A stretch of DNA of 64,000 bases from Cyclina sinensis. Lineage: Eukaryota; Mollusca; Bivalvia; Venerida; Veneridae. The stretch lies in the NCBI GenBank assembly GCA_012932295.1, contig JAAONU010000004.1:27692304-27756303 (forward strand), written 5' to 3'. The notes under the pieces are model-generated. The model was not told the origin of the DNA, searched no databases, and saw only the letters and a list, made by a program, of their open reading frames with translations. Shown piece by piece: positions 1 to 64,000 of this stretch; position 1 is the stretch's first letter; every line of letters starts with the position of its first letter. A program made the translations under genes and the position numbers.

Positions 1-275
1 GCATTGCTTTCAAAGACATCAGCAATTCATAAACAGTTTAAGAAACATTGAGCAATTTATTAACAATTTAAGAAGCATTGCTTTCAAAGGCATCACCAAT
101 TTATTAACAATTTAAGAATCATTGCTTTCAAAGGCATCAACAGTTTAAGAAACATTGCTTTCAAAGCCATAAGCAATTTGTTAACAATTTAAGAAGCATT
201 GCTTTCAAAGGCATCAGCAATTTAAGAAGCATTGCTTTCAAAGGCATTAGCATTTTATTTACTATTTATATAAGA
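1..275. repeat. Short tandem repeat array, about 45-bp unit
   Basis: Degenerate copies of a unit built from 'gcattgctttcaaaggcatc' followed by 'agcaatttattaacaattt' run from the window edge to about 275. Unit length varies because some copies lack the second half. The array probably continues to the left of the window. No coding potential is seen. Confidence 0.75.
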
Positions 276-1883
276 AACATTGTTTTCAAAAACATCCTTA
301 ATTAAACTTGATAGAGCAGTTATCTTTGAAAGGCATCCATATTTTCTTTGAAAGAATCAGCAATAAATAATTTATACATGAGAATGAGGCATCGGCAGTT
401 AAACATTGTCACCATTCTGTTTTAATGGCAACAGTAATAATGTTAAACATAGGCAAAGCTTTGTTTGTAAAACATTTATATTATTAAAAAATTCCACACA
501 GAAGGTTTTGTGATGTTCATACAAGGATGTTTTTTACAAGCCTTTTTGTGTTTGAAGACAGGAACTTAATATTGTTCTGTCTAATGGAATCAACTGTTTA
601 AGCCCCTGGCATCAATATTCCATTGTCGCTAATGAAACACTCCTGTTTTTGTGTGTATTTTTTGTTGGCAGAAAAGATTGTAGATTAGTTGACATTTATA
701 CGGACTGTCCTTATACAGAATGAATGAAAGCTGTTAAAATTACCCAAAGACCACACCTAATACACGCATAGTACACTGCAATCATGTAATAGAGTTGGTT
801 GAAATTCTTATGAACATTGGGGTGTTTTGTTGAGACGATGCTCTTAGAAAAAATTTCTGTAAGGTTGAGGTGTTAGATTGTCGAAAACTGGCTGTATGAA
901 GGAAAATTATATTAGTGATTAGCCTGAAAAAAAAAGTTTTGAAGACAAGACTTTGTTTGAAAATACATCTTTTTATGCATTTTACAAATAAATTTAATTT
1001 TTGATTAATTTTGCACATATTAACCAAAGTATTTAGACTAACACACACATTACAAGAACAATAAATATTTTCTGTGTATCTTGTGCAATTTTTTTCCCCA
1101 GATAAATGAACACAGCCAATTAGAAATTGGTTTTTCAGACTGGCTATAAGACAGGCCATGTTATTAGATGATAAAAGAACTAATTTTTTTATCTGAATAG
1201 CTACATTTGTCAATATATTTACAAGCTGTATAGATATTTTCCTTTCTCACCTGTACTGAAGGTGTGTGTGGGTGTGCCAATTAACAGCATTGCCAAACTT
1301 TAGGCTCCCCGCAGTTTTAGAGAATTTATCAGGTAAATACTGACTGGCTTGTTGGATTTTGTTTCTATGTGATTTTTTTTTTTTTTTTTGCAAGGTATTG
1401 CATCACACTACAAGCATCTTGGCATATTGTCTCAATTTTTTTGTTGTACTTTAGTATTTTGTAATTGAAGGTGATGGATCTTAGGTAGACAGTAGTGAAC
1501 AACTATGATGAATGCATTAAATTTATGAAGATACTAGATAGAGTTATTAAAAGGTACTGTATTTCTTTCCCAAACACATATAATTATACCTCCGCAGAAA
1601 ATGTTCGTGCAGACATCCTGGATATGAACTAAGCAGTGTGCATGAGGGAAATAAGCTATATTGTGAATCTGTGTTTCATATAATTCATCCTTGAATGAAA
1701 TAAAATGATTTTTTTATGAGTTTTCTACTAATGGCAATACTATTCCAGCTTTGAAACAGCAAACATTCAGTTGCAGAACATTTGTCTTGACATGTACTAA
1801 AATCGTGTAGAACTCTTGATAGGTAAGCAAGTCACAGGATAGGTTTGGAACCAATAAGAGAAAGGCTTTGAAGTAAAAGCAAG
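276..1883. other. Non-coding stretch, nothing recognised
   Basis: AT-rich DNA with a T-run near 1373-1389. The only open frame of note is a minus-strand frame at 782-1213 with low-complexity, Cys/Phe/Leu-rich content, which I do not accept as a gene. If the frame at 1884 is a first exon, its promoter and 5' UTR would lie here, but I see no clear TATA or initiator. Confidence 0.5.
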
Positions 1884-2720
1884 ATGTCAAATGCAATTGC
1901 TACCATTCCCAATTACTGTAGCTATGAAACCTTCAAGACTGGTTTCTCTGAAGGTATTGGAGTCTATAGTGAACCTATAGTTTCATGTGAAAATGCCAAG
2001 TTTCCAAACAGGATCAGAATACGCTACTGGGGGAGTGAATATGATGTGGAAGCTACCTTTCTAGTCGATGTAAACAATAATGCAAAATGTGTGCAAAGGA
2101 ATAATTGGAAATTGGCTAGCAGTTGCGATTGGTTTGATGCCTACAGTTTGAAATATGATGGAAGATCGAAATCAAAAGCTTCAACTAGGTTAGAGGATTA
2201 TGAAATTAATGATCACAATCAAGATATTGAAGATGAATTAAATGACAGAATCAAATCAGTAGTGGCATACTCGGATGATTCTGGATTATCTAGCAGTAGG
2301 AACAGTACAGCAAAGTCGTGGCAACGCAAAATAGAACGCGAGACTGAAGGTTTCCGTTACTCTGCTGAAAAGGGTTGCATTGATTGGCTAGAGACATGTG
2401 ATGTAGGTCTTAAAAAGGCAAACTCAGATAGAGACCTGATTAAATCGTTTGAAGAACAATTATCACCGAGGAAATTTGGACTGAAACAAGTACATCAGTC
2501 TAAAACAGAAAATTGCGCTATATTTGAGACTGGAATGTTTCCTGTTTGCCAAACTCATTTGCATAGAAAGTTTGGCACTAATAATAGCTCCTGTGAAGAT
2601 GTGCAAACCTTTAATACAGGGGAGGCGACTCTTGAAGAGGAAGTTTTTGAAGAAGATTTATATTATCTTGGACCCCCAAAGGTTTGCAGATTGTGTTATT
2701 TGTTTATCCAGCTTAACTGA
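1884..2720 (+). CDS. Uncharacterised 278-aa frame; possible first coding exon of the downstream phosphatase gene
   Basis: An open frame of 278 codons in AT-rich DNA, starting at an ATG with A at -3; an in-frame TGA sits 15 nt upstream. The DNA just before the ATG is purine-rich, so an internal 3' splice site is unlikely and the ATG is probably a true start. The product is acidic and polar, with a mixed Trp/Tyr-containing first third (for example RIRIRYWGSEYDVEATF), a Ser-rich middle (SDDSGLSSSRNS) and an acidic end (ATLEEEVFEEDLYYLGPPK). I recognise no domain, and it is not the FERM domain. A possible 5' splice site, AAG|GTTTGC, ends the exon at 2681 in phase 0. It would join in frame to a possible 3' splice site at 9857. 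It could instead be a single-exon gene or a fortuitous open frame. Confidence 0.45.
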   Translation: MSNAIATIPNYCSYETFKTGFSEGIGVYSEPIVSCENAKFPNRIRIRYWGSEYDVEATFLVDVNNNAKCVQRNNWKLASSCDWFDAYSLKYDGRSKSKASTRLEDYEINDHNQDIEDELNDRIKSVVAYSDDSGLSSSRNSTAKSWQRKIERETEGFRYSAEKGCIDWLETCDVGLKKANSDRDLIKSFEEQLSPRKFGLKQVHQSKTENCAIFETGMFPVCQTHLHRKFGTNNSSCEDVQTFNTGEATLEEEVFEEDLYYLGPPKVCRLCYLFIQLN

Positions 2721-4563
2721 AATATTTAAAAAACTGCTAACGTTTAATATATGTAGTAGAAATTTTGTTCTTCACTAATAAGATGAATTCTGTCAGTATC
2801 ATTCCAAACCACTGCTTTCCTGGTTTCAGTTTTTGTGAGAATTGATAGCATTAAGTGAGGAGAGAACTTACACTCTAGATCGTAATTTTTGTTCTCAGGG
2901 GCTTTACTGATTAAAGTTCTTTGTTGGCCAAAATGTACTTGCAAAGTTTCTGATTCTTTCACCTACATAATGGGCATATTCACTAGATAACCTAATTTAA
3001 GGTAAAACTTTCGGGACTGGTACTTTTAAACAGGTGCCTGGTTGTCACTCAGGGAAGGTCATCATAATACTCTGGAAAGTGGTTGTTTGATAATTGCAGC
3101 AATTTTTAGCAAAATGTGTGACCATTCCAAGGCCAGCTTGATTTATTAGTACAATGTAACAACTGGGTATTTTGGTAATATTGATTTTGTAAAAAACTGT
3201 ACTGCCAAAATGAAAAATATAAAATGCAGATCTGCTTGGACATCAATGTTCAGATGTATTTATAATCTAAAGTCATCTTAATGCCCCAAGAGATTTCAAA
3301 AACGGTTTCAAGATTAATTCTTTCATAATAGAAACATTTTGGTACATCATAAAGCTACTTGAATTCAGTACAACTGTTGAGTGTATACTGGCATGGTGAT
3401 GTGTTCTGAGCATACTGCAGACAGAATCATTATGTCTGTTCTGCAAAGATTTATAATAAGAGTGATACACAATCTTTTGAATAAGAATTTCAAAGAAACA
3501 TGAATTTGGCCTCTTGAAAATCACACATTCTTCCCATTTCTGTTGTGATTCCCCCCCCCCTCCCTGCCCCCGACAAAAATAAATAAATAGTCAATTTTTA
3601 TATTGATTTTGTTTGAAATTTAAATGCTGCTTTAATTTTCTAACAGTTTAATGAAATGTTTAAATATTTGACAGTGATAAATATAGTGCACATGTATTTG
3701 TTTGTAACTGAGTAATTGTTTGAAGAGGCCTGCATGGGTAATTGTCTTACCAAGTATGCTTTTGTACAGAGATTGTATTAGCCTTGGAAAAGTTTCACTG
3801 TATCAGAGTAGGGTGGTTAGAATGTTTAACTGTGGTAGTTCTATATTTGCTAAGGAAAGTTCTGCTATTGTAAAGAAGACAAGTCAGTCTTACATTTGCT
3901 GAGAACTGTGCAGCTAGAACATGGAAAGTAGGCTTTATATTTGCTAAAGGAAAGTTTTCGTGTACTAAAGCAGGAAGCTCAATAATTTATTTGCCCATGT
4001 TAATTTCTCTGTTCTACAGAATTAAGGTAGTCTTATATTTATTGAGAAAAGATTCACTGTACCAAAGAAAGAAAATCAGCCTTGCTTTATGAGGTAACGT
4101 TACTCTGCTACAAAGAAGGAAAGTTATTCTTTTATTTGATAGGGAAAATTTCACTGTACCATAGAAAAAAAAGTCAGTCCCTTCTGCTTGCTTGCAGAAA
4201 AGGAGAAAAACATCCATGTTATGTGAACAAGACTTGTTATGTTCGTGTACATCATGCAGGTTTCGAAACAGTGACATCTTGTCTGATTCTTTCCTGCCAA
4301 AAATGCAAAATATCCAGAATAGTTTGGCAGCGTTAATTTGTGACTGGAAATGCTTCTCTGCTCATTAATTAATGGCAGTGCAATAGATTAGAAAATGGTA
4401 GATGGTGTATTAGGTAAACCATTTGGCTTATATCCAAGGACAACAGATTGTGATTAACAAATTTGATTGCTTTGAATTCTTGTACACACTTGGATTTGAA
4501 TTGGAGATAAATAAAATTTGCTTAAACTATGGAATTGTTCAGTAATGATGTAGAAAAATCCAG
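2721..4563. other. Non-coding, no gene seen
   Basis: AT-rich intron-like or intergenic DNA. A C-rich run lies at about 3550-3570. Between 3720 and 4160 a loose motif recurs ('aaagttttcactgta', 'ctaaaggaaagtt'), suggesting an old degenerate tandem repeat. No convincing coding frame. Confidence 0.5.
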
Positions 4564-5378
4564 TTTTTAGTTCACCTGAGCACTGCTCAGGGTGAGCTTT
4601 TGGGATTGTGCATCGTGCGTCGTGAACAATTTGACTTGAACGACATCTCCTCCTTAACCGCTTAAAGTCAACATTGACAAAACATGCCTGGGGTATTCCT
4701 TGCATGAAACTCTACCAAAGTTGTTCTAAGAATTCAATTCCATCAAGAACTCTGGTTGCTATGGCAACTAAAAGGTAAAACTTTGAAAATCTTCTTGTCT
4801 GAAATCAGAAGGCCCTTAGCCTTAAGATTTGGTGTGTAGCATTGTCTAGTGGACCTCTACCAAGTTTGTTCAAATTATACCCCTGGGGTCAAATTTGGCC
4901 CGGCCCTGGGGGTCAATTGATTTTACATAGACTTATTTACGGAAAACTTTGAAAATCTTCTTGTCTGCAGAAACCACAAGGCCGTAACCCTACGATTTGG
5001 TATGTAGCATTGTCTTGTGGACCTCTACCAAGTTTGTTCAAATTCTGCCCCTGGGGTCAAATTTGACCCCACCCTGGGGGTCAATTGATTTTACATAGGC
5101 TAATATAGGGAAAACTTTGAAAATCGTCTTCTCTGAAATGACAAGGGCCTGAGCCTTAAGATTTGATATGTAGCATTGTCTAGTGGACCTCTACCAGGTC
5201 TGTTCAAATTTTACCCCTGGGTAAATTGAGTGAAATTTGGCCCTGCCTTGGGGGTCACTTGTTTTCATATAGATTTATATAGGGAGATTCTTAAAAAAGC
5301 TTTTGATGTTAGCTCAATAGCAGACCCAAAGGCAAAGTATTCAGGTGAGCGATCTAGGGCCATCATGGCCCTCTTGTT
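4564..5378 (+). repeat. Hairpin-ended interspersed repeat with internal ~165-bp tandem units
   Basis: The element begins with 'ttcacctgagcactgctcag' and ends with 'caggtgagcgatctagggcc' plus 'atcatggccctcttgttt', a hairpin (GGGCCATCATGGCCC) followed by TCTTGTTT. Inside are three units of about 165 bp, each starting near 'aaaactttgaaaatcttctt' and containing 'cccctggggtcaaattt'. The element at 18786-20203 has the same ends but different internal units, so the two belong to one superfamily. Class is uncertain; possibly a non-autonomous rolling-circle or MITE-like element. Confidence 0.8.
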
Positions 5379-5379
5379 T

Positions 5380-8300
5380 GTATAAAAATGTTAGTAAACA
5401 ACAATTTCTACCAATCATGATTCTTTCCTTCATTGTTGGGTGGTTTATAACCTTTTTGTTAATGGAATGTCAAGGGTTCAAACTGTCCCTGCCTGTTAGG
5501 TAGGATTTGCAGGAAAAGGACTTTCCTTAAAGGTAGTTTAGGATTTGTAGTATGGTTATCCAGTGTTGTAGCTACATTGAGGCACACTGAGGCAGCTGCC
5601 TTGGTGTTTTTTTGGGTCATATACCATTTTCGATAGAGCTTAGAAAGAACTCCCAGTATCCTCTCTAATTTGCCTTAATGCCACCAAAAACTACTCCAGA
5701 ATGCAGGAAATCGCTCCTAGCAAAAAAAAAGCATGCCCCCGACCCCACTATAAGTTCTGCATTGGTTTTTTTTCAGGTCTGGCTAGCACTGTTATCAAAT
5801 AACAATTGAAAATATTGAAATACTGTTGAACCTGGCTGTTGCTGCCTCTCATAGAAGATACATTCTGCTAATTATGGTACAATTAGGTAGCTGCTCCAGT
5901 CTGGAATGAGATAATTGCTATGAAGACTCAAATGTGTCGGAAGTCTGGTACCCAGTGTCTGACCTCTGTTTCATGAATTTAATCAGTTTACCTTTAGATG
6001 AAAATCTGCAAGTAGCATGCCTTGAAATTGAACTTAACTGAAATAGATACTACAAGACACAGTATATTTACAATGTATACTCAAAACATCTACCCATTTT
6101 TACAGGTGTAGAAAAAACCTTTCTGTGTATTTTTTGTTGTTTTAAAAAATATCAGTGTTGTTAATATATGAAAAAGCTTCAGTCGGACACAATTTATCAT
6201 ATCCTAATTTGTGTAGTACAGACAGTTTAAATTTTAAAATTCCTTAGTGCACTTGAAAAGAAATAAGTTCAGCGATTTATTTTTCTGTCATAATCTTTTG
6301 ATAAAACCATTTTATCGAAAATGGGAAAATTTAAAAACCTTTTCAAGATGTGTCATGCATTCAAACTTGTATAAGCCTGTAATAAAACATGCATAATGAA
6401 AGACGTCAAATGCATTTTTGAACTTAAAAGCCCCCCTTGCATTCCTTTCCCTGATAATTTTATGTAACATTTGATTTAATTGGCTAACAGTGATATAATC
6501 CTGTGTAACAGTAGATGTGATTGGCTGATATGAGTGTATTGACCTTAAGTGAGTGTAGTAAGTGAATTCAAGTGTGTCTTCATACTGCTGAAAATTTGAA
6601 GAGTAAAATTTTATCATTGTCACACTTGAGTTATGCAGAAAGATGTTTTCCTGTTTTAAGATATCTTGATATGTTAGGATTGTGGATTAAAGCTGGCTAT
6701 GTCGTTATTTTGAAAGCGTCATTAAGAAATGTAAACAGTCTTAAGTGAACAGGTTGAAAAGTGTTGTGGAATTCAAAAAAGGAAAAGCTCTGTTATTGTG
6801 TTAATCAAAGTAAAATTGTGATTGAATACAGGAATATATTTCAATTTTTTGAATGGATTTATATTTGTTGTTATTGAACTACAATATTTCAATGCAGATT
6901 TATTACATTCAAACTTTCATAAAGGCATAAGATATTCAAATCATACCATATGTACTCTCAGCTCTGATTTAAACAGTCAGAAATGTCTGGCCTGTATTGC
7001 AGGTGTAAATTATGAAAATATTTCATGGTTGTATAATGGATGTATTAAATTTCAGTAATTCCTTGCCTGGCTGCATTTTTAATGCATTTTTCATCGTTTA
7101 AAGTGAAATTCATGTCAAAACTTTGTCATAAATACATGTAGTCTTCTTGTGAAAGGTTTGTAATTAAATGTGCATAGTGTAAGGTACCTGCAGTATAATA
7201 ATTATGACTGAATGTAACACATAATTATGTAATAATCTTTGTTACTTCAGTAAAGAGATTTAAAAATAAAATAACATAAGAAATTTTACTTTAGGCTGTA
7301 AAGCGCATATTTTGTTGCAACATCTTTTCTGCCTAAAAACTATTTAAATCTCTATCAGCTACTTTCTGAATTCTTACTGAATTTTGAAATTATAAGATAG
7401 CATCAAGGTGCTTCTCTGAAGTAGTGTAACTCAGCAATAAATTTACTGCCATTTAAGATTGTTCTAGCCATTTTCATGTATCTTGGGTCTTCCACTGTCC
7501 AGATAAATAGAGCCGACTGAGTGGCATGTCTAGTTTGGTTTCGACCAGTCACTTGGCAGTGTTGTTTTTTGTTGGTGTAGTCTTAATGGTCAATGTCCTT
7601 GCTTCATTTTCTTTCTTCAGTCATGAAATATAAAAGCTAAAAGTATAGACTTCACATTTAAGACACACTTTGATCTGACCACGTCATGCTTTGCTCCACC
7701 AGGTGCAGTGGTAGAAATTTTAACATTGAAAATTTATGAATAAAAGCCAAGAAAGAATAAATTGTATTTATAAACTGCCGAAAGACAGTACAGGTATATA
7801 TTCAAAAGAATCATTACACCTATGTTATATTCATAATGAAGAAATATGAATCAACTTATTCATAATAAAGATGAGAAAAAGTATACCTCGAATATTTGAT
7901 GAATCAGTGTACACATAGTCAACATTTTTAAGGTGTTTGTTTACATTTATTATGTCAATAAAAAGAGATATTTTACATTTCGGTCTGATAAACAAAATAT
8001 CATGTTTATAAGAATAACATTATTGTATTGTTTGCTTTTGAAAACTTGTGTTAAATTTATCACATCTTATATCTCTGTATGTAATGTCAATCTGTACGTA
8101 TTCTTATTAATAACAAATATTTCAGACACCTGTGTGAGACAATTTTTTTTTCTGTAATTTTGAAAACTGCATTTAAATTGTTGTTTTTTTCCCACTCTGA
8201 AAACCTCATACAGCAAAATTTCCATTCTGACAAACTGTTACACATGTGTCAGACATGCCAGTGTCAGGTTTAACCTGTATGTCTGTATGGTATGTCTGTA

Positions 8301-9855
8301 AGGTAACTATTTATGATACATGATATGACCAAGGTAAAGGCGGGGTAATTAATGTAAAATTCTGTTGCCACACTCTAAGTTTATATATAAAACTTTCAAC
8401 ATAATGAATGCAGTAGCATATGAAAATATTTGTGATAAAATATTGTGGAATTTCACTTCTCCTTGATATAGTGGCATAACTTTACAGCAGGGGACACTTA
8501 AAAACCGAAATTTCAGCTGCGAAAGTTACAAAAGTTTTAAACATTGCAGGCAAAAAGAATTTAAAATTTGTGTGTAAGTTGAAAGGATAAGATAATTTGC
8601 ATTAAATTACATACATGTAAAAAAAAAAGTGAAAGCTTAAAAAAAGAAGTGTAAGAAGAATCAAACAGTGGTGGGATATGACTTAAGAAGAATTTATACA
8701 AAATTTACTGTTTAAATACTGAAATGGCAGTTTAATACAAATCTTGTTTTAAATATAATCAGCTCTAAGTGAATTAACAAAGATGAATCATGGATTTCTG
8801 ATTTTGTTTTAGGATTGTTCATACATGCATTTATTCTGAACATATGGACTGGGAAGATATTCAGAGACATTGATCAATTGATATTGTTCTAAAACAAAAC
8901 AAAAATGGGGAAATGTTGCATCTTTTGTGAAGACTGCTTGTTAGGAGATCTAAAAAAGTTTTATTAAAAAGTTTTAATTCAGTTTCTGTAAATCAGTTTT
9001 CATGGGGTAGTCAAATTCTGGAAATCCCAGGCATTTTTTAAAAAATCTTTAAAGAATACACCCATTAAAAGCTATTTACCTGTTTAATAACTGTTTAGAT
9101 AAGAAAAAAAATGTGAAGTTTATCTTATTAAATATAAAATGTTAATTTTGTTTCTTAAAAGTGAAATACATTTTGTTCACACTGTCGAAGTGAACCTTGT
9201 GATTCCTGATCCTATAAAAACATTAATTTCTGGCTTAAAAAAGAAAAAAAAAATGAACATATTTGTTTGATTTTGAATTTTTTTTATGCAGGCTTAAGTA
9301 CACTTTGTTTGCTTATAAAAAAAGTCCCTAACTCTTGAAAACACATTGTACTCCAGAACAAACAAAATCTCATGCAGACAAATTTTTACATTTGAAGAAG
9401 CACGTCCATTAAAGATGCTGATGAAATGCTTATTTTGGATAATTCTTTTCTATTTGACCATCTGTATGTTAACCCAGTCTTTATAAAGCTGACATCAGCT
9501 TTATTTCATTATAAAAATTTCCTGTTCAAACTCTGTGTCTTTAGAATTGTCCACAAAGGGCAGAAAGTGTAAATATATAGACATTTCTGTTTCGTCATCA
9601 CATCTTTAAAACAGGTGTGATACTAACAATTACTGAAAGCACTTCACATTTTTTATATACAAAACATTTTAAGGATATTTTAACAGTCCATATGTTTGAG
9701 TAAATATTTATTTTTGAAACCCTTTTGTACAGATGAACTAGACTAAATATTAGCTAAATACCAAATGGAGAAAAAAGCCAGATTATAACAATCAAAACCT
9801 GTAAGAAAACATGACAAAAATGGAGAAATGTGTAAGATTCCCGTGGACTTCAACA
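5380..9855. other. Long non-coding stretch, no gene seen
   Basis: AT-rich DNA with frequent stops in all frames; only short, low-complexity frames are open. If the 1884 frame and the 9872 exon belong to one gene, this is intron. No transposon ends or RNA genes were recognised. Confidence 0.5.
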
Positions 9856-9871
9856 GGAGTGGGATAAAAGG

Positions 9872-11965
9872 ATGGTTTACATGGCAGACGAGAAACAAAT
9901 AGCTGAAAATAAAGGCACAAATCTGTCTCAGTCAAGTGACAAACATGTTGAAGTTGAAGATGTGTTCATTGATGTCTTTGAAGATGAAGCAAAAAAGAAG
10001 TCAAGACATTCATTTCCACCCAGTGATAAAATGATGACAATGGCTGACGGGTTTGACGATACTTTTCAAAGACCAAGGTCTTTCTCTGATGCCTCAGTGA
10101 GTAGTGGAAGGCATGGCTTCAAAACAGTTAAAAATGTGTTTCATTTAAGAGGAATGACATCAATGAAAGTGTTTGTTAGAAGGGAAAGCCAGGTGATTTC
10201 AAAAACAGATGGACAAGGAAAATCTGCTGTAGCGGAAGGTGTACCCACAGGCTCACATGGTCATAGGTTTGAGGCTTTGTCAAAATCCTCAGAGAGGGTT
10301 TTAAGTTTAGACAATATTGCTGATAAACCTAGTGCAAAGCAGAGTGGTCCACCAAAGCCAAGGTTACCTTCAAACTACAGACAGTATTTAAATGAGCAGT
10401 TGAAACATTACAAGGAAGCGAGTGATAAGCAGGGAAATTCCGGTGGGAATTTGCAGGAATCTCATTCAAAAACTGATAACATGCATAGCAGGAATGTTGA
10501 AAGATTGGATAAGTCCAAAGATATAAATCATGGCGATAAGTCTAGATCTCAAGATATATTGAGTGAAAATAGAATGAAACCACCTGCTGGAAATCTGCGA
10601 AGAGGAAGATCGTCAGTTTCTGAGTTATCATTAAGACCAAACAGTGTCATTTACAGACACTTCGATCAACAGCTTCAGTCACAGTTGCTCAAAAAAGAGT
10701 TAGATAATCTAAGAGTGTCAAAAAATGTAAGGAGAAAGTCAGAAACAATGAGACAATGGCTTGAAAATGAGTCCAGGCGAAAGTCTGTGGGGGATCTACA
10801 TGTTAGATTTGCGGATGAAGTCATTAGTAAAGAAGGTAAGGGAGACTTAGATAGAGATACATTTAGGAGTAAAACACTGCCAAGGCAGTCTAAATCCTTA
10901 GATCTCATTGTATCACAAAACAAACCAGGAGACAAAAATTCAGACAGACCCAGTGCAATTGCATATCCACAAAGTGGAAACGGAGGTAGTATGCAGCCAA
11001 AAGATAATATTGCTGGAAGACTTAACACTAAGCCAGTGGAAGATAAAAATATCACTCATGAATCTAGAAGCCTTACCCTTACAAGGGGTCAAGGTAGGTC
11101 AAAATCTGCTACTGCTTTAGGAAGGAGCAGAGAGTTTTCCAGACAAGAGAGTGATTGGAAACCATTAGAAGCAAGTCAAAAGACGCAGCTGTCAAGATCA
11201 GCAACAAATCTTAGGAGGAAGCAGAACATGATTACAAAGTTCAACTACTCGGCTGTGGAACAAAAAAGAGAAAATGTTCGAACAAGATACCAGCAGAGTG
11301 ACAAAAAGGACAGAATAGAATCATTTTCTCCTGGATTAGATGATATTGACAAACCTGCAGAGACCAAAGAAGCTGAAGGTAACAGTGTGCAAAAAGCAGA
11401 CCTCAGAGTTGGTACAGGTAATAAAGTTTCTGCTGATCTCAGAGACAATAAAACCATTGGTGATAACAGATCTGATGAAGAAAAATACGCAGCTTTATCT
11501 CAAAGTAAAATTCTTCATTCTAAGTCATCGTCATGGGATACTCAGTCAAAGTATAATTCTTTGATAAAAAAACATGAAGAGACAAAATTGGACAGCAGAA
11601 GACAGGCTAAGCCTGGAACATCATATAAATCTGGTGCTAATATGTCTGAAAGAATGAATTTGACATTCGGATCAGACAAAAATGCTCAAAGGCTAAATAA
11701 TATTGGTGCTCAAGGTGTAAATAAACCCAAAGACAAAGACCTCAGGTCAAAAAAGTCTACAGACAATAATCTTTCTTATAGTGATAGTGAATGTGTAGTT
11801 TCTAAGGGTGCTAGAAGTGCTCACAATGTGCCAAATGTAGGATCAGGTACTATCCCCACTTCGCAGCAGGGGAAGATAGTGCTACGCCAGTGTAGAATCG
11901 GTTCCGATGTGGTTTTTGGATTAGTTGCAGTGCAGGATGGTGCTACAAAACCTTCATCAGTAAAG
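9872..11965 (+). CDS. PTPN4: PTPN4-like giant linker exon (disordered, Ser/Arg-rich)
   Basis: A 2.1-kb exon encoding 698 residues and ending at GTAAAG|GTGAGC (phase 0). This fits the phase-0 exon at 17685 and reads ...SSVK then [10 protein letters not shown]. The frame is open back to 9836, and 'cttcaacag' before GAGTGGGAT offers a possible 3' splice site at 9857 (weak pyrimidine tract). The start is therefore either ATG 9872 (G at +4), the second in-frame ATG at 9881, or an internal exon. The product is low complexity and highly charged, with many basophilic phosphorylation contexts (RRKSET, RRKSVGD, RSKSAT, RSRSFS-like RSFSDAS). These resemble the RSxS contexts through which human PTPH1/PTPN3 binds 14-3-3 proteins. 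The human linker between FERM and PDZ is far shorter, so this exon is a large expansion or an alternative N-terminus. Confidence 0.8.
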
Positions 11966-14900
11966 GTGAGCTTAAATGAATTAAGTCACTTGAATGAGAA
12001 GAAAATTGTTTGGCTCAAAAGTGCTCATTTTTGTATGTCTCACAGTGTGAAAATGTTTTTGTTATTGTTGTTTTTGTGAAGGTTATCAGTGTAAGATTAA
12101 TTACACAGATGTTGCAGCCAGAAGTATTTAATATTCACAAAGAAGCAGCTGCCCTTAGACCCTATTGACTTAAACCATAAACTTGTTTCATTAGGTACCG
12201 ATCTTTTGGCCAACAAAGAATTTTAAGCTTGTTTATTTACTGCATGGATAAAGATGTGACATTCCGCATCTGCCAGCTGAACATGTGTGCAATTTGTTCT
12301 TACTTTTTTTTCCCTCGGACTTTTATGAAAGGTGTGAGCATGCATGCATTTAATTATAATGAGAAGTTATTTTTAGTGAGAGCATGCAGGCTTATAATCA
12401 GTTAACATACTGTTGTGAAAAGGAAGACATTGAATTTTTTATATTGAAAGATTGATCAGGTTAAAGGGGGCTTTGAGGAATTTGAATTACCAGCCATGAT
12501 TTATTTGAATTACTTCAAGATAAATTTTTCACTTGTCAAGGTAAATGCATGAGTCATATTTAAACAAGAAAATATGAAGTGAAACTGTCATCTTGCTATT
12601 GTGTGGTTTATGATGCAAGGAGAGATTTCATGATAAAATGTAGATGGTTGAAAAGCTTTTGTACTGTCTGGTGAGAACCAGTTTTATAAGTATTTAAGGG
12701 TTGGTATATCAGGAAGCTAAATATACACCTGATTATTAGTGCTGAGAAGATTATAAAATGTCCTGGTTTTCACATGTTTTTTTAAACTTAAAAAAAAAAT
12801 AATGTCCCGGCATAATAATGGTTATTTCACTGAATTAGCTTTAATGTCTTGCTTGACTCTGATCATTATGAGAAAAACTAATACTAGATTTTGCTGAATA
12901 AGCATAAAGAATGCATTGCTTGGCAGTTTCATTGAAATTGAAGGTTAGTCTTTGAAACCGAGAAACAGACTTCTGTCGTTTTATAAAAGCAAGTTATATT
13001 ACATGTCTTGACATATTGTCTTGAATTTATATGCAGTGAGAAATCAGTCAATCCCGGTCAGCAGTCTGAATTGTAAATTCGAAACTTGAGAATCCAGTTT
13101 TATCTAGGGGAGTATGAATGTCTTTTCAAAATAGTAATAAGTTATTTTAGATAAAAAGTATCTTGGTGTCTCTTAGATAAATATTATTTTGAAACTCTCA
13201 CAAAATTTTAAATGAAACCATTTTCCAAAGTGGTTCACTTGAACTTCATTTTTCCTGAAACTTTAAATGGTACATGCATGTACATTTACTCAGGAAAAAA
13301 ATATACTGCTGTTGTCATGAAGAAAGAATTTATATTTACGGCTCTTAAAACTTTTAAAAGTTTGTCAGTTGACAGATGAGACATTCCTTTGCATAATAAA
13401 ACTCTAGTGATGGTAATTTAAACGAAACTTAAACAAGAGTTTAAAAAACCCTTAAACGACAGTTTCACGCTTACTTAACCATTGACTAATGAAGTCATCG
13501 TGAAACCGTCAGTTAAATGAAGCATATGCCTATTTGAATTTAAATTTAAACAGCATGTTATGCAGATTCTTGTCCTAGGTATACTATTAAAGGGACCATC
13601 ATTTGCACATATGCAAGAAATTTTGAAACTTAAAGATAAGTACCTATGGTTTTAAAATTTCTCAAAATGGCACATTCTGTAGGAGCAAGCTAAAGCACCA
13701 CAAGGGAGCAGCCATTAAGAATGAATAAGCATAACCTTACAATTATTGTAAAATTATATCAAACGAAATTTATTCAGTTCTCCATGTAGAAAAGATGATT
13801 GTTCAGTTTCGTTTTCTTTTGCAGTTGTCTTCTTGTAGACATTCAGTCAGCCAATAACAGTATAAGTAATTTTTCAGAAGTTAAGTTGTAAAAACTGAAC
13901 ATTCCCTGCTCTCTAGAGAACAGATAATTCTCAAAATCATTACAAACATGACGTCATTAACTGATGTCCACTTACATTTGAGTGGTTTATGTAAAGAAGT
14001 TTTTCATGTACAAGCTAGGAAAATGCTCGACATTTCATTCTCTCTAGGGACTAGGTAATTCTGAAAATGTAAATATGGTAATAATATGACCTGGAATGTT
14101 TGGTATTTAACTTTTATCCTGCTGGTCACAATTGTGTTTGCCTTTGCGGCCATTCAGACCAAGATCAGCTTACATATGTGCAGTCTGATCATGAACTGCA
14201 CTATTCGCTATTCAGTCAGTAAATTTTCAGTCAGCACCCCTATAAACAATTAATGGATCTGTCCAAATTGAAAGGTGGACAAGTCCAGTTTAGATATTTA
14301 GCATGCTAAGGGTTAAAGGTTTATGCGACTGAAATACTATGGTGGAGATCGAGGCCCATCTACCTTAAGTGTGGGTGTTCATTGAGAATTTACTCACTGT
14401 TTAACAAAAAGTGTAGACCATGATCTAGATTGGAAAGCTCAATACAAGTTCATCATTGTCTGCATTTGTTGCAAAGGACAAAATTAACCAATAGCCATAG
14501 CAATAGCATGTTAAAGGTTTAAGTAAAGAGAAAAAAAATAACAGTAATATGAGTTTACATAAATAATAGGAGTGCAATAGTTCACCGTACCGAACATGGG
14601 ATGTATCCGAACATTCAGGCTTCGGTTCAATTTTTTATACTGTTTTCCAAATTTTTGGTTCAGTACATCTAGGTAAGGTCATTAGCCCGTGCTGCACTAT
14701 TTTTGACTTAACAGCTTACCGCAAGTCATTTGTTCCTGCACCTCTTTCACTTTGTAACAAAATGGCTGAACAAACTAAATTAAGTGAACCACCAGTGATA
14801 ATTCAGCTGTGGACATTTTAATATCAACAGTTAATAATAATAACACAGTGATTAGATGATAATAGTGTTTGTAATGTTCAGTAATTCTAGTCAATAGTTA

Positions 14901-17900
14901 TTTGAGAATAATGATACTGAACATTTTATATGCTTTTTTGTGTAGCACTATTGTTCAAATATCTGAAACAAATCACCAAAAGGGTCATATCCGGAACCGA
15001 ACTGAACCAAAAGGTACCTGTATCATTGCAGCCCAAATAAATAATGACTGAATCAAAAACTGTACTTTCTAGTACACTTTTCCTCTGATCTTTGTGAGTG
15101 TGTGGGTGTGGGTGAGTGCATGGGTGTGGAAAACATCACAGTGAAAACTTATAAGATCTTTAATTTGCAAGATTTTTTAGGAGAGAAACATTTATCAGGC
15201 CATGCATTCAAAGGACTTTTACAGTAAGCAAAATAGCTTTACATTGCTGCACTTGAAAAAAGAAAAAAAGGAAAAAAAAAAAAAAAAGCAAAATCCAAAT
15301 TGCTTTCCTTTGAATATGAACTGTTAAAGGTTGGGAGAAATTTTTGGCAAGATCCCTTCATTGTAATACACTTTTTTTTATCAAATAAACATTTCTCAGC
15401 TGTGATAAACTTTATATTGACAGAGCAAACTTTGACAACCTTTCTTAAGTTTGGAATGTTTGCCCACACATTTTTATCAAGCAAAAAAGACTTGCCAAAT
15501 ATTTCTCAATATTCTTCAAAATTTATTGTACAGCTTTTTTTAGACATACTTTATTGTACCAGCTTAACATGTCAAGTTACAAAGCAGATAAGGAAGAGAG
15601 CCCCTTACTGTTAAATGATAATTTTTGGTAATGTTGAAATTTCTAGGCCAATGAGTTGCAGCTCAGATTTAAGCTCATCTGAGCACAAAAGTGTTGAGCT
15701 TTTGTGATTGACCTTTGATCGTCGCTGTCCGTCAAATGTTAGCAATTTGCTTCAAATGCTCTCTCCTAATCAATATAAATAATGGCTGATCTTGTTTATT
15801 TTCTATACGTACAAGTTGTTGTCTTCTGGCTTACTATGCTAGGCTCATTTTAATTTCAATCAGCTCTATTCCTTTAGCACTGTTTGATTAAAAATCATCT
15901 CAGAAATTCAAAACTTCTTTATAAACCAGTTGTCTCTAGTTGGTTGAATTATCTTTTTTCCCCCCAAGTTTATCATCAGACAACATGACCTTAGAATCAT
16001 TGTAAGTTCAAGGGTTAGAACTAAGTAATGTCATTAGCATTTTTCATTTGATTATGTATTTTCTTTATCTTAAAAAAGCATCGGGGATGAATAAAGAAGA
16101 CTGTATTAACCACTATTGAAGTAGAAATAAAATTTTAGTACTAGCGAAGGTTACGAAGACGATAGGACAGTGTGTTAATTGATTACAAATTGGTGTTTAA
16201 TGATTCGTCACAAGAAAAGTGCAATTATTTTGTCAGATAGAAGCAAACTGTCTGTCTGACGACAGATAATTATCAGTTAGTTGACGACAGTTTAAATTCA
16301 TGGTATCAGGTTTGATGTCAAGTTAAAAAGGAAAGGAAAGACAGGTTAAGAAAAAATACGTACAGGACTTGTTTCCATTGTTACGATTTGCCGTTTCAGC
16401 ATTTCTTCAATTTTACATTACATTCTAATCTTCAGTCTAGATTATTTATACATTTATTGATGATTATCACAAAAGGATATAAAAAGAACACTAACTTGAA
16501 TTGTTTTGTAGTTACACTTTTTTTGGTATCCACAAGATTGATACAGTATATTCCACTTTATTTAATCTCAGCTGAGTATTGTCAGATCTGTCTAGAGCAG
16601 GTCTGTGCTTAGACATCATAGGTTTCTGAGTCATTTCTGATTGTGACAGGTTACAGAAACAGCTTTCCATAGTGCTTTGCAATGTATGGAACACCACATA
16701 ACTTTAGAAGTTTGGTAGGGTATCAATAAAGAAAAAAATGTAGAGAATATATACTGGAAGGGTTTTAAATAGAACTAAAACTACAAACAAACAATAAGTG
16801 TAGAAAAAAAAATATAAAAAGGAAGATTATGTGAGATTTTGCAAAGTAAGATATGTGTGGGAGGAAAAGGCCAAGTGTGTGTGAGAGGGTTTGTTTTATT
16901 AATTCTTAGTAGTGAAGTATAGTTTCTGAATACTGCATTGTGTTTGATTTGTTATTTCTTGGCAATGAAGTACTGTATCTGATGATTAGTAATTACTCAG
17001 TGGCTCAAAGAAATACCAGACTATATTAGCTTGATTACCTTTCTGTTTGACAAACACCAGATATGTTTGTGTTGGAATGTCTCCATCTCAATGTAATGAA
17101 AGGAGGGGAGTATAAATTAAGACTTCTCAGGAACAGTCTTGCAGTGTCAGTTGTTGTGAACAATATTCAGTTCAACAATATATGTTGAAATTAGCAATGA
17201 AACTAGATACATTGAATGAAGCAGGATGCTTGAAAGATGCAGTTGCTTTGGGTTGTCCAGAGATACATGTTCTAATGTTCATTTATTATTGTTTCTATTA
17301 ATGACTAAAGTCAAGAATAAGTCAAAAGTTGAAGGACAAAGTCTTTTGAAATCATATCACATAAAATAGTTTCTGTGAGCATTCATGAAAGTTTTAACAA
17401 GGTATTTATAATAGAAACAGTTACAAGCACAATTACTTTGAAACGAGAAAAGGGTTGGTAGGCTTGCCTTTGTGAAAAAGAGAAAATGTTTTACAGTCCT
17501 ACAATATTTTTTATAAATACAGTAAATTAAATACATAAGTAAAACATGTTCTTGTGGGAGAGCAGTGGGTTTAGCTATTTTCTAGATAAGTTTTATCTTA
17601 AAGAGAAAGATTGGATTGTATTACTGGTTATGTCATGCACAAAGGTGCACATATATTATCATGTACATTTTTTGTTTGTTTCAGCCTAATGGCAATGGTT
17701 ACCTTGATGGACAGGGTTTGGTTACCATCCGGATGATACCGGATGAACAGGGAAGATTTGGCTTCAATGTTAAGGTAACATTGTAAATTGTAATATATTG
17801 AAAACATTTTAATGTAAGTTTGGTTTATTAACTATGGCTTTATTGACTATTAAGTAATACAGCATACTTGCGGTTTGCTTGACAGTAGTAAAAAAATTCA

Positions 17901-20900
17901 TGTTCAGGAAAGAGACTATTGCTATTTCAAATTAAAAGAATCCATTATGCAGAAGATTGTCTCTGTAGACATGCCTGTAAACTCCTAGCCATTTTTTGGG
18001 TTATTTTTGCTGCTGAGAGTTGCAGGCCCTCTCTGAATGTTGCATCCACAAGTAGTATCCTTACAGCTCTGTATTTGCATGTGAAGAATATTTAACAGTA
18101 CATTTTTACAGCAAGGAGAAATTGACTGTATCAATTACTGAAAAAAAAACAAGCACGTTTGTGCCATTGAACTTTGAATTAGATATCTTGTATGTTTTAA
18201 GTTTAAAACAAATCAGAAATGAGTAATTATGAATTACTTTCTGTTTATAACTGAATGTTTCAATGAATTTTATCTTCATGCTTACAGGGTGGGGCAGATC
18301 AGGGTATGCCAATTATTGTATCACGGGTGGCGCCAAACACTCCAGCGGACAACGCTATACCTCGCCTTAACGAGGGTGACCAGGTGCTCTTTATAAATGG
18401 CCGAGATGTCTCCCAACACACTCATGAACAGGTACTGTTAGGCTATGTGTTTCATCAAATAATTTCATGTTTTTTTTTGAGTAACAGATTCCTGTAACTA
18501 ATATGAACTACTTTTCGTAACTTCATTTTTGTTCTGACCAGTACTTCCTCAAGATAGGAGAATTACAATAGTAAATGTCAGATTTCACTTATAAGATTCA
18601 AACCTTACAGAAGTCAACACTGTTTGTACTGTGTACATCATGACTCCTCAAATATCAAATTCTTGGTCGTTTTGTAGTATTTATCAAACAGGATCTATTC
18701 TATCTTCATTTATTTCTATCTTTTCAATAATGCTTTATGTATTTCTTATAACTGTATACAGTTTAAGTAATTAAAGTACTCCATTTTAGCTCACCTGAGC
18801 CGTAGGCTCATGGTGAGCTATTAGGATTGATCAATGTCCGTCATCTGTCGTCCGTCCACACTTAGTTTGTTAACACTCTATTGGTCACAATTTTGCCTCA
18901 ATTGTCATGAACTTAGTCAGGATGTTTGTCTCAGTGATTACTCGGACGCATTCAAACATGGGTTATCTGGGTTGAAAAACTAGGTCACAGGGCCCAAAAA
19001 TAGAAAAACCTTGTTAACAATCTAGAGGCAATATTTTCAGTCCAAATATCCTCGAAATTTGTCAGAAAGGTTGTTTTGATGATTCCTAGCTCAAGTTTTA
19101 ATATGGGTCATCTGGGGTCAAAAACTAGGTCACAGAGCCCAAATATGGAAAAACCTTGTTAACACTCTAGAGGCTACATTTTCCGTCCAAATAACCTGGA
19201 AATTTGTCAGAAAGGTAATTTCTAATATTTCTATCTCAAGTTAAAACATGGGTCATCTGGGTTCAAAAACTAGGTCACAGAGCCCAAATATGGAAGAACC
19301 TTGTTAACACTCTAAAGTTACATTTTCTGTCCAAATAAACTGGAAATTTGATAGTAAAGTTGTTTCGATGATATGTAGCTCAGATTTGAATATGGGTCAT
19401 CTGGGATTAAAAAAATAGGTCACAGAGCCCATGTATGGGAAAACCTTGTTAACACTCCAAAGGTTACATTTTCAGGGCAAATAACCTCAAAATTTGTCAG
19501 AGAAGTTGTTTCAATGATTTCTAGCTCTGATTCAAATATGGGTCATCTGGGGTCAAAAACTAGGTCACAGAGCCCAAATATGGAAAAACTTTGTAAACAC
19601 TCTAGAGGTAACATTTTCAGTCCAAATATCCGGGACATTTGTCAGTAAAGTTGTTTCGATGATTTCTAGCTCAAGTTTGAATATGGGCCATCTGGGTTCA
19701 AGAACTAGGTCACAGAGCCCATGTATGGGAAAACCTTGTTAACACTCTAGAGGTAACATTTTCAGTCCAAGTAACCTGGAAATTTGTCAGAAAAGTTATT
19801 TTGGTAATTTCTAGCTCAAGTTCGAACATGAGTCATCTGGGGTCAAGAACTAGGTCACAGAGCCCAAATATGGAAAAACCTTGTTAACACCCTAGAGGTA
19901 ACATTTTCAGTTCAAATAACCTGGAAATTTGTCAGAAAGGTTGTTTTGATAATTTCTAGCTCAAGTTCGAATATGGGTCATCTGGGGTCAAAAAGTATGT
20001 CACAGAACCCAAATATGGAAAAACCTAGAGGTAACATTTTCAGTGCAAATAACCTGGAAATTTGTCAGAAAAGTTGTTTCAGTAATTTCTAGGTCAATTT
20101 CCAATATGGGTCATCTGGGGTCAATTAATCAGGTCCATAACAATTTTGTTAAAAGCAGTCATACTCGGGTGAGCGATGTAGGGCCATCTTGGCCCTCTTG
20201 TTTCAAGTTTGACCAATTACGAGTACATTATACATACTGTTTCTGGCAGGTCGTCATGTTTATACGAGCATCACGGGAAACTCATTCGGGAGAACTGATT
20301 TTAAAAGTTCGACCAAATGGTAAGTTTTGCATGCAGTTCAGTTCATTTCAGTTTCTTTCATTTCAATTTCGTCTTTTGTGCCATTTTTTCCATAGGTTGT
20401 GCTATTTATAAGAGAATCCAGAGAGTCACGGACTAAAGTGCTAAATTTGGTCGTAAGACCAAATGGTATGTATTAGTATATGTCATCAGGATAACGGGTG
20501 CCATAATATCATGACATTGTAGACATATTTCCATGTGTATGACTTGTAAAAAACCTTAATATCTATGTGCCTAATACTTATATTTATCTAACGGCATGGA
20601 CATTGTCATTACTTTCTGTAATATTATCCAGGGTAACTGAGAAAGGTTTTCAGTATTACCTCCCTTTTTAACATTACTAGTATAGAATTTTCCTGGGATG
20701 GCAAAGTATTTAAATTTAACATTCTGTCCTACATTTTTTTGCTGTTGAAGTTTACTGCAATATATCAGTGAAAAAGATTAAAACTTGTGATTCACCTGGT
20801 CATTTTGACTGTTACCAAAATGTTCATGTAATTTGAATTTGTCTTTTGTGTGGAGATAATAAAAAATTGTTTAAAGACTACCTTAACAGTCACTAACAGA

Positions 20901-23900
20901 CTAACTGCGAATCTGTAATAATATTGGGTTTATGTCAAAATTTTATGTGAACTTCCTTTTTGTCTGTTCATGCTGTAATTATATCCCCTAAACGAAGTTG
21001 AAGTGGGGGTGGGGGGGGGGGGGGGGGGGGTCAGTATCTTCACTATTTGCACAGTTATTGCCCTTTGTTGGTTTTTCTTGTCTGGAGCATAACTTGAAAA
21101 CTAATGGTTGGAATTCAATGCAGCTTCATGCAATGGTCAAGCACAGTGACAGAAGTACAGTGTACAAGAGCTATAACTCTGTATTGCCCTTAGTTGGTTT
21201 TCCCTGTCCAGAGCATAACTTGAAAACTAATGGTTGGAATTCAATGCAACTTCATATAATGGTCAACCACAGTGAAAGGAAATGCAGTTTACAAGAACCA
21301 CAACTAATTAATTGCCACAACCATAACTCTTTTTCAATTCTTTGACAAAGTATTCTGTTACTAATAACTTCCTCAGTTCCGAAGCAGTCTTGCAGGGGTA
21401 TTAATCACATTTAGTGATAGCTCTAGTTTTCTTCACTGGAACTCCTTGCAGAAGCTTTTTTGAATTTAAAATACACATAACAGCATCTTGCAGATTTTTT
21501 TTTTTTTAATTTGTAATGAATTACATTTTTTGAAGTTTATTTATATTTGGGTTTTTCTGTGAGCATAGTTGGTACAAGCTGTAATCTTTTTCTGTACATT
21601 TTACCTTGGTAGAATTTCTGTGTTTGGGAGTATGAGATATTGATTTTACTGGGCTTTTTACCTTACCATATATTTTTGCAGTATATTTTTTCTGTCTTTT
21701 CTTCTTTTGTCTGGGAAAATGTGTTTAATAACTTGAAAAATGAAAAGTTTTATCGACACTTGAAGTGCTTGTTATTTCATTCTGGTTAGAATAGATATAA
21801 ATGACATCAGTACTCGAGAGATTGTATAGGATGAGGGGAAATATGTCTGATATCTCTTTATCTGAAATTTCATCTTTAGTGTAAACATAATAATGAATGG
21901 CATGTTTGAAAACGGTTTTCAGGTTTTTGCATTTCACAACGGAAAATGCTAGCAAGCAGTGTTATTTGCACTATAATGTGTATTTCAGTCAGGCTTTAGT
22001 TACGTAAGTGTAAAGCACTTAAACAAGATTTCCAGAGGTCAGTGTCACATGTCCATGTAAAAATTCAGACCCTATATCAGCCAGTGTAACATGTCCATGT
22101 TATAAGACTTATGTATTTTCAGTAACTTATTGTGATTTTAATCAAGCTTGGCCCAAATACTGAAACTGTCAACTAGTTTTTAGGAAGGTGAGTCATGCAC
22201 AGTACCAAGGTCATCAGCTTAAAAGTCAAGGTCACATTTCAAAAGGTCAAGTTTCTGATATTGTTTTACTGCAGCCAGTGAAACTCTGCAGGACAATAAA
22301 ATCATGATGTGTATATTTCTACTTTATTGTCTTGATCCCGTCATTGAAATGTAGCGGAAGATATTTTATCTCAGAGATTTTGAGATTTATCAAGTGTGCA
22401 ACTTAACCATTATTGAGGGGGGACAGCCATAAGGTTTTAACTGACTTTGTATAAAGAAGAAGATAGAAACTTTTTCGATTTTACCCCTTGATATGTAGGA
22501 TGTTTTTATTAAGTGTAAGTACAGTGTGTTGTGTAATTACATTATGACTAATACTGCAGTGAAGCTTTTGACAGTGCAATAAATTTTGTGTGTAAATACT
22601 AACAAAGTATGACATTTAAGGGTGTAAACAATATAATATGATTAGGTTTTAACTATGTGCAGTATTTATGGCATGACAATAATCCATGAGAATCTGTATG
22701 TGTACAAATTCTTCTCCCCCTTTGGGGACCTCAAAATAGTGACTTTGTAACTGTATTTTTGTTTTATTATAAAAGAAGAAATTACTATATATATACAGTT
22801 TATTGTTTGGAGTCTTTGACAATGGAGTAACAATGTAACTTTTGACCGTTCCTGAAAACATTTAATTACCTGTGAAGATTACACAGACCCAACAAATTAC
22901 ATCAGAAAAAAATGGTAAATGATTCGACACTGTTAAGTTTACTTTAAAGCTGCTTTTAGAATCGATTATGTACTTAAAGGAGTTGATCTGCTGGGAACTT
23001 AGCATTAGAATAGTGCTGTACTGTGTGAATCCGTACTGTGTATACAGGTCTGTCTGAAAATGCAGAATAATGGTGAAATTAATTAGTATATGTGTCTGTT
23101 TATAACAAAAATTATACTTGTGACCAGAGTGTATAATGATCTACCTACACATACGTGCAGTCTGCATGGTCATGATCGATCTGTTCGCTATTGAGTCAAT
23201 GAATTTTTAATAAGTACCCCTTTTAGATTAGAAATGAGTCTGTCTAAAATAATTGACGTGTAAGTCCACTTATGAAATTTAGTAAGGTAAGAGTTGCGTT
23301 TATAAGTGGACTAGAAAATTAATGAAAATTCAAAATATAAAACTAGTTTTACTGATGTGTTTATAAAAGCATTAATCATGGCTGACAATTTGTTTTCTAG
23401 CGTATTCTGCCGATGACAATTCAGATGAGCCAGACTTTGTCTATGATCCTGAAACTCACCAAATATCCAGTGCCAACAATGGAGCCAATGCTTTAGATCT
23501 GTCCCTGAAATTGTTAGAAGAAAGTCTGGAAAGTGGGGCCGCTCTTGCTCAATTTGAAGTAAGTCATTTTTCCCAGTGTTCAGCTATAAAATCTGTGGAT
23601 GTTTCGTCTGCAGGACATTTCATTAATAATATAATCTTTCTAAGAAATTTCAATCAAGATGGTTTTATGTGATTTATCATACAGCTAGTAATTTACAAAT
23701 TCACTGCCAACTAATGTAGTTGGGGATCCAAAAGGCTACAAAAAGAACATAATATTATGCTGTCATTACTTGGGTTTATTGACATGAAGAAAGTCTTAAC
23801 TCTTATCATATATACTAGAGGGTTTAGTTTATACAAAATTTGGCATATAATTGTTTCTACTGAGTAAAGCAATGCATTGACACCAGCAAGTACAACCAGA

Positions 23901-26900
23901 TGATCTCATGTAATTCAGCACCAAGGAAGACATTGTTTCTTTAAAAAGGCTGTTTGATTTTATCACAATATTTTAGTTTATTTTGAATTTCAGTTCTGAA
24001 AGATATCAGTAAAATTGAATATAAGGTAATGCTTTGTTCATCAGGATTTCCATAGACAGCAATTTTACTGATCATCTTTTTCATTTCAGCAATTATATAG
24101 AAAGAAACCAGGCATGACTATGAATATAGCACGATTAGAAGCCAATGTACCAAAGAACAGATACAGAGATATATCACCGTGTAAGTATGTTTATTTTACT
24201 ATGGGATTGATCAGTTGTTTTGTGGTGACGTGGTTTGTCTGGTATTCCAGGGATTGCAAGTTTGATCCCACTCTCCTCTAAAATAATTAAATTTCTAATT
24301 GTCTTTCGGATGTGACATCTAACCTAGGTTTCATAAATTGGTGTTATACACTGATCATGCAAAAGATCCAGGAGTGTCTCTTTGCAACGGGATGGTTTCT
24401 GTATCTTGCAAAATCCGCAAGAACCTTAAATAACGAAACTCTTTAGGATGCGTCTGTCATGTGGGAAACCAGTACAGACGATATATAAACTCAGATAGTA
24501 AATAGATATTTGACTGCACATAGCTATCTTGAGACACACGGAGTTTTTAAATTTTTTGAAGCTTCTGTGTGTTTTTTGTTGAAACAGATGTTATTTATAA
24601 TATCTTTCTGGCACTTGACAGACATGTTTTTCAGAATAATTAACCTATTATTGTCAACTTCTGTAAATTTTAAATGACATTTGTGGCATATTCTGAAATT
24701 TCTAAATTTATTTTTTGTGCAAAAAAAAAAAGACATTTCTATTTAAAGAAACTTTAAATTTCTGCATACTTAATAAGGAAAAATTAATCATATAAATAGG
24801 TTGAAAAGAAAAATTGAGTTCAAAGAAAAGAAAGTAAGAACCAAACCTTTTGCCATTGTTTTTACCGAAGCACGCATAAGGTACACAGACTTATAACCCT
24901 GGTATTTTGATATTAACTTTTTTCTGTATTACAGATGATCAGACCAGAGTGATGATCAAAAATGGAAGTAACGGGGACTATATAAATGCAAATTATGTAA
25001 ATGTAAGTATTTGATGCAGTGCAGATCATGTTTAAGTCATTTAAGGGGATGCTTTCTTTGCCAAGTGTTACAGTGTTGATAAAAGTGGTCACTCTCTTTT
25101 CCCATCACTTATACTTCTTGTGTTGATCCCAGGTTCAGAATAGATTGTCTGAAATCCCTTATTTTTTTAAGTCAGAGGGACATAATTATGTCCACTTGTA
25201 CAAGATTTTAATGGAGTTGTAAATGGGGGTAAAGCCTTACAAGTGACATGTGTTTTTGCCTTACACTAGGCATTTTAAGGGCCTTGGAGTTGGGTTCTTA
25301 GTAACTTTTATACTTCCCTCTTACTTAAAATGCAGAATAACTTGATCCCTCATATCAAAGAGTAGGAACATTTATCATATGGTCAACAGTTATCTATGAT
25401 AGAAATCAGTATGAAATGTCTAACACAGAATTCAGCTAATGGAAACAAAACAATATTACATGTAACTGTTTCATGTAAATTAAAATGTATTTAACCATAT
25501 TAAAGCTACAGGTGTATGAATCAGATTATACCTGCATGAGGTAGCATCACTCTAACATCTTGGACATTTCATAAATCACTAAATGCCTCAATTAAATTTG
25601 AGTTAAAATGTCAGTGTACATGAACCGGTATGTTAAATGTCACAACAAAGTAAGATGGTGTATCATACACCATGCCCATGTATTACAGGTTTGTGGGGAC
25701 CACTATAGTGTATTGTTTCATTTCAAAAAGGTCATGCCAAATTCTACAGTGTTTATCTCATCATTTTCACTATTAATCACTATTAAACAAAGACAGCCTT
25801 TAAACATCTTTGTTTTATGAAGGTCACTTCAAACTCTCTTTTAAAGAATGAAATCGCTTTATAACAAAAACTTCATTAATAGAGAAAAGGGTGTCTATTT
25901 GAATCTAATATTTGCATGCCAAATGGCAGTTATAAATCTTTAAGAATTTTAAATAGATCTCAATATTTCAGTGCATTTAAGTCAGACCATCCCATATAGG
26001 CAAAAACAAGTCATTAAAATAGTTATATTAGCTCTATATTTCACAGTAGAAAGAAAACTGTGCAGGGGGGAAATAATCGCTTGAAAATGTATTGAAAATG
26101 ACAAGTTATATTTTAAAACCTAATGTCACAATTTGTTACATTATACGTTAATATCATATAACAGTTTTTCAAGTAAAATAATATCTGGAAGGCCATAGGA
26201 AAACATTGGTGCAAAAATTTAATGCTCAGTTTATGCATTCTTACTTGCCATCTGCTTTGTCAAACAATATATATAAGTGGTAACTTACCTTAAATTACTG
26301 TTCTATGATCTTGTGATTGTCCCAACCCAGCTAGCTCAGTTGGTAGAGCATTGGATAGTAAATCCAGGGGTTCTTGGTTCAAACCCTACCAGTGCAGGCT
26401 AGATTTCTTGGTAATACTTGATCCGCTCACCTCTGATTCAAGTAAGGAAGCAGTCAGTGGCCTGCAGAAAGATTGCTTAGTGAACTTGTTTGATACCCAG
26501 GAAAAGTTGCTAGCTAGACCGACCACTGGGATATGATCAGAAAGAGGCTGAAACAGGTGTTCAGCAGCAGTACTAACAAACAGATAAAAGATCTTGTGAT
26601 TGAGTTTTGTTTGTCTCAAATTCTGTGTTGCAGAGTAAATGTGGTAACCATTTTACAGGTATGGCCTTAATTTACGGATGTAACATGCAGAAATCACATC
26701 TCTTATGTTTTTTAATCATATATCACAATTTTAACATCATTACATTTATGCCATGTTTTCAGATGGAAATCCCAGTGTCAGGTATACTGAATCGTTACAT
26801 CGCTGCTCAGGGGCCATTACCAAGTACGTGTATAGACTTCTGGCAGATGATCTGGGAACAACAATCTACACTAGTCGTCATGCTTACAACCAAGGTGAAA

Positions 26901-29900
26901 ACCTAACATATGTCGTTATCTCCATCCAGTGCCTTGATCCATTCTGAAAATGTCTTTTTTCAACAAGTGGAATAAGAGTCTTAAAATAAACAAAACTCTG
27001 TTAACTGTAACTACGGTTACGAGACTGCAGGAATGAAATATCACTTTTCAAATACTTCAGCTTGTAAATGTTAATGATACTGGCCCATTGCAACCATTGC
27101 TGTGGGTTGAAATGTGTGGTGTAGGTAAAGAAAAGACATCATTTCTTCATAGATTGTTATTTCACATCGGTCGTTCCTAGCAACTTGCACTTATTGGACT
27201 GGAAAAAAATTTATACTTTTGTGATTCAGTTTTATTCATTTCAGCTACAGGTTACTTTTGTTCTTGGGTATCGTCGGTCTTGTAAATTTGAAATATGCTG
27301 GAATAATGTACATATGCGAAGTGCACGTGTATTCTTCTGTTAATGTTTTGAATTTGAAACACTATAGAAAAAAGAGATGTCATTCAGTTGATGTGCATTT
27401 CTGATATCAGAGTGGTCTATTTCAGGTGGAGCGTGGTCGTATAAAATGTCACCAGTACTGGCCAAACCTGTATGAGACATCCGACTACGGCCATCTGCAG
27501 ATCACATGTGTAAAAGAGGAGGAGACAGCCTCATTTGCATTTAGAGAATTTAATTTAACACATGTAGAGGTAAAGAAATGTATATTTTTCAGTTACAGGT
27601 ATATAGATATAACTAAAGATATCATTTGACTTTCATGTTCTGAGTCAAATATTGCAATTGGCTGTAACTGTAAGACTACCATAAGTCTTTAGAAATTTAT
27701 TTTTGACGTTGCATTTTGTCAGATACATGCAAAGACCACTGCTGTCAGCTTTGTAAGGCTTTTGCTGACTTAAGGATATTATTTAGTCTTGTCAATTACT
27801 CTTCCATTAGAAAATTTTGTAGTTCGTAGCAAAGTTGTTCAGAATGGGGGAAGAGTCTACTGATTAAAACCCTGAAATAGTTTGTATGTAAATTAACATT
27901 CTGACAATATAAAAATGATTTTTTCATCTTCCCAGTCCCAAGAAGAGAGGCATATATCTCACATGCAGTATATTGCATGGCCTGATCACGGGGTCCCTGA
28001 TGATCCTGCAGATTTCCTCGACTTTGTACAGAAAGTAAGGCAAAAACGGGTCGGTCTTGTAGAACCTTCAATAGTCCATTGTAGGTAAGTACCACCAGCT
28101 GTAGGTGATAGCTCCTTTGTACTTAATGTAAGAGTGTTTGAAAGAACGAACTTTTGCAAAAGTTTGTTATAGTAGAAACTAGAGAATCTCATCAGGCCCT
28201 AGGATTTCTTCCATAAATAATGCATACTAGGGAAATATTTGTCAGTCTCTTGTTTGGTATATGAAAACTAAGTCAGACTAATAATTAACCTGTTTTGCAA
28301 TTAAATAAGCACTGGTATTTATAAATTATCTAGTAAGTTCTGCAGTATATGGACAGGTCCTGAGCAGCCTGTGTTACAATGCACGTATTTTAAAAGCATA
28401 TAACAGATGTGCTGGTATACATGCCATAGATTTGAAAGTGATATTTTTTCAAACTTTTTTTTTCTTTTATACAAAACATTTTTTTATAGTTTCTGTTTTG
28501 TTCGAAAGCACATCCCTCTAAATTGAATTAACAGTAACAGTGTTAGTTTTCTTGCAAAATTCATGACAAGTTTTCACAGTTTTACAGAAATATGCTTATT
28601 TTCCTGTTAGGATTCTTGCCTTACCTGTGTTGTATTTGTGTATCAAGTATTATTTCTTGTGTCAGTCAGAATGTTTGTGAAGGTAATCAGTGTCAGACAT
28701 ATGTGTACAATATGTCTACATTGTAACTTTGTTTGTTTCAGTGCTGGTATAGGTAGAACTGGTGTATTAATCACCATGGAAACAGCAATGTGTCTTATAG
28801 AAGCCAATCAGCCAGTATATCCATTATCTATAGTTAGGCAGATGAGAGACCAGAGAGCCATGTTGATACAGACTCCAGTAAGTGTTACATGTGTCTGTAG
28901 TTAGGCAAATGCTGAAAAATTTACTTGTATCTACAATAAGGTAGAAGCTGGACTTAGAGGCATGTATGTTTCTACAGTTAGGTAGATTCTAAAAAAAAGG
29001 TACATGTATTTAGACTTAGTTTGAAGCTGAACTTAGTGGTAGATACATAGTTAGGCAGATGCTGAATTTCAAATCTTTCTTATTACATTAAGGGAGACAT
29101 GCTGTTTAGATATTTCAGTAATTAAGTTAGGCTGATATGGAGCTTGAAGTCATTCAGCACAGGTCATGAGAAGCCTTCAGTATTTAATTGAAGCTCAGCA
29201 GATTTTAGACTTTGTTGCTGAAATACAAATTTCTGTTAATGTGACCTACTTAGACATGCAAAAAATTATTGGTGTTATACAAATGTATATAAAGTTTCTC
29301 TTTTTCTTTCAGAACCAGTATAAATTTGTATGTGAAGCAATCATCAGATGTTACAATGGTAGGTGTATTTTTACTCCCTAGTAATAAAAGGGCAGATAAA
29401 TGACACATACATGTATACATACATATTTTATAAAATAACAACCAAAACATAATTTACCTCTCTTACCATGTAGAGATGTCTAATTGCTTATATCTTAGCT
29501 AAGACTTCTGGCTAATCAGATTTCAGACATTGTGGCTTTTTTCATCAGAGAACGATTGTAAACTGATGCAGTGAAAAAGCTAAAACTGAACACATAATGA
29601 CTGACTTTGCAGAATGTTTACAACTGTTTTCTAGTTTAATGTTTAACAGACTTGATGGTTTTGGTTCAGTATTTAGGATCATGCTGACAGTTTTCTCTAA
29701 ATATGCGTGTATTTCAAGCATTATTCAGTCTTATGGGTGTTATAACACATGTTTTGTTTTCCATATATTTTCAAGTAAATATTCACAGGAAAGGCGTCAT
29801 TGATTGCAATGGTTTCCTGAATTAATTCACAAGAAAAGAAATTATGCAAATAATCTGGTTTGGAACCTGAAAGATTATGTCTCATATAGAAAAACAGAAT

Positions 29901-30061
29901 TCATCAAATAATGAGCAAAAAAATGTACACGAAAGCTTGAAGATTTCTGGCTCTAGAATTTAGAAATAAGATATTTTTTCTTTGTTGTTTTTTAATTTTC
30001 TAATCCATTTTCTTTTCCAGAAGGAATAGTAAAACCATTGCCAGAATACCAGCAGAGATGA
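9872..30061 (+). CDS. PTPN4: PTPN3/PTPN4-type tyrosine phosphatase, C-terminal part (exons joined)
   Basis: Spliced product of the exons listed below: 1120 residues counted from ATG 9872. Order: long disordered Ser/Arg/Lys-rich segment (1-698), PDZ domain (about 708-797), short linker (800-852), PTP domain (about 853-1110) and a short tail ending [13 protein letters not shown]. The family dephosphorylates phosphotyrosine on membrane and cytoskeletal proteins; in vertebrates the PDZ domain binds partners' C-termini and restrains the phosphatase. All catalytic elements are visible: KNRY 874-877, WPD general acid Asp1014, [10 protein letters not shown] with Cys1046 and Arg1052, and Gln1090/Gln1094 of QTPNQY. 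It should therefore be active. The PDZ and PTP parts align throughout with human PTPN4 and PTPN3 as I remember them. The FERM domain usual in the family is absent here; it may lie upstream of the window, or this may be a FERM-less transcript. Two alternative exons exist for the PDZ end. Confidence 0.93.
14107..14316. mobile_element. MITE, TTAACCCTTA terminal-inverted-repeat family (diverged copy)
   Basis: About 210 bp starting 'ttaacttttatcctgctgg' and ending 'gcatgctaagggttaa'. The ends are imperfect inverted repeats. The interior ('ccaagatcagct', 'gtgcagtctgatcatg', 'ggacaagtcca') matches the better-preserved copy at 54112-54324. It lies in an intron of the phosphatase gene. Confidence 0.8.
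15671..15740 (+). repeat. Truncated 5' end of the hairpin-ended repeat
   Basis: 'agctcatctgagcac' followed by 'gagcttttgtgattgacc' and 'gtcgctgtccgtc' resembles the first 80 bases of the elements at 4564 and 18786. The rest of the element is not present. Confidence 0.5.
17685..17774 (+). CDS. PTPN4: PTPN4-like exon: start of PDZ domain
   Basis: 90 nt, phase 0 at both ends, preceded by 'gtttgtttcag' and followed by GTAACA. It encodes [13 protein letters not shown] and then [16 protein letters not shown]. This is the first beta strand and the FGF-type carboxylate-binding loop (RFGFNV) of the PDZ domain. Confidence 0.95.
18288..18431 (+). CDS. PTPN4: PTPN4-like exon: PDZ core
   Basis: 144 nt, phase 0 at both ends (acceptor 'tgcttacag', donor GTACTG). 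It encodes [19 protein letters not shown], then [17 protein letters not shown], ending QHTHEQ. The GD and INGRDV motifs are typical of this family. The last codons begin the alpha-B helix; its first-position His, which contacts ligand in class I PDZ domains, is in this exon. Confidence 0.96.
18786..20203 (+). repeat. Hairpin-ended interspersed repeat with about nine ~145-bp internal units
   Basis: It begins 'tagctcacctgagccgtagg' (imperfect palindrome) and ends 'gggtgagcgatgtagggcc' plus the 'atcttggccctcttgttt' hairpin tail. The interior repeats 'gggtcatctggggtc', 'aactaggtcacagagccc', 'aaaccttgttaacactctag' and 'aaataacctggaaatttgtc' with a period near 145 bp. It sits in the intron just upstream of the alternative PDZ exons and ends only 46 bp before exon A. 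Confidence 0.88.
20250..20319 (+). CDS. PTPN4: PTPN4-like alternative exon A: end of PDZ domain
   Basis: 70 nt, phase 0 to phase 1; acceptor 'gtttctggcag', donor ATG|GTAAGT. It encodes [14 protein letters not shown] then ELILKVRPN, the rest of the alpha-B helix, the loop and the last beta strand. This version is closest to vertebrate PTPN4 (HSGEL...VRPN). It is one of two tandem exons with the same length and phases. Confidence 0.93.
20396..20465 (+). CDS. PTPN4: PTPN4-like alternative exon B: second version of the PDZ end
   Basis: 70 nt, 76 nt downstream of exon A, with its own pyrimidine-rich acceptor ('ccattttttccatag') and donor ATG|GTATGT. It encodes [14 protein letters not shown] then VLNLVVRPN. 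It is the same length and phase as exon A, with 14 of 23 residues identical but most codon third positions changed. Either exon joins in frame to 18288-18431 upstream and 23401 downstream. Using both would shift the frame (140 nt). The helix and the RPN end are conserved, while the HSGEL loop/strand is replaced by a basic RTK sequence. Confidence 0.87.
21004..21310 (+). repeat. G-homopolymer followed by two ~126-bp tandem units
   Basis: A run of more than 20 G (one T interruption) is followed by two copies of a unit containing 'cataacttgaaaactaatgg', 'ttggaattcaatgca' and 'atggtcaa.cacagtga'. The style ('tggagcataacttgaaaact') matches the internal units of the repeats at 34225-34660. It is probably a fragment of one of those elements. 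Confidence 0.75.
23125..23295. mobile_element. Decayed MITE, TTAACCCTTA family
   Basis: Shares 'gatctacctacacatacgtg', 'cagtctgcatggtcatgatc' and 'gtaagtccact' with the copies at 14107 and 54112. Terminal repeats are badly eroded ('aatttagtaaggtaagagtt' at the right). Confidence 0.6.
23401..23558 (+). CDS. PTPN4: PTPN4-like exon: PDZ-PTP linker
   Basis: 158 nt, phase 1 to phase 0; acceptor 'ttttctag', donor GTAAGT. The split Ala codon (G|CG) follows the RPN of either alternative exon. It encodes an acidic linker ([17 protein letters not shown]) and then a helix ([15 protein letters not shown]) leading to ALAQFE. In vertebrate PTPN4 this linker couples the PDZ domain to phosphatase activity. 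Confidence 0.94.
24090..24180 (+). CDS. PTPN4: PTPN4-like exon: PTP domain start, KNRY loop
   Basis: 91 nt, phase 0 to phase 1 (acceptor 'tttttcatttcag', donor GTAAGT). It encodes [19 protein letters not shown] then [15 protein letters not shown] is the phosphotyrosine-recognition loop of classical PTPs. Confidence 0.96.
24220..24510 (+). mobile_element. tRNA-derived SINE, family 1 (old copy)
   Basis: Shares with 39131, 51681 and 60781 a head ending in a B-box-like 'gcaagtttgatccc' and a body with 'gttatacactgatcatgcaa', 'aggagtgtctctttgcaacg', 'ggatggtttctgtatcttgc' and a tail 'cgatatataaactcagatag'. It lies in a phosphatase intron. The copy is degenerate. Confidence 0.75.
24935..25002 (+). 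CDS. PTPN4: PTPN4-like exon: DYINANYV motif
   Basis: 68 nt, phase 1 to phase 0 (acceptor 'tctgtattacag', donor GTAAGT). It completes the Tyr codon split from the previous exon and encodes [19 protein letters not shown] then [12 protein letters not shown] is a hallmark of classical PTP domains. Confidence 0.95.
26307..26602 (+). mobile_element. tRNA-derived SINE, family 2, with 13-bp target-site duplication
   Basis: The head has an A-box-like 'tagctcagttggtagagcat' and a B-box-like 'ggttcaaaccc', as in a tRNA-Lys-type gene. The body contains 'cctgcagaaagattgcttag' and 'gatacccagg'. The direct repeat GATCTTGTGATTG flanks it at 26307-26319 and 26590-26602, marking a clear retrotransposition. 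A second member is at 45290-45582. Confidence 0.9.
26763..26894 (+). CDS. PTPN4: PTPN4-like exon: PTP core
   Basis: 132 nt, phase 0 both ends (acceptor 'catgttttcag', donor GTGAAA). It encodes [44 protein letters not shown]. The AAQGPLP.T..DFW motif is conserved in classical PTPs. Confidence 0.97.
27426..27569 (+). CDS. PTPN4: PTPN4-like exon: E-loop region
   Basis: 144 nt, phase 0 both ends (acceptor 'ggtctatttcag', donor GTAAAG). It encodes [20 protein letters not shown] and then [10 protein letters not shown]. ERGRxKCHQYWP is the form of the PTP E-loop found in PTPN3/PTPN4 proteins. Confidence 0.97.
27936..28084 (+). CDS. PTPN4: PTPN4-like exon: WPD loop and catalytic Cys
   Basis: 149 nt, phase 0 to phase 2 (acceptor 'catcttcccag', donor GTAAGT). 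It encodes [20 protein letters not shown] then PSIVHC. The general acid Asp of WPD and the nucleophilic Cys (last full codon) are both here. The following Ser codon is split AG|T. Confidence 0.97.
28742..28877 (+). CDS. PTPN4: PTPN4-like exon: rest of the PTP signature
   Basis: 136 nt, phase 2 to phase 0 (acceptor 'ttgtttgtttcag', donor GTAAGT). It encodes [20 protein letters not shown] then [15 protein letters not shown]. The phosphate-binding Arg and the conserved METAMCLIE helix are intact. Confidence 0.97.
29313..29358 (+). CDS. PTPN4: PTPN4-like exon: Q-loop end
   Basis: 46 nt, phase 0 to phase 1 (acceptor 'cttttttctttcag'-like, donor GTAGGT). It encodes [15 protein letters not shown], completing QTPNQYKFV, where the second Gln positions water during hydrolysis. 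Confidence 0.95.
30021..30061 (+). CDS. PTPN4: PTPN4-like last coding exon
   Basis: 41 coding nt after acceptor 'ttttcttttccag'. It completes a Glu codon and encodes [13 protein letters not shown] followed by TGA at 30059. The EG.VKPL tail matches the C-terminus of vertebrate PTPN4 more closely than that of PTPN3. Confidence 0.92.
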
Positions 30062-33000
30062 TAGAAACTGAAAAATTGTGTGAAATACTGCTGTCACATA
30101 CATTTCAAGCATTTCTTTTGTAAGGGACATCACTCTTGCCCTCTCAGTCATTGCATGACTTCGCATTTTTTTAGAAACTCGAATGTTCTGACTTTCGGTA
30201 TCTGTTCTGTGGAATGTGGTTAGAAGCTGGGCTTGTCCTGTTTGATGCGACATACCTGTGTGATATACCATTTTTGTGTCACATTGTGTCACATAACATT
30301 TTTCATACAATGTATGGATAAAAACTGTGCTAAATATTATGTGATCATTCCAAGGCAGAAGGTGTGCGTCTTCTGAATGCAGATCAGATCTGTGTACCTG
30401 GAGGTTTTGAATGAACCTTTCAAGCGTCTGGCTGAAGGAGATAAGAAATTGGCAGACAGAAGGAAAAGTGTTTAGTAAGGTTGATGTTAATTGTAAATGG
30501 AAGGATATTGTTAGAAATAAAACATGTTTTCCAGTTTTGATATTCATTCTTGAATTTATAGAATTATTGGTATTGAGTGCATTAGAGTGATTATTTCAAA
30601 TGACACAAACTTACATACCTGGGACATTATTTTATAAACATGGTTGTGAAAGTTAGTTCTTAAAGTACATGTAAAATGTATATGTAAATAGTATTTATAT
30701 GTTGGTCATTGTAAAGTATTAAAATCAACTATTTTAGTAAGGTAGATGGACAAGGTTTGAAAGTGTCCTACTTTTCGTGTATCTTTATCTGAATTTGTAA
30801 ACTTACCTTTGAAAGGTAAGGAAGAAAAACTTACGATTCAACAGTTTGTGGGATAATGGTTCTCTAGATCACAAGAAATTAGTTGAGTTTTATGTTCAAC
30901 AGGAGAGATTAGATATCAGTATTTTTGTTTTCAACATTTTTGTGAAAAGACAATAGACAGAACTGAATTTGTCATTGCATTTTAAGAAAACATGTAATCC
31001 CCTTCCTATACAGTTATGCTGAATAAGTTGAATTAATTGGGTAGCAAAGGCGAGGGGGGTTGAATAATCTTGGTGGCAGGGGGGGATTGGGTGAAGCATA
31101 CAACAGAACATTCTTCAAACCTTGTGAACTGCCCTACAGTAGCCAATATTTCTCCACAATCTTGGTATTGTTGTCACAGTCTTTGAATTACTAACACATA
31201 TCAGCAGCACGCATTGGTTTTGTGTATTATCTGATGTACCACAAGGTTTTTTGTTTTTTTTTAAATCAAATTGGCATTGAACAAAAACTTTTTCTACACA
31301 GATTCCATATGGGAAGTAATTTTAAGGATTTTTATTATTAGGACTTTCTTATAAGCAGTTAATGTCATGGAAAGGAAGTATTTCAGTTAGATCACTTGTT
31401 TGAAAAGCACTTGTTTTCAGCAATGGTTAACATTTTTAAGGTTGTTCCTTGTACACTGTATCTTGTACTGCAAGAAAAAAATGACAAAATATTTATTACT
31501 GTCAAAGGGAGGTAATCAAAACTATCCAAAGGAAAAAAATTGTACATCAGTTAATAATATTCCAGATAAATTTGTATGCTTTTTTTGTACATCTAACAGA
31601 TAAAATATTTGAGGAAATAGTTAATCTCAAATGAAGTGTAAGATTTCTGTAGACTTGTTCTAGCATGTTGTTAAATTCTAACTTTTTTTTATCACGAAAA
31701 CATGTAGAAATATTTAGTATGCTCATAAAATTCAGTGGGTGCTTGTAAAACAGATGGCCGTTTTGGCCATCTAAAAAGTTTAACTCTTTTCTTTTTTACA
31801 TACAAGTAAATAAACGAATAATTTGGAAATGCTTTATATGTAAGTAAAACAATAAAAATTAGAATGGATGTTGGAAAACCTTGTTATTTCTGTATTAGTT
31901 CTACAGAAGACTACTGTGGTGCAAATTTGGCCTACAGTATTGTGATAAGTTATTTTGTCCTAATAATGGACTAGTTAAATATTCTCCTCTTGAAGTTAGT
32001 TTAAAAAAAATTATCAGTGTTGTTAAGTCTGATTTTAGTCTTCTTACTTTTCTTGACAGTTTTTTTTTATTTACTCTTTTTCATCTAATGGCCACTTTGG
32101 ATATTTTTCCTGGTTGAACTTTTTGACAGTTTGACTGTACACATGACATAGACATAAATAAAGATAATGCTGTAAGAAATATTGGCTGTCAACAATCCTG
32201 CTTAAATATGATGGTTGAGATTGGGTCACTGTAAGTAATAAGTTACATAATGTTTTTTGTTGTACCATTGAAAAATAAGTACTAAAAGTTATGAATTCTC
32301 AGCTTTCTACTTCAGTTGTCGTATAATCTCAGATCCATATATCCACAAATTCTGAAAAAAATTCTTTGCTGTATACTTCGGATGTCATAGAATCACAAAT
32401 TCTGAAAAAATTCTTTGCTGTACACCTCAGATGTCATATAATCACAAATTCTGAAGAAATTATTTTCTCTACACTTCGGATGTCATATAATCACAAATTC
32501 TGATGAAATTTTTTGCTCTACACTTCGGATGTCATATAATCACAAATTCTGACGAAATTTTTTGCTCTACACTTCGGATGTCATATAATCACAAATTCTG
32601 AAAAAATTCTTTGCTACACTTAGGGTGTCATATATTCACTAATTCTTTAAAAAATCTTTGTTGTACACTTCAGATGTCATATATTCATAAATTCAGAAGA
32701 AATTTAAAGAAATCAAAAGTAAGGGACACAGGCTTTTGAAGGAAATATCGCTTATGTTGATTTTGTTGTATTTTATTATTATGTACTGTGATTGTTGGTT
32801 CATGATTCCATTTTACTGTTATTTATTTATATCATCTCTTACATGCATTTGTTAACATTTTCATCCCTTTGTTGTTTGTGCTTAATGTTTCAAAGTAGCT
32901 TTTTACTTGTAAAAGTATTTAGTTACACACTTGATAAAAAAATGATTTCTTTATTAACTGCCCTGATATTAATCAAAATATTGTCTGCTCCTGTTAAATA

Positions 33001-33960
33001 CATTGAATGTGATTTACGTAAATTTTATAGGTAATTCTCCTTATTCAAAAACAAAGAAGTCCTTTTTTTGCTTCCTAAATAAGCAAAAGTGGATGTATTT
33101 CTTTCTTGAAAAGTAAAAGTGAACCCTTCTTCTTCAGTTGTTGAATAGACTACAGTCTGTGTCTAAGTCTAAAAATCAGGATACATGTTATTGTAACTTA
33201 AATATGTATTTTCCCATAACTAAATTTGAGTGGGAAAAATATGCATAGCGAAGAATACCCGCATGTCTTGATACGCATGTTTATCCAAGCAGTAGTTATG
33301 TGAGTAATTTAAAGACTTTTCGGCAAAAGTAGATGACTCCTGCAAGTATTTCCTGACAGTCAAACAGGAAGAGAACACCTTAAAAGTTGGGTTATTTGAA
33401 AGAAAAGAAAATGACACAGCTGTCCAGATTTGTATTAAGTTTTTTTGTGTAAAGTGTTCAAAATGTGTATTTAGAATAGCAAAGCCCACTCCGATTTAAT
33501 TATGTGGTTATGGTGGGATTTGGACTTAGATCAGACTTTTGAGACACAGTTATATTAAGTAAAACCACAGTTGAAAGTACTGAATATTTCAAAGTAATTT
33601 TCCAATCAATACAGCCCTTTAAGTCTTTATTTTCCTTAAATATATCATTCTTTCTAATTTGTCTGGTTAGTTTTTCGGTGCAGTTTTTAAAAAAGTGACT
33701 TCTCATTGTATCATACTGTCATTAAGTCATTTTTATATACACATTATATATAGAATATATATATTATATACTGTAAATATATGCATCATGCAGATATTTT
33801 GATGAAATTTAATATATGTGTACATGATATAATTGTATTAAGTGTACATGAATTAATCTTTAAATGTTTTGTACATGAAAATTGTACATGAATATTTGGA
33901 TGAAAAGCGTGGTTATTTTTTTTTCCATGGTCTGAATAAAGGCAATATTAAAAATCTGAT
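30062..33960 (+). other. Probable long 3' UTR of the phosphatase gene
   Basis: No coding frame is convincing. AATAAA motifs at 30517-30522 and 33935-33940 are candidate poly(A) signals, with other A-rich sites between. A Pumilio-type TGTAAATA lies near 33772 and repeated 'tgtacatgaa' motifs at about 33820-33895. Which end is used cannot be told from sequence; the minisatellite at 32330-32700 would be transcribed if the distal site is used. Confidence 0.5.
32330..32700 (+). repeat. 49-bp minisatellite, about seven units
   Basis: Units contain 'tcacaaattctga', 'aaatt.tttgct', 'tacacttcggatgtcatata', with spacing of 49 bp between central units (for example 32481, 32530, 32579). Outer units are more diverged. 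It lies downstream of the phosphatase stop codon. Confidence 0.9.
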
Positions 33961-34224
33961 ATGAAACATGATCATAAGTTGTTTGTTACTCTTGAAGCCC
34001 CAAGAATAAGCTGTTAAGGCCTTACGGATTTAATGGATGTGAAATCCCGCCCTCCCCCAGACTTTCGCTGCTACAGGATAAAATTCCACAGTTCAAGATG
34101 ATCCTTTTTAGCGAGACACAAATCAGAAAGGTTTGCCATCAGGAAGAAAAATAATTATTATAAGATATTCATATGACAAAAAAGTGAACATAGTAATGGT
34201 AAGTACTTATACAGTATAAAGTTT

Positions 34225-34660
34225 TTTATACTCCCCAGAGGGAGAGCATATAGTTGGCGACTTGACCGTCTGTGTGTCTACCAGGTTTGTCTGGAGTATA
34301 ACTGAAATAACTATGAAACTTCATACAATGTTAGAGAAGATTGAGAGTAAGTACAGTGCTCAAGAACCATGATTCATGTTAGTTTTCTCATCATCTCCCA
34401 TTGGCACATTTTGGATGTCCGGGGCATAACTCTGAAAACAGTTGACTGGATATGTTAATAGAGTGGTGGTTTATTCAGGAACGATAATTTTGCTGCCCAA
34501 ATTGTTGAGTTATTTCCCTTCATAATTTATTGTTGATAAGTTCAAATGCTTTTCTGCAGCATAACTTGAGAAGTGTAAAAGGGATTTAGTTTATATTTAA
34601 GATATTGATAGCGTATACATTAAGTGCAGTGTTGATTATTTATAACTGTCTTGTCCGATT
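34225..34660 (+). repeat. Interspersed repeat fragment ('tactccccagagggag' type)
   Basis: It begins 'tatactccccagagggagag' and contains repeated 'ggcataactctgaaaaca' / 'gcataacttgagaag' phrases like the units at 21057-21310. Copy number cannot be judged within the window. Confidence 0.55.
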
Positions 34661-34715
34661 TTCCCTAAATATTTCTTTTTGATGCATTCAAAGCTAATCC
34701 ATATGAAGCCTATGT

Positions 34716-34895
34716 AAAACAGTCAGACGGACGACGAGAAGGACCAGACGAAACGGAACAAAAAAGACTTCTATCTAATAAAGCCAATGAATTATTTTAG
34801 TATGGTCCGTTCCGTCAGTTGATATAGTCCGTGGTCTGTTTTGTCTCAAAATATGGTCCGTTTCGTCCGATTTTCTGTTTTTGTCCGTAATTCGC
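34716..34895. mobile_element. MITE-like element of 'ggtccgttttgtc' repeats
   Basis: It starts 'cagtcagacggacgacgag' and ends 'tttttgtccgtaattcg'. Inside are repeated 'atggtccgtt.cgtc' and 'gaaacggaac' motifs. The terminal motifs match those of the 117-bp insertion at 37911-38027, so I treat it as a longer member of the same family. Confidence 0.65.
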
Positions 34896-35099
34896 AAAAC
34901 ATTTTCTTTTCAGCAAAGAATGCATAAATCATTCCATGACTACTTCCTAGATTTAGACTGTTACCGCGCCGAAATTGTAGAATTCTTCAAGCAACCAGAC
35001 CATTTCTCCTCGGATGTTTACATGGTATTCGTGTCTCCCATTTCATTGGTGATGGCCGTCTGGATGGAAGTCACACTGATAAACTGTTTTTGACAAGCC

Positions 35100-36008
35100 C
35101 ACTTGCAGGGAGCTCGACATAGTCGTCACATTTGGTACCACGGTTCGGTGTATGCGTCCGTCCGTCCAGATTTCCTCGTCCAGGCCATAACTTCTCTTTT
35201 GAAGTACCTTGGCGGCACACTTGTTAACCTTGATGAGACGGTGTGTCGTGTGCAAGACCCAGGTTCAAAGGTTAAGGTCACAGTGACAGCTCAAAGTTTG
35301 AAAATGTTGGTTCTAGACTTTCGCGGGCCATAACTTCTCCCTGCATGGAAGGAATTTGAAATACCTTGGCATATTTGTCTACCTTGATGAGGTAGTGTGT
35401 TGCGTACAAGACCCAGATTTCTAGCTCGAAGGTCAAGGTCTCAATGACAGCTCAAAGGTCCAAAATGTTGATGATAGACCTTGTCTGGGTCATAACTTCT
35501 CTGTGCATGGAAGGATTTTGAAATACCTTGGCACATTGGTCCACCTTGTTGAGACGATATGTTGCCTGCAAGACCCAAGTTTCCAGCTCAAAGGTCAAGG
35601 TCACAGTGACAGCTCAAAGGTCAAAATTTTGACGATAGACCTTGTCCGGGCCATAACTTCTCCCTGCATGGAAGGATTTTAAAATACCTCGGCACATTTG
35701 TTCACCTTGATGAGATGGTGTGTCGCGTGCAAGACCTAGATTCCTAGCTCAGAGGTCATGGTCACAATGACAGCTCAAAGGTCCAAAATGTTGATGATAG
35801 ACATTGTTTGGGCCATTACTTCTCCTTGCATGGAAGAATTTGAAAAATACCGTGATTCGTTTTTTATGCTTCCTGAATGAGACATCATATAGGCCTGCCT
35901 TGTCGTTCCATCATCATCTTCCTACAGTTTCCATTTCACTGTCCCATCCTCTTAGGCGGCTTTCCATTGGCGGGCTCGACATGCTGCCTATGGGCATTCT
36001 AGTTTATA
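35100..36008 (+). repeat. Interspersed repeat with ~160-bp internal units and hairpin/CTAG end
   Basis: Starts near 'gggagctcgacatagtcgtc' and ends 'gctcgacatgctgcctatgg' then 'gcattctagttt', a short hairpin followed by CTAG. Internal units share 'ggccataacttctc', 'gcatggaaggattttgaaat', 'caaggtcacagtgacagctc'. The hairpin-CTAG end resembles a Helitron 3' end, but no 5'-TC end was confirmed. Confidence 0.75.
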
Positions 36009-36879
36009 TGTAGTTGTACATACTGCTTGACTGATTTTTGCAAGAGATACAGGACTTTTTGATTTTCATCTTTTGTCAGTGCAAATCCTTCTGCATGCTT
36101 GATTGGACTTTGCTGAAACCTTACAGAAATAAAAGACAAGACGAGTAAAAGGCCTTTTTTTAAAACAAAACTGCAAACTGTTTTATACAGTTCTTTATTT
36201 CGTAAACAAACCCAGATATGGCAATAAATTACATTGCAGAACTCAGTTCTGTGTTCTCTTAGCAACTGCCAGCTCATATGAACTAATTTCGTTACTTTGT
36301 TTTCGCCTGATTACCCCTTCCGGTCCCCCATCCCACTCGCCGCGAAATTTGGCCAGAAAACAAGGTACATACTTCCGCCCTTTTTTTTAAATCAAAGCAC
36401 AGAGAGTACTTTCAGAAGCGAAAGTTAAAATGTGTGAAGATTGTTCTTTGTCAATTCACCCATGTGATAAGGATCACATTAATTCCTTCAATTGCTTTTT
36501 CAGATGCACTCTAGAAAAGCATAATTTCAACATTAATGAGGATAATCAAAGAATGAACCAAGGTAGCGTCATTGTTCGGACTTCCTTGTCACTAAAGTGT
36601 GACCAATGTATTAAAGTAAAAACTAGATCCCTCAAGAATTTTCTGAGTTGTGACGTACAGATGTGACGGGAGACACTATGGACATTTGAGACTGTAATAA
36701 GAGCATCGCACGCAGTGCCAACGCTTGTATGTTAAGAGCAACGGCTTAATAAAATTAATTTCAAGAGTGTTATAGTGCTATTCAATAATTGCTGTTATGC
36801 ACTTCAGTTAAGATGAATAACTTTTGTGATTGTAAATGTTCAAGATATAAATATTCATACAAAAGTTTAAATATTTTCC

Positions 36880-37480
36880 ACGTGAAAAAGGGGCATACTC
36901 TAGAAACTCTAATCACTTAGTAATGTCCCTTGTGGTACAGATGTGCCTTGTTCCCAGTAGCAAGTATGCCCTCCTCAGTAGCAAGTATGCCAAAAATGAG
37001 AACAATATTTTTGATGGTTCTCTTTCCACTTAACATTCCACTTAATAACCAATTTTGACAAAAATTCTAAGTTAAAAAGCGGCTTAACTCCAAAAATATA
37101 TTTCAAAATAATGCCTATTGTCTTACAACTGCACCTTTTCATATAAGCAAGTATTTCAAGTCTTGTGGTGATACCTTTAAGTGTTTCAGTAACGGGCTAC
37201 ATCAAAGTTTTTGCACGACAACGAAGACGACCTAGAGATCATAATAGCTCAAGTTTTTCTTCGAAACAGATAAACTAAAAATAGGGGAAATACCATGGTG
37301 GTCTCTATTAAATTGAAATACTCTACAATGTTATTGCTTATATCCAAGTCAAGAGCAACACAGAAATCAAATATATTTTTATGTAAGTAAACTGTCCATA
37401 AAAAGTAACAAAATCATGTGAGCAAAAAATTAAGATGTGAAAACAGTAGATAAAGAACCTGAAATGTATAAAAAAAATTC
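36880..37480 (+). repeat. Dispersed repeat, copy 1
   Basis: About 600 bp that recurs in the same orientation at 58165-58865. Shared phrases include 'cagtagcaagtatgcc', 'cagtaacgggctacatcaaa', 'gcacgacaacgaagacgacc', 'agtttttcttcgaaacagat' and 'acacagaaatcaaatatatt'. The two differ by many substitutions and small indels. No coding frame is conserved. Confidence 0.85.
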
Positions 37481-37656
37481 TTTATGACCAAGATATTTGG
37501 AGATCAGTGCTTATCAATAATCAACTGAATGTGTTTCAAGAAAAGCATTAAAATATATGCATTATTATATACATTATGATCAAGTAAAAGGTCATCAAAA
37601 AGTAAGGATTGGAACGAATAATGATATCAATAATCGAATATTTGATTTGCCATATT

Positions 37657-38300
37657 CACGGTGCATATCCATATCGGTACTCTCTTTACGAAATTTATTA
37701 AAACGGTACCCTCTTCGCTCATGCACGGGTCATTCTTTGCTGAAAATATAGTGGCGATGGACCAGAGTCAGGAAAATATACACTCTACTGCAAACGAAGT
37801 TTACCGCGGAACACTAGAATGTTTTAGCTGTGTCTCTGTTTGTTATGTGTCTTGTTTTCAGTTACTGCAACTCCAAAATAAGCGACAAAAATCGAGATGT
37901 CTTGTCTCGAATTACGGACAAAACGGACAGGTGGTCCGTTTCGTCTCACATTATGGTCCGTTTTGTCTCAAAAAATGGTCCGTTTAGTCCGGTCCGTTTT
38001 GTCCATGGTCCGTTTTGTCCGTCAGGCCTTGTCTCGACCCGCGCCTCGACATGTTCTCTTGGCTTGTATGAACCAGTGGTTTGATTATGTACACACCATA
38101 CATATTACATGTATTCATTTATATATTATTTTCAAACAGATGGCAATAAATAGTCTGAAATATGCGTAAAATTCATATAAACGCCCTACTTTCGGTTTTG
38201 CAGCGACACGGGTTACCTCTTTGCTGTTGATATTTTATGTCACAGGTATCCTCTCTCATTTTGTTTTTCTTTCTTGCACGGGTACCCTCTTAGCACCGTG
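37657..38300 (+). mobile_element. Terminal-inverted-repeat element, left copy
   Basis: A 644-bp unit starting CACGGTGC and ending GCACCGTG (perfect 8-bp inverted ends), with 'cggtac.ctctttacg' and 'gggtaccctctta' next to the ends. The same sequence recurs in opposite orientation at 39970-40485. It lacks a transposase frame and is therefore non-autonomous. It contains a nested 117-bp insertion (37911-38027). Confidence 0.85.
37911..38027 (+). mobile_element. 117-bp MITE nested in the left element, 10-bp target-site duplication
   Basis: The direct repeat CTTGTCTCGA flanks the insertion (37901-37910 and 38028-38037), while the right copy of the host element has that sequence once: an empty site. 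The ends are inverted (ACGGACAAAACGGAC / GTCCGTTTTGTCCGT). The interior is repeated TGGTCCGTTT.GTC. A 10-bp duplication is in the range of Mutator-type transposition (9-11 bp); that class assignment is inference. Confidence 0.88.
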
Positions 38301-39130
38301 ATTGCGATTTATCTGTAATAACACGTAATGCAGTAGTCAAATTCGAAATAAAAAAAATAATAATAAAATAAAATAAAAATTAATAAAAATATTACTGTCT
38401 AGTATTATTTCTGACTGAAAATCTATGTATAGCATAGTGCTTTACGTCTCCGATGTTAAGTCCTGTAACTCGAATTTGTATGCAGTCATTGTTTCAATAA
38501 GCAAATTAAGATTTTCTGACTGTTCATCAAATACTGTTTAATCCAAGAAATAATATGTATAAAACAAAGTTATGGCACCGTAAAACATTTCATTTCTTTT
38601 CAGATCTAGAAAACGTACGTAAACGGTTTTGAATATTATGGCTGCATCACCCAAAAAACGCTGACTCTTCTGCTATTGTTTTTAAATTTGCAATATTCAA
38701 CAGAAACAAGTTAGGGATAATTTATTCCTTATACGGGCTACCGGGCGTAATTAAAAGTTTCCTAGATTGATGACACTATGCCTCACTATGTAAGTCAAAC
38801 GTACAAAAACTACCTTAAATGCTCTTAATGTAGCGGCTGTTTTTATTCAGTAATTCAGTCTTTGTAAATAAAGCAGCACATGTATGTAATAGAGGTTATA
38901 ATGGCGAGTCTGTACTGGGTGCGTGCAAATTAAATTAATGTTATTTAATAACATAATTAAGCTAAATAAATACGTATAAATGTGTGATTCATTTAGGTAT
39001 ACCATTTTCAAAACAAAACACCTCTTCTTAAGTGTCTATATGCCGCTCGTGTATGTATGATGAACTCGTCTATCTGAAACTAAAGAAGACACAATATAGT
39101 ATTTTCCCGGAAACTGAGGTACTCATAAGT

Positions 39131-39395
39131 GGTAACGCGCTGGACTGGTATACCAGGGGTCCCGAGTTCCTCCACTAACATTATTAATGTCTTTCAGATG
39201 AGACGTTAAACCGAGGTCCCATGTATCAGTGCTATACACTGAGCATGCAAAAGAACCAGGGGTGTCTCTGGAATGGGATGCTTTCTGTATCTTGCACTAC
39301 CCCCACAACATAAAGTAACTAATTTCTTCAGGGGGCGTCGGTCAGATGGGCAACCGGTACCGACAATAAATAAGCTCAAATAGATAGATAAGGTG
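39131..39395 (+). mobile_element. tRNA-derived SINE, family 1
   Basis: Head 'ggtaacgcgctggactggta', then body 'atgagacgttaaaccgaggt', 'gtgctatacactgagcatgc', 'gtgtctctggaatgggatgc', 'tttctgtatcttgcacta' and a tail of 'gatagata'. It matches 24220, 51681 and 60781. I could not define a target-site duplication. Confidence 0.85.
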
Positions 39396-39554
39396 CTCAG
39401 TGTGAGCGTTACGAGTTAAGGGGGAAGAAGCAGTAGTACAACATAGCATTACAAGCAAACAGCTGGTATTGATTGACAACATGTACAATGCAATGAAACG
39501 ATACTACGATATTGATGTCGTGATTATTGATATTATAGATTAATGTAATTCATG

Positions 39555-39720
39555 TAAAGACGTTATTACACAGCTAGAATACGAACGTCCGTGGTTCTAC
39601 CCAGGTGCTCCCCGTCCCGACGGGCATATGGGATCTTCCTGCACCATTGAAAATGAAGTCACCATACGACCTTAATATGTGTCGGCGTGATGTTAAAGAA
39701 ACAAAAGAACAAGTTCGAAC
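39555..39720 (+). mobile_element. SINE-like fragment with 'tgtcggcgtgatgttaaa' 3' end
   Basis: Sequence running 'gtggttctacccaggtgctc', 'gggatcttcctgcaccattg', 'gtcaccatacgaccttaata', 'tgtcggcgtgatgttaaaga' then A-rich. The tail 'gt.atgttaaa..aa' parallels the 'gacgttaaac' and 'ggcgttaaacccc' motifs of the other SINEs here. Head not recognised. Confidence 0.5.
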
Positions 39721-39969
39721 GATTTTTAAACAATTAATTTTCAGTTTTACTTTGGCAATAGTAAATACGAACGGTCGGAAAATCGCCATTGCTTATTGCG
39801 ACAATAATGACTTCGTACTGACTACATGCAAACTGAGTCAAATGACTTACATGTAAGAAAGGAAACGTAAAGCATTATATATCGATATAACGCGTTTTCT
39901 TGAATCGTATTGAATTAATAACCTCGAATTCGACTACTGCATTAAGTTTTATTACAGATATATCGCAAC

Positions 39970-40485
39970 CACGGTGCTAAGAGGGTACCCGTGCCGGAAA
40001 GAAAAAAAAATGAGAGAGGATACCTGTGACATAAAATATCAACAGCAAAGAGGTAACCCGTGTCGCTGCAAAACCGAAAGTAGGGCGTTTATATGAATTT
40101 TACGTATATTTCAGACTATTTATTGCCATTTGTTTGAAAATTAAAATATAAATGAATACATGTAATATGTATGGTGTGTACATAATCACACCACTGGTTC
40201 ATACAAGCCAAGAGAACATGTCGAGGCGCGGGTCGAGACAAGACATCTCGATTTGTGTCGCTTATTTTGGAGTTGCAGTAATTGAAAACAAGACACATAA
40301 CAAACAGAAACACAGCTAAAACATTCTAGTGTTCCGTGGTAAACTTCGTTTGCAGATGACATACCTTCTTTCGTCAGTAGAGTGTATATTTTCCTGACTC
40401 TGGTCCATCGCCGCTATATTTTCAGCAAAGAATGACCCGTGCATTAAATTTCGTAAAGAGGGTACCGATATGGATATGCACCGCG
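39970..40485 (-). mobile_element. Terminal-inverted-repeat element, right copy (opposite orientation)
   Basis: 516 bp, reverse complement of 37657-38300 without the nested 117-bp insertion. It begins CACGGTGC; its other end reads GCACCGCG, one base off the perfect inverted end. Divergence from the left copy is low by eye (scattered substitutions and small indels). Confidence 0.85.
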
Positions 40486-40744
40486 GATTCTATGGGTGCT
40501 TAAGCAAACTACTTACGATCAAGACGGCATGACTACGAACTTCACTCCAAGATGCAGATGTATAAACAAAACTTTATCTTGTTTGTTTCTTGTTACCTTT
40601 TTTTCTTACATGCTTGTTTTCTGTCATCAAGCGACTGACTCACAGAATTTAGCTGATTTTTTTCTTTAAAATGTCGGGGAAGTAAATATACTGTAGAAAA
40701 AACATATCAGTATGCTTTTCTATACACCAGGAAAACTGAGAAGA

Positions 40745-40835
40745 AAAGTTTTGATTTTACCAGGATTCGAATTTCGAACCCAGGCTTTTTCGGTCAGTAA
40801 AATAAAGAGCGATGACCTACACCACTGAGCCACAG
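40745..40835 (-). pseudogene. tRNA-like sequence (tRNA pseudogene or SINE head)
   Basis: On the minus strand it reads 'ctgtggctcagtggtgtagg' (A-box-like) and later 'gggttcgaaattcgaatcc' (B-box-like). Acceptor-stem pairing is poor and the spacing is irregular, so a working tRNA is unlikely. Confidence 0.4.
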
Positions 40836-41374
40836 AGAATAGTTGTTAAGTGTTGTCAAAATTAATGATATAACTAAAGTACCTACCCCGTGGCTAACGT
40901 GGTAATTTTTTTACCGATAAAAGTGTGTAAAACTTTGTATTTTTATGCTTTTCTGTGACAAAAAATAAGTCAGTAACTTAGTTTAGATATGTTCTTCACA
41001 ATTTTAGCTAGATTATTTAGATGGATAAACATTTTCTTTCTTTTTTTCATCGTCGGTCCATCTGTGAGTCAGTCGTTTTAACGTCCTGAATAATTCATTC
41101 TTATAGTAATAATAATCTATGAGTATAACATTATATTGATGAGCGAACAAAAAAAGACAAAAGAAGAAAACCATTGATGCACAGCATCAAGTCGGTGCAG
41201 ATGATTTTGAAGACATGAACGTTTCGGATACATGTAATTTTACAATCCTGCGAGTGCAGTTCGCACTAATGCCACCTCGCTCATAATAGTTTGTGCTGAA
41301 CAAACGCTCTTACTACTGACCTTAAGAATCGGTTCCCTGACGCGTTTGTCAGAAGTTGTATCTATAAATTTCAG

Positions 41375-41452
41375 GTCGTTTCGCTACCTCTACATGTTCG
41401 CACTAGTCGTTTCGCTACCTCTGCATGTTCGCACTAGTCGTTTCGCTACTTA
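41375..41452 (+). repeat. 31-bp direct repeat, 2.5 copies
   Basis: Units start 'gtcgtttcgctac' at 41375, 41406 and 41437 and contain 'ctacatgttcgcacta' or a one-base variant. The near identity suggests recent expansion. Confidence 0.9.
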
Positions 41453-43463
41453 GTAGAAGATCGATTCACCGCCAAAACGTAGTCGATATCCGAATTTCTT
41501 TAGATGATATAACTGCAACTGATGTTTCTTAATACAAGGTTAATTTTAAACTTGGTTAAATTTCAATTTTATGTTTTCAGTGAAAGGACATAATGGTAAT
41601 AAAAAAAATAATCGTCAAAAACGACTAGTTCACACATTTTGCGACAACTTAACGATGACAATATCAAATATACTCTTGAGCGCCGACTAATAAATGAATC
41701 ATTTAATTAGTTTTATACCATGGCCAGCTGAATGTTAATGCTCACATGTACATCAAAAATTAACATTACGCTGATATAAATACTCTTTTGATTCCAAACA
41801 GAGGGATGATTACGAAAGCAAAATGTGTGCCTCGGCATGAACGTTCGCCTCCTATCCAGGAAAAAGTTTTTTTCAGGGCTTTAAACACTTTGATTAGAAA
41901 CGCCAATAGTCTTAAGTACTGCCAATGAACATAAGCATCGAGAAACACGTCCGTTTTAACATCGGTTAGTTTATTGAGATTACTGCGTACATCGGTGTTT
42001 CCACATATACACCAGGTCTATTTTAAAGACCCTGTATACCTAGACGAGACAGGGATCATAAATTTGTATAAAAAAGGCACGCAAAAATTATATCATTGAC
42101 ATTTCACAGTTTTAGAAACAATATCATTTTGTTTTACTTCAGTTTTGCTTTTACTTGCAATTAACCAAATACCATTTCGCTTAGGACATAACCCGATTTA
42201 ACAGAGTATAAATAAGATAGACCAGTCTATGACAATGATTGACAGAGTTCAACAAAAGTTTAGATTTAAGTATAGACAGGGATGCGTTGAAAAAGGTAGC
42301 CATCTGTTAAAAACACACAAAAAATGAAGAAAAACATCATCAACAACAAATATGTTAATGAAGGTAGTTCAAAAGCTCTTCAGAGCTTATGTTATACTCT
42401 TGTTATCTTGCCGACTAAAGGAAATCTGGTTTTAACTTTTTCATCCGAATTCACGAATTAACCATGCAGAGGCGTCTGTGTGCACAACAATCTGAATAAT
42501 AGACAAATGATAAAACGGACGGTCTGTGATGCTTGACTCTAATTTAATACGGTACTAAAGTCTAAAATGTATACATTATATCAATAAATCGAAAGTCTAG
42601 TGAACAAAGAAATGAATGAAGGAAAGAATGATAAACGAACGGATATAATAGCGAGCGAACGAACGAACGAATAAATTTTGTATTACGACCAGTTCATTTT
42701 ACATGTTATAGTTATTCCAGCAGGCTTTAAATTAACACTCTGAAGACTCCCGATTTCGGAAAAGGCGTATGAAAAATGACACCCAGACTTTCCACGCTTC
42801 ACAAGCGCTTTGGTTTGTTCTACTTATTCAAGGGCAACATGATGTACTGATAGCCTGTAACTATTTAAGTTTACACGACCAAAATTAACAGTTTCCTCGC
42901 GTTATGCACATGTATTTCCGGTATTACATGGATCAAAATCTCGCTGTAGGAGAAGATAATGACACATACAAAAAGTTATATACATCTCGACTCGCATACA
43001 ATATTAGTTGGCCACATGGCTAGTATACCCGGAATAACATTGTGTGTTTCATAGAGGATTTAAAATAGTAAAATAATCAATGACAGAACTACCATAGAAA
43101 GCGGCATAATCAAAAACAAAATAATTCTTGAAGTCTTGTGTACTAGGTTTTCTATTGTCTTAAATAAACGTATAATCGCTTCGGCATCATTTGTTGATAT
43201 CCAAAAGCATGACAAAAACGACAACAACAACAACAAAAAAAAAACAACAAAAAACCCCAAAAACAAAGAAAACCAGCAAAATAAACCCGCAAATCTCCAA
43301 GCATTTAGATAATTTAAATATTTTTTTCCCCTCATATACAAAATTTTCCGTTATCGTCTCTGAAAAGAAATTTGAAGATAAACTTAAATACCAATGAAAC
43401 AAAGTCATTTGTAAGTAATCAAATAAAACGGTTTGTTATAAAAATTTAAACTTATCTCAACTA

Positions 43464-43484
43464 CCCCCCCCCCCCCCCCCCCCC
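43464..43484 (+). repeat. Poly-C tract (21 nt)
   Basis: An uninterrupted C run, potentially length-polymorphic. A nearby A/CAA-rich tract (43215-43270) adds to the low complexity. Confidence 0.9.
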
Positions 43485-45277
43485 GCCATGTTCTTTTGAC
43501 ATTCACAAAGTCTTTTCGGACGTTTTAACTAATTAAATTAAAAAATGTCAGCCAAGAAAGTGGTCCGAATCAGCCAGGGAGAGTCCGAATAAGCCTGGTC
43601 CGAATCAGCTGAGGTCCAAATCAGCCGGTATTCCTAGGTAGCACATACCAGTTTTTCAGCCACACATTCGAACTGGCCATGTAGAAATTATTAATGAGAG
43701 GGTATGATGCATGAACATGTGTATTGCTGAAGTCTAAATTAATTAATACATGAAAATATGGGTATTCAGAGTGGTCAGGATGAGGTTCTCTTAGTTTTTT
43801 CCCTATTGAACAGTATTGAAATGCACTCAGTGTGAAGTAGGAGCTTGAAATTCGAAACTGATGAAAGCAGGTTATGTCAGTGGTTTCGGCTGCAGAAGTT
43901 CAATAGGATGCCGTCTGAGCTGATACCGAAAAAAGTGTAGCGTTGAAAGGTATCTAGCACTAGCTGATTTAGGTGTGCCATAACAGACGAACAATTAGCA
44001 TGTAATGTTATGACTGTACCATGTTCCTTTGAATATCAGGCGACTTGTCTGTTTCATAGAATTTGCCTCGGCCAGGGGTCGAAAAGTGGGGCTTGGGAGT
44101 AGTTTCTTTCTTGTAGCTGATTTTTTAAGAGAAGTGTTTCATCTGAAATTTGAGTTTTTGTTGTAGATTGTCTTCAGTCCTATAAGAATAGCTGTACTTT
44201 TCTTTTCAGGTTGTTGTATTGGGATTGTCAGTGAGGCGCAAACAGTTTGAGTGGTCATCAGACACTAAATTTCAGTGTGAAACTGGTATCTGCCACCATA
44301 TTTTGTATGGCCCATATTCCTATTCAAACTTGTAGCGAAGCAAAGGGGGAACACTGCGTATGACTTTCCTATTGACAACTGTTCGTACAGGAAGTCCATT
44401 ATTGTACCTATACATAAACTATGTAAAGTTATCTTCATATTGTTTAACCAAGCGATAAGTGTAAGTACATGTACAAAGTACAGTATTTCTATTCTTTTTT
44501 CTATCAAGATTAAAACGAGATTTTGAGCAGATGATTAAGTAAAAGGGATAAAGATGTAGACTTTTTACACATAGGATTTTGCAGTGTGCCACAAATATGT
44601 AGACATACATTCATGTTTATTGTGTATTTGCTGTTATCTGGAATATTTCTGTTGTGTACAAAAGTAAGTGATATTCTTCCTGATTGAAAACGCACGTTCT
44701 TCCCACTCCATTGTGTCATAAATATATCGGTATTGTAAGACCTAGTATTCCTGCTTACTGTCAGTATATTGTTATCTGGAGTATTTCCCTTGTAGTGCAT
44801 ATAAAAGTAACAGTATATTGTCACTTTCAAATCAGAAAAAGATCGACGTGTTGTCAAAGATCAGTTTTAAAATTTGAAATTACAAATACATGTATATACT
44901 AAAGCGAAAATTAATCTGACAGTTCTCAGAAAAATGTCAGCTTAATTTCAAAGTAAAGTTTGGATTAAGATAGTCGACATTTTAGCCACTATAATTTACT
45001 ATTTTCTAAATTTAAGATGGGGTGATCAGATGATATCGTTAACCTGTGTACATGATTGTCGGCGGTGTAATGGTAAAATATACAATAGATCAATGAAGAC
45101 TTTAATCGAAACGAAAACATTTGCAGAAGGTCGGCTTCCTCCAGTGATACTGATTAAAATGTCATATACTGTACATAAAAGTGTTATTGCCTCTTACCAA
45201 GTGTAACATTTGCATGTTTAAAAAAACGTCGTTTGTACGTGCCCTATTAACGCCAGTTATATAAATTCGCCTTTTTT

Positions 45278-45594
45278 ACGGACGCGAAGCTGGCCTGGCC
45301 AGCTCAGTCGGTAGAGCATCGGAGTGTCAATCTTGGCGTTCCCAGTTCAATCCCCATTAGTGCCGGCAAACTTTCTCCGTGATAATTGATTTCAAACAAT
45401 GCGTCTATAGGTCATTTGTCCCTCAACTCTGAAGCAAGTGAGGAAGTAGTCAGTCACATGCGGAGAAATTGGTTAGTAAACTGGTTGGATACCCAGGAAC
45501 ACTGGGTAGGTGGACTGACCGCCAGGATATGACCTTAGCTGTTAAAACTGGCGTTAAACCCCAATAAACCCAAACCAATTAAACGGACGCGAAG
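45278..45594 (+). mobile_element. tRNA-derived SINE, family 2, with 12-bp target-site duplication
   Basis: The insert is 45290-45582, flanked by ACGGACGCGAAG on both sides (45278-45289, 45583-45594). The head has 'ccagctcagtcggtagagca' (A box) and 'cagttcaatcccc' (B box). The body 'atgcggagaaattggttagt' and 'gatacccaggaacac' matches 26307-26602. The tail ends 'ccaataaacccaaaccaatt'. Confidence 0.93.
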
Positions 45595-45860
45595 GTACGC
45601 TACGTCCAAATAAGCGTCCGAACTGATCGTATATGAGAGAAATTTTGAAATGACTAGCTTATAACCCGCTCTACGTCAATACCTGCCTTGTCATGATGAA
45701 CGTGTTGGGCTGGATAGTATCTGTCGTGTATATCATTACAACAGTCGACATCAGAACATATGTATGGAGCGCCAAAGCTGTCTTCCTAATATTTTTCTTA
45801 ACTTTTTTGTGTAGTCAGCTGAGTTTGTTATTTTGTGAAGTGGGATTGTTACATAGTACA

Positions 45861-46430
45861 GTAGTTTCGACATTTGGTGAAGTGCAATTGATATATATCG
45901 TGATGTGGATTCCAGTTGTCGTGAAATGCTTTAATTACTTTATGATGTGATTGTATAATTTCGTAAAATGTAATTGTTATAGCGTCTAGTAGTTTCAGCA
46001 AATGGAGAAGTGCAGTTGCCTAGTCGGTGATGTAGGTTTCAAATGTCGTGATGTGCTGTACTTACTTCGTGATGTGATTTTATTGTTTTGTAGAGTGAAA
46101 TTGTTATCGTCGAGTAGTTTCGACAGATGATGATGTGATATAGATAAGTCGTGCTGTGGATTTCAAATGTTGTGAAGTCCTTTAAATACTTCGTGATGTC
46201 ATTTTTTTTATATAGTGAAGCGGAATTGTGATATTGTCTAAAAGTACCAACAGATGGTGAAGAGCAATAGATATATCGTGATGTGAATTTCTTATGTAGT
46301 GTGCATTTATATTGTTTACTCGATATTCTGTGGTGTATTTTCCAAATTACGTTTCGTGCAATTTCAGTGTAATAACATCTTTGATCAAGTAAATTCTTAG
46401 TCTGACAAAAATTCAACAATATATGATCAA
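45861..46430 (+). repeat. ~125-bp tandem array, left arm of an inverted array
   Basis: Units start with 'gtagtttc' at 45861, 45989 and 46114 and contain 'gaagtgca', 'gtgatgtgg.tt', 'cttcgtgatgtgattt' and 'gtgaaattgttat'. From about 46490 the same motifs appear as reverse complements. Open frames inside the array are by-products of the repeat. Confidence 0.85.
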
Positions 46431-46489
46431 TTTTCTTTTAAGAAACCTAAACCAGGCAAAACGAAAGTGTCTCCATTGTAAACGTTGGT

Positions 46490-47530
46490 ATGAACATTTT
46501 CCGTACTACAAATTAGTCCTACTACACGACATTTAAAATTGACATCAAGGCATGTCATTTGCATATCACTATCTGTCAAAACTGCTAGACGATATAACAA
46601 TTCCAATTCATGAAATGATAAAATCACATCACGAAGTAAATAAAGCACTTCATGACATTTGTAAACCACATTACGAAATGTCAGTTGCATACCATCATCA
46701 GTTAGAACTAATAGACGATATAACATTTCCACTTTACAAAATAATAAAATCACATCACGAATTAAATAAAGCACTTCACGACATTTAAAATCTACAGCAA
46801 GACTTGTCATCTGCACTTCACCATCTATCAAAAGTCTAGACGATATAAAAATTTCACTGCACAAAATTATGAATTGACAATACGAAGTAAGTAAAGCACG
46901 TCAGGATATTTGAAATCCACATCACGACTTTTCAAACTCACATCATCATTTTTGGAACTGCTAGACAATATGACAATTCCTCCAAACGTCATACAAAGAT
47001 CCAATAACAAATTAATTAAAGCTTAACACGACATCTGAAATCAACATCTCGCCTGGTCAAATTCACGTCACCTTCTGTCAAAACTACTAGACAACAACTA
47101 TATAACAATTTCACTTCACGAAGTAATTAAGTCACATCACGAAGTAACTACATGTTCAACATTTCACGACATTTGAAATCCACAGCACTACTGGTGAACC
47201 GCACATTACCATCTGTCAAAACTACTAGACGATACAACAGCACTTCATGCACTGATAAAATCACATCAAGAAGTAATTAAACAGCACTTCACGACCTTTG
47301 TAATCCTCAGCACGACTGGTCAACCTCACTGCTAGACGATATAACATTTCCATTGTACGAAATTATAAAATCACATCACGAAGTAAGTATATGTAACGTA
47401 TCATTCACTTCACAACATTTGAAATTCACACAACGGCATTTTCATTGCACTTCACTATCTGTTTGAAGTACTAAACGATTTAACAATTAAACTTCACGAA
47501 ATTTGAAGGGCACATCACAAACGCAGATGA
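46490..47530 (-). repeat. ~123-bp tandem array, right arm of an inverted array
   Basis: Units contain 'agacgatataac' (46588, 46713, 46835 and on), 'aaatcacatcacgaagtaa', 'gcacttcacgacattt' and 'actatctgtcaaaactgc'. These are reverse complements of the left arm. About eight to nine units, increasingly diverged to the right. Confidence 0.85.
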
Positions 47531-47689
47531 CTACATAGGAAATTAAGATCTATACTTCGAAGGTCGCTTTGGCGTCCCATACATATGCCTTTATCGTCTT
47601 TAGGAGAAGCTTTTAATCTGGGTTACATCTGGAAAATGATGATTAACCTGATAAAATTAAAACGTTAAACAGTCTGCATTTCATTCAAA

Positions 47690-48670
47690 GTTGAATGGGA
47701 ACAGTGTTACTTAAGTGAGTCATTTATGTCAAAAACAAAGTGTCATCTTGTCTACGAATCATGTGAACTTGTCTTAAACCGTGAAGTATGCTATCTTGTC
47801 GCGTCATCTTATATATGAATCAGGTGAACTTGTCTATCAACCGTGTTTTTATGTTAAACACTTATGCTATTATGTCAAACATGGTATTATCTTGTCCATA
47901 TAGTGTCATATTAGGTGAAACAGCTATGTTAATATGTCAAAACGATGTGTCATCTTATCTACGAATATGATGAACTTTTGTATGTAACGTATCATTTTCT
48001 CAAATGCATATGTTGTTTTGTCAAAATGTTTTTTTATCGAGATATTGTCTTATTATGTCAAACAGCTAGGTTACCCAGTCAAAACTACGTGCTATCTTGT
48101 CTACGAACCATGTGAACTTGTCCGTAGACTGTGTTAATATCAAATGGCTATTTTGTTTTATTAAAATATAATGTAATTTTGTCAATGTGTTAGTATGATA
48201 GATAGATAGATAGATAGATTTATTTCGGCAAAGGATGCATATACATAGTTAACATATTACATAACATAGGATAAAATAATGATGCTTATTTAATGCTATA
48301 TCATGCATAAGAGAACCATGCATGTCAAACAGCAATGTTATTATATCATCAAGACGCGCCGTCTTCTCTACTTATCATGCGAATTTGTCAATAGACGGTG
48401 GTATTATATCAAATGGCTATGCTGTTTTGTAAACACATGGTGTTAACAGAAAGTGTGTTTTTTCGTCGTTAATTGCGTTATTATGTTAAAAATACCTATT
48501 CGCCATGTGAACAAATCATGTGAACTTGTCTATTGTTTGTGTGTGTTATTATGTCAAATGTCCATTTTATTTTGTCAAATGTGGTGAACTACATTTATTT
48601 TGTCTACTTAGCGCCTTATTATGTCAAAACAAGTTTTGTTTTATATACGAATCATATGGACTCCATATTG
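47690..48670 (+). repeat. Tandem array with 'cttgtctacgaatcatgtga' units
   Basis: Irregular units carry 'tgtcatcttgtctacgaatc', 'atgtgaacttgtct', 'gttattatgtcaaa' and 'agctatgttattttgtc' with a period of roughly 130 bp. A (GATA)n tract with adjacent AT-rich DNA (about 48190-48300) interrupts it. No gene. Confidence 0.8.
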
Positions 48671-48779
48671 TTTCCAAATAAGCAGTTAAAGTAACGAATC
48701 CAGTTGTAGCGACAGATCACAAATGCGATAAATAAATCAAGATTTGAGTTTCACTAAGTGCCAGAGTCGATCACAAGTT

Positions 48780-49040
48780 AATTTGGTTCTTAAACAAGAT
48801 GACAAGTTTTTTTAGATAGAAAAATAACATAGCTGTTTCACATAAGAAGGCACTAATGGCCAAGAACGCATCTGGCATAATAACACGCAATAAAGACGAG
48901 TTTGCATGATTCACATGAGATGGCATGCCTTTTAAATATAATAGCATTTGTATTTGACATAATGGGACACCATCTTGACGACATATCAAGAAATATGACA
49001 GCATAAGACAGCTGTGGCATTCCATATAGATCACGGTCCG
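48780..49040 (-). repeat. Reverse-orientation units of the preceding array
   Basis: Reads 'aaataacatagctgtttcac', 'cataataacacgc', 'gcatgattcacatgagatgg', 'ttgacataatgggacacc', 'catcttgacgacat', the complements of motifs in 47690-48670. It ends some 40-50 bp before the caspase start codon, so the array abuts or forms the promoter region. Confidence 0.7.
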
Positions 49041-49089
49041 CTCCTTCTGCACTACTAGTCTACATTTTGTCCGTTTCAGATTTCGAAGT

Positions 49090-49294
49090 ATGGCGTCACG
49101 ATATGATCTGAATCATAAATACCGGGGTACAGCCCTGATAATCGGCAACGGGTTCGAAGGCCAGGACGGTTTGGAGAGACTCGGGTACAAGAAAGATGTC
49201 ATAATGATGGAAGAACTGTTTAAGAAGCTCGACTTTAATGTGACTAGCTTGAAGAATTTGACGGTTGAAGAAATGAAACAGAAATTAAAGAAAG
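49090..49294 (+). CDS. Caspase exon 1: start of large subunit
   Basis: 205 nt, ends phase 1 at AAAG|GTTTTT, a weak donor, supported because the split codon G|CA then gives KKASQDKN as in other caspases. It encodes residues 1-68, including YRGTALIIGN and the S1-pocket Arg. The exon may start at 49080 instead, after 'gtccgtttcag', reading FRS before the Met. Confidence 0.88.
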
Positions 49295-52200
49295 GTTTTT
49301 CCCCTTCTAATGTTCAGTAAATGTTCAGTAAATAAACAAACGTTTCAAAATTCGTAACAACTGCCTCGACAACTTAACATTCATCAAGAAAACCTTTTTT
49401 CTGTTCAGTTGCAATGTGATTTAAAGAAAAGGCATTTCTTCTTAACTTAAATACATCACACCATAAACTAAAACTCAAGGGGATAAGATTATAAAATAGA
49501 TGTGATTACATCATTTCCCAAAACTAGAATGATGATTCAGATACTTAACCACGGAATCATCCAAATAAAAGATCTTATTTTGAATCCTACAAGATGTTTT
49601 TTCGTGTTTATTTTTCAGCAAGTCAGGATAAAAACAACGAATATTCGGATTGTTTTGTATTCGGCCTTAGTACGCATGGACATGAAGAACAAGTTTCCGA
49701 GGCAGGACCGACATCGCCAGCAAACGTGTGGCGACACGGTGTACTTGGAGAAGACGGTGCAACGCTCTTCGTCGACGACATCATAGATTATTTCACCGAT
49801 GACAAGGCATACAAGCTTGCTGGAAAACCGAAACTATTTTTCCTTCAGGTGAGATGGTTTGACAAGAAATCGGGTAATAACGAAAGTCCAATTATTCAAA
49901 ATCAAAAATTAACTACTTAAGTTCTCCGATCTTTCATTTGTTTGAGAGGAAAACAGCACACAGTCTCCCATAATTTGCAAATGACCAGAGGCGAGTTCGC
50001 ATGCATGAAAGCACCTTCATATTCGGCGAATTAACAGACCCTTGCCTCCAACGTAACCACAATCCAATCTTTCATTACGCTTTATTTTCTACAGTTCAAT
50101 TTCCCATATTCTGAAATAGTAAATGTTCGATTCTGCTGATAACTACTTTACAATCTCCCCTATTTTAAACAAAAGTCCAGGTTCACATATTTTGAAATAA
50201 ACCATAGTAAGATCTCAGTACTCTTCAACTGACTTCAGCCAATACTCCCATATTTTGCAAATGACTGCAGTGCAGTTTCTTGTATTCTAAAAACATGAAA
50301 GTGCAATTTGATGAAAGCAATATTATTACCAGATATTCTTGAAATAACAAAAGTCAAGTCTTCCATATCCCGCATATGACAACAGAACGACTTTTCTTCC
50401 TGAACATAACCTTACCGTATTCTTTCTAGAGAACTACCATTTCTGCGTTACAATTCTTTGTTCTTTTTTATCATTTTTGTTTCTTCTCAGAGCATTTACG
50501 AAAAGAAATTATTTGTATTTGACACGCACTACAATAAATTGTGATGAATTCTTAAATATCCAAAAGCTAAGAAAAAACACAGGACTCTCTGCTCGGGAAC
50601 TTGTTTCTTTGTTGTGAAGAAACAATTTATTGTGTACTTTTCAAGCCTTTGGAATGCTCTTGGATGTAGTTTATTGTAACGTTCTTCTTAACTCAGTTTT
50701 GTAACATTGTATATATTAGAGCAAACACGGTGATTCTCGTGTAAGACAAACTGAGCACAGTGTGTACACAGTATGATTGGCTATTGTCTGTCCCCTGCCG
50801 TTAGGGTTTGGCATTTTCAACTACCAGTGGAAATGAAAACTACATAGTGTGCTAAAATAGTGCTGTTCAGATTGGCAGCTGGAAGGAAAACTTTAAACAA
50901 ACAAGACGACCAGATTTGTCTTGTGATATTACTTGTTTAAAACGATTTACTGCAAGCTTGCTGATATAACCTATTTGTAATTTTTTTTTGTCTCAGACGA
51001 GTCATATATGTGTACTTATTATAAAGATATACATTTAGATGAAACCAAACTTCTAAAGAATAATCAAGTTCCCAATGGGATTCGAACCCGCACTGATCGG
51101 CACCGACCGCTTAGCAATACAAAGTAGGAACGCTTTAGACCATTCGGCTATCGCAACAACCCCACAGCGACCACCACCAACCCTAACGAGTGACCAGTTC
51201 CCCCTACGAGGGACCTACTTTCAAATAGGAATGCATGCAGTTATAAGTTGTTGGCATCTACGCAAATATGAGCGAAATAGTATTTTTTTCTCCTCATTTT
51301 ACAGAAAATTGATAAATGTATAATATGAATAAGTCTTTAAAAGTTTCTTTTATGATCAAGCTTTCTTGCTTTTTATAGATTATTTATTCATATTTTAGTA
51401 AATTATTTTGAGTAGAAATTCACCATTTTGTATATAACTGTTACGTTTTAAGGCCTGCAGGTCAAGGAATGATGATAACATCTACGTCCCGTCACCAGGT
51501 GACCGCTATGACCAGGGTTTTATGATGAATGTTGCGGTAACTGTGAAGGGGTCACCAAAGAAACGCAGAAAAGTCTTTGATGTTAGAGACACCGAAGACT
51601 GGGTACATAGTTACGACTTGACGGATGCCGAGGACATATATAAAGACTGGAAAAGAGGTATGAAGAATGGTCAATGGTCCAGTGATAACGCGCTGGACTG
51701 GTAATCCAGGGGTCGCGAATTCGATCAGCGGCTCTTCCACTAACATAACTGTCTTTAGAATGAGACGTTAAACCCTGTCTCCACAAATCAGTGCTATACA
51801 CTGGACATGGAAAACACCAGGGCTGTCCCTGGAATAGGATGCTTCTGTTTATCTTGCACTAGACCCGACAACATAAAATTACTAAACTCTTCAAGGAGCG
51901 TGTGCCATATTGGCAACTCATAACGACGATAAATGAACATAAACAAATATTAAAAATAGATATGAAGGATGCATTTGAATGACCGAACCTTATTAATAAA
52001 TAAATAAGTATGGCGTCGGCCAGTCTTCATTCGACAATATCCGAGGTCGATATAAATACAGTTTTGCCTAATTTATACTGTCCCGTTTGGGGATCATTTT
52101 GCTTTTGCGCTTAATTACCCTTGACAGTTTTAGACTCAAAGATTTGTGGTTATTGTACAGATCCCGACGAGTGGCATCCGGAGATAATGGATAAGTCAGC

Positions 52201-53332
52201 TGGTTCGCAGACTTCTGAACATGATGCGTCTGGGGGAACCAGCGAAGAAGACGCTGGCGGAAGTGGTGATTCTAGGCCTCTGCCACAATCACCCTTTGAC
52301 GTTGTGCCAATCAAATGCCCTAACGATTTCCTAATTATGTACCCAGTAATGTCAGGTCGGTGTTTTAAACAGCATTTACTAATTGTTTTAGAATTGTAAC
52401 ATACATTATGTTAAAGGTGTTTCATGTACTATCTAACAAGTCTATAGATTTTATTCATTCGTAAAACCAAAAATTAAAATTTTTATGTACCTTCAAAAAA
52501 GCACCGTCTTTTTTTAAATTGACATTTTGTTTTAATGGCATCGTTTCTCATAACCGATTCAGACTGATCAAATTCAAACGAAACTAATCATTGTAAAATT
52601 ACAAGCATCGTCAGCCAATGTATAGATTTCTCGCAAGAGTAACAGGTAAAAACCTGTAAAAGAAGTAAAGAACTCAGTACTGAAGCAAATCAACGGACGT
52701 GTCCTTATGTAAAGTTTGAATTTCATCGATTTTAGTGTTTATATTGGTGATTTTTGTTTAGAAAGCTGACAGGGTGTATTTAAATATTGCTCTTATCAAC
52801 AGGTAAATTCGCATTCCGGAATTCAGCCAACGGCTCTTACTTGATCCAGTTCCTACATAAAGGTAACAATTTGAAACAGCTGCTTGGAGGATGTAACCTG
52901 CTGCAGTACCTTACTTACGTATGCCATGACATGAGCAGATATGAGTACACGCCCGATTTAGACGCACTTCTAAAGAAAAACTTACAAATAGCAGCTAGGG
53001 ACCCATTGCGTCCGTTCAAAAATATGCTATATGGAAATGTTAAGTACTTAAGTATGGGAGAAAACCAAGATTTGTTAGTTCGTGTTCTTGGTACATCTCA
53101 TGAAAGCAGTCTTAGGGGTGATTCAACAAGAGTAGAACCGTATTTAAGGAGTGTGATAGAAACGCTAAAAGTTCAACAGATGATAGATATTCTGGAAGTC
53201 ATACTGCCTTTTAAGATGGCAGCTTGTGTAGTTCATAGGCTTACAGACAATATCATATTCCAACCTAAAACATCGAACACACCAATGGGAAAGCTGAAAG
53301 GTGCTTTACAGCGAAAAGAAACAACCGTTTGA
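49090..53332 (+). CDS. Caspase with long linker and C-terminal extension (exons joined)
   Basis: Five exons (49090-49294, 49619-49848, 51453-51657, 52161-52355, 52803-53332) join in frame to 454 residues. Caspases are cysteine proteases that cut after Asp in apoptosis and immune signalling. Large subunit: MASRYDLNHKYRGTALII, an S1-pocket Arg in LERLGYKKD, STHGHE with catalytic His88, then LFFLQ and ACRS with catalytic Cys147. Small subunit: NDFLIMYP (from 268) and FAFRNS with substrate-binding Arg284. Both catalytic residues and both substrate-pocket arginines appear present, so activity is plausible. Odd points: QACRS instead of QACRG; about 120 residues from Cys147 to the small-subunit start (about 30 in caspase-3), including an acidic Gly/Ser/Asp-rich stretch; and about 90 residues after the normal small-subunit end. 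There is no prodomain from this ATG, but a good 3' splice site just upstream (gtccgtttcag, 49079) leaves room for upstream exons. Confidence 0.92.
49619..49848 (+). CDS. Caspase exon 2: catalytic His
   Basis: 230 nt, phase 1 to phase 0 (acceptor 'gtttatttttcag', donor GTGAGA). It encodes EYSDCFVFGLSTHGHEEQV and ends AGKPKLFFLQ. His88 is in STHG. The intron falls exactly between Gln and Ala of the QAC active-site motif, separating His and Cys onto different exons. Confidence 0.92.
51068..51160 (-). pseudogene. tRNA-Ser/Leu-like pseudogene in caspase intron
   Basis: On the minus strand: 'gcgatagccgaatggtctaa' (A box with G.CCGAATGGT) and 'gcgggttcgaatcccatt' (B box), about 80-90 nt with a long variable region as in class II tRNAs. 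Acceptor and anticodon stems do not pair well. The duplicate at about 60181-60266 has lost part of the variable region. Confidence 0.5.
51453..51657 (+). CDS. Caspase exon 3: catalytic Cys
   Basis: 205 nt, phase 0 to phase 1 (acceptor 'ttacgttttaag', donor AGAG|GTATGA). It opens with ACRSRNDDN: Cys147 is the second codon. It then encodes VPSPGDRYDQGFMMNVAVTV and a basic/acidic segment SPKKRRKVFDVRDTEDW. SPKKRRKV resembles a monopartite nuclear localisation signal; this is only a motif match. Confidence 0.9.
51681..51965 (+). mobile_element. tRNA-derived SINE, family 1, in caspase intron 3
   Basis: 'gataacgcgctggactggta', 'ggggtcgcgaattcgatc', 'gatgagacgttaaaccc'-like, 'gtgctatacactggacatgg', 'ctgtccctggaataggatgc', tail 'aaaatagatatgaagg'. 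It starts about 24 bp after the exon 3 donor. The same insertion is in the duplicate (60781-61062), so it is older than the duplication. Confidence 0.88.
52161..52355 (+). CDS. Caspase exon 4: inter-subunit linker and small-subunit start
   Basis: 195 nt, phase 1 to phase 1 (acceptor 'ttattgtacag', donor TCAG|GTCGGT). It encodes DPDEWHPEIMDKSAGSQTSE, DASGGTSEEDAGGSGDSRPL and KCPNDFLIMYPVMS. Several Asp residues in the flexible acidic part could be maturation cleavage sites. The exon makes the linker far longer than in typical caspases. Confidence 0.92.
52803..53332 (+). CDS. Caspase exon 5: small subunit and C-terminal extension
   Basis: 530 nt, phase 1 start, TGA at 53330. The first part, GKFAFRNSANGSYLIQFLHK, carries the substrate-binding Arg (FRNS). 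The small-subunit fold should end near NMLYGNVKYLSM (about residue 363). About 90 more residues follow (GENQDLLVRVLGTSHESS..., SVIETLKVQQMIDILEVILP, ...RKETTV) that I cannot assign. They look helical. Confidence 0.9.
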
Positions 53333-53381
53333 ATAGAACATTCAACACGTTGTAAAGACAGCTCTGGACTACATTCAACAT

Positions 53382-53387
53382 AATAAA
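53382..53387 (+). terminator. Poly(A) signal of the caspase gene
   Basis: AATAAA 50 nt after the stop codon. The equivalent motif in the duplicated block is at 62483-62488. Confidence 0.7.
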
Positions 53388-54111
53388 TCCTGCTTCTTAT
53401 TTTTACATACGTAGCGTATGTGTTAGCATGACTTGTTTCTCTGAGTGTAAGACCATGAAAGCGATATTTTTCATGATGCAAGTGATACCATAATATTGAC
53501 ATTTTATATAGAAACATTATTGCCAAACCTTACGTGTAAAAAATTTTACTAATCATAAATACATATTTGGAAAGAAATGTCAGCAAGTACGTGGACTATT
53601 TTTATTATCTTTATTTTATTATAAATGTTTTTACAATGACTACAGGTATGTATTCAAAATCATTCTTTTGTTGTTGTAAAGGTGACTACAACACGTTAAA
53701 TGAATGAAAGACAAACTGCTAAATGAACTTGTAGCTCACCTGTAAATATGTATATTAGAAAAAATGCGAGTACAATCTCGTTTTAGCTGACTGGGAATAA
53801 CTTACTCTACTGATGTATATAACCCACCAAGAGTGCATGTTAAAATGTATGAAAATCTTGAATCTTCACGACTTTAGTTTTTATATTTTCTTTTTTTTGG
53901 GTAACCATGACAATAGTGTGTACTTGCTTAACTTCTCATTGTGTTTCCTCGAATTAAGTTTGATAAACAAAATATCTAGATACAAAACGAATATAACGAT
54001 TATTGCAGATACCTAAGAAATCGGCTCACTCCTGTTGGCTTTCCGGTATGTATTATGAATGTCGACAAGTCACACAAAAAACATTGACGGTCCGAAGCTG
54101 AGTCACCATAC

Positions 54112-54324
54112 TTAACCCTTACCATGCTGGCAGCAATTGTGTTGGCCCTTGCGACCAGTACAGACCAAGATCAGCCTACACATCCGTGCAGTCTGATCAT
54201 GGTCTGCACTATTCGCCTTTAAGTCAGCAAATTTTATGTAAACACACCCATAAACAATAAATGGATCAGACGAAATTGAAAGATGGACAAGTCCATTTAA
54301 GATATTTAGCAGGCTAAGGGTTAA
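54112..54324. mobile_element. MITE, TTAACCCTTA family (best copy)
   Basis: 213 bp with inverted ends 'ttaacccttaccatgctgg' and 'agcaggctaagggttaa'. Interior 'accaagatcagcctacac', 'gtgcagtctgatcatggtct', 'gatggacaagtcca'. No coding capacity. Related copies lie at 14107 and 23125. Confidence 0.9.
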
Positions 54325-55139
54325 CATTATTTCTAGGTTTTCGGTTTAAATTTGAAATAAATGTATAACAACATGCAACATGGCCAAAAATTGAATAACT
54401 TTTTAAAAAGTTTTCATTACTTTAGCTGTCCTTGAAGTGTGTCATCAAAATTAATTTACAGACACCAAATAAATTGCTCAGAGTAATTAAGGGATCATTT
54501 GCACAATATTTTGATTAAATTTCTTCAGTAAGTTCTTTTCAAATCCACACTTTAGAATTCCATCGAAAGTTTTTATTGTGTTCTTGATCTTAACTTTGGA
54601 ATGACATTCCGTTAAACAGTAGAACCTCTAAACCTATAGAGATATTCACAATGAGGTTTATACAGTGTAAGTTTCCTTGTTTAGGAAGATTAACTACATT
54701 TTCTTATTCCATTTAATTTTCATTGTTAATGCTTGCTCCTGTATTCGCCTTTTCATACACTTGAGTGCTGTACTTGATTTTTCAATTCTGTATGTGTAGA
54801 TTTGTAAGCTGCATGCTTTTTCTAAAAAAATATTTTTATGTTCGCATTGGCATGTATGCACATTTGTTGAGGTCTATATGGAAGATTGGGTTGCCCAAAT
54901 ATGCTGCCTTATTTAATAAAGACATAATTATTATTATTATTTTTTGTCTTTATTAGTTGCAGTAGATAAAGACAGTAAATATTACAGTGTTATAGTGTGG
55001 ACTTGAACGAAGTTTACTAAAATAATTGTGTTTCACAGCCAAAATACAAAAAAAACTGTAGTTTGTCTTTGATATTGATACAACTTGGAAATGATTAGTA
55101 GAAGTGTGAATGACCGGATAATTATAGTTGACTTTTATG

Positions 55140-55640
55140 TCGATACATTTATCAGGTGACATTACACACTATAGTTAGGCAACATTTTCATTTTCTCTCC
55201 TGTGTCCTGTGTCCCAAAGAAAATCATGAAATCAGAAATGATTAAGTATCCCTTATAGAGACCAGCAGAGCTGGACACAATACCATGCTGGCGCTCAGAT
55301 TCATGAGAAGTATGCGGATTATGAATTAGTCCCTTTAGTTTTTTTCCAGTGGTGATCATAAAAAAAATCCTTAAAGCTTCTACTGGATGGAGCTTTCAAT
55401 GTTTCAAAAAGTCATGCATAGGAAGGAAGCTGTGATTTTTGTTTCACAATACTCTTTTGTTGCATGAACGACACTTTTATCAGGTGACACTGCATACTAT
55501 ATAGCAAGGGAAACATTTAATATTCTCTCCTGTGTGTCCAAATATCTGAAATCAGACATAAAGGTTAGTTATCCAATACAGAGTACTGTTAGAGCTGGTC
55601 ACTTACACCATACTGTACCATACTGGCGCTGTCTAATCGA
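55140..55640 (+). repeat. Diverged direct duplication, period ~330 bp
   Basis: 'tatcaggtgacattacacac' with 'ctctcctgtgt', 'tgaaatcag' and 'ccatgctggcgct' (55151-55300) recurs as 'tatcaggtgacactgcatac', 'ctctcctgtgtgtcc', 'tgaaatcagac', 'ccatactggcgctg' (55480-55635). Old duplication; no gene recognised. Confidence 0.75.
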
Positions 55641-56103
55641 AGACTCGATGTATACTGTAGGATGTCAAAACATTCTTCCAGAAACTAGCTTAAGTGAACT
55701 AAATTCATACTGGCTGAATAAGCACAACTTTTAACAATGTTTGGTGTGCTATCGAACAATTAATCTCTTCGCTGATTCTAGGGAAGGCATGTCAAACTAT
55801 CAGAGTAATCAACTACGGAAGAATAAGGTATACTTATAAGTTAGGACAATAATAGGGATTAAAACCGTGTTCAGAGTCAGAGGGAATCAACGAGTCCAAA
55901 ATTAGGTATGATCTCAGGACTAATTAGAGATAACAAAACTCACCGATTTACGGAATTTATGTTTGGGTATCGATAGCTATGTGGACAGGACGTTTGCCTT
56001 CGATTCGAAAGGTCTTGGTAAAGATGCAAAGATTCCTAATACCATATATGCCTTATTTCACCTTCTAGTAACGGACGTTACTAGCAATATCTCAAAACAA
56101 GTA

Positions 56104-56926
56104 CAGTAAAGTCTCGCTTTGCGACCGACCGTTTTTTTGCGGGAAAATCGATATTACGACCGCTTGTTTCCGGTCCCGACTTTTTTGCTATATAATTCAT
56201 TGTCGTAAGGTCCGATATTACGTATTACGACCACTTTTTTCGGGTCCGAATTCCCATTTTACAATGAAAGTGGAACCCCATAAGACGACCATTAACTATT
56301 TACTAAAATGACACGTGTCACCAATTATCACCAATAAACAACATAATACGACAATCGTCATCAAGGTGTGAACGATTTGCGGTACAATTTATAAAAATAA
56401 ATATTAATAAACTATAGGCTATTAGTAATTTAAAGGAAAGTTATCATATACTTCAATGTTTGTACCATAAAAATGGTACTGATTAATGTAGAACAAAGAA
56501 ATACGTTATGAAAGACGAGATAGGTGTTAATAATGCCCAATTTCGGATAGGTACCTTATTACGGCTACGAGTGAAAAACTGTCAAAAATAAATCGTGTAC
56601 AGTAGGATTTCAGTGTTGCTAATTATGAAAACAGCTTGAAAGAAAAATTGCATTGTATACTTTCGAGTTTTAATTCATTTTATGTCGCACTAACATGAAA
56701 ATTATGTGAAAAAATATCATGTTATTGTAGAATAAAATTGATGCCATTAGTTAGTATTTTTCCATTATTTACATTTTCAACAAGGTTATTATAGCTAATG
56801 ATAACCCTTTACAACAGATGAGAAATTGACTGAAGGCTAGCACGGGTCTCGGAATTAAGACCGACTCAATAAATAAGACCACTTCTCCCAGGTCCCCAAA
56901 GTGGTCATAATAGCGAGACTTTACTG
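56104..56926. mobile_element. Non-autonomous pogo/mariner-like element, ~823 bp
   Basis: Inverted ends CAGTAAAGTCTCGC.. and ..GCGAGACTTTACTG, with related subterminal 'gcgaccgaccg' and 'ttacgaccacttttttcggg' opposite 'aagaccacttctcccaggtc'. CAGTA(A)A..CTCG ends are typical of the pogo/Tigger branch of Tc1/mariner. No transposase frame remains. The left flank shows TA; the right flank is TT, so the target duplication is imperfect. Confidence 0.85.
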
Positions 56927-58164
56927 TTGTATAGAAAGTCATGAAGTTATGTATCTGGATAACTGGTATTTCTATGTTAACACTGATATACAGTTTATAT
57001 GTAGGTTATAGGCCCAGTTCATATAGTAAATAGGTAAGTAAATCTTTTATAATAGTGACCTATTTTACATTAAACAACATATAATACATATAATAATTAT
57101 AAACCTTTAATTCATAATTTAACAATTTAACACCAAGCCCCATTGGCCTATATGTTACCTTTTATAAGAATAAATTAAGCACGTGTACAAGGATTATTTT
57201 TACATATACTAGTATAAGAAGTTTGATCGAATTCGGTAAAAGTTCTTATACATTCTTATACATGCATAGGATTTTTAACTGGTTTATAATTCACGCCGCC
57301 AATTTCCGTGCGGGCTTTCTTAATGCTTGCCAAAACAGTAATGACATAGAATTACTGACAGGCGAAGGGAAATTGAAAAACATCGTTGATTGGCTAAGAT
57401 AAAGACATAAAATACCATTTGGCAAATGCCAAGAAGTATCGTAATGGACGATACAAGACAGGTAACTTCTGATTTTTGTGGAGGTCATGTGTTGTTTACA
57501 GAAGTTTGAATACATGTTCTTGTTTTTAAAAAGAACGGTTACCTAAGGAAGTTGCGAGGCTTCTAGAGGCCTCGTGATCGTAATTACTAGTACCAATTAG
57601 GCCTCCAGCCTGTCGGTGGCCTTATTGAAAGGTATTGGAATTGTACCAATTTCCCAAGCTCCACGCAGCGGTCTCTTTCAGTACAGTAATCACTGCCACC
57701 AGGCATATCACCTGTTGATAGTCGAAGGTAAATAAACAAAATGTTAAACCCTTTTTCCAAATTGTTTTTTTTTTTTAAATTTTATAACTTCTAGGCATGT
57801 TAAATCGTTGGAATTCCTATTATAACTAAAAACAGGATAAAGAAAACAATAATCTATTTCAAAATAATCATACATGTGTACATACCTGGAAAAGAGGACA
57901 GAGACCTGCCAGTTCCCACCCGCCTCTCCCCTCCTGTAAACTGATATAAAATCATCTTTTTCAGAAGGCGTGCCTCTTTTTATTATTTATAGAAACAGCT
58001 AATTCGCCGATTTTATGGAGTCATTCAATGAACTCACGCAATAGATTTTGCTCATTTTTTTCTTTCCATTTAACGTGTAAATTGTTGCAAAATTTGATTT
58101 TTTTGCATTTGATAATAATTTCATTCGTATTGTATATTCTTACGTTTATGTTGCATAATCATCA
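56927..58164. other. No gene seen
   Basis: AT-rich DNA. A short palindrome-like 'gaggcttctagaggcctc' is at about 57556-57575. Open frames are short and unconvincing. Confidence 0.5.
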
Positions 58165-58865
58165 TTTGGCATAACTCTAGAACTACTGATCACTTAATAA
58201 TGTTCCTTGTGCCCAGTAGCAAGTATGCCAAGAATGAGTACAATATTTTTGACAGTTTTCAAAATGTTCTATATCAATAACCAATTTCATCAAAAATTTC
58301 AAGTTGAAATTGGGCAGAACTCTAAAAACAGCTTTCAGAGTAATTCCTCTATCTTATAACTGTGCCCTGTCATAATAAGCAGATATTTCAAGTTTCATAT
58401 TGATACCTTTGATAGATTTGTAATCATTCTACTTAATAACTAATTTTGACAAAAAAATCTAAGTTAAAAATGGGCTTAACTCCAAAAATATATATTCAGA
58501 AGAAAGCCCATTGTCTTACAACTACACCTTTTCATTGTAAGCAAGTAGTCAAAGCGTTTGTGGTTATACCTTTAAGTGTTTCAGTAACGGGCTACATCAA
58601 AGGTTTTGCACGACAACGAAGACGACCTAGCGATCATAATAGCCCGAGTTTTTCTTCGAAACAGATAAGTTAAAATAGGGGAAATACTATGTTGATCTCT
58701 ATTAAACTGAACTACTTGACAATAGCTTATATCCAAGCCAAGAGAAACACAGAAATCAAATATATTTTTGTGTAAGTAAACTGTTTATAAAAAAGTAACA
58801 AAGTCATGTGAGCAAATAATTAAGACTTGAAAACAGTTGATAAATAACCTGAAATGTATAAAAGT
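58165..58865 (+). repeat. Dispersed repeat, copy 2
   Basis: Direct-orientation relative of 36880-37480, sharing 'cttaactccaaaaatatat', 'gcacgacaacgaagacgacc' and 'gaacctgaaatgtata'-like ends. It extends somewhat further left than copy 1 and contains an internal near-duplication ('accaatttcatcaaaaattt' / 'aactaattttgacaaaaaaa'). Confidence 0.85.
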
Positions 58866-60180
58866 AATACTGCAAATATATATTGCCGCCTTAAATGCAA
58901 TGGGGAACATTAGTGGATTATCTACCCTGAATACTCTCTGATATTACATTAGTCCTTCCATTTGGATTCCTCAAATTTTATCCCTATTTTCTTTTTTGGT
59001 ATGGTGATAATTAAGCCTAATTATTAGCAACAGTGATAGTCAGATTACACTTAAGTTTAGCAACATGTTTTGTTAACACCATTATCTTTGTTTTTTGATA
59101 ATCCTAACTTTTTATTTAATATATAAGTGACAGTTTTCACAACTAAAAGTCAAGATCATCACAATTAGAAATAGGGATAAAGTCAGAGTATTCCAACTGA
59201 AAGGACCAATATACTATTTGGTCTACCTTTGATGTTATCTGAGTAAGGGAGATAATTTGTTATCAGGAATGTCCCTCATTATACTAACAACACAGAAGTT
59301 AACAGAACCTAATTTCTTGACTCCATGACCATGTTCAAAACATTCAGTGGTGTTTTAAAAGATGTAATTTGGATATCAATCTACTCAGATTTGACTTAAT
59401 CATAATGGCTATGTACAATAACCTGTTGTGACAAGTTTATTTGTGACACATATATCCTACCTTACATGAAGTAAACTTGCATAAAGAGTCCTATTCTGTC
59501 AGACACTTTAACATGGAAAATTAAAATGGACTTGAGTCTATGCTGCAGCATTCTATTTTGTTTGCAGAACTACCATTTCTGTGTGACAATTCTTTGTTCT
59601 TTTTTATCAATTTTATTTCGTCTTAGAGCATTTACGAACAGAAATTATTTGCATTTGACACACACTACAATAAATCATAATGAATTCTTAAATATCCAAA
59701 AGCTAAGAACAAACACAGCACTCTCTACACGAGAACTTGTTTCTTTGTTGTGAAGAAAAAAATAATTGTGTACTTTTCAAGCCTTTGGAATGCTCTTTGA
59801 TGTAGTTTATTGTAACGTTCTTCTTAACTGAATTTTGTAACATTGTATATCTTAGAGTAAACACGGTTATTCTCGTGTAAGACAAACTGAGCACAGTATG
59901 TACACAGTATGATTGGCTATTGTTTCAAACAATTGTTTAACTACCGGTGGAAATGAAAACTACATAGTGTGCTTAAATAGTGCTGTTCAGATTGGCAGCT
60001 GGAAGGAAAACTTAAAACAAACAAGACGACCAGATTTGTCTTGAGATTTAAAAACGATTTACTGCAAGCTTGCTGATATAACCCATTTGTATTTTTTTTT
60101 GTTTCAGACGAGTCATATATGTGTACTTATTTTAAAGATATACATTTAGATGAAACCAAACTTCTAAAGAATAATTAAGT

Positions 60181-60266
60181 TTCCAATGGGATTCGAACAC
60201 GCACCGACTGCTTAGCAATACAAAGTAGGAACGCTTTAGACCATTCGGCTATCGCAACAACCCCAC
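60181..60266 (-). pseudogene. tRNA-like pseudogene, duplicate
   Basis: Duplicate of 51068-51160 with 'gggattcgaacacgcaccga' (B box changed from 'cgaacccgc') and a shortened variable region. Confidence 0.45.
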
Positions 60267-60548
60267 AGCCACCACCACCAACCCTAACGAGTGACCAGCA
60301 CCCCCTACGAGGGACCTACTTTCCAATAGGAATGCACTTATAAGCTGTTGTATCTACGCAAATATGAGCGAAATAGTATTTTTTTCTCCTCATTTTACAG
60401 AAAATTGATAAATGTATAATATGAATAAGTCTTTAAAAGTTTCTTTTATGATCAAGCTTTCTTGCTTTTTATAGATTATTTATGCATATTTTGGTAAATT
60501 ATTTTGAGTTGAAATTCACCATTTTGTATATAATTGTTACATTTTAAG

Positions 60549-62052
60549 GCCTGCACGTCAAGGAATGATGATAACATCTACGTCCCGTCACCAGGTGACC
60601 GCTATGACCAGGGTTTTATGATGAATGTTGCGGTAACCGTGAAGGGGTCACCAAAGGAACGCAGAAAAGTCTTTGATGTTAGAGACACCGAAGACTGGGT
60701 ACACAGTTACGACTTGACGGATGCCAATGACATATATAAAGATTGGAAAAGAGGTATGAAGAATGGTCAGTGGTCCAGTGATAAAGCGCTGGACTGGTAA
60801 TCAAGGGGTCGCGAATTCGATCAGCGGGTCTTGCACTAACATAAGTGTCTTTAGGATGAGACGTTAAACCCTGGCACCACAAATCAGTGCTATACACTGG
60901 ACATGGAAAACACGAGGACTGTCTCTGGAATGTGATGCTTCTATTTATCTTGTACTAGCCCCGACAACCTAAAATTACTAAACTCTTCAAGGGCCGTGTG
61001 TCATATCGACGACTCATAACGACGATAAATGAACATAAACAAATATCAAAAATAGATATGAAGGATGCATTTGAATGACTGAACCTGATAAATAAATTAA
61101 TATGGCATCGGCCGGTCTTTATTCGACAATATGAGAGTTCGATCTAAATACAGTTTTACCTAATTTATACTGTCCCGTTTGGGTAGCAGTTTGCTTTTGC
61201 GCTTAATTACCATTGAAAGTTAAAGACTAAAAGCTTTTTTGTGGTTCTTGTACAGATCCCGACGAGTGGCATCCGGAGATAATGGATATGTTAGCTGGTT
61301 TGCAGACTTCTGACAATGATGCGTCTGGGGGAACCAGCGAAGAAGACGCTGGCGGAAGTGGTGATTCTAGGCCTCTGCCACAATCAGCCTTTGACGGTGT
61401 GCCAATCAAATGCCCTAACGATTTCCTAATTATGTACCCAGTAATGTCAGGTCGGTGTTTTAAACAGCGTTTACTAATTGTTTTAGAATTGTAACATACA
61501 TTCTGTTAAAAGTCTTTCATGTACTATCTAACAAGTCTATAGGTTTTATTCATTCGTAAAACCAAAAATTAAAATTTTTATGTACCTTCAAAATAGCACC
61601 GTCTTTTTTTAAATTGACATTTTGTTTTAATGGCATCGTTTCTCATAACCGATTCAGACCGATCAAATTCAAACGAAACTTATTATTGTAAAACTACCAA
61701 CATCGTCAGCCAATGTATAGAATCCTCGCAAGAGTAACAGGTAAAAACCTGTAAAAGAAGTAAAGAACTCAATACTGAAGCAAATCAACAGACGTGTCCT
61801 TATGATAAGTTGGAATTTCATCGATTTTAGATTTGTATTGGTGATTTTTGTTTAGAAAGCTGACAGGAGTGTATTTAGATAATGCTCTTATCAACAGGTA
61901 ATTTCGCATTCCGGAACTCAACTAACAGCTCTTACTTCTTCCAGTTCCTACATAAAGGAAACAATTTGAAACAGCTGCTTGGAGGATGTAACCTGCTACA
62001 GTTCCTTACGTATGCCATGACAAGAGCAGATTTGAGTACACGCGCGATTTAG
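60549..62052 (+). pseudogene. Partial caspase duplicate, exons 3'-5', truncated
   Basis: Three exons equivalent to caspase exons 3-5: 60549-60753 (205 nt, frame and splice sites intact), 61256-61450 (195 nt, intact) and 61898-62052. The active-site motif would read (Q)ACTS instead of (Q)ACRS. In the last exon a 4-nt deletion ('ccttacgtatgcc' versus 'ccttacttacgtatgcc') shifts the frame and stops at TAG 62050, after FRNS and the first small-subunit helix. Further single-base deletions and a 12-nt length difference follow, so the C-terminal extension cannot be read through. No exons for the catalytic-His half occur between the two copies. It could still be used as an alternative 3' end of the intact gene by skipping: phases match, giving 329 residues. 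No sequence evidence shows that it is. Confidence 0.85.
60781..61062 (+). mobile_element. tRNA-derived SINE, family 1 (duplicated copy)
   Basis: Orthologous position to 51681-51965 within the segmental duplication, with independent point changes ('ggtaatcaaggggtcg', 'ctgtctctggaatgtgatgc'). Confidence 0.88.
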
Positions 62053-62488
62053 ACGCACTTCTAAAGAAAACTTAAAAATAGCAGCTAGGGATAAAGGCTT
62101 CGACCCATTGCGTCCGTTCAAAAATATGCTATATGGAAATGTTAAGTACTTAAGTATGGGAGAAAACCAAGATTTGTTAGTTCGTATTATTGGTATGTCT
62201 CATGAAAGCAGTCTTAGGGGTGATTCAACAAGAGTAGAACCGTATTTAAGAAGTGTGATAGAAACGCTAAAAGATCAACAGATGATAGATATTCTGGAAG
62301 TTATACTGCCTTTAAGATGTCAGCTTGTGTAGTTCATAGGCTTACAGACAATATCATATTCCAAGTTAAAACATTGAACACACCCATGGAAAAACTGAAA
62401 GGTGATTTACAGCGAAAAGAAACAACCGTTTGAATAGAACATTCAACATGTTGTAACGACAACTCTGAACTACATTCAGCATAATAAA
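62053..62488 (+). pseudogene. Decayed remainder of caspase exon 5 in copy 2
   Basis: Sequence homologous to the C-terminal extension ('ccgttcaaaaatatgctata', 'gatagatattctggaagtta') continues out of frame to a stop-equivalent at about 62430 and an AATAAA at 62483-62488. It holds 1-nt deletions relative to the intact gene and a 12-nt stretch 'ataaaggcttcg' that copy 1 lacks. Confidence 0.8.
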
Positions 62489-62990
62489 TCCTGCTTCTTA
62501 TTTTTACATACGTAGTGTATGTGTTAGCATGACTTATTTCTCTGAGTGTAAGACCATGAAATCGATATTTTTCATGGTGCAATTGATACTATGCTATTGA
62601 CATTTTATATAGAAACATTATTGTCAAACTTTACGTGTAAAAAATCTTATTAATCATAAATTTATATTTGAAAAGAAATGTCAGTAAGTTTGTGGACTAT
62701 TTTTATTATCTTTATTTTATTATAAATGTTATTACAATGACTACAGGTATGTATTCAACATCATTCTTTTGTTGTTGTAAAGGTGATAAACTGACAACAA
62801 CTAGTTAAATGAATGAAAGGCAAACTGCAAAAATGAACTTGTAGCTCACCTGTAAATATGTGTATTAGAAAAAATGCGAATATTATCTCGTTTTAGCTGA
62901 TTGGGAATAACTTACTCTACTGATGTATATAACCCATCAAGAGTGCATGTTAAAATGTATGAAAATCTTGAATCTTGACGATTCTGGTTT

Positions 62991-64000
62991 TTTGTTTTTT
63001 GTTTTTTTTTTTAAACAGAAAAAGACGAAATATTTTCATTTTTTTTCCAGAAAATAGATATTTATGCTGTTTTGAGGTACATTTTTTGTAATCATACTTT
63101 TAAAAGTTTAAACTGACCAAGAACTACTGAAAATGCAAATTGCCAACCATCCGTTTATAGAATTTGAAGTATATCAGAATACATATGTGAAATTTTGTTA
63201 AGTTACCAGTTCTTTTAGGCAACACATAGGCGCCGCTAAAATCAGGTATATTTTTGCCGTTTTGTTACACTCGGGACATATTCCCTTATGTTATAAATTT
63301 TAAAACAGTTGTAAAACATGAAAGAACAGTTAATGTCAATATTTATCAGACGAAATACAAACAGATTAGCTAATTCATATTTTTTGGTGATCTACTGTGG
63401 ATAAATGTTCCGGAAACAGCACTTAACATGTCAGAATATCAAACTGTAATGTTGATTATAATAATTTTTTATCAAAAATATTTTAAACTAATCTGTTATA
63501 ATTCTATTAGCACATATTTTTACCAAAACATATACCTGATGAATTTTCATATTAACTCATTATTAAAACAAGAATTATGAAAAAAATAAAACATTTTCAA
63601 AAAAGTTTTAACAAACATTTAGCTCAACTTGAGCTTCTTTTATATACAAACAAAGGAATTGTTACACTTGGGACATAATAATGCATTTTACGATACGAAC
63701 ACTGTTTGATTCTTTAACAATTCAAACTGTCTTGACATTTCTTAATGTTTGCTTTACTTTTGTAAATTTAAATCAACATAATTGGATAGGCTGTAAAGAC
63801 ATTCTAGCCAAAAGACTACACCCAAACTTGATCAAACATTTAAATTTAACACAAACTATAAATACAATTTTGTATTAAGTAACACAAAACTTTCACATTG
63901 TCAGTATATCAGTAGCACTAAATTATCTCAACGGTAGGTCATCCACACCCCTCATTGTACCTTAGAGTGCTAAAGATTGAAGCTCACAGATTAACTTGGT
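62991..64000. other. No gene seen
   Basis: AT-rich DNA beyond the duplication. Two 'gttacact.gggacata' motifs (63263, 63661) hint at a short dispersed or internal repeat. Nothing else recognised. Confidence 0.5.

What the first reader, a model, noticed from the sequence alone, without database searches (positions are those of the whole stretch)
20250..20465. Tandem, probably mutually exclusive exons for the end of the PDZ domain of a PTPN3/4 phosphatase
Two 70-nt exons, 76 nt apart, each with good splice sites and identical phases (0 to 1), encode two 23-residue versions of the same PDZ segment. 14 of 23 residues are identical, and both end RPN plus a split G codon. Synonymous sites are heavily diverged while length, frame and key hydrophobic residues are kept, suggesting an old duplication held by selection. 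Using both exons adds 140 nt and breaks the frame, so only one can be used. The alpha-B helix positions that line the ligand groove are nearly unchanged; the loop and last strand switch from HSGEL to a basic RTK-containing sequence. In vertebrate PTPN4 the PDZ domain and the following linker restrain the phosphatase, so the switch may tune autoinhibition or partner choice. I know of no such exon pair in this family.
Basis: partly seen in the sequence, partly recalled or inferred. Interest (0 to 1): 0.88.

Follow-up and report, generated by a model that had tools for sequence, protein, structure and literature searches.

The report
Alternative exon pair in clam phosphatase
A clam gene for a signalling enzyme (a PTPN4-type phosphatase) carries two alternative versions of one 23-amino-acid piece of its partner-binding PDZ domain side by side, apparently so that each messenger RNA uses one or the other, and the predicted protein of a related clam is closer to the unusual version.

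Summary
Exons A (20250-20319) and B (20396-20465) are 70 nt each, 76 nt apart, in the same phase, and encode homologous 23-residue ends of the PDZ domain of a PTPN3/4 phosphatase (14 of 23 residues, 42 of 70 nt identical). A-only and B-only messages are open; A+B and skipping both hit stops. Synonymous sites are saturated (pS 0.85) and dN is 0.30: an old pair held by selection. A is the canonical exon (22 of 23 in Mercenaria). New here: annotated PTPN4 proteins of Mya arenaria carry a segment closer to B (18 of 23) than to A (16 of 23), sharing RTK and LNL; Dreissena's tie is weak (15 against 14). An origin before the Venerida/Myida split is favoured, not proven (AU p 0.05-0.15 against the alternatives, 23 columns). 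Likely branch adenosines of the 76-nt intron lie under 50 nt from exon A's donor, which offers a steric exclusion mechanism. A second copy of the gene in this assembly, probably the other haplotype, has both exons unchanged. No RNA evidence was available. New instance of a known kind.

The parts
20250..20319 (+). Exon A, canonical version: [23 protein letters not shown] + first base of a split codon
   Evidence: 22 of 23 identical to Mercenaria P0123/P0124
20396..20465 (+). Exon B, alternative version: [23 protein letters not shown] + first base of a split codon
   Evidence: 18 of 23 to Mya P0125/P0126
20320..20395 (+). 76-nt intervening intron, GT-AG; last internal AG at intron 31-32; YTNAY branch-like matches with A at 26 and 41, further A's at 46 and 47; U6 run at 20384
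   Evidence: the other 10 intervals between mapped exons are 366-2935 nt
20328..20333 (+). TGCATG, an RBFOX-type hexamer (motif recalled), 9 nt after exon A's 5' splice site and upstream of exon B
   Evidence: 0.037 expected per 76 nt at this window's rate; chosen after looking
18288..18431 (+). Shared upstream PDZ exon, 48 aa, ends HTHEQ at the start of helix alpha2, phase 0
23401..23558 (+). Shared downstream exon: PDZ-PTP linker, supplies the other two bases of the split codon
17685..17774 (+). First PDZ exon (PNGNGY...GFNVK)
24090..29358 (+). PTP-domain exons E5-E11 (24090-24180, 24935-25002, 26763-26894, 27426-27569, 27936-28084, 28742-28877, 29313-29358)
   Evidence: Pfam Y_phosphatase 277 bits
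30014..30058 (+). C-terminal coding exon ([13 protein letters not shown]); range of the tblastn hit, exact exon start not fixed
9872..11965 (+). Long first coding exon (698 codons) of a FERM-less isoform of the same gene, in frame with 17685; taken one base short (to 11964)
   Evidence: 61% identical to Mercenaria LOC123530832 isoform X1

Best explanation
A and B are an ancient tandem exon duplication in a PTPN4-like phosphatase gene of a venerid clam, used one at a time. Shown: two intact homologous exons in the same phase, strong purifying selection, an open frame only if exactly one is used, and a B-like segment in predicted Mya proteins. Inferred mechanism of choice: exon A is not spliced directly to exon B because the plausible branch adenosines of the 76-nt intron (41, 46 or 47 nt from A's donor, or 26 nt if the one before the last internal AG is used) are too close to that donor for U1 and U2 to act together. 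The machinery therefore joins E2-A-E4 or E2-B-E4, and any A+B or double-skip product is frameshifted and would go to nonsense-mediated decay. A TGCATG between the two may let an RBFOX-type factor favour A and repress B. Inferred effect: both versions keep the ligand-contacting helix residues. B replaces the alpha2-beta6 loop and last strand (THSGELILK to SRTKVLNLV), including the site equivalent to PTPN3 E589, which responds to ligand in NMR. The likeliest consequence is changed coupling of the PDZ to the linker and phosphatase, or changed surface charge, rather than a new peptide class.
For: Anatomy and frames. Divergence pattern, simulation and intron geometry. B scores as well as A against Pfam PDZ (74.6 against 72.1 bits) and still matches the PTPN4 PDZ first in the PDB (E 3.3e-27 with B, 2.3e-31 with A). 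Mya 18 of 23 to B; N at position 17 in 0 of 71 other unique segments, K at 14 in 2 of 71. Mya proteins hit exon B better than exon A by tblastn (E 1.3e-4 against 0.003), Mercenaria the reverse (about 0.08 against 2e-8). A fixed-topology test prefers B with Mya+Dreissena by 6-10 log units. AlphaFold models of a B-like protein (Dreissena) and an A protein (Tegillarca) both form the helix and strand over this segment, block pLDDT 89-96. Passages: PDZ inhibits the phosphatase in cis through the linker (PMC5554198); residue contacts (PMC10185773, PMC6520365); branch-point steric model (PMC7969005).
Against: No RNA data at all. Protein search results are clustered at 90%, so no species was seen to carry both forms; the only genome read with both exons is this one. 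The AU test does not reject the alternatives at 5% (p 0.051-0.146). RTK at this loop also occurs in sea urchin PTPN4 (P0027), so convergence is possible, and Dreissena's tie to B is weak (15 against 14). B scores lower than A against human PTPN4 (96.5 against 109.8 bits). The 50-nt threshold comes from vertebrate work; short introns are spliced routinely in some invertebrates (recalled), and the clam's intron-length distribution was not measured. TGCATG was picked after looking. The search for short fragments found 9 proteins, none with B. Zero changes in B between the two gene copies is weak evidence: about 1 was expected at the local mismatch rate.
Confidence: 0.78

Rival explanations
1. B is a retained but little-used exon: an old duplicate spliced in rarely, or mainly to make frameshifted A+B messages that lower the protein level (poison-exon regulation).
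For: Any A+B message stops early. The Mercenaria and Ruditapes representatives (3 of 3) use A, and none of 9 fragment hits has B. B's donor is a little weaker than A's (6 against 7 of 9 U1 matches).
Against: A poison exon need not keep a PDZ-compatible reading frame with dN 0.30 at saturated synonymous sites or score 74.6 bits as a PDZ. A B-like version is the coding one in Mya proteins.
Confidence: 0.14
2. The Mya/Dreissena resemblance is convergence: the duplication is confined to Venerida, and Myida changed their only exon independently. The pair itself would still be real.
For: 23 columns only; AU p 0.051-0.146 for the two other topologies. RTK is also found in sea urchin. Dreissena matches A nearly as well as B.
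Against: Mya shares four of nine diagnostic residues with B; none of the other 72 unique segments has more than three. Log-likelihood is 6-10 units worse.
Confidence: 0.25
3. B is a decayed pseudo-exon, conserved by chance.
For: No RNA evidence.
Against: 0 of 60,000 neutral simulations at 1.0 substitution per site keep frame, splice dinucleotides and identity. Both copies of the gene in the assembly keep B intact.
Confidence: 0.02

Closest known systems
Mutually exclusive tandem exons with a branch point too near the upstream donor (alpha-tropomyosin; OGDH exons 4a/4b, PMC7969005 passages)
   Same: Homologous adjacent exons, short intervening intron, likely branch point under about 50 nt from the donor, U run after it
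   Different: Different gene and phylum; the branch point here is predicted from sequence, not mapped
PTPN3/PTPN4 FERM-PDZ-PTP phosphatases of vertebrates and other animals
   Same: Same domain order: exons matching Mercenaria isoform X5 residues 1-576, FERM included, lie 5-73 kb upstream of the window; exon A is the orthologous segment
   Different: No second version of this PDZ exon was seen in the listings and passages
Mapk14/Mapk9/Mapk10 mutually exclusive exons in kinase domains (mentioned in PMC1431701, passages)
   Same: Exclusive exons swap a piece inside a signalling enzyme's folded domain
   Different: There the catalytic domain is changed; here the regulatory PDZ domain

Membership tests
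Mutually exclusive exon pair | Adjacent, homologous, length-matched exons of equal phase | tested here: met
   70 and 70 nt, phase 0 to 1, 14 of 23 aa
Mutually exclusive exon pair | Only one-exon messages keep the frame | tested here: met
   A and B open, A+B and neither stop
Mutually exclusive exon pair | RNA shows either exon but not both | not testable with these tools
   no reads available
Branch-point steric exclusion | Branch adenosine under about 50 nt from the upstream donor | tested here: inconclusive
   sequence offers 26, 41, 46 or 47 nt; not mapped, and the clam threshold is unknown
PTPN3/PTPN4 family | FERM, PDZ and PTP domains in one gene | tested here: met
   Pfam PDZ and Y_phosphatase; upstream exons matching the FERM-bearing Mercenaria isoform X5 at 85-100% apart from one small exon
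PTPN3/PTPN4 family | Class I PDZ histidine (PTPN3 H572) kept | tested here: met
   HTHEQ in the shared exon 18288-18431; residue role from PMC10185773 passages

The most novel reading that the evidence does not exclude
The pair arose before venerid and myid clams split. Venerids keep both and switch between them by branch-point exclusion, while Myida (Mya, Dreissena) replaced the canonical segment with the B version altogether. A whole lineage would thus have swapped one end of the PDZ domain of a conserved phosphatase through an alternative-splicing intermediate.
Probability: 0.35. Interest if true: 0.65.

Novelty: new member of a known kind. Interest (0 to 1): 0.55.

Why it matters
In vertebrate PTPN4 the PDZ domain restrains the phosphatase through the linker and ligand binding relieves this, but no stable PDZ-phosphatase interface was seen by NMR (PMC5554198, passages). 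Two natural PDZ versions that differ mainly in the alpha2-beta6 loop and last strand, with the peptide-binding residues kept, are a ready-made test of whether that surface carries the allosteric signal. The Venerida/Myida contrast also offers a possible case of an alternative exon that became the sole exon in a lineage.

Tried and rejected
A weak tblastn hit at 22884-22967 to the linker exon (E 0.056, with a stop and a gap) was set aside as chance. A hit to residues 287-331 of Mercenaria X5 upstream of the window proved to be a small exon (VTQMSVKRVLPPRLTK), not a second duplicated exon. A third protein search, for short fragments, gave 9 proteins among 42 candidates, none with B. Of only the 120 listed of 309 hits could be examined; all 98; second isoforms hidden by 90% clustering could not be seen. 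In the residue counts 178 of 209 proteins were kept and 31 dropped for indels, no anchor or an atypical end of the segment; dropped rows include Solemya, vertebrate PTPN3 and several nematodes and ticks. Literature searches, full text of the held library: PTPN4 + mutually exclusive exons, 0 papers; Ptpmeg + alternative splicing, 7; mutually exclusive exons + PDZ domain, 18; exon duplication and mollusc terms, 48 with 20 listed; a four-term phosphatase search, 4; PTPN4 + bivalve, 1; bivalve terms, 2,981 with 15 listed; PTPN3 + mutually exclusive exon, 2. From these I read passages of PMC1431701 (0 mentions of Ptpn3 or Ptpn4), PMC4138107, PMC6520365 and PMC7969005; the rest were seen as listings only. 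RNA docking/selector structures were not tested, because no related DNA was available for covariation. The PDZ part of the models was not searched on its own against the PDB.

Full report
What is there. The window holds the 3' part of a PTPN3/4-type phosphatase gene on the + strand. Exons were placed by tblastn and splice sites: 17685-17774, 18288-18431, A 20250-20319, B 20396-20465, 23401-23558, then seven PTP exons to 29358 and a C-terminal exon at about 30014-30058. The spliced product has Pfam PDZ and Y_phosphatase domains with either exon. Exons matching residues 1-576 of the FERM-bearing Mercenaria isoform X5 lie 5-73 kb upstream of the window, and a 698-codon exon at 9872-11965 begins a FERM-less isoform also known from Mercenaria. 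Leaving out the 23-residue segment, the nearest proteins are Mercenaria (97.5% over 356 columns) and Ruditapes (96.6% over 350), so this is a venerid clam. The assembly is 902.86 Mb, and the Cyclina sinensis assembly is reported as 902.8 Mb of contigs with 1.53% heterozygosity (PMC7251785, passages). That species is a guess from size only.

The pair. A and B are both 70 nt, phase 0 to 1, separated by a 76-nt GT-AG intron; the other 10 intervals between mapped exons in the window are 366-2935 nt. Nucleotide identity is 42 of 70, by codon position 15, 17 and 9 of 23. pS is 0.85 and dN 0.30. With A or B alone the frame runs through to the end of the assembled coding region (409 residues); with both or neither it stops within a few dozen codons. 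Splice sites of both are within the range of the gene's other exons: 7 (A) and 6 (B) of 9 U1 matches, 10 (A) and 13 (B) of 16 pyrimidines. A neutral copy would not look like this (0 of 60,000 simulations at 1.0 substitution per site).

A second copy. The exon pair was found twice in the genome, 1.53 Mb apart on the same contig and strand (such counts are lower bounds). The copies are collinear over the gene at roughly 90-99% per long aligned block, lower inside repeats. This looks like an unmerged second haplotype rather than a gene duplication, though it was not settled. Across the 13 exons compared the copies differ at 17 of 3391 positions; A and B differ at none, the intron between them at 1 of 76. 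Against a local mismatch rate near 1.5% (48 mismatches in a 3187-column block) this is only weak evidence of constraint on B alone.

Relatives. Three protein searches were run. In Mercenaria (P0123, P0124) and Ruditapes (P0013) the representative proteins carry A. In Mya arenaria two representatives (P0125, isoform X2; P0126, isoform X5) carry VVKFIRLSRETRTKELNLIVRPN: 18 of 23 to B, 16 of 23 to A. Dreissena (P0003) carries VVKFIRQSRDSHAKDLHLIVRPN: 15 to B, 14 to A. Of 209 proteins, 178 gave an alignable segment (31 dropped), 73 of them unique; at the nine positions where A and B differ Mya has four B residues, and no other unique segment has more than three. The three-B segments include sea urchin PTPN4 with the same RTK, so part of the resemblance could be convergent. 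On the rest of the protein the five clams form a group (100/100) with Mya and Dreissena sister (99/99). With a species tree fixed by me, joining B to Mya+Dreissena is better by 10.2 (LG), 5.9-6.0 (LG+G4) or 6.1 (JTT+G4) log units; AU p for the alternatives is 0.051-0.146. An origin before the Venerida/Myida split is favoured, not proven. Whether Mya or Dreissena still have an A exon could not be seen.

Structure. In the model of the Dreissena protein the segment is residues 128-150: most of helix 125-137, the loop, and strand 143-148. The A-type Tegillarca model has the same elements, helix 77-89 and strand 95-100. Foldseek's top PDB match for the Dreissena model is the PTPN4 phosphatase domain. 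Numbering by PTPN3, position 1 is V575, position 6 K580 (water-mediated contact to the ligand's last residue), position 15 E589 (perturbed on ligand binding) and position 16 L590 (contacts F521 of the GLGF motif) (PMC10185773 and PMC6520365, passages; the numbering match is mine). The equivalents of H572 and D573, which bind ligand positions -2 and -4 in PTPN3, are H and E in the shared exon. B keeps positions 1, 2, 4, 5, 6, 8-10, 16, 18 and 20-23 and changes 3 (M to L), 7 (A to E), 11-15 (THSGE to SRTKV), 17 (I to N) and 19 (K to V). This points to the surface beside the groove rather than to peptide class; that step is inference.

How exclusion would work. In the 76-nt intron the last AG before the acceptor is at 31-32. 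Branch-like YTNAY matches put the adenosine at 41 (TTCAT, 35 nt from the acceptor) and at 26 (before that AG); other adenosines in the zone are at 46 and 47, and the next is 12 nt from the acceptor. All are under the approximately 50-nt donor-to-branch threshold cited for OGDH and other exclusive exons, and a U6 run follows (PMC7969005, passages). Frame loss of A+B gives a second safeguard. TGCATG at 20328 is suggestive only.

Judgement. Exclusive use in RNA and the functional switch remain inferences. The kind of thing is known; this member was not found in the literature searched (listings and passages only).

Noticed in passing
9872-11965: A 698-codon exon encodes the N-terminal part of a FERM-less isoform of the same gene (61% identical to Mercenaria LOC123530832 isoform X1); no Pfam domain reaches its cut-off in the reading frame around it.
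   Followed up: partly
18910-20135: Seven to eight tandem copies of a 145-nt unit fill most of the intron before exon A and end about 115 nt upstream of it; the second gene copy has matching repeats at about 82-92% identity.
   Followed up: partly
20250-20465; genome C13:29241120: The whole gene is present twice on one contig 1.53 Mb apart, collinear at roughly 90-99% identity per long block, probably an unmerged haplotype in the assembly.
   Followed up: partly
20304-20306 (position 19 of exon A): Venerid exon A has lysine ([16 protein letters not shown]) where the other molluscs compared have isoleucine or valine.
   Followed up: no
L012:5390-5524 (about 44.6 kb upstream of the window): A small exon in the FERM region (VTQMSVKRVLPPRLTK) between two regular exons, present in Mercenaria isoform X5; whether it is optional was not tested.
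   Followed up: partly
22884-22967: Weak same-strand similarity to the linker exon 23401-23558 with a stop and a gap (E 0.056); probably chance.
   Followed up: partly
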